Shown piece after piece: positions 1 to 64,000 of a stretch of 64,000 nt of DNA. The DNA comes from Thermothielavioides terrestris NRRL 8126 (taxonomy: Eukaryota > Ascomycota > Sordariomycetes > Sordariales > Chaetomiaceae). The stretch is taken from contig NC_016461.1 of the NCBI RefSeq assembly GCF_000226115.1, forward strand, positions 2,046,001 to 2,110,000, given 5' to 3'. The notes beneath the pieces are model-generated. The model ran no database searches. It saw only the letters and a list, made by a program, of their open reading frames with translations, and was not told the DNA's origin. Numbering within the stretch: the first letter of the stretch is position 1; each line of letters begins with the position of its first letter. Both the position numbers and the translations under genes were made by a program.

Positions 1-850
1 GATGGGAATGGGGAGGCTGAGGGAGGGGGAGGGGAAAGGGAAGGGGTGCTGGCATTCTGGCGGTATGAGTTCGCTACGGGGGGGTGATGGCGGCGAGGGC
101 TTGCGGCTGGTCGGTTTGCTTGTTTGCTGTTGGGTTTGCGGTGTGGGAAGCTCAACAACGGATGGGGGTTGACGTGGGGAGTGTGGCAAGGTGCATGTGG
201 GGGACACAGATGGCTGGATGGGGCTGGGAGTCCCATTAGATGGCGGGCTGCATGGAGTAGATGTGAGATGGAATGGTGTTGCTAGAGTCGGAAGCTGGGA
301 CTGCGAACGGAAACAGACGAAGAGACCTTGCTTGGGCGATCGACGGAGACAGTGATAAGCTTGGCGTGATCAAGACGGCGGATTTGACCGAAATAACTAG
401 CAGTTTTGTGATCTCGTTGCAGTGTATGTTGCTTGCTTACGACCCTTGAGAGGGACGAAGCGAACTGAAGAACAGAATTAGATCTCTGTCAGCATTTACC
501 AATCCGGGGGTGATACGGCGACAGATGCAAGCTACTCTTAATAGTTCCGTCTTGGAGAGTCCAATGACGGCGCTAGGTCTCGAGGATACTAATTATACAT
601 TTTCGCCTAGAGAAATTCCTGACGAACTCACCTGACCCAGTCGTGAACATCGTTGGGTCTTTCAAAGCATTAGCAAGTGCTGCCACATGTTTGTTAACTA
701 GGGGTTTAGAGCCCGCTTCGCGGGCTCGTGGGTTTTGTCTGCATTTTTACATCACATGACTTGCTTACTGTTACTACTGGCTACCTGCATTACCTGCGAA
801 CTGCTGGCCCACGGCTTGCCTCCCGGCCTACGGCTCCCACAGTTGCCTAA
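1..850. other. No gene recognised
   Basis: I see no convincing exon on either strand. The first 60 bases are purine-rich (GGGGA-type). Mixed sequence follows, ending in the start of the GC-rich repeat tract. Confidence 0.5.
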
Positions 851-1710
851 GGTACCTACGTTGTGCCTGCGTTATACCCCGGTGCCCGCGGTATGCCCCC
901 GGTGCCCACGGCATGCCCCCGGTGCCCGCGTTGTGGCCGTGGTGCCCGCGTTGTGGCCCCGGTACCTGCGGTATGCCCCTGGTGCCCACGTTGTGCCCCC
1001 GGTGCCTGCGTTGTGGCCCTGGTGCCTGCGTTATGCCCCTGGTGCCCGCGTTGTAGCCGTGGTGCCCGCGTTGTGCCCACGGCATGCCCCCGGTGCCCAC
1101 AGCATGCCCCCGGTGCCCACGGTATGCCCCCGGTGCCCCCCGGTGCCCGCGTTGTGGCCCTGGTGGCCACGGTATGCCTCCAGTGCCTACGTTGTGCCCC
1201 CGGTGCCCACGGTATGCCCCTGGTGCCCGCGGTATGCCCCCGGTGCCCACGGCATGCCCTCGGTGCCTGCGTTGTGGCCCCGGTACCTGCGGTATGCCCC
1301 TAGTGCCCACGTTGTGCCCTCGGTGCCTGCGTTGTGGCCCTGGTGCCTGCGTTATGCCCCTGGTGCCTGCGTTGTGGCCGTGGTGCCCACGTTGTGCCCC
1401 CGGTGCCCACGTTGTGGCCGTGGTGCCCGCGTTGTGCCCCCGGTGCCCACGGTATGCCCCCGGTGCCCCCCGGTGCCCGCGTTGTGCCCCCGGTGCCCAC
1501 GGTATGCCCCCGGTGCCCGCGTTGTGGCCGTGGTGCCCGCGTTGTGGCCCCGGTACCTGCGGTATGCCCCCAGTGCCTACGTTGTGCCCCCGGTGCCCGC
1601 GTTGTAGCCGTGGTGCCCGCGTTGTGCCCCCGGTGCCCGCAGTATGCCCCCGGTGCCTGTGTTCTGGCCCCGGTGCCCGCGTTGTGGCCCCGGTGCCGCC
1701 CGCGGTATGC
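851..1710. repeat. GC-rich minisatellite, 20-bp unit
   Basis: About 40 head-to-tail units of 20 bp, of the type GGTGCCCACGGTATGCCCCC. Each unit has a fairly constant half (GGTGCCCRCG) and a variable half (GTATGCCCCC, TTGTGGCCGT, TTGTGCCCCC, GCATGCCCCC). Variants alternate in blocks, as expected from unequal exchange. Long open frames rich in Pro, Cys, Arg and Val run through it on both strands. The unit is not a multiple of three, so every frame is simply cycled, and I regard those frames as artefacts. Positions 1711–1870 carry a second, degenerate repeat built on TACGGCTCCC and TACGGCTGGCCC. Confidence 0.9.
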
Positions 1711-2052
1711 CCTGCGTACGGCTGGCCCGGGTGCCCACCTGGCCGCGGCTCCCCCAGATGCCCACCTACGTACGGCTCCCACAGTTCCGTACGGCTCCCC
1801 CAGATGCCTACCTGCCTACGGCTGGCCCAGTTGCCTAGGCACCTATGTACGGCTCCCTCGGTTTCATGGTGCGGGCGCGTAGCCCACGATGCAGGCGCGT
1901 AGAGAAAAAGAGGAAAAAGGAAAACAAAACAACGGGGAAAGGAAATGACGATTTAGCCGTAAGCCAATGGAAGGGGAAAGAAAAATCGCTAACAGTCATA
2001 TACCCTGCACCTGTTATTTGTTAACGGCCTAGTAGGTGGAGTATAATAACAA

Positions 2053-2463
2053 TTAGTTAAGGAAGACCCCTGTTTTGTAGCCAAAAGGACCATCGCAGTA
2101 ACCGGAAAAATCTGGGCAGTTGTGTAGTATATATATTAGAAACCCAGTGCTCAAGCTCTGCCAATTCCGGTGATTCGAGGTGTTGGCCAATAGGTACAGC
2201 TTTCTTCTTCTTCTCTCTGGGATCTGATAGGTTAGAGAACACATGACCTCCGTCATTGGCTCGCGTTGAGATTGATTATTCCGTACTGAGATTTCGCTCC
2301 CCACGGTCACCCGCTCCAAGTTCGGGTTGGCCGTGAGAAGGTAACAAGTGTCAACAACAGCAGCCAAGTCGGTCGGATGAATTCCCGTTCTGGGGAAACC
2401 GAGCGTTGAGTCGTCATCATCAGCAGATGACAACCAGGATATGACAACCTCACCATTCGCCAT
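2053..2463 (-). CDS. Possible hypothetical protein
   Basis: An open frame starts at the ATG at 2463–2461 (N-terminus MANGEVVISW) and runs to a stop near 2053, about 136 codons. The first 80 residues have ordinary composition. The last part reads like non-coding sequence, so an intron or an earlier end is possible. I recognise no domain, signal peptide or membrane segment. It lies next to a minisatellite in a gene-poor stretch with no supporting neighbour. It could easily be chance. Confidence 0.2.
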   Translation of the reverse strand: MANGEVVISWLSSADDDDSTLGFPRTGIHPTDLAAVVDTCYLLTANPNLERVTVGSEISVRNNQSQREPMTEVMCSLTYQIPERRRRKLYLLANTSNHRNWQSLSTGFLIYILHNCPDFSGYCDGPFGYKTGVFLN

Positions 2464-5400
2464 GGCAGAGACCCCCCGGTCGAGTCTCCGTGACGAGGCG
2501 GTTGTGGCGCACCCGGTCAACGCACCTTCGCCTGCCAGCCGAGAAGTGCGGGGTGAGTGAGGCGGCACGGCAGGCAATGGCACCGGCGGTGAAGCATTGA
2601 TTATTCCCTGGGCAAACCTGGAAGTGTATGGAGGGTTGGGGTCGAGAAGTGAATATCCCGCGCTGCCTCACGGCCGAATTTGCCTTTCCAACACGTAGCG
2701 GCCCAAACCTAGCAACTCGCGGCCTGGAGATCAGCTTGAAGAAACCCGGGAGACCAGGTTGAAGAAACCACGCACTGCTCGCCAAGCAACCAGGTAGAGA
2801 GATATTGGAAGTAGTTAGAGTAATCCGTACGTTAGCTTTGCCGAACCACCGAGCAATCGCCGCAGTCAGGGCCTTGGCATCAGGGAACAGTGAACTGGGT
2901 TGATGCCCTGTTCACATCCACCGCGGGGTCTTGGCCATGATATGGAGGCCTTCGCGAGAAAAAAAAAGAGCAAGTCTGGACAAGCAGCGTGATGGATAAA
3001 AATAGCCCGGTTCAATCGGGTGATGTGATGCGTTGCGCTTGTGCAGGGTGATAACGGTTCCAAGGCCAGCCATGAAGACCGGAGTCGGCTCGCTTGAGAA
3101 GTGGTGCAGGCTGGAAACCCTATTGGGCAAGAGGGACGCCAGCCGTCCGTTCTGATTGGCTCGGCCATTTTGCTCCCGCGAAGAGAGGCCAATCGCGGAC
3201 CCAACCGCTGTTTCTGTGCTCGATCAACATTGCATCGCGGCCAGCAAGGAGTCGATGTGCATATGCAAGCAACGGCGGAGGCTGGGGACGGGCCGGCTAT
3301 GTATGTATACAAAAATGCTCAGCACCTGCTCCTTTGCGGGAGGGTGGTCATGTTAGCTGAATTCGAATTCCTGACACCTAAGCCGCTAACGAACCGGCGG
3401 CCGGTGCCGAGACCAAAGCAATCGGCTGTCGCGGTCTCGAGTCGTCAGAATATCAGAATATCGATTGCGCAGAGCCTCACCACGTGGAGAGATCTCAACG
3501 TTCCGATGACCGCAGATTAACTACACAGTAACACGGAGCCTGACCAAAAAGGATGAACGGCGTCGCCTCAGTCTGCGCCGCCGGAAACGATGGCGGCCGG
3601 CCGACAATGCCACCATCCAATTGACATCCGAATTGTCGGGCGAGCGAGTCGCATACTCGATTCTTTGAAGCGGGCGGCCAGCGGTTACAGCCCGGTCAGT
3701 TACTGTGGGTCGCTGTCTGATGGGGCTCATTGGCCAAGCCTTCTCAAACAGCTCGTGCCTCAGCAGATCCGGAGCCGGTCTCAGACTTCAGACGAGGGGA
3801 GCTATGGGCTTGCCGCCGTCTGAAGCTGCGACGTTTCTTCCATGCTAGGGGCAGCAGATTTTTTGATGCATCATGAGAGTTTTGCGCATAACGAAACGGT
3901 CAGTGAGTTCCAGTACTATCGACTGTCGAGTTAATGGTGCACGATTGGGAATTTTTAGGTACGGACGGGTCTTCGGACTGCTTCTGCCTCGCAGTCATCG
4001 CGTGCAGTGGCCGGCAGTAGCGATGCCGATAGTGCTGTTCTTGTCGCCCAATGTGGTGAGTCGGGACGTATGTATTTGGGGCGCTGGTGGACTCAAGCTT
4101 TAGCCTTGTCACTTCACGCTGGTGCCGAAGCGCAAGGGGTGACAGGTCGATGCACGTTCTTGGCTGGGAGGCAGCAGGAGGGGCCCTGCAATGGGACCCC
4201 GGCTCCTGATGCACAGGGGAAGTGGCTTGAAACCTGATTGGTTGGAGGCGGCCTGTAGCCGCCCTCGGCACACCCAATCACACCATACAATCGCATCTCA
4301 GCACACCTTTCCCCGTCCTCCTCGCAACACCTCGCAGGGCAATCACAAGGCAAGTCGACCACACCCGCCGTGCTCTTCACCAGCACCCAAGCGAGCGCTG
4401 TACCAGCCACGATGGGGGGACCACCTGATTGGTAATGGCTCACGTCACGCCCGCCAGTCCCCAGTCGTCATTTTTGAGGTTTCTCTGCTCTGCCCTCAGG
4501 AAGAACGACGGACTCGTTCAGGAAGCAGAAATGTCGGTCGGAAGCATGAGAGCAGAGCGCCGCGGACGACGTGCGGGGGTGATGCAAGCTTGCGGCAGCT
4601 CGCATGGCATCGCGCCCGCAGCCTGGGCAGCGGCCAAGCTCGCTCGCCCTAACTAAATGACGGACCGTCCAGACAGACAGCCAGATCGGGTCCGGGTTCT
4701 GCCCAGCGCTGCTCTGCTGCCCAGCGACGGCAGCTGCTGAGGCGTGCGGTGAGCGGGGCGGTGGGGTCTAAAGGTGCCCTGGCTGCTCCTCTGTTTTGCG
4801 AACCGCCCCCTGCCCCCCAGGCGGCATCCCGCCATCGATGCAGTCGGTCGTGCGGGGACTGGCTGCCGGTTGCTTGCGCGGAGGCGCCCAGGCGGTCTCG
4901 GCCGTGGCTGGTTCTGCTCATGAGACAGCACATGGTTCTGTCCTGTCCCAATCCTTCTGCTTTTCTCTTCCTCTGCTGATGAAGCTCGGTTTTCCCTCCG
5001 TTTTTTTCCCTCCCCCAAATAAGGTTGCGTCGTTGCCGTTTTCTGGCTCCACCCCCCCTTGCGCTTGGGGTGTGAGGGAAAGTTCCACAAAAGCAGCTCC
5101 ACTCTTGACTTACACGCCCGTCGCATGGTACCCCCTTCGGGACCAGGCCAGGTCTCTCGCCGAACTGCCAGGCACCGCAGCCGGTCTGGCCTGCAACATA
5201 CCCTGTCGCTTCTTAAACACGCAGGGTCCCGGAAGTCTGGCGATCAAGCAGCCGCCTCCGATCCGTCCACACATTACATACAGGCCCAAACGCCCCATTC
5301 TGCCTCAAACCTCCCCCTTGGGACAGGGACGAGCTCGTCTGATCTCCATCGCGATTCAATGCGAGGACCACCCCGCTACTGACCCGGCGACACATCGCTC

Positions 5401-6180
5401 CACCGCCAAAGAACCTCATCTGATCCCGTCTGATTCAGGCCCCAGTCAGCCTCGGTCTCTGGCAGCCCAAGGGCCGCTTAGCCCTCGATCCGGAACATCT
5501 GGCCCATTGAATAGCTGGGATCCCCGTCAATGCTCGCTCGGATGCCTGCCGTGGAGATAGATCAGATAACCCGAACTTGGATATCGCGCGAACACCTTCT
5601 AGTATCATACCTGACACGCGAGACACCATCGACCCACCGGCCACTCATCTGATACACGAGCCTCCGGGTCCCGGTACAAGCCCTTCAGGGCGAGTGCCGT
5701 ACTCCCGTCCGCCGTTTGGGGTTGTCTCCCCCGGCCGAGCGCGAGGGACCCGATATCAACCTAGCACCGCCCCGCCGGCCGTGGGCATCTCGGCATTCCT
5801 CCGCCTCCTTTTGCTTCGTCTCTCTTTCTTCGCCGCCGCTGGTCGATAGCCTTCTTTCAGATCGACGATTTTGTTTCCTTTCCTTTTCCTGGATCCCGGT
5901 CCAGTCCAACTCGCAGGTCCGGCACCTCGCCTTCCTTTCTTTCGGCCTTTACGCTGTACGGAGTATTGTTGTTTAGTCTCGGCACTTCCGCTTCGTCTCT
6001 CGGCTCCTCGATATCGTTTTGGTTAAAAGGGGATCCGGTGTTTAATAATCTTGGGAGCGACGAAAAGCGTCAGCGGTTTCTGTGGAACACGGCAAGGAGA
6101 CAGGGACTAGTGGGCAACCTTGGGTCACCCGGGGGATCATTGAAGACGGCGGGATTCGGCCGCCCTTCTGGCTTGGAATC
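2464..6180. other. Long stretch without a recognised gene
   Basis: Many short open frames exist, but none has a recognisable domain, consistent codon bias or plausible splice pattern. The last 400 bases (about 5780–5960) are pyrimidine-rich (CCTCCTTTTGCTTCGTCTCT and similar). This fits the promoter and 5' leader of the membrane protein gene that starts at 6181. A perfect TACGGAGTA motif lies at 5957–5965. Confidence 0.5.
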
Positions 6181-6740
6181 ATGGGAAGGTTGATCAAGAA
6201 TCACTGGGCGAGGCTCATCGTCCTCTCGGCAGCAGCCTGTAGGTATCCGGTGTTGGGATGGTTGCGAGCCATGTGTCGCTGTGCGATTGCTAACACGAGT
6301 TCGCAGATCAAGTAGCTGCCGCACTTGAAGGGTACTTTTGGCCCAAGGTATTCTGGGACTTCACCACCAAGACGCTGGATCCCGCGGTTAAACCGATACC
6401 GATTCTCCAGACCATCAACCTCGTCTTCGGCATTATCCTGCTCGCATGGGAGTGGCCGCTGAGCTTCCTTGCCGGATCCAGCTTCCACCGCAGTCTCGAG
6501 GCCCGCCTCGCGGTCCTACCCCTCACGGCCCTCGCCGCGGCGCTGTTGTATCAGGGAACAAATGCCGCCATCTACCAGCTCATCGGGATGGGCGTCTACT
6601 TTTGGGCGTACAGCGAAGGAGAGGTACGTTTCGGTCCGAAGTGCCGAGCTGGAAGTCCTCGCTGACTTGGTCAAACACAGATGATCTGCGCGAAGCCCTG
6701 GACTCTGCCGCAACGGGCGCCGCGAGGCCCGCGTGTCTAG
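6181..6740 (+). CDS. Small multi-pass membrane protein, uncharacterised fungal family
   Basis: Three exons: 6181–6238, 6307–6623 and 6681–6740. Both introns are GT–AG (68 and 57 nt) and phases match, giving 144 residues. The start MGRLIKNHWARLIVL is a basic N-terminus running into a hydrophobic segment. Further hydrophobic stretches (LVFGIILLAWEWPLSFLAG, VLPLTALAAALLYQ, IYQLIGMGVYFWAYSEGE) suggest three or four membrane passes. Between them is EGYFWPKVFWDFTTKTLDP. This architecture is typical of a small conserved family of unknown function in ascomycetes (I believe Pfam DUF7727; the number should be checked). The basic tail after the last segment is probably cytosolic. No function can be inferred. 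Confidence 0.8.
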
Positions 6741-7694
6741 AGCACGGCTGCATGATACATGAGCAAACAACAGTGTCTGTCTATATCTTCATGCTGTGAA
6801 TACTCGCCGCTGCCAGAACCTCCGGCTTTCCTCTCTCACGACCTCGCCGTGCCATCTCGACGAACCCGACCCGGCCCTGTCCCCGGTCCTTTTGGGACGA
6901 TACCAACGCATCATGCACCGACAGGACCGAAGGCAATGGGATCTTGAACGGCTCAGACTATCGCAGGAGGTTGGACATGGACTCGAGTGAGACGAGGCGA
7001 AAGCGCAAATCGTACATAGTGCATCAACAACCGGGCAACGCCCGGTGGGGTCAGAAATGGTTTATATCTTCTTATTTCTTCTCATATACCCTGCGATTTG
7101 GTTTCAATTTCAGCATGTCATCTCTCCCACTCCCTGCACGGGCGGGATGTGAGAATCCTTGGCTAGCATGGCGAGCATGGCGTTGCGTGTATCATTTGAG
7201 AACGGTGGCGGAAGATGGGTGACGAGCAGGGGAGTCAGGAGAACCAGCAGTTGTACGTTGGCATGGGCACGGGGATTCGCAGAGGACACATCTCAGGGAT
7301 GGTGAGTGACGTCCAGCTCTGATGAGCCGCTTGCTCTCGGGATGGAAGGACAGGGAGTGTTGGTGCTATTTGGCTCAGCCAGCAGCACCCATCACCAGCA
7401 AGCTTTCCCGCTTGCGAATAATAGAAAAGCATTGAAGATGACCAACCGGTGCTTTCCTCGCTCCTGGCTGTGGCTCTCCGTTTACTAAGCCGATGGTTAC
7501 CTCCCGCGTAGGAGCCTGCACACAGCCATGATCGGCCCGGCGTTGAAACCCCCATGAAACAATTCCTGTGCTGGCTGGAACCTGCCATACCGCCCCTGGA
7601 GATCTCTCTCCAGCGCGCCCAGACTCGAGAACCTTGAACGGATCAGAGTCAATAACAGCATTGCAACCTGCACGCTGCATGGACGATCCTTCTT

Positions 7695-7695
<1 letters not shown>
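6741..7695. other. Non-coding, downstream of the membrane protein gene
   Basis: Nothing recognisable as a gene. It probably holds the 3' UTR of the gene ending at 6740 and leads into the poly-A tract. Confidence 0.5.

Positions 7696-7778
<83 letters not shown>
7696..7778. repeat. Uninterrupted run of 83 A
   Basis: Eighty-three consecutive A residues, preceded by GATCCTTCTTC and followed by CCTGCCCAACC. The Lys/Phe frames across it are artefacts. Such a tract can be a retroposition tail or expanded slippage; it may also be an assembly or polishing artefact. Confidence 0.95.
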
Positions 7779-7782
<4 letters not shown>

Positions 7783-9166
7783 CCCAACCGATCACCGGGT
7801 GAACCCGCCTCGAGGAGGAAAGAGGAAGAAGAAGAGGAAGATGAACAGAAGGTGCAGGCGAAGCAGATCCTCCCCGTGTCACGACATCGCCTAACACCCA
7901 ACGCCCAATGTTCCCCCACCGACAACGGCAACGCCAATTAACACCTCGTCTCGCCCCAGCACTGTTAGCATCCGGCGGCTATTCTGTCCGTCCGTCATTG
8001 TCTCAGCGCCTCTCTTCCGAACGACTCCCGAGCACGCTGCTTTCCCTTCCCCCTCCTCCCCCCTCCACACTCCCCCGGGCCGCCCCGGACGGCCGGGGGC
8101 GCTTAGGCGCTTGGGCGCTTCGGCTGTGGAACGGGGTGTAACACGGAGTGTAACGTCAGCGTTAACGGTGGGCAAGGATGGGGCGGACCGGGGGAGCGGG
8201 GGCGGTTGAAGATTGAGGCTTGAGGCTTGGGGCCGAGCGGATCGAATTGGATGCAGGGCGGGAAGAGAAAAGCCACGGGCGATCGACCGATCGATCGATC
8301 ACGGTTGAAGCTTGTGCTGCTTTTTCATCTCTCTTCTTGGCTCGTTATTTTGGAGATGTTTTCCTTCTGCAGTGGTTTGTCCTTTGGTCTTTTTTTTCGA
8401 TGTTCGTTTTTTACTCCGTTTCTCCGAGACACTCGGGATTGGGACTGTTGTTGCTCGTAAATTATTCATCATGTCGTACCCGGGCGTTAGACCAAGTGGC
8501 GTTGTGGCACGAACACACGAGCACAAAAAGAGACGGAGACGCCGGTGCTCTGTAGTACAAGGACAACCCTACCTAGGTAAGCATATCGTTTCGGAGGTTC
8601 TGTAACTTTGCGAAACTAAGGTCGCCAGATAGGACAAGACCGGATATCAAGTAGGTATGTGACTGCTTTGATGTCATGATGGAATGTCCCGTGGCAAGGA
8701 AGAAGGCTGACCGTCGTGGACGCCCTGGACAGACTCATGGGCCGCTACCTCATGAGGTGGCGATCTACTTGCATGCAACCAGGTCGGCCAGGCCCGCCTA
8801 AGAGGCAGGCATGGGTGTTGACCGTCTGCGAGACGACGTTGAGCGGGCACCCGATGTGCCGTGTTGCTCCCTGGAACCGGCTAGGCCACAGCAGGTGTAC
8901 GAGTATTGTCGACGGCCACGGAAGTTGAACGTTTAGCGACCGCCCGCAGGTTAGTATCCAAGCCCGGATCCGTTATGGTAACAACAGCAACATGAACTTC
9001 CTGTAGGCTGTCGCCAGAGCAACATCCCTCAACAGGCCGGGTCCTACTAATCAAACCACCCCGTGCCCAGTGCTCACTACTGCAACGGGGATTCCGTGTC
9101 CGTGGAACCACACAACATATACGGGGTCTTGACGCCCCGTAAGAGGCGAACCCGTCGGAAACGTGG

Positions 9167-9169
<3 letters not shown>
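7779..9169. other. Non-coding stretch between the A and T tracts
   Basis: No gene recognised. It contains overlapping GATC/CGAT repeats near 8281–8299 and several T-rich stretches (8330–8430). It lies between two complementary homopolymers, A83 on the left and T61 on the right. Confidence 0.5.

Positions 9170-9230
<61 letters not shown>
9170..9230. repeat. Uninterrupted run of 61 T
   Basis: Sixty-one consecutive T residues between ACGTGGGCC and GTCGTCAAGG. Read on the minus strand this is a poly-A run. It lies about 400 bp beyond the 3' end of the broken minus-strand dynamin-like sequence. Confidence 0.95.
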
Positions 9231-9231
<1 letters not shown>

Positions 9232-9562
9232 TCGTCAAGGCGGATCTGCGGGATCCTAGGTAAGAGGCGGCCATCCCAACGAGCATTCTAAGCCACATAC
9301 TGAGTTCCGGTAGGTGCGAAACTGGGCCTCACGCAAACTGAATGGGTCGAGAGCGAGGACTGGCCAGCCGGTTTCAAACCGAGCTTTGAATCTGATTTTT
9401 CATGAGATGTTGGGGTGTTGGGCTTAGCGGACTGCAAGGGGCATCACGCAGCCATACTTAATCTTAGGATCCTGTCTCCGAGATGCGTTCGCGGCTGGCA
9501 TCATACAGGTACTATACATCTCAGCGACCTGTCATATCAAGTTTTATTCTTTCTCCGAATTT

Positions 9563-9587
9563 TATATATATATATATATATATATAT
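9563..9587. repeat. (TA)n microsatellite
   Basis: About 25 bp of alternating T and A, at the edge of the dynamin-like relic. It produces the IYIYIY reading in overlapping frames. Confidence 0.9.
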
Positions 9588-9633
9588 CTTCGGTGGTCCT
9601 CGCATTTCCGAAGGCGCTCAGACAGGATTTCAC

Positions 9634-10376
9634 CTACCCGATTCGGGCCTCGTCCTCTGAGATGAGATCGTGCAGGGCGTTTTGCATGTGTCTTCGAAGA
9701 CATCTCGAAGGGTTGCTTTGAGGGCGCCAATGCCCTATTGGCGGTGCTCCACGTTCTGCCACTCTGGGTTGTTGGCGAAAAGGTCTTTCTACAGCTTGTC
9801 CCTCTGCTCCAGGGGTTCGCAAGCTCGCTGTTCTTGGCTGTGAGTCTTCGTGCACATGCCAACGATTGATATAGAGATCGGCCAACTTGAGTCTTGCGCT
9901 CAGCAGGTCCTTGCTCTCGCGGACGGACAAGGCTTGGTCTGGACGCGTCAAGACGACCACGACTTGGGTGACGAGCTCGGGATTCTCCTTGGCAAGGTTC
10001 CGAACGACGGCCGGACCGGCAAAGTTGTGGAAGTTCATTCTCGCGCTCACCACGAGCAGAACGAGGTTCCTCTTCGATTTGATGTGCTCTTGGACAAGTG
10101 ACAGTACCGTCTGTCTGCCTTGTTTCTCCTGCTCGTTGCTCTCGGATTGAAACAAGCCGGGCAGGTCCAACAGATCCACCAACGGCAGATCCGCCCATGC
10201 TTCTCCACAATCAGGACGTCGTCGGCAAAGTGCTTCCTGTAGTCGCCCCTCTGAAAGGCGGTAGCATAGGTGCCCCTGGCGACGAAGGCATGCCAAGTGA
10301 CGGGCTTCCTCCTCTCAGGACCTACTCTGGTCCAACTTGGACTGCACATTCTTCCTTCGTCGGAAACGCGCTCCAT
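9634..10376 (-). pseudogene. Broken dynamin-like GTPase fragment
   Basis: On the minus strand, a 220-codon open stretch contains LVDLLDLPGLFQSES, which fits the DxPG (G3) switch motif of dynamin-family GTPases. It is followed by LVLLVVSARMNFHN and VVVVLTRPDQALSVRES; TRPD fits the T/N-K-x-D (G4) motif, and this order and spacing match the dynamin GTPase domain. The flanking parts continue in other frames: upstream EKHG-type residues in one, and downstream NNPEW and RRQYGALAL-like residues in another. So there are at least two frameshifts. The P-loop (G1), middle and effector domains are absent. I infer a non-functional relic of the large fungal dynamin-like family. It lies in a decayed, homopolymer-rich stretch beside a retrotransposon. 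Confidence 0.65.
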
Positions 10377-11487
10377 TCCTCAATCATGCAACCCTTTTTG
10401 CACCATAACCCAACAAACGAGGACACCTCAACTCGAGTCTCAACTCGAGTTCACAGCCGACCCAGCGGCAGAGGGTCTCTCCACGTCGCCCCTTGGAGTG
10501 AACAAGATGGCTCATTGACTGTCGTTGGAACCAGCCCAACTGAAGAGGCCAGCCTGTCTGTTGCTGCCACTGCGCAGACGGGCTTTGGGGCAGTGCAGGT
10601 TGTCTCTGGCCCGAATCCGCAAGAGTTCGAGGTGCCATAAAAAAAAAAAAAAAAAAAAAAAAAAGCTCTACACTGCGGAAAATCACACGATCACACGGCA
10701 AAAGAGGTATCGTTTTGAGATGTGGACGCTCCACGGCCGTTTACCATCAGCCAAGGCTCCACGCACTCGGCCGAGAGTTGCTATCTTGATTAACAACCAT
10801 GAATGTACATGTGCCTGAACGGGGGATAGGTTAGTGCGAATATCGGATATACGATTGTAGACGGCAAGATCCATCACCATCTTAAGCAGAACAAGCCGAC
10901 GAGAACACCAGCTCGAAGGTGCGCGTTCGATCGGCAAAGTCTGCGGATCTCCCTTTTGACACTGCCCAAAGGCAAAGAGTTCAACCAGGGAAAGCAGCGG
11001 ACTGCCGCGATTCTAACTCAGGCTGACGGATCCTCAGCTGGGATGACAGAGTTCCGTGATCCTAAGAGCAACCAGAACACGCGGTGGCGCCGGAAGCGGC
11101 AGGCCGAGAACAAGTTGGCCGTCTCGTCACTCACGGCCACGGCGCGAATCGAGGATGCCACTCCCATGGAAGTCGGCGGTGTCTCCTCCTACCCTCGCCG
11201 CAGGCGTAGGAAGAGGGGAAGGTGTCCCGCCGAGGTAAAGGAAACGGACCCAAACAATGACCGTATCTGGAACAGCTGGACGGGTCGGCACTGTGCGGAG
11301 AGCTTCCCGTCGCGCAACGCTCTCTTCCAGTTGCGACATCTCAAGGCTCAGTGCCCACGGAAGCATCCGTGGTCTGAGGGTTAGCGAGCTGGAGAATAGA
11401 GGCAATTTTTACTTTGGATACTACATTTTCGTGCTATCCATGCTCTTGGATCGAGGTGTTAGGCAGGCAGTCTATGATAGTGAATGT
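10377..11487. other. Decayed intergenic sequence left of the retrotransposon
   Basis: Holds a 26-A run at 10639–10664, a 12-bp duplication (CTCAACTCGAGT twice near 10430–10453) and the possible element relic at 11029–11384. No intact gene is seen. The sequence just before 11488 is the insertion target of the copia element. Confidence 0.5.
11029..11384 (+). pseudogene. Possible transposon protein remnant with a C2H2-like motif
   Basis: An open frame of over 100 codons reads RKRQAENKLAVSSLTATARI, then a very basic stretch (YPRRRRRKRGR), then CAESFPSRNALFQLRHLKAQ. The last part resembles the C-x-x-SFPSR-N-x-L-x-x-H motif often found near the ends of fungal retroelement polyproteins. There is no full zinc finger, since the first Cys pair is incomplete, and no neighbouring domain. 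I treat it as a relic; it could be coincidence. Confidence 0.3.
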
Positions 11488-11694
11488 TGTTGGAACCGCT
11501 GCGCAGGCTCAGGAAGATGAAGCTATCACGATGCAAGCAATGTACACAACTGGGATCAATCGTGGTGTTGAAGATGTTCATTCTGAGAGTTCTCCTGATC
11601 AGGAGCCCAGTCTTGGGCGGCAGTTGGGCATCAGGCCAGTGGATCCTAATCTCAGTGGGCCGGCCCACTACCCTAGGCTAGGCTAGTTCTGACA
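11488..11694 (-). repeat. Left LTR of the copia element (3' LTR in element sense)
   Basis: 207 bp, TG…CA ends. It is largely unmutated at its outer (left) side. Only the last 40 bases next to the interior show C-to-T or G-to-A changes against the other copy (for example CTAGGCTAGGCTAG against CCGGGCTGGGCTGG). Confidence 0.95.
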
Positions 11695-11704
11695 CACCCC
11701 CCTA
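11695..11704 (-). other. Polypurine tract of the copia element
   Basis: On the element's sense strand it reads TAGGGGGGTG and directly abuts the LTR, as expected for the plus-strand primer. It fixes the element's orientation as minus. Confidence 0.75.
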
Positions 11705-14657
11705 GGTCGAGCCTCCGGCTCTGGCCTGCCAAATCCAGTAATCTATAAAGCTATTCCTAACACTACGTCTTTCCTAATCTAGCAATTCTATAGTGTTGAG
11801 GTCCCTCTACTATCGCCCTAGTCTACTGAGCTTTGTACGCCTACCCTTCTTAATCCTATATATTATATTATAAACCGAACCTTTTGTTTAGTTAGAGCTT
11901 TCTTCTAGCTCTATATTTCTTCTTTCTATATTGCCTAGTAGGTATAGATCTTAATAAGGGCCTAGATATCCGCTAGATTAAGCATTTCTATAAACTTCCT
12001 ATAGGGCCCTGGTTCTAGCACCTTTATTAGGCTATTGGCTAATATCTAGTTCGAGGATATATAATCTACGCTAACCCTCTTGTTCTAAGCTTCTTAGTAT
12101 AGCTAGTGGTTATAAATGTCGATATATTTTAGCTTTGTCTATAGTATAGGCATTTTAGCGTTGATTAGCTAGATCGTCTACTTATTATCGCACTAGATCG
12201 ATAGGATCTTGTTATCTAGATAGATCTCTAGTGCCTCTAATAGGTACTAAAGGAATATACCTTCTTTCGCTGCCTATATAAGTGCCAACAACTCTACTTC
12301 TATAGTCGATATAGTTACTGTATCTTGTTTATAGGCTTGCTAGGCGATTAGCCCTCTAAATAGTATAATGGTATAACCTTATAAGCTTTTATAATTGATA
12401 CTATTGTTAACAAAGCTAGTATCGCTAGCTACGATTAGGATGTCTCTTTCTCCTAGTTGGAGGGCCTAGAACCTTGTTTAATAGAGATATTATAATACTT
12501 AATTAGCTATATAGTAGTGTTCTAGTCCTAGGTTCTAATTGAACTACGTAAGCTTAGAGGCTATAAAGGCAATGTTTAGATGTATATTGACAGTAGTATA
12601 TAGGATTAAGCCGATCTTCCTTTAATAGAGCCTAGTAGAGCTATAGCTAGCAATATTATTATATAGAAGCAATTCGCCCTTAGCTATTAGAGTCTCTAGC
12701 TCTCTTTCTTCCTAGGCTAACCTTACGATCTTCTTAATATACGCTATCTAGCTAAGCTAAATCAAGTGCCTCTTATAGTTATAATAAATCTCTATACTTA
12801 GGAACTATAGAAGGTTATCTCCTTCTATAAGTTTGTACTTTTCTTATAGCTAGCTAATTACTTCGTTAGCTTAGTGTTGATCCTTCTTATAGTAGGCGAA
12901 GACGATGTTATCTATATAGAAGAAGATAATAATGCCTTTGTTCGTTATAATATAGGGCTCTTATAGTATAGCCTAGAACCTTAGGTTCTTTAGAGTGGCT
13001 ATTAGCTCTCGTTGCTAAAGGAGGGGAGACTTCTATAGGCTATAGAGTGCCTTCTTCAACTTTAGGATAGTTCCTAGCTTACGATAGCTATATAGCATCT
13101 CTATATAAATATCTTTATCGATCTTTGCATTGACGAAGGCATTGACTATATTGAACTGCTTTAGTTCTAGGTCGAACCTCGCTATAGTAGCGAACACTGT
13201 TTTAAAGGATTGTATAGCGAGTATAGCTATATAGTTCTCTTTGACGAACCTCTTCTTTTATTGATTGCTATATATTATAAGCCTCGCTTTATACTTAATA
13301 AGGTGCCTACTCTTATTAAACTTATAGACATATACCTATATATAATCTAGGATCTATTTGCCTTAAACCTCTTTGTTATAGTAGCAAATCTCTTCCTAGG
13401 AGCCTATTATTTTATAGCTTTAAAGATAATTGTATTCAGCTTTTAAGAATAGCTAGCTTAATAGGTAGTCCTTAAGTTCAGAGTGCTATCGAGGTATAGG
13501 TAAGAGTATCGACTAGTAGATAGATCTGAGCTTACTTTCTTGCTATAAGCGATCGACTTCTTCTCAAGAGATCCTCTTAGTACTACTGTCTTCCTTCTTA
13601 ATAGTATCGACTGCCTTCTTAGCCTTCTTTTTGCTCTTTTAGGTAAGTTCCTCTCTCTTTTCCTCTATATAGAGGACCCTCCTTAAGTGCCTACATTTAG
13701 TAGCTCTAGAGCCTAGTGTTCCTACGTTGAAGGCGGCCTCCTATAGCTAGAACGCTCCTTTAGAGGCTCTAGGCGAATGTAAGCCTAGGAAGGTAGCTGT
13801 AATTAGGGCATTTAGCGGAGTAGGCGGAGGAGTTGGATATTGGAACTCTAGGAAAGTGCTAGTAGTATCGCCTTTTACTACAATGGTATCTAATACTTCT
13901 TTAGTAGTAGCTAGGCTCTCTTCTAATTCTTCGAAGGTTGTTAAAGGTATATTGAACGCCTTTGTTGTATCCTCTTCCTTAGCTATAGGCGTAAGATCGC
14001 TATTATCTAGCTAATCGGCATTATTAGCGCCTTTGGCATTAAGCTAGCACTTTAGCTCTTCAAGGTCTATCTAAGGAATATCTTATACTATAAGCTTTAG
14101 ATCGCTTAGGTATATCTACTTTTTATCAAAGATTATATCGTATATATATATCACTTAGTTAGTAGCTAGGTTCTAAATGTAGTAGATATTTAAGAAATTG
14201 TATTCTATAAGGTAGCCGATCTAAGCTCTTAGTCGGAACTGTTCAAAGCGCCTTTCTTTCTTCTTAGTAGCATCTGTTATAGCGAATGCCTTATAACTAT
14301 AAACCTTCAAATGCCCTTAGTACGGCTTATACTCTAAGGCTCTTAGGCTATCTCTCTTAGCGAAGAAGGTATAAAAGCGATCTAACGGCGTTATCTACTC
14401 TATTGTCAAGGATAGTATCCTGTTATAGAGATATATCGCGGCTCTAATAACCTTTGGCTACAGTTGCCCTAGCAACTATATACTAATAGCCATTGTTCTA
14501 GCCTTCTCTTTGATTATACCCCCTAAGCGTTTAGCGCCTCTGTTCTATATAGGCGTATTAGGCGTTGAAGGCTCTATTTAGATACTTTGTCTCTTTGCCT
14601 AGGTAGTAATAGCGCTCGCCTATATAAATTCGTTGTTATATTCTAAGACTTTGATAT
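11705..14657 (-). pseudogene. Copia pol, 3' part (integrase end, reverse transcriptase, RNase H)
   Basis: Minus-strand frames, broken by many TAG/TAA codons. They read the end of the integrase core (VLEYNNEF just beside the gypsy insertion, then GYLIEYNFLNIY), then reverse transcriptase: VYVYKFNKSRHLIKYKARL, the ELKQFNIVNAFVNAKID stretch, LKLKKALYSL and the active-site block FFYIDNIVFAY. The active site (12907–12918) is Tyr-Ile-Asp-Asn where copia elements have Tyr-Val-Asp-Asp, so one catalytic Asp is lost. The integrase Asp before Asn-Glu-Phe also reads Asn. Both changes are G-to-A transitions, consistent with RIP. RNase H should follow toward 11.7 kb but is too decayed to delimit. Confidence 0.9.
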
Positions 14658-14917
14658 TATAACGTACTAGCCTTATAGCGTCTATAGATAAGCGTACGAT
14701 GTTCTATTCAACTACCTTAAGGAGAGAAAAGGAGAAGTACAGGCTACGGTTCTCGTATATAGAGTTTTCAGGGGCTCGCGTATAGGGGGCTCGGGCCGAT
14801 GTTATTCTAGGCGCGAGGCGGGTCTGCCTCAGGCCCGTAGCGAGCCTGTTATAGGACCGCTATAGATCCTAGGCGTAGTCCTATATACCTAGCCCAGGTA
14901 TAGCCCAGTCTATAATA
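14658..14917 (-). repeat. Left LTR of the gypsy element (3' LTR in element sense)
   Basis: 260 bp, starts TATAACGTAC and ends TATAATA on the plus strand. RIP has altered the canonical TG/CA ends; the right copy still ends CCGTAACA. Confidence 0.95.
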
Positions 14918-14932
14918 TACCCCCCCCTTCCT
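14918..14932 (-). other. Polypurine tract of the gypsy element
   Basis: On the sense strand it reads GGAAGGGGGGGGTA directly before the 3' LTR. It fixes the orientation as minus. Confidence 0.8.
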
Positions 14933-15732
14933 AGATAGGGAGCTGGTTTAGGGCATACGTAGTATAGCGCTAGGTATGGATCTAGCGTAGCGTAGGGTCG
15001 ATTATAGCGAACGCCAATGTCCAACCCAGTATTTAGGTAGCTTAGTACTACTGCCTATAATCCTACTACCTAGCTGTAGGTTGTTTGTTTACCTTGCTTT
15101 TATAGGATACTAATTAGCCCTTTCCTCGCCCTACGCTCTTCTTCGTAGTAGCTACATTGTATAAGGCGTACCTACTAATCAAATGCGATAGACCCCCTAC
15201 CTATTGCTAATAAAACCTCTCCCCTTATACGAACTTGCTCTCTACGTTCTCTTCTCATTTCTAATATACGTCCTCTCTCTACTTCTACAACTTTATCTTC
15301 CTTCTATTTATATATCGACATTTCTCTCTTTATCTTACTTTATATACGTTCCTCGTTTATTACGCTTCTATCCTATATATATCTTCTGCCCTTTACGTTT
15401 TTTCTCGCCTTTTACTTACTCCGTCGAACATTCATCTTATACGTTGTTGGCCTCTTCTTATATAAGCTATATAATTGTCCAACGTCTATACTTCTATTGT
15501 ATTGGCCCTATCGTCGTTATTATATATCTAACTACTTTACTAACTATATTTACTACATTTCTATTTTACGCCTAACTTGTCCTATAATCCTTCCTCTTTA
15601 TACTCGCTTAGTCCCCTAGCCGCCTCCTCTATATATATAGCTCGTATATATTTCATTTACTCGCTTTGCCCTCTATAGTAGCTTCCTATTTCCTTTGCGA
15701 TTCCGATATATTCCTAAGACTTATCTACTATA

Positions 15733-16836
15733 ATGTTGGTAGTAGTCGCTTCTCTCGAAGATAGTAGTAAAGGACGTTGTTCTAAAGGGGACGACAACTA
15801 AGATTATAATATACATTACTTTATATCAAGCCTACTCTAGCCCTAGACTAGAAGCTAATAGCGTCCTAGATAGAACTATAATAACTATAGCAACTTCTTT
15901 TATTATACTATTAGTAGCTATATTATAGAGGGAGATTCTAACGATAAGGATAACGCCCTCCTAGAGGAGGAGAGAGACGTCTACCTCAATTGCATTGAGT
16001 AGCTTCTTCGTAGTAACTTAGTAGATTACATTCAAAGCTAAGGAGAAAGCTACTTAGAATATACTAAAGCCTATACTAAGTACTATTAGGATCTAGCACT
16101 TTAAGCGACGAACGCCTCTCTATACACTAGTCTAAAATACTTAGTTAAGTTTTATACTAATAACTAAGCTATCGTCGAGCCTACCTAGAAGAAGACTAAG
16201 ACTAAGCTAGCCTATTATACCATCTTAACGCTATAATTTAGCACTTTTATATATAGCTTCTATAACGTAATTAGTATAGCCCTATAGTATTAGTCTCTAA
16301 TATACTTTGCCTTTGTACCTAATATGCTTCTAGCCCCTCCTTTATCTTCTTTGACCCTAGGCTAACGAAGAGCCCTAGTTCTATACTAGGCTCCTTAGGA
16401 CAACCTCGCTATATAGCATTATAGTCGCCTAGTTAAATATATAGTATAATATCTCGATTTCTCCTAGCGAGAGAATCAGTATATCGTAGAAGCTATTTAC
16501 ACTATAGTATAGTCTTAGGCAACTGTCCTAGAGACGAATTTACATTTCGTAGACTATATTATCGCGCTTACTACCCCTTTGCCTATCTATACCTCTTAGG
16601 GGTCCTACCCCTACCACTCTCCCTATATACGTTCCCCCGCCTATAACCTATACTACGGTCGACGCCCTTCCTCCCTAGTAGAGGATGTACTATACGTCTA
16701 TCAAGTATATATATAGCCCTCGCCTTAGACCCCTTACGTCGCTGCTCTACCCCCTTGTACGCTTACTCTACCTATATACCTGTTCGAAGATAAGAAAGAG
16801 ATTACCGACGTAGGTCCTGTTATAGACCTTAAATAA
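15733..16836 (+). pseudogene. Candidate antisense accessory ORF inside the gypsy element
   Basis: In one plus-strand frame, from ATG 15733 to about 16836 (about 368 codons), roughly 26 in-frame stops occur. All are TAG or TAA, which is what RIP makes from CAG/CAA (Gln) or TGG. Between the stops the reading is protein-like: an acidic stretch (GDSNDKDNALLEEERDVY), a probably helical region (LLRSNLVDYI) and a KKTKTK cluster. It lies downstream of the chromodomain and opposite to gag-pol. RIPed non-coding DNA is itself rich in TAG, and a minus-strand frame over the same bases is also fairly open. So this is a candidate only, and I recognise no domain. Confidence 0.35.
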
Positions 16837-17039
16837 GTGACGCCACTAGTATATCCTATTGTTTTTTTATATATAGTTCTGTTTTATCTAGGTTTAGGAG
16901 GATAACTAGACTTAGATGTATTATAGTTTTCCTACACCTATATAGTTGTATTTGTCTAAATAGCTAATCTTTATAGAGTAGTCTATATACGAATATAACG
17001 TTTCCCTTTCCTTCTCTAGTTCGATATTGGCCTATTATT

Positions 17040-20000
17040 GTATTATACGTCTCCCTACTTCTATTTAAACTTATTGAGTATAGTAGTCTTTAGAAAGTTC
17101 TTTAAAGGCTCCTACATTGGTTTGTTGTAATCTACCTACTTAATATATACGTCGTAGTTGTTCCTTCTCCCTTTTATATTCTAAACTTTAAAGATCGTCT
17201 CTACCCTATATTCCTATTAGGGAACACCCTCCTCCGATATAACCTATATAAGGTCTAGTCTCTTATTTATAACTTTCTACGAAGGGAGTAGGTTGGAAGC
17301 TACTTATTTAACTAAGTTAATATAGAAGGTTAGATATAGACCGCTTAGTACGTTGAGCGTCACTATTAGCAAGGTCGGTACTACAACTACTTTATACTTA
17401 GTATTTAGCTAGTCGAGCTTCTTACTAAAGCGGTTTATCTTTATATTATATAGAGAGAGCTATATCTCGTCCTCTACCTAGAACCTCTTAGCTAGGTAGC
17501 GAGAGCGGTTTATATTCGTTTACTACTACTACTATATATATACGATAGCTACTTAGGTCTACTCTATCCCCTCCTTTAAGTAACGGAGGAACCTAGCAAC
17601 GCAACCTTCTAGAGATACTACGAACGTTATTAGGATCGTAATAAGCTATATAGGGCTTATATCGAACCTATAGAGGAGGTAGTTCGAGTTTACTCTAGTT
17701 ATAGATAAGTCCCTATTGTTAAATATAAACTAGTAGGCTAGAAGATGTTTAGGCTAGTCGTACTATATAAAGGAGACGAAGATCTAGAGGATTACCTATA
17801 CCTCTTAGTTAATGTTACACGCCGATGGTGCTCGGTGACCATCTAGCGGTAAACGTGTGAGGGTGAGAAAGATCAATGCCTCTCAGCCTCGTCAGCTGAT
17901 GAGGCGGCACTCCTGAACACTAGTATGTGTCACAAAAGTATGTTGATGCAGTCTGTCTTCCTACGAAGGGGTTCCGGGTGAGGTTCCTTTTTTTAAGGGA
18001 ACGCTCGTCACCCCTGACCGCGGTGCGGTCATGGGTGCCCTTGCCACAGTTGCGTGTGATAGTTAACCCGCTCTATCCCTCTATTCGTCTAAGGATAGTA
18101 AAAAGTCGATAAGAGCTACTCTACCCCTACCGCCTTATACAATACGGTCTAGAACCTACTTAGCTAGTCCGATCTATAGTTGGTTATAATTTAGGTTAGG
18201 AACCTATAGAAACGCTACTATACGTTATAGAATCGAAGGGTATATTCTTCTACTCCTATCGAGTACATTGCCTCGAGCTATATATACTTAGAGAGACAGT
18301 TAGTGATTACTATAAAGTAGCTAGGCGCTCCCTCGTCTTTTATAGGAAGGTCGGTTATAAAGTTAATAGAGATCTATTTCTAAAAACGATTAGGGACGAG
18401 CAAAGGCTATAAAAGCCCTTGACGTAGTTATTAGAAGATCTTACTCCGATAGTACTGATTATAGTTCCTAATGAACTACTTTACATTGGACAATATAAGG
18501 TCCTAGTAATAATCTCTCCAAAGTATTTTAAATAGCCTATTACGCCCTAGGTGTCCTAATATAGCTAAGTTATAAATCCGCTAGATGATCGTAGTAGTTA
18601 AAGGCTCCTATATAGGGAGCTAGAGACGGCTATAGAACTAAAGTATACCTTATATATTAAGGAAGTAGTCCGCGATCTAGGTCTATACTATATTTATCTT
18701 CTTAGGAAACTTCTAAGCTCTATTATAGACGGCTTAGAGCTAGTGAGTGTAGTACTCGTCTTCGGCAATACCTTCGTTCTATAGGGTAGCGAGCTACTTG
18801 TCTTCAAAGAGCATTTCTCCTATAGATAGCCTAGCCTCCTCCTATACGCTAGTCTAATATACCTTGATCAAGGGAAGTAGCTAGGCGATACACTAGCTAT
18901 CTTCAAGCTCATCCTATTTATACTAGGAGAGTATATTAAAGCGTAAAGCCTAGGATCCTAGCCGATACTTTAGCTCGAAGTTAAACAAGGAGAATATCTC
19001 TATCTATTTAGCCTATCGTTCGCTAATCGGATATAGCTAAGTGAAGTACTTAAGATTCTTATAGTCGATTAGGATAGTAAAGGGGGCTACTATACTTCGA
19101 AGCTTCGCTAACTAGGCCTTGAGGTATAAGATAATAGCTAATAGCTCTTTATCGTAGATAGTATAGTTACGTTCAATAGAGCTTAGTTTTATAGAGTAGT
19201 AGGCTATAGGGTAAAGAACCCTATCCTCCTCCTACTAAGATAAGTATCTGCTAAGTGCTATACTAAAATAGTCTACTTCTATGATCGTCTCCCTCTTAGG
19301 ATTCTACTAGGCGAGGATTAGCTCTAATATAAATATAGCCTTAAGTATATCGAAGGCCTCCTATTCCTCCTTACCCTAGTGGAATAGGATATTTTTATAG
19401 ATAAAACGTATTAATAAAGCTACTTTCTTAGAGAAGTTAAAGATAAAGTTGTAATAAAAGTTAACGAACCTAAGGAAGCTCTATACTCCTTAGACTCTAT
19501 AAGGTACCTCCTACTCGTAGATAGCCTTAATCTTCTTAGGGTCGGGGTAGATATAGACTCTTGTCTCTACAATATACCCTAGGTATTTAACTTCCTTTAC
19601 TATAAATATATACTTCTTAAAGTCTAGGTTAAAGCCTATATCCCTTAGCCTCTAAAGGACTTTGCGTACCTTCCTTATATAGTCCTTCTAGCTCCTACTT
19701 AAGTATACTAAGATATTGTCAAAGTATACCGTTATATAGTCCCTTAGCGTTAGGCCAAGGGTATTATTAATATATCTCTAGAACGTTATAAAAGTACTTA
19801 TAAGCCCAAAGGGGTAGACTAGCTACTCGAATAGCCTAAACCTTATACGAAACGCTATAAAGTACTTATCCCCCTCGGCTATCCGAATACAATAGAAGGC
19901 AACTCTAACGTCTAGCTTCGTAAGCTATTTAGCCTTAGCTAGGGACTAGAGAGTCTCCTTAATCAAGGGGAGTAGATACTAGTCCTACTTAGTAATCTTA

Positions 20001-22100
20001 TTTAAAGCCTAGTAATCTATATAGAACCTCTATCCCCTTCTTAGCTTTTTTATAAAGAGGACTAGGGCGACCACTAATAAGGAGCTTACTTAGATCTATC
20101 CTTTATCTATTAGGTCTACAACCTACTTTCGAATCTCTAGGAGGTAGTCCCTTAGTATATTGTATAAAAGTCCTTATAGGAGCTTAGGAAGTTTCCTATC
20201 TAGGCTCGTCTTAAGATAGATATAATAGTTAGCCTCCCCTCGATAGGGAAGTAGATCGTTCGCCTTTTCCTTGTCGAAGAGGTTAGCAAAGTCTTATAGC
20301 TCCTTCGATAAAGCGATCTTTGGGTCTAGGTCGGCGTTGGGCTAGGAGACGGCTACCCCTAGTATAGTAGTTATCTTATAGATATTAATGACGAGGAACG
20401 TGTCTTAGGCTCTTTTAGACTTCTTTTTTTATACTCTATAAGCTAAGCCTATAAATACTACGCCTATAATTAGAGTAGTATTAGTTTCTTTCTATTATAA
20501 AGAGTATTCGTATACCTATAGGCCACTTTATAAATTAACGATAAGGACCCTATTGGCTAGGTCTAGTACAATCCTACAATAGTTTATTTAAAGAAGCTCT
20601 AGAATAACGTTGTAGGCTAGTCCTAAGACTATATAGAATATAGTAGTACTAATCTACTTATCGATATCTATTACGACCTAGGCGATATATATAATTTTCT
20701 TTATAATTTATACCCCTTTGACTACAACGCCCAAAGTATAGGGAGTTGGCAAGCTTATTTACTTGATCTCTAACTGCTAATATACTTTTTTACTAATAGC
20801 TCTATAGCTCTAGTACCTACTATCCATTTATATATTTATAAAACTAGAGGAGTTTAGGAAAACAGAGATTAGAAAGGGTAGCTTATCTATTCTTTCTCTA
20901 ATCTCTACAAACTTATTCTATAAGCGGCTAAGTCCTTTTAGCCCCTATACAAGACTTTGTATAGGGGCTACTCTTTTCCCTTCTCCTCCTTAGAGGAGGA
21001 GTCCTCCTCTATCTATTCCTTAGCCTCTAGCTTATTAATGTCGACCTAAAGAGCTAGTCTCTTAGCTAGAGCAAAGGGACAGGTAGCTACGAAGTAACCT
21101 TAGCGCCTATAATAGATATAGGCTTCGGCCTATTGACGTACTATATATACTTCGTTGCTTATCTACTTCGCCTATAGTATATTTGTACCTTGCTTTCCTC
21201 TATTCTACTACTACTTTCCTCTATAGCCTCTATTAGCTTCTCCCTAGGCGAAGGCAATATAGGCTACGTTAATTTCGGTTATCGATATATCTCTGTCTAT
21301 ATCCTTCTCTATATCTACGTTGGGCTTAGGTCGCTTGCCTTAGGATCGCTAATGTCATTCCTCTAAGCGGAAAGCCTCTAGGTCGATAGCGATCTTATAG
21401 TACCTTGTAATAGCTATAGTATAGTCGTTCTATAAAACCCCCTATCCTATTGCAATATACTTCAACTTTAGGAAGAGGTATCGTTGTAGTCTAATAAATT
21501 GTACTTCGTTGCTCTAATTGAGTCCTCTAGCCTTCGATAGCTTCGCTTTAAAGTGAATAAAGAAGGAGGAGAATAGCTCGTTATCTCCTTAGCGGAGTAT
21601 ATCTAGCTTCGTTAAGGCTATAACCTACTTATAGGGGTCTATATAAATGGTCGTAAAGTACTTAAGGAACGCTCCTAGGTTATAATTATAGTAGGGCCCT
21701 CTCAACTTATAGAAGGCTACGACCTTAGCTTAAACTCCTTAGCTAAAGTTCCTCTAAATGAACACCTACTAGTCGTAGGGGCCTCCAATAAAGTCCTAGT
21801 CTACTATTAGGATATATACTATCGTAGCCCTCTAGGCGACAAAGAGTTCCTTCTTACCGTCGAAGGGTTGTTCTACAGGGAGGCGCTTCTACTATGTCCT
21901 AGAAGCTATTGGAGCCACGACGTCAATCGTCGAAGCTAGGGTATAGGCCATTGTAGAAGCGTTTATAGTCTAAGCTATAGCGATCTAAGCTATATAGAGT
22001 TCCTTGATAGTTGTATTCTACTATATAATCGTTTTCTATAAGACTTAGAAATGTTTATAGACCTAGTCTAGGTCTAGAACCTATAGGACGTTTAGGTTGT
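17040..22100 (-). pseudogene. Gypsy gag-pol with C-terminal chromodomain, RIP-inactivated
   Basis: Reading leftward on the minus strand: Gag ending in a zinc-knuckle-like GYFVATCPF (near 21.1 kb); reverse transcriptase near 19.5–20.1 kb with TVYFDNILVYL; RNase H start with SFLRFVNFYYNFI and HWGKEE; integrase near 17.3–18.6 kb with GLLQPLLVP and ISINFITDLP; and a chromodomain near 17.05–17.2 kb (VETIFKV, KGRRNNYDVYIK, then EPLKNFLKT). The reverse transcriptase dyad at 19715–19726 is Phe-Asp-Asn rather than Phe-Asp-Asp. The integrase core (codon 18362–18364) reads Asn where the family has Asp. Many Gln/Trp codons are now stops. It is not translatable. Chromodomains in this family usually guide integration toward heterochromatin. 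Confidence 0.9.
17814..18059. mobile_element. Short inverted-repeat element (MITE-like), not RIPed
   Basis: 246 bp with ordinary base composition set in TpA-rich RIPed sequence. Ends are near inverted repeats (TTACACGC against TCACACGC on the opposite strand). They are flanked by TAGTTAAT (17806–17813) and TAGTTAAC (18060–18067), an 8-bp duplication with one transition. An 8-bp duplication and short inverted ends fit a hAT-type non-autonomous element. Inside are small palindromes (TGACCGCGGTGCGGTCA at 18015–18031; GGTTCC and GGGAAC around a T7 run). There is no coding capacity. Its length is below the roughly 400 bp usually needed for RIP, or it arrived after RIP. Confidence 0.75.
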
Positions 22101-22188
22101 TTATAGTAGCGTCCGGTCCGCTCAGTACTAACGTCGAAACGCCTAGTATACTACTTTCGTCTACGCCTAGAAGCAACAACTGCTCTAT

Positions 22189-22208
22189 CTACCTAAAGGT
22201 AGTTGAAC
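22189..22208 (-). other. Primer-binding site of the gypsy element, self-priming type
   Basis: Immediately inside the 5' LTR (element sense) the sequence is GTTCAACTACCTTTAGG. The LTR itself carries AAGGTAGTTGAA in sense orientation (plus 22260–22271), a perfect 12-nt complement. A PBS complementary to the element's own LTR transcript is the arrangement of the Tf1/sushi self-priming group. No tRNA 3' end complement (starting TGG) is seen. Confidence 0.65.
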
Positions 22209-22468
22209 TATAACGTACTAGCCTTATAGCGTTTATAGATAAGCGTACGATGTTCTATTCAACTACCTTAAGGAGAGAAAAGGAGAAGTATAGGCTATGG
22301 TTCTCGTACGTAGAGTTTTCAGAGGCTCGTGTGTAGGGGGCTTGGGCCGATGTTATTCTGGGCGCGAGGCGGGTCCGCCTCGGGCCTATAGCGGGCCCGT
22401 CATAGGACCACTGTGGATCCTAGGCGTAGCCCTATATACCCAGCCCGGGTATAGCCCGGTCCGTAACA
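22209..22468 (-). repeat. Right LTR of the gypsy element (5' LTR in element sense)
   Basis: 260 bp, ends CCGTAACA on the plus strand (TGTTACGG in element sense). It is much less RIPed than the left copy; for example GGGTCCGCCTCGGGCC and CAGCCCGGGTATAGCCCGG are preserved. As the 5' LTR it would hold the element's promoter. Confidence 0.95.
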
Positions 22469-25076
22469 GATATATAGCTAATACTGCCTTTCTAGTAGTG
22501 TAGCAAGGTGTTTAATAGCTACTAAGATGCCTAGCGCCTCGTAGTTGTATAGATAGTAGTCCTATATTATATTTGAATAGCGATCTATCGCTAATAACAG
22601 ATGTTTAAAACGTTGTTGGCTCTCTTAGAAAGGGTATAGATCTAGGGCGATCTTGTCGCCTAGGCTGTAATTCAATGGTCTAGGAATGCAATTAGGCCTA
22701 TATTTTAACTTGCTAAGGCTATAGCTATTATACTCGAACGTTGATACGCCTTTAATACGCCCTCCTTATAAGTAATTAACGAAGTGTTCAAGGGCTTTTA
22801 GGCCTATATAGCTGAGCTATAGGTACTAAGTTATAGCATTTGCTATATTCTCTATACAACGAGCCTAACAATCGAGTCTCTTCGTTTAGGTAGCAAAGGC
22901 TATAGGCGTATAGTCTTTGGGTATATATTTAAGGATATATTATTAGAGCTTCTTTGTAATATATCTGAGAAGCGTATAATTTTAGCGCCTAAATAGGTAG
23001 TTTAGCGTACTCTCTAGCCTATTGTTCTACTAAATCCCTTGTTAATTAAGCTGCTCTAACGACACAATGTTATATATAAAGGTTAGATAGTAAGCTATAT
23101 TGTATAGTATAAGGACTATAATGCCTTCGTTGTTCTATAGTTTAATATCTATCTCGTTATATCCTTTAATCTAAATAGGGTACTCGCCTACCTAGATATA
23201 GTCATTAAGCGTAGTCAACTTAGGAGGCCTTTTGAACTTACTTAGATAGTTGGCGATATAAATAGTTGACCCTAAATCTAGGATTACTAAGTTGATTAAG
23301 GGATATCTCTAGCCTATTTGGAATATAGCTAGGATTATAGCAAAGCTCACTATATATTTGCCTATAGCTCTCTATTACTATATTCTCATAATATACTAGT
23401 AGCTAAATATCGCTATAATATTGGTGCCTATATTAGGGGCGATACCTACTTTAAAGGCGTTACCCTCTTCCTAGGTAGTGCTCTCTTTAAGAGCAATGCC
23501 CTCTTTAAGAGCATTGACATCTGCTATATCTACTTTAGGGACCTTAGGCTCCTTCGTCGAGAGTGTAGCTATAGCTCTTTTAGAGCGATTAGCTAGTTAA
23601 TATAGTAGTGGATCTTCACCTATATCGCTCTTTGTGTCGTTAGCGAGGCTACTCCTAGACCTCTTTATCCAAAGCCTGTTAGCCTTTGTTTATAGAGTTG
23701 AATTAGCCTTTAAGTTAGCTTCTATACAAGCTTTAACGTATTCTCTAAGTTCCTACCTAGGCGGTATACTCTTAGAGTTTAAGTAGTAGTACCGCTTAGT
23801 TAGATAGAAGTGATTATAGATATAGCACTTCTTTAATATACTTAAGGACCTTGTAGAGGTGTTAGAAGCTATAGGCGTGCTTAGCTTATATTTAAAGTGG
23901 GATTAGCCGATTCTAGCTCTCTCTTTATAACTAGCTTAGCGCCTAGGGCGATCCTCCTAATCTTCTAGTTGCTTAAAGTCCTTATTTTCTTTCTCTCTAG
24001 GGCTATATATTAGGAAGGATCCTTTCCTTATATAGTTAGACGCCTTCTCAAGGAATAGATATATACCTTTATAGACTTTTATAGCTATATTTCGAAAGGT
24101 TAGCTTCTTAAGGATCTCTATCTTATTTATAGTATAGAGGGAAATAAAGCTTAGGAATAGCTTCTCTAATATAGCTATTAGTTCGTTGAACTATAGGCTA
24201 AGATCCTTTACTTCGCTTATCTTCTAGAGGGAGGCCTTATCTATTAGATTCTCCTACTTAACGAGCCACCTCTTGAAATTAGCCTCCTTAATATATATAT
24301 TCCTAGGGTATTTAAGTATATCGAGGTAGGTATAAATGTATATTCGAAGCTCTATTATTATTTTAATAGTTAGCTAAACAATCTTTTTAAGATTGTTGTA
24401 CTATATTCAAAAGTTAGCTTACTCTATAAAGTAGGTAGACCAGTAGTTGGCCACTACTATAGTAATTATAAAGGTTAGTATCTAGGTAAGGTAATTGGTC
24501 TAGCGTTTATAGTCCTTATACTTATAGTCTAGATCCTTCTTAACCTATATAATAACGATAGCAATATTGTTGTTAAACTACTTCTCCCTCTCGTTATAGA
24601 GCTTCCTCTAGTAGCTATTCAGTACCTCGATATTAGGCTGCTCTTATAGACCCTCGTTCTTAGAGAGGGTCTAGGAATCTATATCGTTATCCTAGGCTAT
24701 AAAGGCAGTGCTAGGCCGCTACTCGCCTATAGCAGGCGCCCCTAGATCGGCTAGAGCTCCTATAGCTATAGCTAGCGTAGAAGCCTATAGTTCGACGATA
24801 TATTCCTAGAGCTTACGTCGGATACGTTTATAGGCGAGATTATAGATATTAGCTAGTATAGGCTTTAGGAGAAGCTTCGCCTTGCCTTCGAAATAGTCAA
24901 GTAGATCGAGATGCTTAGCCTTATTAACGAACTCGCGGTTCTAAGCTACCTAGTTATCTAGGCTAGTTAGGATAATATCGATCTTTATATTAGCTTTTAA
25001 AGATATAGTAGTTGCTACTAAACGCTATATATAGGGCTATATACTTAGAGATTGGACTAGGTTTTCAAGCTAATGA
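22469..25076 (-). pseudogene. Copia gag, protease and integrase start, RIP-inactivated
   Basis: Minus-strand reading, interrupted by TAG/TAA. A Gag-like region lies at about 24–25 kb. A Cys/His segment (CYICNHFYLTKRYYY, near 23.8 kb) probably derives from the zinc knuckle. The protease segment VILDLGSTIYIANYL (catalytic triad at 23270–23278) reads Asp-Leu-Gly instead of Asp-Ser/Thr-Gly. Next come an LEQLNQQGI-type stretch and the integrase start (DLYPFQESQQRF, LLAIDRYSN), cut by the gypsy insertion at 22469. The frame resumes at 14657. Confidence 0.88.
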
Positions 25077-25086
25077 GACTCTTAAT
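25077..25086 (-). other. Primer-binding site of the copia element (half-tRNA type)
   Basis: Directly beside the 5' LTR the plus strand reads GACTCTTAAT, so the element's sense strand reads ATTAAGAGTC. GACTCTTAAT matches the anticodon arm of tRNA-Lys(CUU), with the CTT anticodon in the middle and ending at tRNA position 39. Drosophila copia is primed by an initiator tRNA fragment cut after position 39, so the geometry matches half-tRNA priming. The match is short. Confidence 0.55.
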
Positions 25087-25293
25087 TGTTGGAACCGCTA
25101 TATAGGCTTAGGAAGATAAAGCTATCACGATGCAAGCAATGTATATAACTGGGATCAATCGTGGTGTTGAAGATGTTCATTCTGAGAGTTCTCCTGATCA
25201 GGAGCCCAGTCTTAGGCGGCAGTTGGGCATTAGGCCAGTGGATCCTAATCTCGGTGGGCCGGCCCGCTACCCCGGGCTGGGCTGGTTCTGACA
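25087..25293 (-). repeat. Right LTR of the copia element (5' LTR in element sense)
   Basis: 207 bp, TG…CA ends, followed by the AATGT duplication. The inner 70 bases are RIPed (GCTATATAGGCTTAGG against GCTGCGCAGGCTCAGG in the left copy). The outer two thirds are almost clean. Confidence 0.95.
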
Positions 25294-26232
25294 AATGTTT
25301 GGGACACCACAGATAACGTTAGAACTGGGTTGAAAAGATGGTAGATTAGGTTGGTGTTTGTGTTCCCAGACTCCGACCACGTGCAGATGCCCCATATCCA
25401 AGCACTTGTTAGTCGGTTTCACCTCACATTCCTCGGGTTCTTTGCAGCCCACTAAACTTACCCTAGCTACACTAGTTGGCGACACAAATGCGTTGCATGC
25501 CGGAATAACTACCTGCCTCCTGCGAGTCTTTACAAATCAGATGCATGCCTACCCCTTGTCTAGCACAAAATCCGGTCGGCTGTGTGAACTGATGCCGAAC
25601 AGAGGAGTCGAGCGAAAAGACGCCAACAGACGCTCGATGCTCCGATGTGGTTGGTGCCATGTGAAGAGCCGCGACAAAAACCTCTGGAGAGGAATCCCAG
25701 TTCCCTTTGCCCCCACTGGATCTAAATCCAATAGTTACTCCGTCGTGTAGAGCAGACAGCGAGAGGGCCAGCCGCGAGCCAACAGCTTCCTTCGAGCGAG
25801 TCCTCAACTCACCGAGCGCTGGAGCAGGAAAGCCGCCAGGCGGCCCCTGCGGGGAACACATTGAGGCAGGTGTTTAAGGGCCCGCCACTGATTGGTTCCC
25901 GGGCGGCGCAAGCTCCCGCTGCGAAGCTTGTCTGCACACCCCTGCAAGACCCAGGATGCAACCTGACCCCACTGCCACAGTATGTACACTAACACGGCAA
26001 TACAGTTGACGGGCAACACATGGGGCCGACGGCGTCATCATGCACGGAGACGGCCCGGATTTAACGTTCATAAGAAAGAGGGCTGGCCGCCCGGCCAGGG
26101 CGCAGCTCTCGCGAGAACTCGAGCTGCAGCAGCGACACAGCAGTCAGTCAGCCAGCCAGTCAGCCAATCAGTCGATCAATTGAGTCAGTTCCGCTGCTGC
26201 TCTGTCTTGCCAATCGCTCTCCGGTGTCCACC
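25294..26232. other. Intergenic, promoter side of the acid phosphatase gene
   Basis: Normal, un-RIPed composition starts at once after the LTR. No gene is recognised. A short CAGTCAGTCAGCCAGC-like tandem (26138–26170) lies about 70 bases before the phosphatase ATG. Confidence 0.5.
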
Positions 26233-27813
26233 ATGAAGAACCTCTTCCTCGGAGCGGGCGTCGTGCTCGCCGGTGGCGCTCTCGCCGCGTGACCTCGGAG
26301 CCGAAGCCGCTCACCACGCGCCCTCCGGAGTCCACGATCGAGCCCAGCCTGTCCTCCATCTACGCGGCCCAGGCCACGGCGGTCCCGCTGTCGCCCGTTT
26401 CCAACGTGGCCGGCAAGGCATTCGATCGCATCATCCAGATCTGGCTGGAGAACACCGACTACAATGTGAGCTCAAGCAGGCCTGCACCAGCCACCACTTG
26501 AAACTCGGGGGGCCGATGGCTGACTGACCGTCTCGTAGGCCTCGGCTGCTGACTCCAACATGCAATGGATTGCCAGCCAGGGCATCCTGCTCACAAACTA
26601 CTTTGCCGGTAAGACCATGGATTGACGTTGTGATCTGTGACTGGTGTGGGTGAAAGATTGCAGCTGCTGAACCTGCCGCGCAGTCACCCACCCTTCCGAG
26701 CCCAACTACGCCGCTGCTGTCGGCGGTGACACGTTCGGCATGGACAACGACGACTTCAACTCCTTCCCGGCCAACATCTCGACCGTGGTCGACCTCCTCG
26801 ACACCAAGGGCATCTCGTGGGGCGCCTACCAGGAGGACATCCCGTACGCGGGCTTCCAGGGCTTCAACTTCTCGAACCAGAAGACGTTCGCCAACGACTA
26901 CGTGCGCAAGCACAACCCGCTGGCGCTGTACCAGAGCATCACCAACAACGCGACGCGCAGGGCGCAGATCAAGAGCTTCGTCAACCTGACCAGCGACATC
27001 GAGGCCAAGAAGCTGCCGCAGTGGAGCTTCGTGACGCCCAACATGACCAACGACGGCCACGACACCAACATCACGTTCGCGGCCGCGTGGGCGCGCGCCT
27101 TCCTGGAGCCGCTGCTCAAGAACGACTACGTGATGAACAAGACGCTGCTGATCCTGTCGTTCGACGAGAACGAGGACTACCCGACGCCGAACCGCGTGTA
27201 CACGGTGCTGCTGGGCGGCGCCATCGACAGCTCGCTGCGCGGCACGACCGACGACACCTTCTACAACCACTACAGCATCATCTCGACCGTGTCGGCCAAC
27301 TGGGACCTGCCGTCGCTGGGCCGGTGGGACTGCGGCGCCAACGTGCTGGCGCTGGTGGCCAACAAGACGGGCTACCGCAACGCCGACGTGCCGCTCGACG
27401 GCCTGTACTTCAACGCCTCGTACCCGGGCCCCGTCTCGGACGCGCTCTTCACGCCCGGCTGGTGGCCCGCGCCCAACACGCTGGCCAAGTGCGCCTCGGG
27501 CCGCGGCGTGCTGCAGTCCGTCGTCGACACCTGGGGCAAGCAGTCCGGCACGTTCAACTACACCAACGTGTACCCCTACGACGCCGTCTCCGGCGTCGCC
27601 ACCGGCGGCACCCTCGTCACGGGCGTCAACGACCGCGACACGTCCTCGTCCTCGGGCAGCGGCTCTGGCTCCGGCTCCGGCTCCGGCTCCGGTAGTGCCA
27701 CCGGCACCACGTCGGCGCCAAGCCCGAGCAACACGAACGCCGCAGCTCCCGTCCGCCCCGGCGCTGTGGGCGCCTGCCTTGCCGTCCTCGGCTTCGTGGC
27801 TGCTCTTCTGTAG
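26233..27813 (+). CDS. Secreted, probably GPI-anchored acid phosphatase (phosphoesterase family)
   Basis: Exons 26233–26465, 26539–26608 and 26684–27813, joined by GT–AG introns, give about 477 residues. It should release phosphate from organic phosphates outside the cell. Seen: signal peptide MKNLFLGAGVVLAGGALAA; then IIQIWLENTDYN, NYFAVTHPSEPNYAAAVGGD (across intron 2), WGAYQEDIPYAGF, SFDENEDYPTPNR and NHYSIISTVSANWDLPSLG. These are hallmarks of the PF04185 phosphoesterase/acid phosphatase family (PhoA/AphA type). A Ser/Gly-rich linker and a hydrophobic C-terminus (AVGACLAVLGFVAALL) suggest a GPI anchor. Oddity: the signal peptide and mature domain are in different frames. The leader runs into TGA at 26290, and one base is missing right at the cleavage region. 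This is an assembly error or a real null mutation. High-GC antisense frames over it are shadows. Confidence 0.9.
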
Positions 27814-28966
27814 GAGAAGATGCCTGCCTGGCTGGAATATACACGCTGTTCACCTTCACCTAGATAGATAGCAAGGGAGAGGCGATGCTTGTGATGACGA
27901 TGGATGTATGATGGGCATGAGCATAGGCATGACTAGCATATAATTGAGAAGGTAGTTGTTTCACATGCTCTGCACTACTTGTCCGTCCACCAATGATGAA
28001 TCCAGCAACTTCTGAACCGCAATGGAGTAAACGATGCTACGCCAGTGGAGCGGGTGTCGCGTGTGCGATCGTCAGGCACGTTGATGCTTCTGTACGGAGT
28101 AGATTCCCCCCCCGCGCAACAGGACGAACCCCCGACACGTGCGAGCGTGATATCGCGGCCTGTAAACCACGTGTGGTGCGTGGTATGCTTCGCGCAGATG
28201 CGGAGTCGGCCACGGCAGGGGCAGTCGTGTAGCGTACACTACGGGATAGTCTGAGTTAGCGTACACTAGTAGTGAGCCTAAGTTACGGAACACTGTGGTG
28301 TAGTGTATCTCCACGACAAACTCCTTTCCGGGTGGAGTTCGCCCGAGGGTTCGCGGCCAGCGTCCGTCTGTCGCACGTGTGCCGTGTCTGTCTTGCGCGG
28401 GATGGGGGATTGCACGGAGGCGGAGGCGGGCGAAGCAGCGAACTTCTTTCTTTTGGACGTCGGTGACCGAGTTGAGCCAGCGCCGCCGGCCGGCCAATGG
28501 AAGCCCGCCGACCGAGCATGTGCCTGGGCGGGGTGAGATCGGCGCCCGGGACGGGAACTACGGCCGACCGGGGTGTGCCCGAGCAGCTGCCTGATTGGAA
28601 GTAGCATGGGATGGCGTACTGTGTAAGCAGTGCTTGACTGAAGTCCTCCTTGCTCGTGTTAGTCCGTCGTGTAACGTCTTCCGGAGACTGTGGACTGTGA
28701 GAAAGGCGCGGCCAGCACAGCATGGAAGCAACCGGAGGAATGGGTCGAATTGGAGTCTTGGACTGAATCGCCCGTTTCTTCCTTCGCTAAGCTGATGAGG
28801 TAAGCTACCTACTGTCCCGTCTCCCAATGGCACCCTACCTAGACGACTTCTTATCTGATGATCTGATCTTCATCCTACCAAGCACGACACCTCAAGTGGT
28901 GATGGATAACGCTCACAGTCCCCTCTTTGGTACTTCCTCGCCATGACATAGCAGCAACTCAGTCAG
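27814..28966. other. Intergenic between phosphatase and multicopper oxidase
   Basis: No gene recognised. Holds the phosphatase 3' region and the promoter of the oxidase. A perfect TACGGAGTA motif is at 28093–28101. TAGCGTACACTA occurs twice (28231–28275) as a short imperfect repeat. Confidence 0.5.
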
Positions 28967-31387
28967 ATGTCCGACCCGCAATTGTCCCCGCCCAAGGAGG
29001 GCGCCACTGCCGCCGCCACTGCCGCCGCCAAGAGCACCTCCAGGAGGCCGTCGCTGCTTCTGATCGTCGGCGGTCTCGTAACGTTTGTGGTAGTGGCTTT
29101 GGCCCTGGGCCTCGGCCTCGGCTTGGGTCTCACGCACCGCGGCGGCTCTTCAGCGTCCTCGCTTCTCCCACCCGCGTCGTCTTCGTCTCCCCTGCCCGGG
29201 TCCGGCGCTGCTCCCAATGCGAGCCTCGAGGACTGGCGGCTGGATCCCAGCCACTATGTCCTGGACATGGCCTGGGACATCAACGCGCCGCCGACGACGA
29301 GACACTATGACTTTGTCATCACGGAGGGCCGCGGTTGGCCCGATGGTGGGTTGCCAAGAGGCTAATTGATTTCATCAATCAAAGACATCGCGGAATCACC
29401 GTCGCTGACGACACCGTCCATCACTAGGGGTGGTCCGCGACATGCTCTTCATCAATGGCAAGTTCCCGGGGCCGCTGATCGAGGCGAACATGGGCGACCG
29501 CCTCGTCATCAACGTCACCAACAAGCTGACTGCCAACGCCACCACCATCCACTGGCACGGCCTCTACCAGAACGGCACCAACTGGTTCGACGGCACCACC
29601 GGCATTACGCAGTGCGGCATCCCGCCCGGCCAGTCGCTCGTGTACAACTTCACGCTCGAGCAGTTCGGCACCTATTGGTACCATTCGCACTACAGTACCC
29701 AGTATCTAGATGGTATCCTGGGGCCGCTCATCATCCACGCCCCGGCCGAGGCCGACGCGCGGAAGCTGTACGACAGCGACCGCGTTGTTCTCATCCAGGA
29801 CTGGTATCACGATGTCAGCCAGGTCAATCTCGAGACCTATCTGGCCCCGGACAACGAGAACACGGAGCCCATTCCGGACAACGGCCTGATCAACGGCATC
29901 GGATAGTAAGTCAGCGCGGGTGGACAGAGGAAGGGGATGATTGATTGGTTGACATTCTTGCAGCTTCAACTGCTCTTCCTATGACGCGGACTCCGGGTAC
30001 ACCTGCTACGACAACAGCACGTACTCCGTCTTGTCGCTGGAGCCGGTGCGTACAGCTTTGCTGCTCCCAGCAGTGTTGTTGTTCCTCCTCTGTTCTTCTT
30101 GTCTGACACGCCTCTCCCTTCCGTAGAATACCCGCACTCGGCTGCGCTTCATCAACACGGGCGCCTTCACCGAGTTTGACGTCAGCGTCGACAACCACAC
30201 GCTGTCCGTGATCGAAGCCGACGCTACGCTTGTCAAACCGGTTACTGTGCACAGGTGAGGGATCTAATTTAAATCCACCAGTATTACCCTGCCCGTTGCG
30301 TCGTCTGACCCGTTGCTGGCAGGTTCCCCATTCACGTTGCTCAACGGTACAGCGTGGTCGTGGAAACCAACCAGTCGACGTCCACCAACTACTGGCTGCG
30401 CGGCGCCATGATCACTAGCTGCTTCACCGGCAACAACCCGGTGCTCGACACGACAACGAAAGCCGTCATCTCCTACTCGGGCAACAGCACCGTCGTGCCC
30501 AGCGAAGACGCCTCGGTCGACTGGACCGACGCCATCCCGATCCACTGCATCGACCTGGACGCCAGCACCCTGGTGCCGACCATACCGGACCCGCCGCCGG
30601 CGGCAACCAAGATGTGGCGCCTCGACTTCAGCTTCGGCATCGGCGCCTACCAGCTCGACCGGGCCAAGTTCAACGGCACCTCGTGGTCGGTGCTGGACAA
30701 CACGACCACGCTCATCCAGGCCGTCGACGGCCTAGCCGCCGGGCAGGCTCAGGGGTCATCATCGTCATCATCATCGTCATCCGCCAGCAAGTGGGCGGTC
30801 GACGGCCCGGTCAGCGCCTTCGGCTCGAACCAGTTCGTCGTCGGGCTGAGCGCCAACGGCTCGATCGACGTCGTCGACATCCTGCTCTACAGCCTGGACG
30901 AAGGCTCGCACCCGTTCCATCTGCACGGCCACACCTTCGTACGTGTCCCATGCCCCCACACCTCTCCTCCCCTTCTCCCTTCCCCTTCCTGCTTCCCCCC
31001 AAAACCCAATCCCCCAGAGAAGTTCCCCAGTTGAAGAGACAAAGTGACTAACAAGGCATGCCAAACGCGCAAAAGTGGATCCTCCAAACCGGCGCCGGCC
31101 CCTTCAACTGGACGGCCTACCAGACCACGCTGTACCCCTCGGGCGGCGCCGCCTCGCCGCTGACCGCCAACGCCCTGCGCCGCGACACATTCACGCTGCA
31201 GCCCTACTCCTGGACGCTGCTCCGCTTCGTCGCCGACAACGCCGGCCTGTGGGCCTTCCACTGCCACATCGCCTGGCACCTCGAGGCCGGGCTCATGATG
31301 CAGTTCCTCAGCCGGCCGGACGTGCTGGCTAGGACGGCGGTGCCGGATGATGTGCGGGGGCTGTGCACGGCGGCGGGGGGGAAGTAG
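28967..31387 (+). CDS. Membrane-anchored multicopper oxidase (laccase-like)
   Basis: Six exons (28967–29345, 29428–29905, 29964–30045, 30127–30254, 30323–30938, 31076–31387), all phases consistent, 664 residues. It should oxidise phenols or metal ions and reduce oxygen to water. All copper-site blocks are present: HWHGLYQNGTNWFDG, YWYHSHYSTQYLDG, HPFHLHGHTF and HCHIAWHLEAG. The three cupredoxin domains are in order. Unlike secreted laccases it has no cleavable signal. A basic/Ser N-terminus (KSTSRRPS) precedes one hydrophobic segment at about residues 29–55 (LLIVGGLVTFVVVALALGLG), so I infer a type II membrane protein with the catalytic part outside or in the lumen. There are many N-x-S/T glycosylation sites. 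A run of Ser codons (TCA/TCG, about 30756–30783) sits before the last cupredoxin domain. Substrate (phenol, melanin precursor or Fe2+) cannot be told. Confidence 0.92.
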
Positions 31388-32049
31388 TTAAATCATGCCG
31401 GTTTGGGTTGGCTTCCATTTGGTTGGGTTGGGTTTGTTTGGGTTCATTTGGTTTGCTTCGATTCTTGGTACATTACGTGATTATATACCTCGGTGAAGTA
31501 GAAGGAATTTCTAGAGTGGACGAGCCACGAGGGGCGTATGGCACGTTGCGCAGGGCTTGCGCAGCCTTATGAGGTCGATACCGTGCTGTCCTGGGCGCAA
31601 GATAAAAACGGCGTGTTGTTTGTTTGGTTGTCTTGTTCCCAGGCTTTACTTCGAGTTGCTTGTTTTCCACCAAGTCCCTTCTTCTCTCGTCGGGATCTAC
31701 TTTGACTCCTCCTCTCGCAATCTCATAGATTGGCTTAGTCGCTCACGTTCGACCCAGCACCGTCGGGATCCCAATTGTAGAGGGTATTCTTATAGGCGAT
31801 TGCATTGTAGAAGCTGGATATGTCGTGATATTCTCGCTGCCTCACTTCTCTAGCTCCAGCTCGCGGTATCGACGGTCTTGACCCTCTCGTACCGAAGCCC
31901 CAGCTGCACGCAACACCCCGATGTCGCTCCCCCTGAACGCCAGGTCCGCCTCCCACCGCTTTCTCCTCCGCAATCCCTCGACACACAGCAAGACAAACGG
32001 CTGCAGGGAGTGGGGCTGCAGAAGAATGGACGACGATGGTACAAGGCGC
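31388..32049. other. Convergent intergenic between the oxidase and RTC3 genes
   Basis: 3' flanks of two convergent genes. GGTTGGGTT-type repeats lie in the first 60 bases. No coding sequence seen. Confidence 0.5.
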
Positions 32050-33020
32050 TTAGCGGGTATTGAGGTACGAGCCGTTGGAGTCGTTCTTACGGCCCTGACG
32101 TTCACTCATCTGTTTTCACAGTTAGTGCTGCATGACAGTCTGCGTTCAGTTGGAAATGACGCCTGCATAGTAGGGCGCCGTGCCGAGCCACGGTTACGGA
32201 ATCGAGGCGCCCCCCCCCCCCCCCCCCCCCCCCCGGCCCCCAAAAAGGGGGCCTCTGGGGGCCGAAGCTGCCGTGAGGCCCAGCCCATGCACCCGGCTTT
32301 GCCAGCCGCCCAGGCGCGGCCGCGGCGGCGCGCAAAGCGGCTCGGCGGATGCAACACCAGGCCTCAGGGAGGGATTGCGGCTGTCGAGACAAGGGTGCAA
32401 AACGGCGAGACAAAAGTCGAACAACAGAACAAAAAGGGACAAAAACGGAGTAAAAATAGAGCGAGCGGGTGGCCACATACCTCGAACTCCTGCAGGCTGC
32501 CCCTCTCGAGGATCTTGCGCACCGCCTCGTCTTCCTTGGACGTGCCGAACTCGTTCTCGAGCATCGCTTTCGACGCGCCCTCGAGCAGGCCCTGGGCGCC
32601 GTGCCTAGACGGGGCAAGCACAAGCACGACCTCGTCAGCACACACATATTTCCCTGAAGCAAACAAGTGTGCAAGCTTCCAAAAACCGAAGCTCAATGGC
32701 GTCATATGACCCCTTTCCCCCTCCCCCCTCCCCCCTCTTTCCCCTCCACCTCCTTCCCCGCACCGGGACTGGGGAACGCCCCCTACCAACCTTGGAACCA
32801 ACCAGGGCAACAGTCAAACAAGACAGAAAGGAAACAAGGAGGAGGAAGAAGCTTACCGGTGCGTGGTGAACACCTTGAAGGACGAAACGACCTGGGCCAG
32901 CGGCACCGACTTGTCCTCGCACCACCGCCGGTAGTCGTCGACGCTGTCCAGGAACACGACGAAGTCCTCGTCGTCGCCCTTGTAGTGCACCTTGATGTGG
33001 TTGACGTCGCCGCGGGTCAT
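32050..33020 (-). CDS. rtc3: RTC3-like protein with SBDS N-terminal domain
   Basis: Exons 33020–32857, 32604–32481 and 32109–32050, all GT–AG with matching phases, 115 residues. It starts MTRGDVNHIKVHYKGDDEDF. It contains FVVFLDSVDDYRRW, LAQVVSSFKVFTT, HGAQGLLEGASKAMLENEFG and VRKILERGSLQE, and ends NDSNGSYLNTR. This matches the small fungal RTC3/SBDS-like family (one SBDS N-terminal fold), implicated in RNA metabolism and stress in yeast. The SBDS domain suggests nucleic acid or ribosome contact; the exact role is not known to me. The second intron is 371 nt, long for this genome, and contains a run of 25 C. Confidence 0.87.
32210..32234. repeat. Run of 25 C in an RTC3 intron
   Basis: Twenty-five consecutive C (G on the transcribed gene's sense strand), followed by GGCCCCCAAAAAGGGGG. 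It lies wholly in intron 2 of the RTC3-like gene. Confidence 0.9.
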
Positions 33021-34344
33021 CTTGGCTGGTCGGTCTGGGTCTGGGTCTGGGTCTGTCTGCGGTTGGGATATGTATATTTCTTTGGCCGGGTTATGGCTGT
33101 GGTGGATGTCCAACGTCGAGGTCTCGGCTGTCGAGCGTTGGGGTTGTGTCCTTGTTTTGTGAACTTGTAAGTGGTCTAGGTGGGGAGTTTCGAAGTTCGG
33201 TGTCAGAGGAAGAAGAGTTCGAGGCCGCAAGTGAAGCTCTGGCAAAGCCAAGATGGAAAACCCACTCAATGGCACTGTACACACGATTCCAATGAGCAGG
33301 TAGTGGTTGAATGGTTGATCGCGTGCCTGTTGTGCCTGCTCTCCTAAATACAAAGCGGCGCTGGAGCTGGGAGCTTGCTAAGGTACATGACGTCATAGGT
33401 GAAGATGAGACATGGACATAATCCGTACCCCACCGCAGACCCCATTCAGTTACTAAGGCCATGGCTGTACGGATGTGCGGATCAGTTCATCGTAGCTCCC
33501 AAATAGGAAACCATGCACTGATTGAATTGGCCGCTTGCAAAGTTAACGTTCCTGCTCCCAGAGAGGGAGGGAGAGATTGATTAAAGCCAAGCTTCCCAAT
33601 CTTTACCATTCACAGCTCCCAATTCTAGCGCATCAGTCAACTATGTAAAAAGCGGAGGCGCAAGTCTCAATGCGTCATTGAACCTCAACAACAACTCCAA
33701 AGGTCCCGTGTTGTGCAGTGTTCCCGACAACTTTGACAGGGTTCCTCCTTCCTGTTCATGCAGAGCACCCCCCCTCCCCCTCCCCGTCCTCCTCCCGCGC
33801 TCCCAAAACTTCCACGCACACCGGGGCCTCCATCCATGACTGGAACGTCCAAGCAGCCACCGCTTCCACCGCGTAAGGACATGTCTGTATACGTCATTAG
33901 CCAATGGAGATTGTTGGCTCGCAATCACCCCATCCACGGAACTCAACCCACGTTCTATAAGCGTACTGCGTACTTTGGCAGCGCCCACCCATATATAAGG
34001 TAGTAGTATATGTCCACACTAAGCAAACTACTGCGTCGTCCGCTCCCCGCCCGGTGCAGGCCGGGTGTCAATGTCACGTCCTGTCATGCCCTGTCATGAC
34101 CATCAAGCTGTCCGCTCGGGCCGAAGCCACAAGCCCGTCAAGTGCAAGCCAGTTGCGATAACCAAGGTAGCGCATTCTGCCCGTCCTGAAACGAGTGACT
34201 GTTCGGAACAGCGCCACCGAAAACAAGGAGAGGAGAAAGGGGTATCATATTGCCCGTGTTGAGCCCCGTGTCCCAGTAAAGTACCAACCCCCCGTGCATT
34301 ACCGGCCGATCCACAGCGCCTGGATACAAATACCCGTTGTCCAC
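33021..34344. other. Intergenic, RTC3 promoter and RhoGEF 3' flank
   Basis: No gene recognised. Contains pyrimidine-rich CCCCCTCCCC stretches near 33768–33800 and GGTCTGGGTCTGGG repeats near 33030–33055 in the RTC3 5' leader. Confidence 0.5.
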
Positions 34345-37300
34345 CTACCGAAACCAACTCCGAATGCCCTGGACGACCACCTCGCGGTGCTTCGCCCTGG
34401 CCTTCGCCAACCTGTCCGAAAGCTTGTGGGAGTGGGACGGCCGAGCCTGGTTCCTGCCCCTTGGCTCTCCAAGCGGCCTACACCGCTCGTCCAGCACCGA
34501 TGAAGGCGCCATCTCGCTGCGAGCCGAGCGCTGAAAGCTCGCGCGCGAGGGGCTGTTCCCCGAGGATTTCCGCAGCATTATGGACGCCGATGGCGAGCGC
34601 AAGGGTGATGCGTCGTCGTCACAGTCGCCGCCTTTGCCGCCGTCTCCGTCGTCTCCGTCGTCTCCCTTGCCATCCACGGCGCGTCCGTCGAGGGTGATGC
34701 AAGAAGCGTAGGTGTCTCGTCGACGCACCGTCCTCGACCGATCACTCTCCAGCGTTACCGGGGCTCGCCTAGGCCTGGGTGGAGAGCTGGCGCGCCGCTC
34801 TGCCGGATCGGCTAGGGGGGCAGAACGTTCTTGCGCATGCTGTGGATACAATGTCCCGATGCTCGCCGTGCGGCGTCTCTCGCTTGGCGAGGTTGCTTCT
34901 CCGTCTAGACCAAGGCCGACTTTTTCCTTAAGCTGCAGGCTAGCCAGACTCGCTGACCGCCTGTTGAAGCCATTGGTGATGCTCCCGCTGAACTTCCGCA
35001 TCATTGAGGAGGCGGATGTCCGGACGAGGTGATCGCTCCGGGATCGAGCCGTTATCCCGGGGAATGGCAAGACGTCCCGGGTCCAGACGTCCGATAAGAG
35101 TGCCTCTAGCCGGGCCCTCTCGTCTCGTGAGGGTGCCAGGACGGGGATCCGGCTGTTTGTAGTCAAGAGCGACTGCGACCTGTTGATCCGAGAGCCGTAA
35201 CCGGGGGCTGGCGGGTCCTTGACGGCGCTGGTGTTTTTGAGGATGACCTGGCAGAGTGGCGACTTGGGTCCCAGGGTCGTCGCTCGGTGTATCGACATTC
35301 TCCTGGCAATGGTTCCTGTGATGCTTGTGAACAGCCAGACTCCAATCTCATGGCAAGGCTGCACGTACCTGGCTTCCTAAACACAGTCCCCAGGCTCTTG
35401 ATATTCAATGACAGAAAACTGAAAATGTCCGACTGCATTTGCTCTTGGCCATCAGGGTCGGCTGCTTGCTGGCCGGTTCTCAGCCGCGTGCACCACTCCA
35501 GCTCTTCCTTTGCAGAGCATGCAGTCAAAACCAACTCATACAGCTGGTGGTCACACAGAAATACGATCTTCCAGGAGTGCGGTGCCGTGTGGCATTGAAG
35601 CCCTCAACTCTTTCGTTAGCTTTCTCGGGAAAGGAAGAACGTGGAATGATCCAGCCTACCTCGCCCGTTATCGACGTCCTCCAAGCTGATGTTGGCCACA
35701 GCGATACAAGCTCGGATCGTGTATATTTGGCCGACCCTGCCAGCAGTCGCGAGGCAGAGCCACTCTCGATACAGGAGGGCAATCATGTACTGGCCATCCA
35801 CGCCTTCTTTGGTTTGCCAGCAGACGTGAAGAGCACCGCAGAGCCGGATGTGACCGAATGATCGGATACGGTTCTTAGAAGCTGCGTCCAGCTGCCCCTA
35901 ACATGAGCCAAAGACCGCGTACGATGGGGCAAAGAGACCGAGCCTACCTGATATGGGAACGCCAATCGATCCTGGAGGATCCACGTCTTCTCCAACACGG
36001 ATTTTGTCCGAGAGTCGTTTGTTGCTCTGTTGATCTCGGCCGTCGCCTCGCGAAGTCTGACGAGAGTAGTCTCGATATCCATGTGCGCATGGGGGCAGTC
36101 GATTACAGGCGTATGCTTCAGCAGCTCGGAGAAGAGAAGGGGGTACTTGCACACACGTTGGATCGGCTGCTTTTGGGTCAATCTCAGCCCACAGGTCTGG
36201 TTGAGAGAGGGTCTTCTTTCACCTTGACAAGCAGGTCGCCGATAGTGAGACTTTTCCTCCCTTCGTCGCGGGAGTTGTCGGCGGATGCCAGAGATGATGC
36301 CAGAATTTCGAGCCCTTTCTGGTACGATGGCCAACCTGGCATCATCCGGTGCGCGGCGGCAACGTCTTTGATCATCAACTCGTACTTTGCACCGTACTCC
36401 TCATAGATGAAGAAGCGGTTCACCTGCAGACCAGTCGAACAGTCAGGGCGACTGTTTGGATACGAAAAACTGTAAGGAGGTTGCTCCCTTACCCTTTTCA
36501 AAAAGATCTTTGCAACCTCGGCTGCCCCCTGAGGTTCGATCGCCATTCGGGAAACGCCCGGCATCGACGAGACTCTATCTCTGCCCTCCGGTACGGCATC
36601 CAAGCTTCTCCAGCGGTGATGTCCGCCCCTCGGCGGGTTTGAACGGCTTCGTTGGGCGGGAAGAACTGCCTGTGTGTACTCCGAACGGGGCACAATGCGA
36701 TGTAGCTCCCTGAGGATCTCCTCGTGCAGCTCCACGATATCTGCCAGGTTGCGGTTGACAGATGACCGTAAACTGGCCGGAGAACTGGGCAAGAATGCAA
36801 GAATTGTAACGTAGACCTGAATACCAGTCAGTACGAACTCCCACAGTATCATGGACGCCAAAACAACATACGTTCATCAAGAACCGCACGTCACCGACGT
36901 AGCCCTCCTCTGTGCTAATCAGCTCCTCCAGAATGAGATGGCGCTGCAAAGACCGCTCAACGACGGCGCGGTCCACGGGCGCCTGCCGCTCCGGACAGAA
37001 ACTATCTTCCGAGTGTCGTGTCCCGGAGACGGAGGCTCTGCTGCTGCGATCCGTCCTCTGGCCGCGGGATGATCGGGCAGATCGGGCAGTGGTTCTCCGC
37101 GAGCGAGTCAATATGCTAACGCCGGTTAGGGATATGCTGGCGCTTTTTACCGCCGTGACAAACCCGAAGGACGAGCCCGAGGACGAGTGTCTGTGGTGAG
37201 CGGATGGCCGGGCCAGGGCACCTCCATTCTCCGTCCCGTAGTCCAGGATTTCCCTGCGCCGTACCGACCGTTTGTGCAAGATCTTGATCCATCGCTGAAA

Positions 37301-37905
37301 CGGCTTCACAGGGCCAGATTCTGGTTGTCCAAAGCAGCATTCCGCCTGCCCCAAATCCTGCCCGGGCTCGACGTGCGTCACGACGCCTTCATCCAACGCG
37401 CGCCCTTCCACAGAGCGTTCCTGGCCCGCCTCCTCCTCCGCATGGTGTACAAACTCTGCCGCGCCGTGTGCATTTACAAGCTGCTCGGGGCTGGGAACAA
37501 AAGAATACGACGAGCTTGGCGAGGATAGGGACGTGGCATCGACAGGGCGAACCACGAGGGACATCCTGCAGGGCAGACCTTCAAACGAAGACTTCAAAGA
37601 GGACGCGGACTGGTTCCGACGGGCATGACGAGCAGGGTCTGCCAGCCGGTTCAAAGCATGCTGTAGAGGATATCGCGCCGGCCAACATGGGTGAAGCAAT
37701 ATGACGTTGGCAGCGGGGTCCGCCAGAAACGTGTTCGTGTGCGCGAGGTAGAGACTAGAGAGGGAAGGGAAACAGGGCAGCAAGCGGATCCTGCCCCGTT
37801 CGCAGTCCTCAGGATGCCAGGCAGCTCCGGGTCATGGAGCAGGAAGGAATGACTCTCTGAGCTCTGACTTCCAGAGCTTTGGCCTTCTTCGGCCGGGTTC
37901 GGCAT
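34345..37905 (-). CDS. Rho guanine nucleotide exchange factor (DH-PH)
   Basis: Exons 37905–36872, 36816–36493, 36423–36223, 36169–35948, 35897–35660, 35602–35369 and 35315–34345, about 1074 residues. It should load GTP onto a Rho-type GTPase (polarity, wall growth). The DH domain starts at ILEELISTEEGYVGDVRFLM, passes RNLADIVELHEEILREL and VNRFFIYEEYGAKYE, and includes QPIQRVCKYPLLFSELLKHT, the signature helix. The PH domain follows (FGHIRLCGALHVCW, YMIALLYREWLCLA, SWKIVFLCDHQLYELVL, EELEWCTRL). The C-terminal 320 residues are Ser/Arg-rich with an acidic GDDGDDGDGG stretch and look disordered. No CNH domain is seen, so it is not Rom2-like over its whole length. Oddity: the first exon needs one extra base near 37790. 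The start MPNPAEEGQ and the later LPCFPSLSSLYLAHTNTF lie in different frames. Confidence 0.85.
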
Positions 37906-38959
37906 TGGGGCAATTGCTCAGACAGGGCAGGGAAGGTGATACTGTGTGCGGTTCCGTAAAAGATGGATGTCTACCAATACCGATACTGACGTTATCCACA
38001 GCACAAGGGACGGCCCTGTCGGCACGGCGATGGGCAATGGGAGATGAGAGATGGGCAATGGGCGATGAGAGATGGGCAATGACCGATCTTCCATGCCGCG
38101 CTTGGAGTCGACACCGCCGGAATGGCGCAAGACGGACCTGATTGGGGCGGCATCCCGACTGCACACGACGGCCGGTCTCAGCCTGGCCGGTCTCAGTCTC
38201 AGACACGGTTTCCTGGCCGATTGGACCCGGGAAACGCATTCGGAACCTTCCTATGACGACGCCAGCGGGAATACCAACGGAGGTAATAGGGAGATATACC
38301 GGTAGAACCCCACTGCGACTGCGGCTGCGGGCGGTCAGTGACACGGTGCTCGATCACGCACAGCTGTGCTCATCGACGTGCCAGGCCTTTGATCCAATCA
38401 AGTGGATTGCGCTCAGCGAGTGCCGACAGTCTGTTGAAGGAAGCAATGGCTGCGATTACCGCAATCTTCACCGGCGTTCCAAGATGACTTTGGAGATTTA
38501 CTCCTCAGGTAGGCGGGGACTTTGACCCCATGAGTGCGTCACCTCGACGATGCAAGACGGAGTGAGCAGCTCGCAGTCGTTCGTGCCTTCCAGCCCACTG
38601 GTTCAAATTGTAGTCAAAATTTCCGAAGTGGGACAGATGGTGCCCGGGGTGCCCCTGGGCTGCGGCGTCAGTGGGAGCCGTGCCCCACCATTGGCTGCGC
38701 TACCCCTGCGAGGCGCGAAGCGCGAAGGTGTGAAGCTACCCCGCGCTTGCCCATTCCATTCGACGGGTATTCCTACTGCGTAAGCTACAATTCCGACGGG
38801 ACTGAACGCATCATTTGCAACAGATTGGTTCCGGCAACCTCGTGCTGTCGCAGTCAGATTCCAAGACTTGATCGTCGCCTGCCGCGCACGTCTTGGATCT
38901 CATAGCCATGCAACCGGATCCCAGCGCCGGTCTGGAATGGGCTTGCAGCTAGACAAACC
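37906..38959. other. Divergent promoter region with a short tandem repeat
   Basis: Lies between the divergent RhoGEF and NAS2 genes. About 2.5 copies of a 21-bp unit (GATGGGCAATGGGNGATGAGA) lie at about 38030–38080, in the probable 5' region of the RhoGEF gene. No gene recognised. Confidence 0.6.
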
Positions 38960-39838
38960 ATGAGCAACCTCCACGCGCCCACTGTCCCCTCGGGGCCGAC
39001 GACGGCCCGCGTCGCAAACGGAAACGCGACCCAGCTCTCCATCGCCGAGCTCCAGCGCAAGAAGGACATTATCGAGGGAGAGCTGAAGGCGCTGGGCGGC
39101 GTGCTCGATTCGGTCCGTGGTCCGCGACGCCGACCACTGTGGCGGGGCGGGACGCTTCTGCTAACACCGGGTTGCAGCACGGAGTCGACATGAACACGAG
39201 CCTGCTAACTCCTGATGGATTCCCCCGGTCCGATATCGACGTGGCACAGAGTATGATGGCAACGCCGGCGAGGGCCATGGAGCGGGGAGGCTGACGGGCG
39301 CAGTCCGGACGACGAGAGCGCGCATCATCCACCTCCGGAACGATTGGAAGGATCTGATGGCCGTCATCGAGAAGCGACTCCACGAGCACTTTGCGAGTCT
39401 CGACGACGACGACGGAGACGACGCCGAACCCACCGCGCCTGCAAGCTCTGGCGCCTCGCTCCCGAGAGACTCAGTACCAGAGACTCTCGATCGACCCTTT
39501 GCCAGGGTCAACTCGGTGGCGGACAACAGCCCGGCCGCGACGGCGGGTCTCAAGCCCGGCGACCTAATCCGAAACTTTGGCTACGTGAACCACGAGAACC
39601 ACGACGGCCTGAAGAAGGTGGCAGAATGCGTGCAGGGCAATGAAGGGGTAAGGCGGCAAACACCGCAAGCGACACGGGGAAACCGACACAAGAACTGACG
39701 GCATCGTAGCAAAATATCCTCGTCAAGGTCTCACGCAGCGGCGTTGGGGCTAGACCGCAAGAACTCCGGTTGACACTAACACCTCGACGTAATTGGGGCG
39801 GCCGAGGGATGCTTGGATGCCATATCTTGCCTTTGTGA
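38960..39838 (+). CDS. nas2: 26S proteasome assembly chaperone NAS2/PSMD9
   Basis: Exons 38960–39112, 39178–39250, 39304–39647 and 39710–39838, phases consistent, 232 residues. It chaperones the proteasome base by binding the Rpt5 tail. Seen: an N-terminal helical region (LSIAELQRKKDIIEGELKAL; GVDMNTSLLTPDGFPRSDID; IRTTRARIIHLRNDWK) typical of Nas2/p27, then a PDZ domain (FARVNSVADNSPAATAGLKP, GDLIRNFGYVNH, then NILVKVSR in the last exon). It ends GRGMLGCHILPL, matching the usual G-R-G-x-L-G-C-H end of this family. An acidic linker (DDDDGDDAE) separates the two parts. All parts expected for the family are present. Confidence 0.93.
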
Positions 39839-40688
39839 AAGAAATGTTGAGGTGTGGACGGCGATCGGCGGCCGCTGTTGCATGCGAGCGGGTTGGGCTC
39901 CAGCTCCTTGGGCCACCACCGGCCCCCCGAGGCAACCCCCACATCAGGCCACGCAGGGTGGTCTTTGGGCTGCGTTATCCGAGAATTCTTTAATGCAGGC
40001 AGCTTACCGTATGCCTAGGTAGATTGGGAGTCCACCGAGAATACCTTATCTCTTCGTGGGTCTCTCGTGACTTGCGGGAGAAGCCATCGTGCGAAGGGAC
40101 CTGGAAGATGCCGCAAACGAGGAGACCCAGACATGTATCTTGAATCGCGGTGAGCTCTTGAATCCAGGCATGAAGCAGGCTCCCAGCTCCGTATCGTGAT
40201 AAACGATTGCCCAACTTCGCCGCTGTTCCCAAGCTGCTAGTGTGGCAAATCTGAGCGTTGAAGCCTACCGTACTTTTGCCCTCTCATCAGGCAGGCAGGA
40301 GCAGCACAGCAGCGGAATCTCGCAGAAGCTCCTGCCCAAAGCTGGCCGCCGCACGGGCCAGGTAGGTCACGTGCCACCATCACCCCGCCGCCCGACGAGT
40401 TTTTCGTCAAGGCTGCTGTGGTTTCCAAGCAAGCCTGCCTCTTTGAAAACAACATCATTTCCCGGGTGCCACTCATTCCTGCAACCTGACCAACGACCTC
40501 CTCTCCGCTGCTTCCACATCACCGAAGAGTACGTGCCCTTCCAGCGATTTTGCGCCCTTTTTGATGCGGAATTTCAGCCTCCTGGCTGCTACATCCTTCC
40601 CCGCTCCCTGCGCAAAAGCTGAAGCTAACGAGGGCTGCCCAGACCCCATTTTCCTCGAATCTTCCATTAATCGTCGCAACCACACATC
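39839..40688. other. Intergenic, promoter of the Ran gene
   Basis: No gene recognised. The last 250 bases before 40689 are C- and T-rich, as usual for a highly expressed fungal gene's leader. Confidence 0.5.
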
Positions 40689-41644
40689 ATGGCTCAGGCA
40701 CAACAGATCCCGACCTTCAAGTTGGTCCTTGTTGGTGATGGCGGTACCGGCAAGGTAGGTTTGCCGGCATGATTGTTCGCGCCTACCCCGGCGCCCGACT
40801 GCGGGGTCGCGGGTGGGCACCGACTGCCCCCGTCTCGTTGCTGACATTGCCTGCTTCAGACCACCTTCGTCAAGCGCCACTTGACGGGCGAGTTCGAGAA
40901 GAAGTACATGGCCACGCTGGGTGTCGAAGTCCACCCTCTCGGCTTTACCACCGTAAGTTTCCCCAACCCGCTGCTCCGCTTGGGCTTTCGAGCGACAACC
41001 GGGCGCTGACGACGCCTGCAGAACTTCGGCCAGATCCAGTTCGACGTGTGGGATACTGCCGGCCAGGAGAAGTTCGGTGGCCTCCGCGATGGCTACTACA
41101 TCAACGGCCAGTGCGGCATCATCATGTTCGATGTCACATCCCGCATCACATACAAGAACGTTCCCAACTGGCACCGTATGTATCACCCAGAGAGGCCCGA
41201 CCTGAGAGGGTTACTGTTGGGCCGCAGTGCTGACCACCCGAGCAGGTGATCTCACCCGTGTTTGCGAGAACATCCCCATCGTTCTGTGTGGCAACAAAGT
41301 CGATGTCAAGGAGCGCAAGGTGAAGGCCAAGACCATCACCTTCCACCGGAAAAAGAACCTGCAGTACTACGACATCTCGGCAAAGTCCAACTACAACTTC
41401 GAGAAGCCATTCCTGTGGCTCGCCCGCAAGCTTGTCGGAAACCCTGCTCTGGTATGAGAAACGCTTTATTTTTTTTTGCGGGTGCACACAGGGCCAAAGC
41501 TAATGACGCAACTAGGAGTTCGTTGCCGCCCCTGCGCTGGCCCCCGCCGAGGTGCAGCTTGACAAGAACCTCCTGGCTCAGTACGAGGCCGAGATCCAGG
41601 AGGCGGCTAACGCGCCCCTGCCGGATGACGATGACGACCTCTGA
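40689..41644 (+). CDS. gsp1: GTP-binding nuclear protein Ran
   Basis: Exons 40689–40754, 40860–40952, 41022–41175, 41246–41451 and 41516–41644, 215 residues, all junctions in phase. Ran drives nuclear import and export and spindle assembly by its GTP/GDP gradient. Every GTPase motif is intact: P-loop GDGGTGK|TT (split by intron 1), switch [41 protein letters not shown], and the Ran-specific [19 protein letters not shown]. It ends in the acidic DDDDDL tail needed for Ran-binding domains. Length equals that of other fungal Ran proteins. Five exons with a very early intron are normal for Pezizomycotina. Confidence 0.98.
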
Positions 41645-43701
41645 GCGGCTCAACCGGAGACCTCGGTCGGGGAGGTTGACGGTGTTCAGGAGTGGTAATG
41701 CCCGTTATGAAAGGATAAGGCGCATCCTCCCGCGCGTGCGCACGCACATATGGCAGCACAGGGCATTTGGGGCGGGACATGAGGGGACTCATATTGGAGG
41801 GTTGGGAAGAAGACGTGGATTGGGATTTTCTGCTGGGAAAGAACGGAGTGCAGAGCGGGCGGCCAATATCGTTTTTCTTCGTTTGGTCTGGCCCCAGAAT
41901 CGGCTCAACCAGACACGCAAGCTAGATCTGAACAACAATGCTGCATCAGCGGCGCTAGGTAGATCAAACTGAGACGTCAGTCTCACAAAACGGCACCCTC
42001 CCCAGGCGGTCGGCCTCAATCGGGCACAACCGGGACGTTAGGTGTTGGGCTCGCAGGCGGTGTGGCCCCGCTGTGGGGCTCACTCACTTTGTAGCCACCA
42101 TGACATCAGGATGCGGCGATGTTGCGCAGGCAACCGCTTGCTGCTTTGTCAGCCGTGTTTACACGGAGAGAGTGAGTGACATGACGGCTTACAACACACG
42201 GCAACTCACCACCGAGGTGGTCCTCCTTATTATGCAAAAAAGCTGTGTCCTGACTGACTCGCTCTAACAATACGAATGTACATGGGACGATAGGAATGCA
42301 GGCACTACCGACCTACTTGGCGGCGAAATTATCTGAAGCCGGCTCTCATCGTCTCTCAATTTCCGACCCCCCTCTTAACGTTACTTACCCTTCTTTTAGA
42401 GAGAGACTGGAGGCTGATAACTTAGGGTGGACAATTGGTAGTTGGCTTTGTCGTGTGCCTGTGCCAGACGTCAGTGTACATTAGTTAAGTTCAACAACGC
42501 ATGCACAATTCCTGTCAATGACCTACATACCTCAATGAGCACATCTTTGACAAAAAGGGCGAGCTCGCTCCATTCTCACCTCCCCCCTTTCCCCCACCCC
42601 CCGCCCCCACCCCACACAAACAGCCCCCCGGGGCCGCAGTCACGATGCGAAAAGCCCTCGTTTCAGCCCAAGCCACTATATAGATTAAAGCTTTTTTTTT
42701 TTTTGTTTAAAAAAAAAAAAAAAAAAAACATGGGGCACTCCTCAGACAAACTGGTGCCTCTGCGGTAAGGGTTAACTTGGTGTTTGCAACTTGAGCTCCC
42801 TTTGTCTCCCGTGGCAACTCACTCGATCCACAGAAGCCTCCGGAATATGGTTTCCGGTCTCACTTACACCAGGTAGGCAGAGCGCACGCGCTAAGAGACA
42901 AAATCCAATTCAGTGATGTTTACCATAATGTGGTGTGCTGGTTGACAGGACATACTTGTGTCTTCTTCACCGACCGAAGTTCTTAATCGGGCTCATGTCG
43001 AGGACAAGTTGCGTATACCTCGAGTAATCAGGGCGAGTCCAGACAGCTCCGGATCCTGCCCTACCCGCCAGCCCGAGGCGTCTTGTTGTCTGCTGAGATA
43101 GGTACCACTCCAGGGTCAACAGGACGGTATGACTGCAGGGCCGGCATGCTGGATGCAGACATGCCAGCTGCCCGAGTCTTGTAAGGCAGGTACTTCGGGC
43201 CGTTCCGCAGTAAGCCGATAAATAGACCTCAGGATCAACATTCACCCCTTTCCTCGGTCATGCGACCACACTGCCCATCAGGCTCCCCTGTGCTGTCCTA
43301 CGCGATTCTCAAAGAGCAACGTCGATATCGCAGCAAGCAGACACTGTAAGAACTATGTAGCAGGCTGCCCGCAAGATTACAGTTTATAAATTGAGAAATT
43401 ACGAAATATAACTGGAATTACTTCAGCCAAGCGCTTCGCAGCGCGAGTCCTCCGCAGTAGAAAGCCACCAAGCCACCACAGCATCATCATCAAGAGGTGA
43501 CGGCGACAGAGAGATATAGAGAGAGAGAAAGAGAGAGAGCGCGAGAGAGAGCGAGACCAAAGGGAGAGAGAGAGTCATCCCCCGCTGGTCCGCCACACCA
43601 CACCACCACCGTTCACCAACGTCCCAGGTGCCCCCTTTCGCAACAAACCTCCCTCGCTTTCTTTCCCGTGATGTCCAACCCGCAACGCATCCCGCCCTCA
43701 C
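41645..43701. other. Convergent intergenic with homopolymer palindrome and GA repeat
   Basis: No gene recognised over about 2 kb. A T13 run (42692–42704), GTTT and an A20 run (42709–42728) together form a near-palindrome. A (GA)n-rich microsatellite lies at about 43507–43575, close to the 3' end of the glyoxal oxidase gene. Confidence 0.6.
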
Positions 43702-46700
43702 CTAGACACCCGGCGTGCTAAAGTCGGGATACTGCGGCCAGTTGCCGAGCTTGGCCACATCGCCGCCGATGCGCACGTAGACGCCGACGGCGGGCACGCC
43801 GCCGTCGAGCACGAAGAACTGGTACCAGCCGGGGGGCGCGATGGTGGCGCCGGGGGGCGCGTCGACGGTGCAGGCGGTGCCGGCGCACGAGACGCGCGGC
43901 ATGATGGTGCGCGCGCCCATCGAGTTGCCGTGCGTGCTGGCCACCGAGCCGAGCAGGGTGACGGTGATGGCCCCGTTCTGCGCCGGCCCGCCCAGCGTGA
44001 AGGGGATGCCCGTCTGCCCCCACGCCCAGTCGCGGTTCGCCAGCTGGAACGTCGGCCGCGGCTTGCCGCTCAGCAGGTACGGCGGCAGGAAGACCTCGAG
44101 CCGGTACTCCTCCGGGTTGACGCCGTCCTGCGGGTCCGAGCCCGAGATCAGCACGCGCCCGTCGAGCAGCGTGATGGCCTCGCTGTGGTACATGCGGGCG
44201 ATGGTGGTGTTGGCCGCGACGGTGATGCGCGAGCCGACCGGCTTGGTCGGGTCGTAGAGCAGCGCGTTGAGGTTGGGCCCCACGCCGAGGCCGAAGCCGG
44301 CCACGCCGTGCAGCGCGCCGTTGGCGATCAGGTACGTGCCGTCGGGCAGCGGCGCCATGCACGACATGACGCGGAACGACGGCATGCGCTCGATCGTCCA
44401 GGTCGGGTTCTCGGCCTCGGGCTCGATCGAGACGCAGTTGTCTAGCGCGTTGCCCGGGCCGATGGTCGAGCCGCCGCAGATCAGCACGCCGAGCGGGTCG
44501 CTGTAGGGCCACCTCTGCGGCAGCAGCACGGCGGTGCCCTCGAGCGGATACGTGCGGCCGCCCAGGTCGTCGTTGACGGCGCCGGGCGGGTTGGGCAGCA
44601 CCTTGGTGGTGGCGAAGGTGACCGGGTCGAGGATGCGGGCCTCGTTCCAGTACTGCACGAAGATGCCGCCGCCGGGCAGGACGGCGAGGAAGGGGTACAG
44701 GTTGTTGGGGTGGGTGCGGTCGAGCCACTCCATGTAGAGCGGCGGCGTGCCCGTGTAGGGCAGGATCTCGAGCGAGGGCGTCGCGGCGTCGTTGGAGCCG
44801 ATCAGGCCGCCGACGACCAGGATCGAGCCGTTGGTCATGACCATGACGCTGGGGTACCAGCGGCCGGCCTGGAGCTTCAGCTCGTTGACGTTCTCCTGCC
44901 AGTCGTGCGTGCCGGGCACGCCGGGCGAGCCGTCGGGCCAGTACAGGCGCGTGCCGTAGGTGGCGTCGCCGGCCCAGCCGCCCACGTTGAGCTGGCGGCC
45001 GACCTTGTCGGGCAGGGTGACGCTGGCCGCGCAGAAGACGTCCGTCTTGATGTGCAGCGTGCGGAAGGTCAGCGTGGCGAGGTCGAGCTCGTAGGCGCCC
45101 GTCTCGTTGCCCGGCCCGGTGGCGCCCTTGGAGAGGAGCGTGACCTTGCCGGTGATGGACTCCTGCGTGATGAGCGGCGTGTTGACGCCCCAGACCAGGA
45201 GCTCGTACTTGCCGGCCCGGTAGTCGGTCGGGAAGTCCCACGAGTAGAACGGCGTGCCGGTCCAGAAGTAGGTGCTGAGACGGCTGCCGCCGCCGCAGAT
45301 GGCGCTCGCGTTGCCGGCGCAGACGACGTTGCACTCCGACTCCGGCCGGAAGGTGGCGCCGCTCGTCTCCATGTTGGCCGGGTCGCCGCAGTAGCACTCG
45401 TCGCCGTACTCCAGGCCGGCCGCCATGTAGCCGTACTTGGCGCACCGGTCCAGGCACATGGCCGGCGTCATGTTGCCGGGGAAGTAGAGCTGCCAGAAGA
45501 AGGTGCGCTTCTGGTTGAGGTTGTCCTCGACGCAGCCCTGGTAGGTCCAGTCGCCGAGACCCCCGGTCTGCGGCGCCGGCGGCGCGTAGGCCTGCGGAGT
45601 GCCCTTGGAAACGATGTTCAACCGGTTGCCGGCGCCGCACGTCTGCGTCGCGTCGCCGGGGCAAGCCATGTTGCAGTCCGAGTCGGCCGTCTTGGCGCCG
45701 CCGTTGTAGATGGCGTTGCCGCAGAAGCACTGCACGCCGTACTCGGTGCCCGAGATGATGTAGCCGGCCGCGGCGCAGGCGTTGGCGCACTCCGCCGGGC
45801 TGTTCGACTGGCTGTCGGGAAGCTGGTCCGGGAGGATGCGGCCCTGCAGTCCGTCGATCCAGCAGCCCTGCGCCGTCCATCCGGCCGGCAGGCCGGTCAC
45901 GACGGGACTCGACGAAGTAGTCGTCGCCGGGGCGGAAGACGTCGAGCTCGCCGGCGCGGTGCCGTTCTTGCCGTAGACCGAGAGGCGGTTGCCGGCGCCG
46001 CAGTACTCGCTCCCGTCGCCCGCGCAGGGGAAGTTGCAGTCGGTATCAGGCGCAGGGACGGAGCCGGCGTTGAAGCTGTTGCCGCAGTAGCATTCACGGG
46101 CATACTCGGTGCCGAAGTACGTGTAAGCCGAGCAGAAGGACTGGCAGGCCTCGAGCGTCATGGTGTCGGCGGCGAAGGTGGCATCGCTCAAGGCCCGGAT
46201 GTTGGTGGCCTCGGTCCGGCAGCCGTTCCAGACGTAGTTGCCCACGGTTGCCGGCTGAGACGGTCCGGTCGGGGTCGCCGCGGGGCTGTATGCTGTCAAT
46301 AGAGGAGCCCACCATCAGGCCATGCACGCTGTTTGGGCAAGACTCACGTCGTCGAGACTGCAACGTCGGTGTTCCCGGGCAAGGTCGCCGTCGGAGTCGA
46401 GGACGCAGAGTACTGGTTCTGGTAATTGTACACGTTGAGACGGTTGGGCCCGCCGCAGAGTTCGCTGCTGTTGCCATTGCAGGTCATGCTGCAGCCGCTG
46501 GTGGCGGGGGCGCCGCCGTTGGCGATGGTGTTGCCGCAGTCTTGTCATCGGTGGTCAGCTTCAAGCCCCCCGACGAGAGCAGGCGCGCACCGCTTCAGCC
46601 ACTTACAGCATTCCCCGCCATACTCGACGCCGGCGAGAATATAGTTAGCCGCATGGCAGGCAGCGGTACACTTCTCAACGGTCAGATCACTGCCCGACAG

Positions 46701-47257
46701 GCCCGCGCCGTAGGTCAGAGCACGGCCGGTCGTCCCCTCGGCGTAGCACCCCATGTAGACGTAGCCGTTGACACCCGGGCTGGGCTGGGGGCCGAGAACG
46801 TCGGTTGTGTGGAAGACCGAAAGCCTGCTCGGGCCGCCGCAGGGCTCGGTATCGTCTCCGGTGCAAGCCATGCTGCAGTCCGACTCGGCAGCCTTGGTGG
46901 CTCCGGAGGCGTAGCCGCTGTCGCACCAGCATTCCTGCGAGTACTCGGCGCCGGCATACGGAAAGCCCTTGGATGTGCAGTAGCTAATGCAGTTCTCGAT
47001 GGTCATGTTGGTGCCATCGGCGTACGAGGCGCCGCTAAAGGTCCGGCCGGGGACATCGGTCCAGCATCCTTGATAGGACCAGTGGCCAGGCAGCGTCGTG
47101 GGCAAGGAGAGTGCAAGCGTGAGCGGGAACTGCAGGGCAGGTCAGTCAGAGTCAGACATGTCACATATCTCCCGGGCCAGATAGACCGGGCCGTGTCCAC
47201 GCTTACCGAAGACAAGACGAAAGAGGACACCAATGTCCTTGCTGGGAAGGTCTTCAT
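43702..47257 (-). CDS. Five-WSC-domain glyoxal oxidase (copper radical oxidase, AA5-type)
   Basis: Exons 47257–47207, 47129–46607, 46540–46348 and 46292–43702, about 1118 residues. It should oxidise aldehydes such as glyoxal and release H2O2 outside the cell. The signal peptide is MKTFPARTLVSSFVLSSFPL. Five WSC domains follow, each with the Cys pattern and E-Y-x-x-E/Q-C-x-C-G (for example WSYQGCWTDVPGRTF, YVYMGCYAEG, YVWNGCRTE, WTAQGCWIDG, WTYQGCVEDN). WSC domains bind cell-wall or plant glycans. Next come a glyoxal oxidase β-propeller and a DUF1929 C-terminal domain. Probable copper ligands are present: Cys in VFCAAS, Tyr in GRWYPSV, Tyr-His in RMYHSEAI and His in STHGNSMGAR. Oddity: the third junction, with the only good GTGAGT and CAG sites, is one base out of phase. 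A long plus-strand frame over it is a GC-driven shadow. Confidence 0.92.
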
Positions 47258-50200
47258 GTTGAAGACGGGTGCGCCCCAGGAGAGGACGCCAACACCACAG
47301 CAATCAGGACAGGTCGGGACAAACGAGCGTCAGGGTCGGAGTAAACCACAGACCAAGTGGGAAGCAAGAAGGGAGCGTGTGGGGATCACATCTCACATAT
47401 ATTCCGTCCCTAATACCTCCGTACACTGCGGATTACACTGCACTCCTCTGTTCACACAGGCACTTCAACCATAAGGCGGGTCCCCTTGGCGCTGAGCCCG
47501 TCAAGGGGAGCAATGAGATGGCCTGCTCTCCGGGAACCGGGGGCCGACAAGGTTAGTGTAGCCCCGCCGAACTATCAGCCCCAAGAGACACACGCAGAAC
47601 AGCCTGGCCCAAAGAACAAGCAGAGGGTGGGCCGAGTCGACCATGGTAGGCGAGCGTGGCGCGCCCAAGGTTGCAGGGGGCAAGGCGGCCAATGCAGCAG
47701 GGTTCCTGCACAGCAACAACGTCTTGGGCGTCGAACTTGGGGACTGGACAAGACACTAACTCACGAGTGGTCGGATTACAGGCGACAACGACGGCCCTAA
47801 CGTTATCAGCAAGCCTCGGTCTCCGGCCTTGGATGACTGTCCTGGTTGCAATCGCGCGGATATTGCTCCGGCCTGTGAACTCGGACGCTGTGATTAATCT
47901 GTTGTGCGGAGTCTGGGCGCCTCGTGGCTGAAAGTCTGGAAATTTTGACTCGTACTAACACGGAGTAAGCGTGCGAGAGATGCAGGAACTGGTGGTCCTT
48001 ACTCCGTACACAACATTCCCATGTCGGCCCGCTTCGCCCATCTTCTGCTGGGCTCCGGCTGCTCACGTCTGCTCGGGTAGTTCACTTCCTAGTTAGATTG
48101 AACAGTGATGGTCTGGCTTGCTTGCCCGTCACCAGTGCCGTGGACGCTGATATTCCGGCCACCCCCGTGCGCTAACTACCGCAGCTCAGCTCGCTATCGA
48201 GTGAGTGGGCCGTGGGCTGAACCAGAGCGCAGTCGATAGTTAACTCGTGCCAAGCCGCCAGTCCAGATCCGGGCTGCTCGCTCTGGTGCCCCTGTCCAGG
48301 CACCGCGAATCCGTCCAACGAGCCGCCGGGTCATCCCTCGCGCCGAGAAGAAATGGGCGACTCTCAAACCAGTGGCTGCGTGGCGGCCCTCTCAATACGA
48401 GCAGGCATGAATCGTCCTGTCGCTCAGTTATTTTCCTTGCATTGTGCGTCTCTCCAAAAAGCCCGCACCGTTGCCCAGTTGGCTTCCTTCCAGAGTGTGA
48501 CTCTGGAATACGGAGTACTGGCCCCCGGACGGCCCGGCCACACCGGGACTCTCCACGTGTCTTTGGTCAGACAGAGTCGCTTGCATTCTTTTCTTTGCCG
48601 TTGCTGTTGGTGCCAAGTTTCCAGCTGCTCGCGTAGTACGGATGACATTGTACTCTGCAGATTGAGGGTCCCGGGTGCTGGGTCGGGCTATTGACAGCGC
48701 AAAACTGCTAGTTAGTCGAAAAGGCCCCTCTCCGTCAGAAATTTGCTGAATCGAGCGGAGAGCACAGCTCTCAGCTCAAGACGAAGTCAAATAGTCGCAC
48801 TTGTTGGGGCCCAGAACCGACGTCTCCATTGGGCCCGAGTCGTTCGAGAACTTTGGCTTGGAACAAGCTGAGAAGACAGACGGAGCTTAAGTTTGCGAAT
48901 GTGGTCCGCCCAGCTGCTTCGGGGACTCACACCCCGGGCGCGTCGTGCCTGCCCGAAACGTTCCAGATATTCCAACTCGTCAATCGTAACTCGGTTAACG
49001 CCCGCCAGTTTTGTCTTGGAAAGAACCACCGCAAAGACATAAGGTACTTGTTCTGCCCTGGTTATGGCAAGAATCAATTCTGTACAGTACCTCAGGTAGT
49101 TGCATAGGTGCATGCTCTCAGTTCAGGTCTATGCCTCACTCCACTACCGAAGTTGTTCCTTTTTTTTTTTCTGCGAATGGTTTGGCTACACCTGTCCACC
49201 CTCGCGCGCTTCTCGACCAGGATCCGTGCTAATTCATGGATCTCTTCTGGGAGTCCACAACAAACACATGTGGACAGACACAGTCTCCCGCTTCCAAATC
49301 CATCGGAGGCATTCCAGAACCGGTAACTACCTTAGCGTTAACTACCTGTTTACAGTAGGTCAACCCAAGATGGAGAAAAGGAGGATCCAGGTACCCAAAA
49401 AGCGCGGTCCCCACTCGGGTGGGTGGCAGCGGGATGTTCAACGCAGCAGCAGCCTACTGGACAGGGCTCGGTGCAACCTTCCTCTGCTGGCTCTGTAGGG
49501 CTGGCGCCCCAGGCTGCACCGCTGGGGCAGTCATGGGTGGAGCCTTGGCCAGGGGCCTTGCCCCAACGATCTTTTTGTCCATGCCGCCCACCACACAACT
49601 CCCGCGATTTGCCGATCATCCGATCAATCAGGGCACGGCCATCACATTCTTGGGATCGACGATGCCAGTGTTGCCAGGGGGACGGATCGCGGGAGCTATC
49701 AATCATCAGCTTACTAGATATTTAGCGTTACACTGCGAGCTGATTTCTTATCTGCATGCATTTAACGTTTCTTCCTTTTCCTTGGAGTTGTTAAATCAGT
49801 TGATGTTCCGTGCTTCCAACTGTTCTCATCGCTACCTTAACCAACGTTACACGGCGAAGTCCACTTTCTCACCCATGATGCTGTCCCGCACGGCACGCTG
49901 CGAGGTGTGCCCCTCCACGTCGACAACAGCGGCGCCCCAGCCAGTTACACAGCGTGGAGTCTGCCTGCAGCATCTCTCGTATTTCATCGTTAACTGCGCG
50001 TACCCCGCTGTCTGACAGGTGTCAGTCAGGCAATTTCACTGCAACTCGACACACCGCACCTCACTGCACCTCGGGGAAGCTGGGCGCCCCTCCAACAACC
50101 TCAATGCTCTTCTAGCACCAATTGCTGTCGCGCTCCCAACACGCTATTGAAGAACAGGCACACTCTTTGGTTGCCAAGTCGGCGTCTTTGGGTGTGGCGT

Positions 50201-51764
50201 GTTGTGCGGCTGGCTGGCGCCCAACACGAAGCGGTGGGGACTTGGGACTTGGGACGCAACTTGGGACGCACGCATGCACGCACGCCAGCCCCCAACGCTG
50301 CTGCAATGCGACCTCTTTCCTACCTTTGCCGAGCATGTCAGTTCGGTGGCCAAATCCTCCGATAAGGTGCATCTTCCGTTGGCGCACCGAAGTAATGGCG
50401 AAGAAGGCAGAGGGCAGCAAACCCAAGCTCAGCCGCCACAACATGCACGAGATTGTTGGGTTCTAAGTCAAGCTGCAGCTTCACCGCAGGTCAGCCTTTT
50501 ACCCCGCATCGCAAGGCATGCCTCCGGCCAGCAGAGCAGAGGACCGAAGCTGCCAATGGGGGGTTGACCGCTCTCTCGGGGTCTCGACTCGATTAGTAGA
50601 TTCTGGCTTCGCCGTCAGTCCAGAGAGAAAAGGCAACCGAGCGCTCGAAGTCGGCACTCAAGAAAGACCTCGTCACGGCGTGTTGTGTAGCACAGCATCA
50701 CCTGCAACGACCCAACGCGCTTTTCGTTGTCTCGTCTGATTCCTTTAGCCGGCGGCGGTAAGACCAACCATATTGAGCTGAGCGGGCCGGGAGAAGACCA
50801 CTGTCCACCAGTTCCGCGTGCTGTGCACACGGCTCTGGCCGGAGATGCCCACTTCACAAGTTGTTCCTGTCTCGGAAGACACGGTCAGTGCCGGAAACGA
50901 GCGCACATTGCTCGGCTTACGGCGGCTTGTTGCTCCTGAATGTTGGGTGAGGCTTACCCTGGCAGCGTATCTTATGTCCCTTTGAAGGTGTGCCATGGGC
51001 ATGAGTCTCAAAGGACTCTTTCTCTCTGCTGGCATGGAACAGCGCGTTTACAGTTGGGGCGATTATTCCCCAAGTCCCCTTGAGTACCTCACTTCGAGGA
51101 AGCGACTCAGGCTCACTCACTATGAACTCAATGTTTTGTTTTGCCCTCAAAGGGTTGTCCGAACATAGCCCTGGGCATCCACTAGCTAACAACATATTGA
51201 CTGCTATGGTCTTATGCTCCCACTTCAGCCAGGATTCGGTAGATGTTGTTCAATTTTTTCTTTTCTTTTTTGTCTTTTTTTTTATTTAAAAAAAAAGGAT
51301 CTCCTCTCGTCCCAAACCATGGCATTTGATCCTTGAGCTCGCTACCCCTGAGCAACTTGAGCCTCTTCCCCACTCTCCCCCAGAACTCTTGGGCCAGGGA
51401 GAATATCTCCGTATCCGGGGAAGCACCCCGACAGGCCGGGCCTGTAGAGACGGGAAGCCTCAAGTGTCTTCCACCCACGGCTGACTGAGGAATCGCGATT
51501 TCGACCAGCAGCCAGATCTCCCGCGGCACTCTACTCCGTTGACAGGGTGAAATGACCATAGGTAGTCATGTCCAAGACTCGGGTCTGGAACTGAACTCGG
51601 TGGAGTGCCAGATCTGAAGCCGGTTCTTGATGCCCCCCCCCCCCCCCCCAACCCCCCAACCCCGGAGCGGCAGACCGACTGCGTTCTCACCGTTCCTCCT
51701 CAATCCATCTTCCGTCATCCCTCATGTGTTGCTACTACCCAACACAGTTCCCCTCGATGTCCCC
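47258..51764. other. 4.5-kb gene-poor interval
   Basis: No frame here convinces me: none has a domain, splice pattern or steady codon bias. It includes perfect TACTCCGTA (48000–48008) and TACGGAGTA (48509–48517) motifs, a T/A near-palindrome (TTTTTTTTTATTTAAAAAAAAAA, about 51275–51297, written here as its T and A runs) and a run of about 17 C at 51632–51648. The left end is the promoter of the glyoxal oxidase gene. Non-coding RNA genes cannot be excluded. Confidence 0.45.
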
Positions 51765-53077
51765 CTATCCCATAACCCGCTCCACAACAGCCTCAAACGC
51801 GGCCCTCTCGATGCTCGCCCCAAAATGCGGACACCGCACGAGCGGCGCGAGGCCCTTCGTCAGCCGGTCCAGCACGGGGGCGTCATCGTCATCGTCGTCG
51901 CCGTCATCATGGGCATGGGCATCGGCACGCCGCAGCAGCGCCGCCGCGCCGAAGCGCCCCACCAGCTCGAACCAGGCCTGCACGGGCGCCAGCTCCGGCC
52001 CGGCGGCCGGCGCGAGCGACTGCGCCAGGCCGTGCAGGGCGTGCAGCGTCAGCGCCGTGGTCTGCCAGGAGCAGGAGAGCGGGGTGTCGCCGTTGGGGTC
52101 CTCGCTGGCGGGGTTAGTAGCAGCGGCTGTGGCTGTGGCTGTGGTGGTGCTAGTGGTGGTGGTTGGGAGGGTTGGGTTGACGGATTGTGGTTGGGAAGAA
52201 GAAGAAGGAGGGAGCCGCGGGAGGGAGCGGAGCAGGGCGGTGGTCTTGGGGTTGGCGAAGGGCACGCGGGAGGGAGCGGTGCGGGCGGCCGCGGCGAAGA
52301 CGTGCTCCGGCGCGTGCCGCAGGGCGAGGCTCGTCGCCATGAGCGTGTGCCCGTTTGCTTCGTGCCCGATGAGCGGCGTGCGCGGGGGCGGGCTGTCGGC
52401 GGGCGGCGGGCGGAAGAGCGACGGGTCGAAGTGGCCGCGGCAGATGTGCTCGAGGCTTGCGCGGTTGTTAGCTCTGTCGCCGGACCAATGGTTGGGGAGG
52501 GGAAGGGGGGGTGAGCTTACGCGAGGATGAAGTTGATGGCTGCTTGCGTCTCTGAAGGGGTCAGGTCTGGAAGGTCGGCAGTATCAGGACCTGGCGGGCT
52601 TTCCTGACGGGAAGGTGGGTGTGATGTTGGCGGCGGGCTGCTGATGTAGAAGCGCGCCGCGTTCAGCATCTCGTCGAAGCCGAGCGTGACGGTGACGGCG
52701 TCGAGATCTGGCTGCAGGCTCACCCTCGTGTCGCTGCTCAGCTGGGAGGGCGGGGGCGTGTCCTTCAAGAGTGACACTCGCTGATCCAGCGACAAGGGCA
52801 GCGACTTGCTGCGCACGGCCGCCTCGATCTGGGCCCGAATGGCCCTGTTCTCGTTCAGGAGCAGCTGGCTGTCTCGCTCGGCGGTCTCGATCATCTCGCG
52901 GAGGCGGGCCACGTCCATCTCGAGCTGCTTGACGTAGTTGGCCTTGCGCTGCCGGTGCCGGGCCTGCGCCTTGCGCACCTGGACGCGCCTGATCTGGGCC
53001 TTGTCCACGGCCGTGTCCTCGGATGCGGCATCCTGGGCTCCTGCAGCGCGGATTCTCAGTTTAGTCGTTGGACGCAT
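51765..53077 (-). CDS. bZIP transcription factor, fungal type
   Basis: Two exons (53077–52521 and 52455–51765) with a 65-nt intron, in phase, 415 residues. It is a DNA-binding regulator. The basic region RRVQVRKAQARHRQRKANYV is followed by a short leucine zipper (QLEMDVARLREMIETAERD, then LLLNENRAIRAQIE). Where most bZIPs have Asn (N-x7-R), this one has Val; the Q-V-R-x-A-Q-x-x-H-R-x-R-K form is a known fungal subclass. The C-terminal half has ICRGHFDPSLF, LALRHAPEHVF, Thr/Ala-rich spacers, an acidic DDGDDDDDD run and a conserved-looking end (GLAPLVRCPHFGASIERAAF). Start chosen at MRPTTKLRI; upstream in-frame codons look like leader sequence. Target genes are unknown. Confidence 0.88.
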
Positions 53078-53608
53078 GGTTGGAGAGAGAAAGAAGGGGT
53101 TGATGAATTGGCCGGCGGACGAGCGAAGGAAACAAGGAGAAACGATACAGGCCCCATCTTCGTATCCACGCCTAGACAAGCACCCTCGGCCAGGTCCTCG
53201 ATGGAGGCCCGAGAAGTCCGTTCATGCCATCAAGGCCCTCAAGACTCCCTCCCGGCTGCCAAGACGGCCAGCCAATCTCGCGGAGGAGTGAGGACCCTGA
53301 GGGCTGGCGCCGAAGACGGCCCGGCGCCGCCGCCCAATCCAGGACACTGCCGGGGATCGCAAAAAGTTGAGGATGGATGATGGCCTTGTATGTACATACA
53401 TCCATGCGCGCATGCGTGCAGTGACAAATCTGTGGCACCCCGAACAGGGTCGGCTTGCCAAGCCGACCCGGGCCATGTAGGATGCAATCGAGCCCAACGC
53501 ACTGGGATCCGACTGGATCCAGCGTAAGGCGGGAACTGAACTGAGGAAGATGTGTAATCCGAAAGAATGGATTGGGGGGGAAGCACAACAGGAACCGCGC
53601 AGACTCAC

Positions 53609-53735
53609 CTGCCGAACCCGGGCTCGCACCCGGGTTAGCGTCCACGAAGCGGAGCTTCTTTACGCCCAGCACCTCCTTGGACCTCTTCCAAAACGCCGTA
53701 AACGATGGGCGGCTCGGCTCTGGCGCGTCCGCCAT
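53609..53735 (-). CDS. Possible first exon of a small unknown gene
   Basis: From ATG 53735 the frame reads MADAPEPSRPSFTAFWKRSK, then EVLGVKKLRFVDANPG, then reaches a good donor (GTGAGT at 53608). This looks like a real exon: ordinary composition, a Kozak-like context (CCGCC before ATG on the sense strand) and a clean splice site. I could not place the next exon with confidence between 53.6 and 53.1 kb. No domain recognised. If real, it lies just upstream of the bZIP gene on the same strand. Confidence 0.4.
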
Positions 53736-54839
53736 GACGACGCGCGCCCCCGGAATATTGGAATCGTTCCCGATCCCCGATCCCCAGTGTCTCCTATTGC
53801 GTACGGAGAGAGACCAGACCAGAACACAAGGCCGGACAACCAATTCCCTTTTCTGATCCGTGAAGTGAATCGTCGTATGCAACGGTCCGGACGGTGAACG
53901 TGCTGCGCCCGCCCCAACCTGCACAGTTCGCACAACTCTAAAGACTCTAGTGTAGAGTTAAACCAACCCCACTGAAGAACCCCGAACCGGGAGCAGCAAA
54001 AATATTCCGTACTCCAATCCAACAACCCCGGAATGTGAGAACTGGAATTCAAACATCCCAGGCACGAGGCAACGGCTCAACCAACTCCCGACCAACGCGT
54101 ACGGCACAGTCCTCCATACCATGACAGTGGCACAGTCAGCGCCCATCCTCAGCCCGGTTGCCGGTAGGCGGTTGGCGGAGAGAGGAGGGATGGCCCTGGC
54201 TGCCCGATCGAGCATAGTGTAGCCCCGACTCGGGGGGCGGATTGTTGATTACTCACAACACACTTCAAGCTTTGACAGCTACCTTAAGAACTGGGTGACT
54301 AACTGCCTCAGTGTCGCCATGCCCTCGTATATAAGGTAGTCAATACGCAGCATTTAACTGACCAAGCTTCCAACTAGTTATGGGATGAGATAACTAGATG
54401 ACAAGAAACGCCTACGTGTTGTCCTTCGTCTAGTAAACTAAACCCGCATGCTCTCTCATCTGACCTGAAGTTCCGTCAAAGTAAAAGAACATGAACGATC
54501 ATGCCTGCCAGACAAATCTGCCCATCATCGCTAAATTTGTAGTATATAAATCGCAAAAAGCAAACTCCCAGCTCCTGGTCCAGATGCGCCCCTGATATGC
54601 TCTGCTGGCCTGCTTGCCTGGATATCCCCCTCAAACGCCAAGCGCCGTCAAATACAATGCCCGTACCGTCCCGCCCCCTCCAGATTTTTCCCGGTCCCAA
54701 AAACGACCCTTGACTCTCTCGCGATATGAAGTCCCCCAAAACAGCAAGATAGCCATCACCATCACACAGCACCGTACCGCACTGCCCCCCTCTCCTTTCC
54801 TCCCCGCTGTGGGGCAAATCATGGAGAAACATCGTCCAG
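53736..54839. other. Intergenic with no gene recognised
   Basis: Between the unknown small exon and the RRN3 3' end. The right end is the 3' flank of RRN3. No coding sequence supported. Confidence 0.5.
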
Positions 54840-57401
54840 TCAATCATTCTCATCATCGCCCTCCTCATCACCAGTCTCATCCCCAACCTCACTCCTATCC
54901 TCTTCCTCCTCATCCTCATCCCCAGCCTCACTCTCATCCTCCTCCTCCTCCTCCTCCTCTTCTTCTTCCCCCTCTTCTTCTACCTCCTCGCCCTCCCCAT
55001 CCTCCTCCTGCTCACCGCCACCGCCCGCCTCCCGATCAAGCAGCGCCATCGGCCGCCACGAGACATAGCTGTTCTTCAGGTCGAGCCAGCGCCGCGCGAC
55101 CGGCAGCTGGAACGGGTCGAAGGGGAAGCAGGCCTCGAGGTGGGTGAGTTCGGGCCCGTCGAGCTCGAAGCCCGTGTCGCGCAGGGCGCCGCCGGTGGCG
55201 TAGCTCCCCGTGAAGAACTGCGAGAGGTGGATCGACTTGTTCTTTTCGATTTGGGGGTAGCTGCATCATTCGTCTCGTTGTTAACGGAGCGAGGAAGGGG
55301 AGAAGTGGTAAATGATGATGACTGGGAGATGGGCAAAAGGTGGAAGATGGGACTGGAACTGACATGTAGATAAGCCCAAGGTGGTGAGAGAGGCGGGCGA
55401 ATTCCTCGACGATGACGGGCGAGCAGCACTTGAGGGGCTGTGTTGGAGAGGGGAGGTCAGCGACTGTCTACGCGGAGCTGCCAATGACACGCGGGAAATG
55501 GACTCACATTCAGCTTGCTGGCAATGTTCACCTGCAGCCTGGACCGCAGCCCGGCCATCCAGGGGAGCTCGCGCCCAATGAATGAGGCGGGGTCGTCCCA
55601 GTCGAGGCTTGAGGGTACTTGATCCCGGTCGATTAAGTCACGCCAGCGAAAGCAGAAGATCTGAGGACGGGAGTCAGTACATGAGGAAACGAGACATTGG
55701 CCCAGTCTTGTCAGTTGCAACTCACATAAAGCAAGCCTTGAAAGTACGCACTGAAAGTTGTCAGCATGCAAATAAGCCGGGCTAGTGCAGGCGAAAAAAG
55801 ACTCACTAATACTGGCTGTACCGCCTCACGTCTGGCCCGCGGCAGTCGGGGTGCGTGACGCGGTAGACATCGATGTGGTCGAGCAGCGTGTTGGTGATCA
55901 TCTGCACCTGCTCACTCTGGACGGCGGCGCCGCGCGCAGTGAAGCTCGCCAAGTAAGCAACCGCAGCCTGCTTGACGACCGGTGCCCGTCGATTCGTCGG
56001 CTCAAACCTGCACAGACGTGAGCACGTCTCCTTTCTCTCGCCACACTGGTCAGACTAGAAGCTTACGCAAGGTTGAACAGCGTCCCAATAAACATGTCCA
56101 TGAGCCGGGTGGACTTCACGGCAAACTTGAAGAGGAGGTACTGCGTGTGTCGGGATTTGAGATACTGCAACCATCAGTCAGTGGCCTTCTGGAACCCCAC
56201 ATCGAGATGGAATCCCTACCGGAAGAATGACGTTCGAGAAGTCGCTCAGCAGGTCCTGGAACGCCTCGAGGGCCTCTGGGCTGTCCGGATCCTCAAATAC
56301 CGGGGTATAGATCGAAAACAGGAGATCAAGGATGGCATCCATGGTCTCCAGCTTGCTCTTGATAGTCAGCACGCGCTTAGCCTGCTCGTCCAAGTCGTCC
56401 TCATCGCTCAGTACGGAATCGGCGTCGCTCTCGTCATCTTCGTCCTCGTTGTTCGCGTCCGAGGCTTCGAGCTGCCGCAGCACTGCCCGGGTAATCTCGT
56501 CGTCGTCGTTTTCCAGATCGAGCGTCATCTCGACGTCCAGCTTGACCAGCCGCGAGAGGATCAGCTCCATGAGATCCCGCTCGAGATCAGGCCTCGTGGC
56601 CTTCAGTCGTAGGAGATGGTCAATATACTCCAGGTGCGTGGCCTTCGACTCCTCGCTGTAGGGGAACTTGGACGTGACCAAGTCAAGGATGATGTGCGGG
56701 CCGGCGGGGAATAGCTCGAGCAGGTACTTGACGCCAATATGTAGCCACCTCTTCTTCGTCTCGGGCTCGACTGGCGGAAAGCCCGCCACGCTCGAGGCGT
56801 GTCGCGTCTCGGTGAACTTGTCGACGACCATGGTAAGCACCTGCGTGAAGATCGACATCTGTATTGATGAAAGCGCCGCAAGGAGCTGAATGTATGCCAT
56901 GGCAAAGTCCTCGTCCCGCTCCAGCCAGGCGCACCGCAGGATGCTCCCGAGCAGGCCAGAGCACGACCGGCCAAGCAGCGGTGCGTAGCCCGTCAGCGCG
57001 ACAACATAGGCAATCAGATCCTGCGGTTTCACGCGCTCCTCGTCATCGTCGTCATCAGGCGTAAGTTGTTTTGTCCTCGGCGCGAATAATTCCTTCAGGT
57101 GGTCGTAGTCCTCATCGTCGCCGCGGCTGTGCCCCTCCAAAGCCTGCTTCACCTCCCGCTTGGCCTCTTCCAGGCTCTTGCTGCTGATCTCCTTGACCAT
57201 GTTGAGGTCCTCGTTGAACGCGACAGTTTTCTTCTGTCTCTTCGTCGGAGGCTCGTCCTCGTCTGCCCCATCCGAGTCATCGGATCGTGATCGCGTGCCC
57301 AACACGGTTGGGGCTTTTCGGAGGATCGGCTTAATTGGGGAGGAGGCGGCAGCGGACGCAGGAGAGCTGCGCGCGAGCGCGAGGGATGTCATTGTCGTCA
57401 T
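54840..57401 (-). CDS. rrn3: RNA polymerase I transcription initiation factor RRN3 (TIF-IA)
   Basis: Seven exons (57401–56220, 56164–56067, 56007–55807, 55750–55726, 55660–55508, 55437–55364, 55260–54840), all in phase, 717 residues. RRN3 binds Pol I and brings it to rDNA promoters. The HEAT-repeat core is clear: QDLIAYVVALTGYAPLLGRS, WLHIGVKYLLELFPAGPHII, DLERDLMELILSRLVKLDVE, LDLLFSIYTPVF, then YLKSRHTQYLLFKFA, LLYIFCFRWRDLI, VNIASKLNPLKCCSP and LTHLEACFPFDPFQLPVARR. Exon 4 is only 25 nt. The N-terminus has PPTKRQKKTVAFNEDLN. The C-terminus is an almost pure Glu/Asp tail of about 50 residues (EEEGEEEEEEEEEEDE). Start chosen at MTTMTSLALARS; an in-frame ATG 48 bases upstream (57449) is possible. 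Confidence 0.96.
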
Positions 57402-58510
57402 GAAGGGCAGTTTTCTCGCTGCTTGTTGTGCGGAGGAAGAAGTGTGCACCAGTACAGCGATACAACAAGTCTGCGCGGTGTGGCAGAACCCACGACGAGC
57501 GGTGAGAATGGCGAGCGAGACTTCGTCGCGGTCAAGGAAGGTTGGATAATTTGTGGCAGGGCGAGCGTGCAGATTGCCGTTGATTAGACATGATCATTAC
57601 TACGCGCCCCAGTAATGGAGGGAGATGTCCAGAGTTGCTGGTCGACCTCGCAGCGTGGGTTGTTTTCTCTTCTCCGAGCTTTCTGCCGCCTTCTCGGCGG
57701 TCAAAAATGTTGACAGTCGGGCGTGCACAGCAATTTTTGAAAACGGTTCCCCCGCAAGTGGGCACGTGCAAGTGGGGATAACATTGCCTGCTGGGGAAAG
57801 CGGTCTGAGAATCTGGCCAGAGACCCCTGGTCACCGAAGCTCATTGGCTAGGAATTCGATGTCAGTGAGTGGAGAGGTTCACAGCGGCATCCCCACGAAA
57901 TACTTTCAAGAATAAACCTCTTCAGGGACGCTGCAACGAGGTCAAGAGAGAGTAGACGATCCCTGATAGAAAATTCTTAGATTATTTTTGAGAAACCGTG
58001 AAGGCGAAGCTATTCCATTGTCGGGGGCAACCAGTGGCTAAATGGGGTTTGTGTCTGAATGTCACACCTCAGTCGTGCGCTCCCTCGTCCAGAACTCCGA
58101 CAATGCACAGCACACTACTCTCACCAAGGTGCATCGACCAAACTGGAACACACACAGCAGATAATCGACTTTTCCGAAAAGTTCGGAGGGTTTTCTGAAA
58201 ACGCCACGAGGGAGTCTACACATAACTCCAAACACAGAACCCATCCCGAGTCTTCCTTCCCCACGTTGCGTGATACCTCCCGAGCTTATTCCCCTCGCCC
58301 ACGCCAAGTCCCCAATGTATTCTCTGTCCGGCGACAGGGCATGGACCAAATGCGCGGCCAAGCCTTGCGGCGGCATGGACGGCTGGTACTTATACACACA
58401 TAAAGATGACGAGAGACAAGAGACGAATTAAGAGAGTTCACGGCCCGCAGCCATGCAACACTTCGACGGGCTGCCAGTGGCGGAGACAGCGCCAGCAGGC
58501 GGCGTGGAAA
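57402..58510. other. Intergenic: RRN3 promoter and HAP3 3' flank
   Basis: No gene recognised. The sequence from 57402 to about 57800 is the RRN3 upstream region. The sequence near 58.4 kb is the HAP3 3' UTR side. Confidence 0.5.
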
Positions 58511-59597
58511 CTAATACTCAGGCCCGGCACCGTTATGCCCGGGTTGAGCGCCGTAAAGATTATATCCCTGCGGGTCTCCGCCTTCCTGCTGGCCCGGAAG
58601 CCCCGCGCCGAATGCTCCGGCGGCCGGGTTCGAGCCGCTGGCTGCACCATAGCCCTGGCTGTTGGGCCGATTCTGTTGGTTCTCGCCCCGGTTGGACTGT
58701 GACTGCTGCTGGCCAGGTCAGCAAAACAGAGTATCCTTGCGAGGAGAGGAGAGGGGAAGAGCAGGCGTCTGGGCGCGAGACGGTAGACGGTGTGGTTGGG
58801 AAACCTACTTCTCTGTACTTGGACAGATAGATCTTGAGCGCCTCGGCGTAGTTCTCAAACCCGAGCGAGCTCATGGCAAAGAGGATGTCCTCCCCGTTGA
58901 CTGTTTTTCGCTTTTCCTGATGGCACTTCTCCGACGCTGTGATAGGTCAGACCGCGTGAACCAACGAGAGGCGGAGCCGTTCGCATCCCAGGATTCCTGA
59001 GGAAAGCTTACCCTCGCTGGTGATGAACGAGATAAACTCGCTGACGCACTCCTGCATGCATTCCTTCGCCTCCTTGGCGATCTTTGCATTCTCAGGCAGC
59101 GCCGTCTTCATGATGCGGGCCACTGGCGCAAAGTTTCGTATGTTAGCGTCGTAGACATCAGCCTTGTCCGTCTTGGAGGACGACGTCGAAGCACGAGCCG
59201 CCTGCGGCGACGACTGGGGCGACGAACGGCCCGACATGGACGTGGAGCTGCCGTTGGCGCGCGCGGTGGTCTGATAGGCAGGGCAGAACAGCGCCAGCCA
59301 GGGAGGGTCTCGCCGCCATGCAAGCGGAAGCGCAAGCGTTGAGGGGAGGAGGGCCGCCACGCAGAGTGCACGCGCGAATCATGGCGACTGGAAGCATGAT
59401 CGCAGCATAGGGGAAGAATCAGAGATGCACGACGTACCATTGGCTATGGGTAACCACCGATCTTGCTCTTTAACCTCGAACTCATAGCCGAGCCCGGTCG
59501 AGTGTGGGTCCTGAGGGTCGTTCATTTGTGCTTCGTCGTCACCCGACGGTGCACCTTGTTCGACATCCTTCGGATTGGATTGGGGGGAGTCGGACAT
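58511..59597 (-). CDS. hapC: CCAAT-binding factor subunit HAP3/NF-YB (HapC)
   Basis: Exons 59597–59438, 59122–59012, 58936–58809 and 58708–58511, all in phase, 198 residues. It pairs with HAP5/NF-YC through a histone fold and with HAP2/NF-YA to bind CCAAT boxes. In fungi the complex controls iron, redox and carbon genes. The histone-fold is complete: [80 protein letters not shown] and [10 protein letters not shown]. The tail is Gln/Asn/Gly-rich ([37 protein letters not shown]), as in other Pezizomycotina. The intron between exons 1 and 2 is 315 nt, the others about 75–100 nt. Confidence 0.96.
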
Positions 59598-62498
59598 ATT
59601 TGGCTACCTGCAGCGGCTGCTGGCTTCTTGTAAATTCCTTGGACTGCCAGCTCGCACAACTAGGGAAAAGGTGGGTGATGTGTCGCTGGACACGTTGCAA
59701 GGGGGTAGGGCTTGCGGCCACTTCCCCTCTGACGGCTTGACCTGCAAGACCTGCGTCAAGCAGTGCCTCTCCGCGTGCCAGGCCTCCTCTCACTGGCTAC
59801 CCTGCCCCGATCTTCAGGCTGTGGCAAGGAAGGCCCGGGGGTCTGACGCAAGGTGTGGGGTGGAGGTAGTGAGCAGGGCTGCAAACAATGACAAGCCGGC
59901 CAGAACTGGGAGCGCGAGCCCAAAGCAGTATCGTGGGGTGAGCCGCACCAGTGGGTGCGTGGGTGCGTGGGGTACAAGGGGGTGTGGAATGGGGGACTGG
60001 GCCGCAGTACCCTAGTCAAGGAGCGTGTCTCGCTGTGCCCGCTGGATCGGGTGGCTCAGGGCTGCCTCGCCGTTACCGCAAGCAAAATGCGCAGGCCGGT
60101 CCCAAGGCCTGAGCAGTAGCTCGTCCGATCGACCGACCAGCTGTGCTCCGCGCCGTCCGGGCTCAACTGCGAGCGTGGTGTCTCTCTGTGGTATCGTGTC
60201 GCGGTTACACCGGCATGCGATGCGATTGCCGGTTGGCTGGGTGCGGTCGGCACCGGGCAGGAAGGCCTCGACTTGCGGCGACAGGAGATTGGTTGTGCTG
60301 CCACGGCCTTGATTGCGTACCTCGCGGGGATATCTGCAGAGTCGCGTCAGAAGCCGGTGCACCTACGGGGGCGTTTAGGTAGGAATGGAAGTTTGCCAAG
60401 TGCGGTGTCTGCGTGACAATGGGAGCACGCAGAGCCCAGCAGGTGGTGCGGTCCCGCTACGGGCGACGCGATGGGCTGCGATGGGCCGCGGTGCCATGGC
60501 ACGCGCAGATGGCTAGCGGACGCACCTTGCTCGCTCGTACCAGTGACTGCCGCTCCGGGTCAATAAATGGGGGATGCCTTGTCGCAATCGGTCGCAGTCT
60601 TCCCTGCACTAGCTTGGATGCTGCGGGCGCTCCGAGTGGGTGTTGTCTGAGTTGGCCGCGAACCTAGCGGCGACTTGGGTCTGCGATGCACGGAAAACTG
60701 GGATGCAAGAGGGCTGCAGCGCGCGTGGGGTTGTTGCGGTGGGAAGAATGGCCGGGGATTTCGGGGGGAAAGAGGAATGCCCGCGGGCGGAGTGGGTCCG
60801 GCCTTGATCCCAGCGATCAGCACCTTCAAGGTGCCCCTGCCATAACAAGCTTGGCGATTACCTTACTTCCCCTGGTCAACATCAGCACTTCGGGTAACAA
60901 ACTTCCATACAGGGACTCAAACTCAAAGTGTGGTAAGCCGAGTATCAACCTAGGTACTTCTTGCGCTCCTCTCAACACTTTTGCCAAACGCCGACCAAGC
61001 TTTAGTTGTTTCTGCTAAGCTCGGATTATCACAATCCTTGTTTTGTTTGAGACAAACTGCTGGAGACTCCAGCCTCCGACTGAATCTATGCAGGGAGGTG
61101 GGAGGGATTGGACGCCGTAAAGTGAAGGAGCATGAGAGAGGGGGTCTCCGCAGCGAACCTGCATTTCCATCCCAGAGGACTCTGATGCTCCATCGACAGT
61201 TCAGAGCCAAGGCAGGAATGGTGTGGGAAAAGAGCTCGAAGAGGCTAACTACCTGCCTGGCTGCACTGTACACTCTTGGCCTCCATGTCGTCCCGTCAAG
61301 AGCGGTGAATGCACAGCCCAGACCTTGCCGGGGGTGATGAACGGTCTCAGTTGAGGGAGGAGTGGAGCTTGCGAAAATCCTCAATTTTCAGCACACATCC
61401 CGTGGCTGCTGCGAGAACAAAGTGAATACGTCGGGCCTGGTTGTGATGAAGTCGTAGCCTCGAGGCGCTACGGATGTCTTGGCGGCCGGTGGAGGGGCCA
61501 AGGATGGTGGGCGAGGCGGCTGAATGATTCGACAATTGCGGTCGCGAGTAAATATGCAGGCAGGAACAGGAAGTGCCTAACGGGTCCAGAGAACGGGTCT
61601 CGGGTCGAATGGCTGGGGTCGAATGGCTGAGATTTCTCCGTTTGGTCGCTTAAGCTGCGCAGCAGGTAGGCGTGTGACCAGGGAGACGGGATTCTGGGGA
61701 CGCCTGCTGGGTGGTGGTAATTCACGAGGTTTGAACCAATAACAGAATTTTGGGCTGTTTCGAGAATCTCACTGGGCGAAAAAGGACCGTTGAATTCCAA
61801 AATCTGAGGTCTCAACGTTCTCACAATCACCTTGCCAAGGCCCGTACCCAGCTTTGAGGAGGGATCTTCAGCAGGTCAACGAGCCTATTTCCCAGACGAA
61901 GCCAGTTTCATGGGTTCCCTTCGGCACAACCGGACGGAACGAAGTTGACCAGTATGGGGGGGGACACTATGTCACTCTGCTCAAACTCCATGGAGCAAGC
62001 CAACCAACCCCGCCTGAGTTAGACACAGGATGCCCAATCCCGTCGCAGCCCAACCATGTGGCTGGCTCTCCCTGTTGGGCATCGCAACAGGCTAGTGCAT
62101 GCCGCTAGGCTGCAGAAGAAGACGACTGTACAACTCAGCATCCCTTCAGGACAAGAAAACGCAGAAGTTTGTGCAGCTTCTGAGGATCGCGCCAGCCTCT
62201 CCGTTTTGCTCTTGCTGGCAATCATTTTCCCGTGCTGGACCGCTTGGACAGTGGAGGCTTCCAGTCCTACCACCAAGTCAGGGGGTGGCAGGGCCGGGGC
62301 ATCAAGGCGCCCGCCAGCGCGTGGGGTGTCGTCAGTCAGAAATGTGCCTTTTCTGCCGCCCAATGTGCACAAGCAAGTTGACGGCACCCCGGGAGTCTGC
62401 TGATGGACGGAGCATGGACGGCATGGCATGGCATGGCACGGCTTGGGATCTGGCGTGGCTTTTCGAACCCTTGTCCCCAGTGCGCAAGGTTCTTCTTT
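59598..62498. other. 2.9-kb interval upstream of HAP3, no gene recognised
   Basis: Short open frames on both strands lack domains and splice logic. It holds the HAP3 promoter at its left end and the 3' flank of the prefoldin gene at its right. A GGCATGGCATGGCATGGCAC pentanucleotide repeat lies near 62419–62440. Confidence 0.45.
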
Positions 62499-63140
62499 TC
62501 ATGATTGCACAACCTGGACGTTGTTCTTCTTCTGCAACGGAAGTCAGAACCGGAAGGATGACAACACCGGCAAGACGGCCCTGCGCGTACCTTCCACTTG
62601 TCAAGCTCATCTTGCTTGGCCTTGTATTGCTTGACCAGGTCATCGAGAACCTTCTTTAGCCCCTCGGCATTCGTGCGGAGGGCGGGGATGACATCCTTCA
62701 CCGTCCTCTCCACCAGAACACCATTGATCATGCGGAAGCACTTGCGGTCACCCGGGAGCGGCTCCAAGGTCTCGAGAACAAGCCTGCCGGCGCGGTTAGC
62801 GATGAGCGATGAGCGGTGAGAAAAGCGGGATGGAGCGGTGTGATGAAAGCCGAGTGTGATGAAAGCCGAGGTAAGCCAGGGACAGTTGCCCAGAAAAAAA
62901 AAAAAAAAGGCTCGGCCCCGGTTTGGTAGAATCGATGAAAAGAATTCCTTACTTGTGCTCTTCAGCTTCTTGTTCGACATCGCCTATCTTCTGCGCCAGC
63001 TGTTGCAGTGTGTTTTTGTAGTTGGTGTACTGCAACTGGAGGTCTGCCAAACGAGTCAGTGGCTGCTCCGGTCTCGATCGCTGGGTGCCCACAAAGATCT
63101 CACCCTGCTGCCTCTTGGCCGGTGCCGTTTGGGATGCCAT
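62499..63140 (-). CDS. pfd2: Prefoldin subunit 2 (GIM4/PFD2)
   Basis: Exons 63140–63104, 63043–62953, 62783–62591 and 62531–62499, all GT–AG and in phase, 117 residues. It is one β-type subunit of the hexameric prefoldin that delivers actin and tubulin to the CCT chaperonin. The N-terminal coiled coil reads LQLQYTNYKNTLQQLAQKIG and DVEQEAEEHK. The β-hairpin core is LVLETLEPLPGDRKCFRMIN and GVLVERTVKDVIPAL. The C-terminal coil is GLKKVLDDLVKQYKAKQDEL, ending KKNNVQVVQS. The first intron is in frame, so an unspliced reading adds about 20 spurious residues; the conserved QQ-D-L-Q junction argues for splicing. Confidence 0.95.
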
Positions 63141-63386
63141 GGTCGGTTTGACAAGCGCCGAACGAAGCTTTTGGATGTCCGCTCAGAACACGGACTATCT
63201 GATGTCGTTCGCGATGAGGGAGGTGGAACAAGTTGAAACCAGTCAGGGCCGCTAACAAGATGACTGTGGCCCTTGAGGGTCAACGCGGCCAATGGCCAAT
63301 CCACTCCACACGCATTGTAAAATGACGGAGGTGGTCCAAGCTTCCGGCCCGTCCCCCTCGGCTCCTGAGTTGAAATGGGGTTATTC

Positions 63387-63771
63387 TTAAAGAGGTCCCG
63401 CCAAGACTAATTTCGCCTACCGCTTACAAGTATTTACAAATTGCCGCGAGGGAGCGGGGTCGCCACGACTTCGAGCAACATCAACAACGAAGAATTGCAA
63501 AGACTCGTAGCAACAACTTTGCGAAACCTCAACCAAATTGAAAAAAAAGAAAACGAAGTTAACCCATACCCTAACCTTGACCCTCACCCTAACCATAACC
63601 CTCACCCTAACCAGCGGGGGGCTGGCGCCGCCCCCCGCACCCCCGGCGAACTAACCCGTGGCTAACCCGTGGCGATAGTGTAAACCCCTTGGCGGTCTTG
63701 GCGGGGTACTGACGCTGTAAAAACATTGCCGACAATTGGCCGAAATTAGTCTTGGCGGGACCTCTTTAAGA
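63387..63771. mobile_element. 385-bp inverted-repeat element (MITE-like)
   Basis: Perfect 30-bp terminal inverted repeats at 63387–63416 and 63742–63771; the left one begins CTTAAAGAGGTCCCGCC. The outermost bases include TTAA on both sides (63388–63391 and 63767–63770). A TTAA or TA target duplication would then fit a piggyBac-like or Tc1/mariner-like origin; I cannot decide which. The interior has no transposase. It carries degenerate telomere-type repeats (63561–63613), a GC hairpin (GCGGGGGG and CCCCCCGC arms, 63614–63638) and a duplicated CTAACCCGTGG. It ends 10 bp before the ATG of the next gene. Confidence 0.85.
63561..63613. repeat. Degenerate telomere-like CCCTAA repeats
   Basis: CCCTAACC occurs three times, mixed with ACCATAACC and TTGACCCTCA variants. 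All are near-copies of CCCTAA, the complement of the TTAGGG fungal telomere unit. It lies inside the 385-bp inverted-repeat element, not at a chromosome end. Confidence 0.7.
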
Positions 63772-63781
63772 TCCAGCTGAA

Positions 63782-64000
63782 ATGGCCCGATTTTCGGCAA
63801 GCTCGCGACTGCCACGCCTGGCCCTTTCTCAACCTCACCGGCCGATCCACATCCGCAATGCACCCCCTATTGCATACGAAGGACAATGCGGGTCAGTGAC
63901 TCCCTTTCAACCTAGACGGATATCGCACTCATGTCTCGGGCATCTCCTAACACCTTCACCTTCTGCTTCCAGGCTGCGAGCAGGTGATGCTTGCGCTCGA
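63782..64000 (+). CDS. N-terminus of a probable mitochondrial protein (partial)
   Basis: Exon 1 at 63782–63891 reads MARFSASSRLPRLALSQPHR, then PIHIRNAPPIAYEGQCG. It has a GTCAGT donor, and a TTCCAG acceptor at 63967–63972 keeps the frame into a second exon (GLRAGDACAR) that runs off the window. The Arg/Ser/Leu-rich, acid-free first 25 residues are typical of a mitochondrial targeting sequence. I cannot name the protein from this fragment. The inverted-repeat element ends just upstream, so its promoter or 5' UTR must run through that element. Confidence 0.6.
   Translation, partial: MARFSASSRLPRLALSQPHRPIHIRNAPPIAYEGQCGSVTPFQPRRISHSCLGHLLTPSPSASRLRAGDACAR

Follow-up and report, generated by a model that had tools for sequence, protein, structure and literature searches.

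Miniature inverted-repeat transposable elements (MITEs) are short (below about 600 bp), non-coding and multicopy, with inverted-repeat ends, and a non-autonomous element need not carry its own transposase. Mutator (MULE) transposons make target-site duplications of 8–11 bp, usually 9 bp. In fungi, a MITE family with 8–9 bp duplications is described in Mycosphaerella graminicola (PMC4522978), and the same source mentions telomere-associated Penelope-like elements that end in TTAGGG. The short MITEs of Zymoseptoria tritici are described as less affected by repeat-induced point mutation (RIP) and as lying near genes, and the likely escape of short MITEs from RIP is thus already published (PMC9970103). 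The titles and abstract openings listed from the open-licence PMC literature included neither a MITE of Thermothielavioides terrestris nor a MITE with telomere-like repeats.

The element studied here lies in a 64,000-bp stretch of the T. terrestris NRRL 8126 genome (contig C5, positions 2046001–2110000, hereafter the window), and was compared with the whole assembly (36,912,256 bp, 6 contigs). It is real, mobile and ordinary in kind, a Mutator-type MITE, once its ends, its duplication and its neighbours are corrected. A first-pass annotation had described a 385-bp element with perfect 30-bp terminal inverted repeats (TIRs). The inverted repeat is indeed perfect, and is 31 bp long, but the limits did not stand. 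When 23 copies were compared, duplications were found to begin only outside two octets, GGTTATTC on the left and GATCCAGC on the right, both of which are exact in 20 of the 23 copies of one compared set. Since these octets are shared by the copies but are not perfectly inverted, the element ends shift outward to 63379–63777 (Table 1). The duplication that flanks it, the 8-bp TGAAATGG, is neither of the TA and TTAA types that the annotation had proposed to check. None of the listed ORFs of at least 100 aa in the window overlaps the element, and the region 63300–63860 gave 0 Rfam matches at gathering scores. A length of 399 bp, 31-bp perfect inverted arms, no listed ORF, many copies and a target-site duplication are the features of a MITE.

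Table 1. Positions of the features discussed. Coordinates are those of the window unless another locus is given.
Feature	Position	Strand	Remarks
Whole element: Mutator-type MITE, GGTTATTC/GATCCAGC subfamily	63379..63777	+	399 bp; limits from other copies and duplications
Left target-site duplication TGAAATGG	63371..63378	.	contains ATG 63375-63377
Left terminal octet GGTTATTC	63379..63386	+	comparison of copies
Left arm, perfect 31-bp inverted repeat	63385..63415	+	28-bp core 63387-63414
Telomere-like array, three 18-bp units rich in CCCTAACC	63559..63612	+	
GC-rich hairpin, 9-bp perfect stem GCGGGGGGC/GCCCCCCGC, 7-nt loop	63614..63638	+	read from sequence
Right arm, perfect 31-bp inverted repeat	63741..63771	-	28-bp core 63742-63769
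Right terminal octet GATCCAGC	63770..63777	+	comparison of copies
Right target-site duplication TGAAATGG	63778..63785	.	contains ATG 63782-63784
CMC2-like (COX assembly, Cmc1 family) gene	63858..64000	+	start codon 63858; intron 63892-63972; runs beyond window
Prefoldin-subunit gene	62336..63140	-	start codon 63140; first intron about 62784-62952; 3' end of model uncertain
Tandem array of four MITE relatives	L038:4175-5737, contig C1		396-bp period

The search for other copies proposed in the first-pass annotation returned at least 42 full-length places at 88–100% identity, the window copy included (385-bp query; 40 of 493 candidates scored). With the 28-bp TIR core, 1,051 genome matches were obtained at up to 3 mismatches (530 forward and 521 reverse; 0 for the reversed-pattern control), which suggests roughly 500 elements. 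The octet GGTTATTC joined to 13 bp of TIR gave 81 matches at up to 1 mismatch, 57 of them exact, and another end, GGTCGTCG, gave 254 at the same tolerance; both controls gave 0. Exact duplications at fixed ends were present in 37 of 53 paired copies (27 of 8 bp, 9 of 9 bp and 1 of 10 bp; window copy included), a sample that includes four tandem copies and two composites over 500 bp; 16 pairs had no exact duplication in the fixed register. In the set of 23 copies the duplications were 8 bp (13 copies), 9 bp (7), 10 bp (1) or imperfect (2). The TIR-core matches and the exact duplications support the annotated mobile inverted-repeat element and, together with the full-length places, led us to reject a non-mobile conserved sequence. 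Nested or closely adjoining MITE copies were also seen (L022, L026, L054, C4:3472316-3473170 and C2:2769090-2769868).

Among the sampled copies, two sets of five and one pair are identical throughout the element and lie at separate loci, and the movement is therefore recent. The recent insertion proposed earlier holds on this ground but not on the one given for it, the perfect TIRs: divergent copies carry perfect TIRs too, and this clock was dropped. TIR conservation is moreover inflated here, the copies having been selected by their TIRs. At 20 of 21 young-copy loci, GC content reached at least 0.5 in the outer 280 bp of both flanks; these loci are accordingly not AT-rich mutated islands.

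The window copy would have inserted in the promoter region between two divergent, ordinary housekeeping genes, one for a prefoldin subunit and one for a CMC2-like protein. The CMC2-like protein (80 aa, two exons) matches PF08583 with an E value of 5.9e-17, in an alignment that starts from residue 1, and all 4 relatives inspected, out of 111 found, begin with MHP. Its closest relatives are 85–86% identical, with sources that include Madurella fahalii, Corynascus similis and Thermothelomyces fergusii, and the name CMC2 is taken from the source names of relatives, e.g. 'COX assembly protein 2'; no PDB match was obtained at E ≤ 0.001. In the prefoldin gene, PF01920 was matched at E 4e-15 by the unjoined second exon (62336–62980, minus strand), the exon join having been made by eye, and exon 1 scanned alone gave no Pfam match. 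The element ends 80 bp before the CMC2 start codon, and by arithmetic the two genes were about 310 bp apart before the insertion. The start codon that the first-pass annotation had seen beside the element is not that of this gene: the ATG at 63782–63784 belongs to the duplication, has a twin at 63375, and lies 76 nt upstream of the CMC2 start in another frame. Being inside the target-site duplication, this ATG is older than the insertion.

The superfamily was approached through long partner elements. Unpaired TIRs led to two elements of about 6 kb, L073 (501–6510) and L074 (501–6448), which carry the TIR core at both ends (0–2 mismatches), are flanked by the 8-bp duplications GTCCAAGA and CAAACTGG, and are 84% identical over 5.5 kb. 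The L073 DNA aligned with 10 of the 18 genomic loci matching PF10551 (MULE), at 83–89% over about 1.1–3.2 kb (alignments under 300 bp were dropped), and four of these ten, L061–L064, are above the PF10551 cut-off. No alignment was found for the other eight, including L055–L060, which are above the Pfam cut-off and have the highest domain scores. Ends were fetched for seven of the ten aligned loci, and the TIR core was present at 12 of 14 ends with at most 2 non-RIP mismatches, L086 and L087 being without it. Three exact 8-bp duplications, TTCTTTTC, CAAATGCC and GAAGGGAC, were found among these seven loci; L077/78 and L083/84 have both ends without a duplication, and two others are without one end. 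In all nine long elements, then, five have an exact 8-bp duplication, two have both ends without one and two are without one end. In a first scan of the MULE loci, over about 1.5 kb per side, a single locus of the 18 had shown the core, and that as a poor match, because the ends lie further out.

Two octet pairs of the long elements, GGTCGTCG/CGTCTACC and GGTTATGG/CCATCAGC, were found again in MITE subfamilies. None of the long elements found has exactly the two octets of the window copy; in L074 one end reads GATCTAGC. Six-frame translations with stops read as X were matched to MULE loci; the matches listed include all six frames of L073 and one or more of L074. The domain PF21056 (RNaseH-like, ZSWIM1-3) gave six matches in the genome, three of them above cut-off (loci of L061, L066 and L068) and four at loci of this MULE group. 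A six-frame Pfam search of L073 and L074 themselves detected no MULE domain and only PF21056, at E 0.024 and 0.1; with Pfam support this weak, the superfamily call rests on the relatives (L061–L064 for the one domain; L061, L066 and L068 for the other). The ends of the MITE are thus shared with MULE-domain elements, and its duplications have lengths known for Mutator, 8 bp being commoner than 9 bp. We consider it very probable that the element is a MITE, that is a non-autonomous cut-and-paste DNA transposon, of the Mutator superfamily.

Two other superfamilies were weighed against this assignment. An origin as a hAT MITE would agree with the commonest duplication length, 8 bp in 27 of 37 exact cases, since hAT elements make 8-bp duplications, and the genome has six hAT-dimerisation places. 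The TIR core was however at none of these six, whether up to 5 substitutions were allowed or up to 6 with RIP-type changes free, over flanks of about 1.5 kb per side that were as short as in the first MULE scan; moreover, 10 of the 37 duplications are 9–10 bp long, and it is with MULE loci that the long elements sharing these TIRs align. We rejected the hAT origin on the result at the six loci and hold it to be extremely improbable. The six hAT-dimerisation relics (L029–L034) all carry stops. Duplications of 8–9 bp are also typical of Merlin (IS1016-like) elements, with which the mixture of 8- and 9-bp duplications would be consistent, but PF12762 (IS1595 DDE) had 0 genome matches at E ≤ 1 and the long partners match MULE loci. 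A Merlin origin was rejected for want of any such DDE match, and its probability is practically negligible.

No intact DDE transposase was found among the places detected with either domain: stop codons, mostly TAG and TAA, interrupt every one of the 18 PF10551 and 6 PF21056 places. Among 7,995 candidate proteins scored against a read-through of L067, none was related at E ≤ 0.001. A MULE transposase would have acted in trans on the ends that long and short elements share. The MITE interior matches L073 and L074 in the TIRs only, and descent of the MITE from elements of this type by simple internal deletion, as judged from sequence, is not shown. Identical copies in a genome in which every detected MULE is broken would be easily explained if other strains harbour an intact source or if domain searches missed one; the source may also have been lost. 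In L075 (501–832 and beyond), a nearly complete reversed MITE is continuous from its position 48 with over 9 kb of AT-rich sequence, and represents either a MITE cut short or another type of long element.

The long elements are heavily damaged in the manner of RIP, with TpA/ApT ratios of 1.92 in L073 and 2.10 in L074 against 0.61 in the flank of L073. RIP would then have wrecked the long coding copies and mostly spared copies of about 400 bp, presumably because their length is near or below the RIP recognition length. Among the 22 close copies of the young subfamily (the best BLAST matches), 25 substitution sites were counted against the majority base, several of the changes being inherited by groups of copies: 21 were C>T/G>A, 4 were T>C/A>G and none was a transversion. 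The C>T/G>A sites lie in CpA (9), CpG (10), CpC (1) and CpT (1) contexts, a pattern that we read as light RIP or methylation decay.

The tandem array of four relatives in L038 lends itself to a comparison bearing on the RIP length rule. Its copies have C>T at 75 of 120 CpA sites (62.5%). The proportion is 14.1% (91 of 645) among 22 dispersed copies that do not belong to the young subfamily and 4.0% (39 of 975) among 25 that do. The tandem arrangement is a likely cause of this heavy mutation, although not an isolated one, since the four copies share changes and a solitary neighbour copy, L038_3655, is also strongly mutated (40 C>T/G>A). In the window itself, positions 12000–25000 form an AT-rich island with a GC content of 0.34–0.41 per kb against 0.51–0.71 elsewhere, and one listed ORF of at least 100 aa lies wholly inside it; the island likely consists of RIP-degraded transposons.

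The telomere-like repeats and the GC hairpin reported in the first-pass annotation are both present (Table 1). Of the 54 array positions, 46 agree with (TAACCC)n in the consensus of the young subfamily, to which the window copy belongs, where 40 first-order Markov resamples reached at most 28, and 41 do so in the consensus of the other copies (resample maximum 30). The array was found in register in 51 of 51 aligned copies, with a length of 54 nt in 46, 55 in three, 53 in one and 52 in one. It therefore predates the divergence of the sampled subfamilies. Read on the opposite strand, the array agrees with a loose G-quadruplex pattern that allows loops of up to 12 nt.

Captured telomere sequence, as proposed earlier, would explain why the hexamer is shared with the genome's own telomere repeat, which is TTAGGG (TTAGGG/CCCTAA) at all 6 contig ends read, of 12. 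However, the period is 18 bp and not 6 bp, none of 153 units has TAACCC as its middle hexamer, the differences being not only C>T, and the array was in place before the sampled subfamilies diverged. We therefore regard capture as unlikely, and the proposal found no support. Variant units such as CTAAGTAACCC adjoin the TTAGGG telomere arrays at L091, L093, L094 and L096.

The annotation had also suggested binding sites that aid the element. In this reading a telomere-repeat-binding Myb factor of the Tbf1/TRF type would dock on the array and aid transposition, keep the copy open or alter promoters. The agreement with (TAACCC)n beyond all resamples, the almost constant length and the more telomere-like array of the young subfamily speak for it. 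Conservation speaks against it: in 26 diverse copies the array had a mean pairwise identity of 0.793, below the hairpin (0.818) and the remaining interior regions with which it was compared (0.850 and 0.869), and only 7 of 276 interior 54-bp windows fell below it. The TIRs of the same copies reached 0.971, and the right terminal octet, at 0.775, was below the array. The array is thus among the least conserved interior stretches, and its middle hexamer is never TAACCC. Such a function is very unlikely, and binding sites in aid of the element found no support. Hardly to be credited is the larger scenario in which the family spreads factor-binding arrays to some 500 interstitial sites, open or insulated chromatin favouring promoters and a further escape from defence. 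The array looks like an old, ancestral internal repeat of 3 × 18 bp, carried as incidental cargo with no demonstrated role.

Together, these results settle the locus as a copy of a transposon and give the right ends, family and gene neighbours for it. They also offer a compact case in which genome defence destroys the coding copies of a transposon and its short passengers persist; the most interesting point is that identical copies persist where every detected MULE is broken. MULE-derived MITEs are alike in their long TIRs, 8–10 bp duplications, non-coding interior and ends shared with MULE-domain elements. The present family differs from them in that no intact MULE was found in the genome, and in an interior with a 3 × 18-bp telomere-like array and a GC hairpin. 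The Penelope-like elements, as far as they are described in PMC4522978, share the presence of telomeric hexamers inside a transposable element, but they are retroelements of chromosome ends that carry the telomere repeats at their 3' terminus, whereas this is an interstitial DNA element with internal repeats. The M. graminicola MITE of the same source is also fungal and, as described there, has duplications of similar lengths. The MITEs of Z. tritici, a different fungus, are alike, in the account given in PMC9970103, in the explanation of their survival by short length, in their recent bursts and in their proximity to genes.
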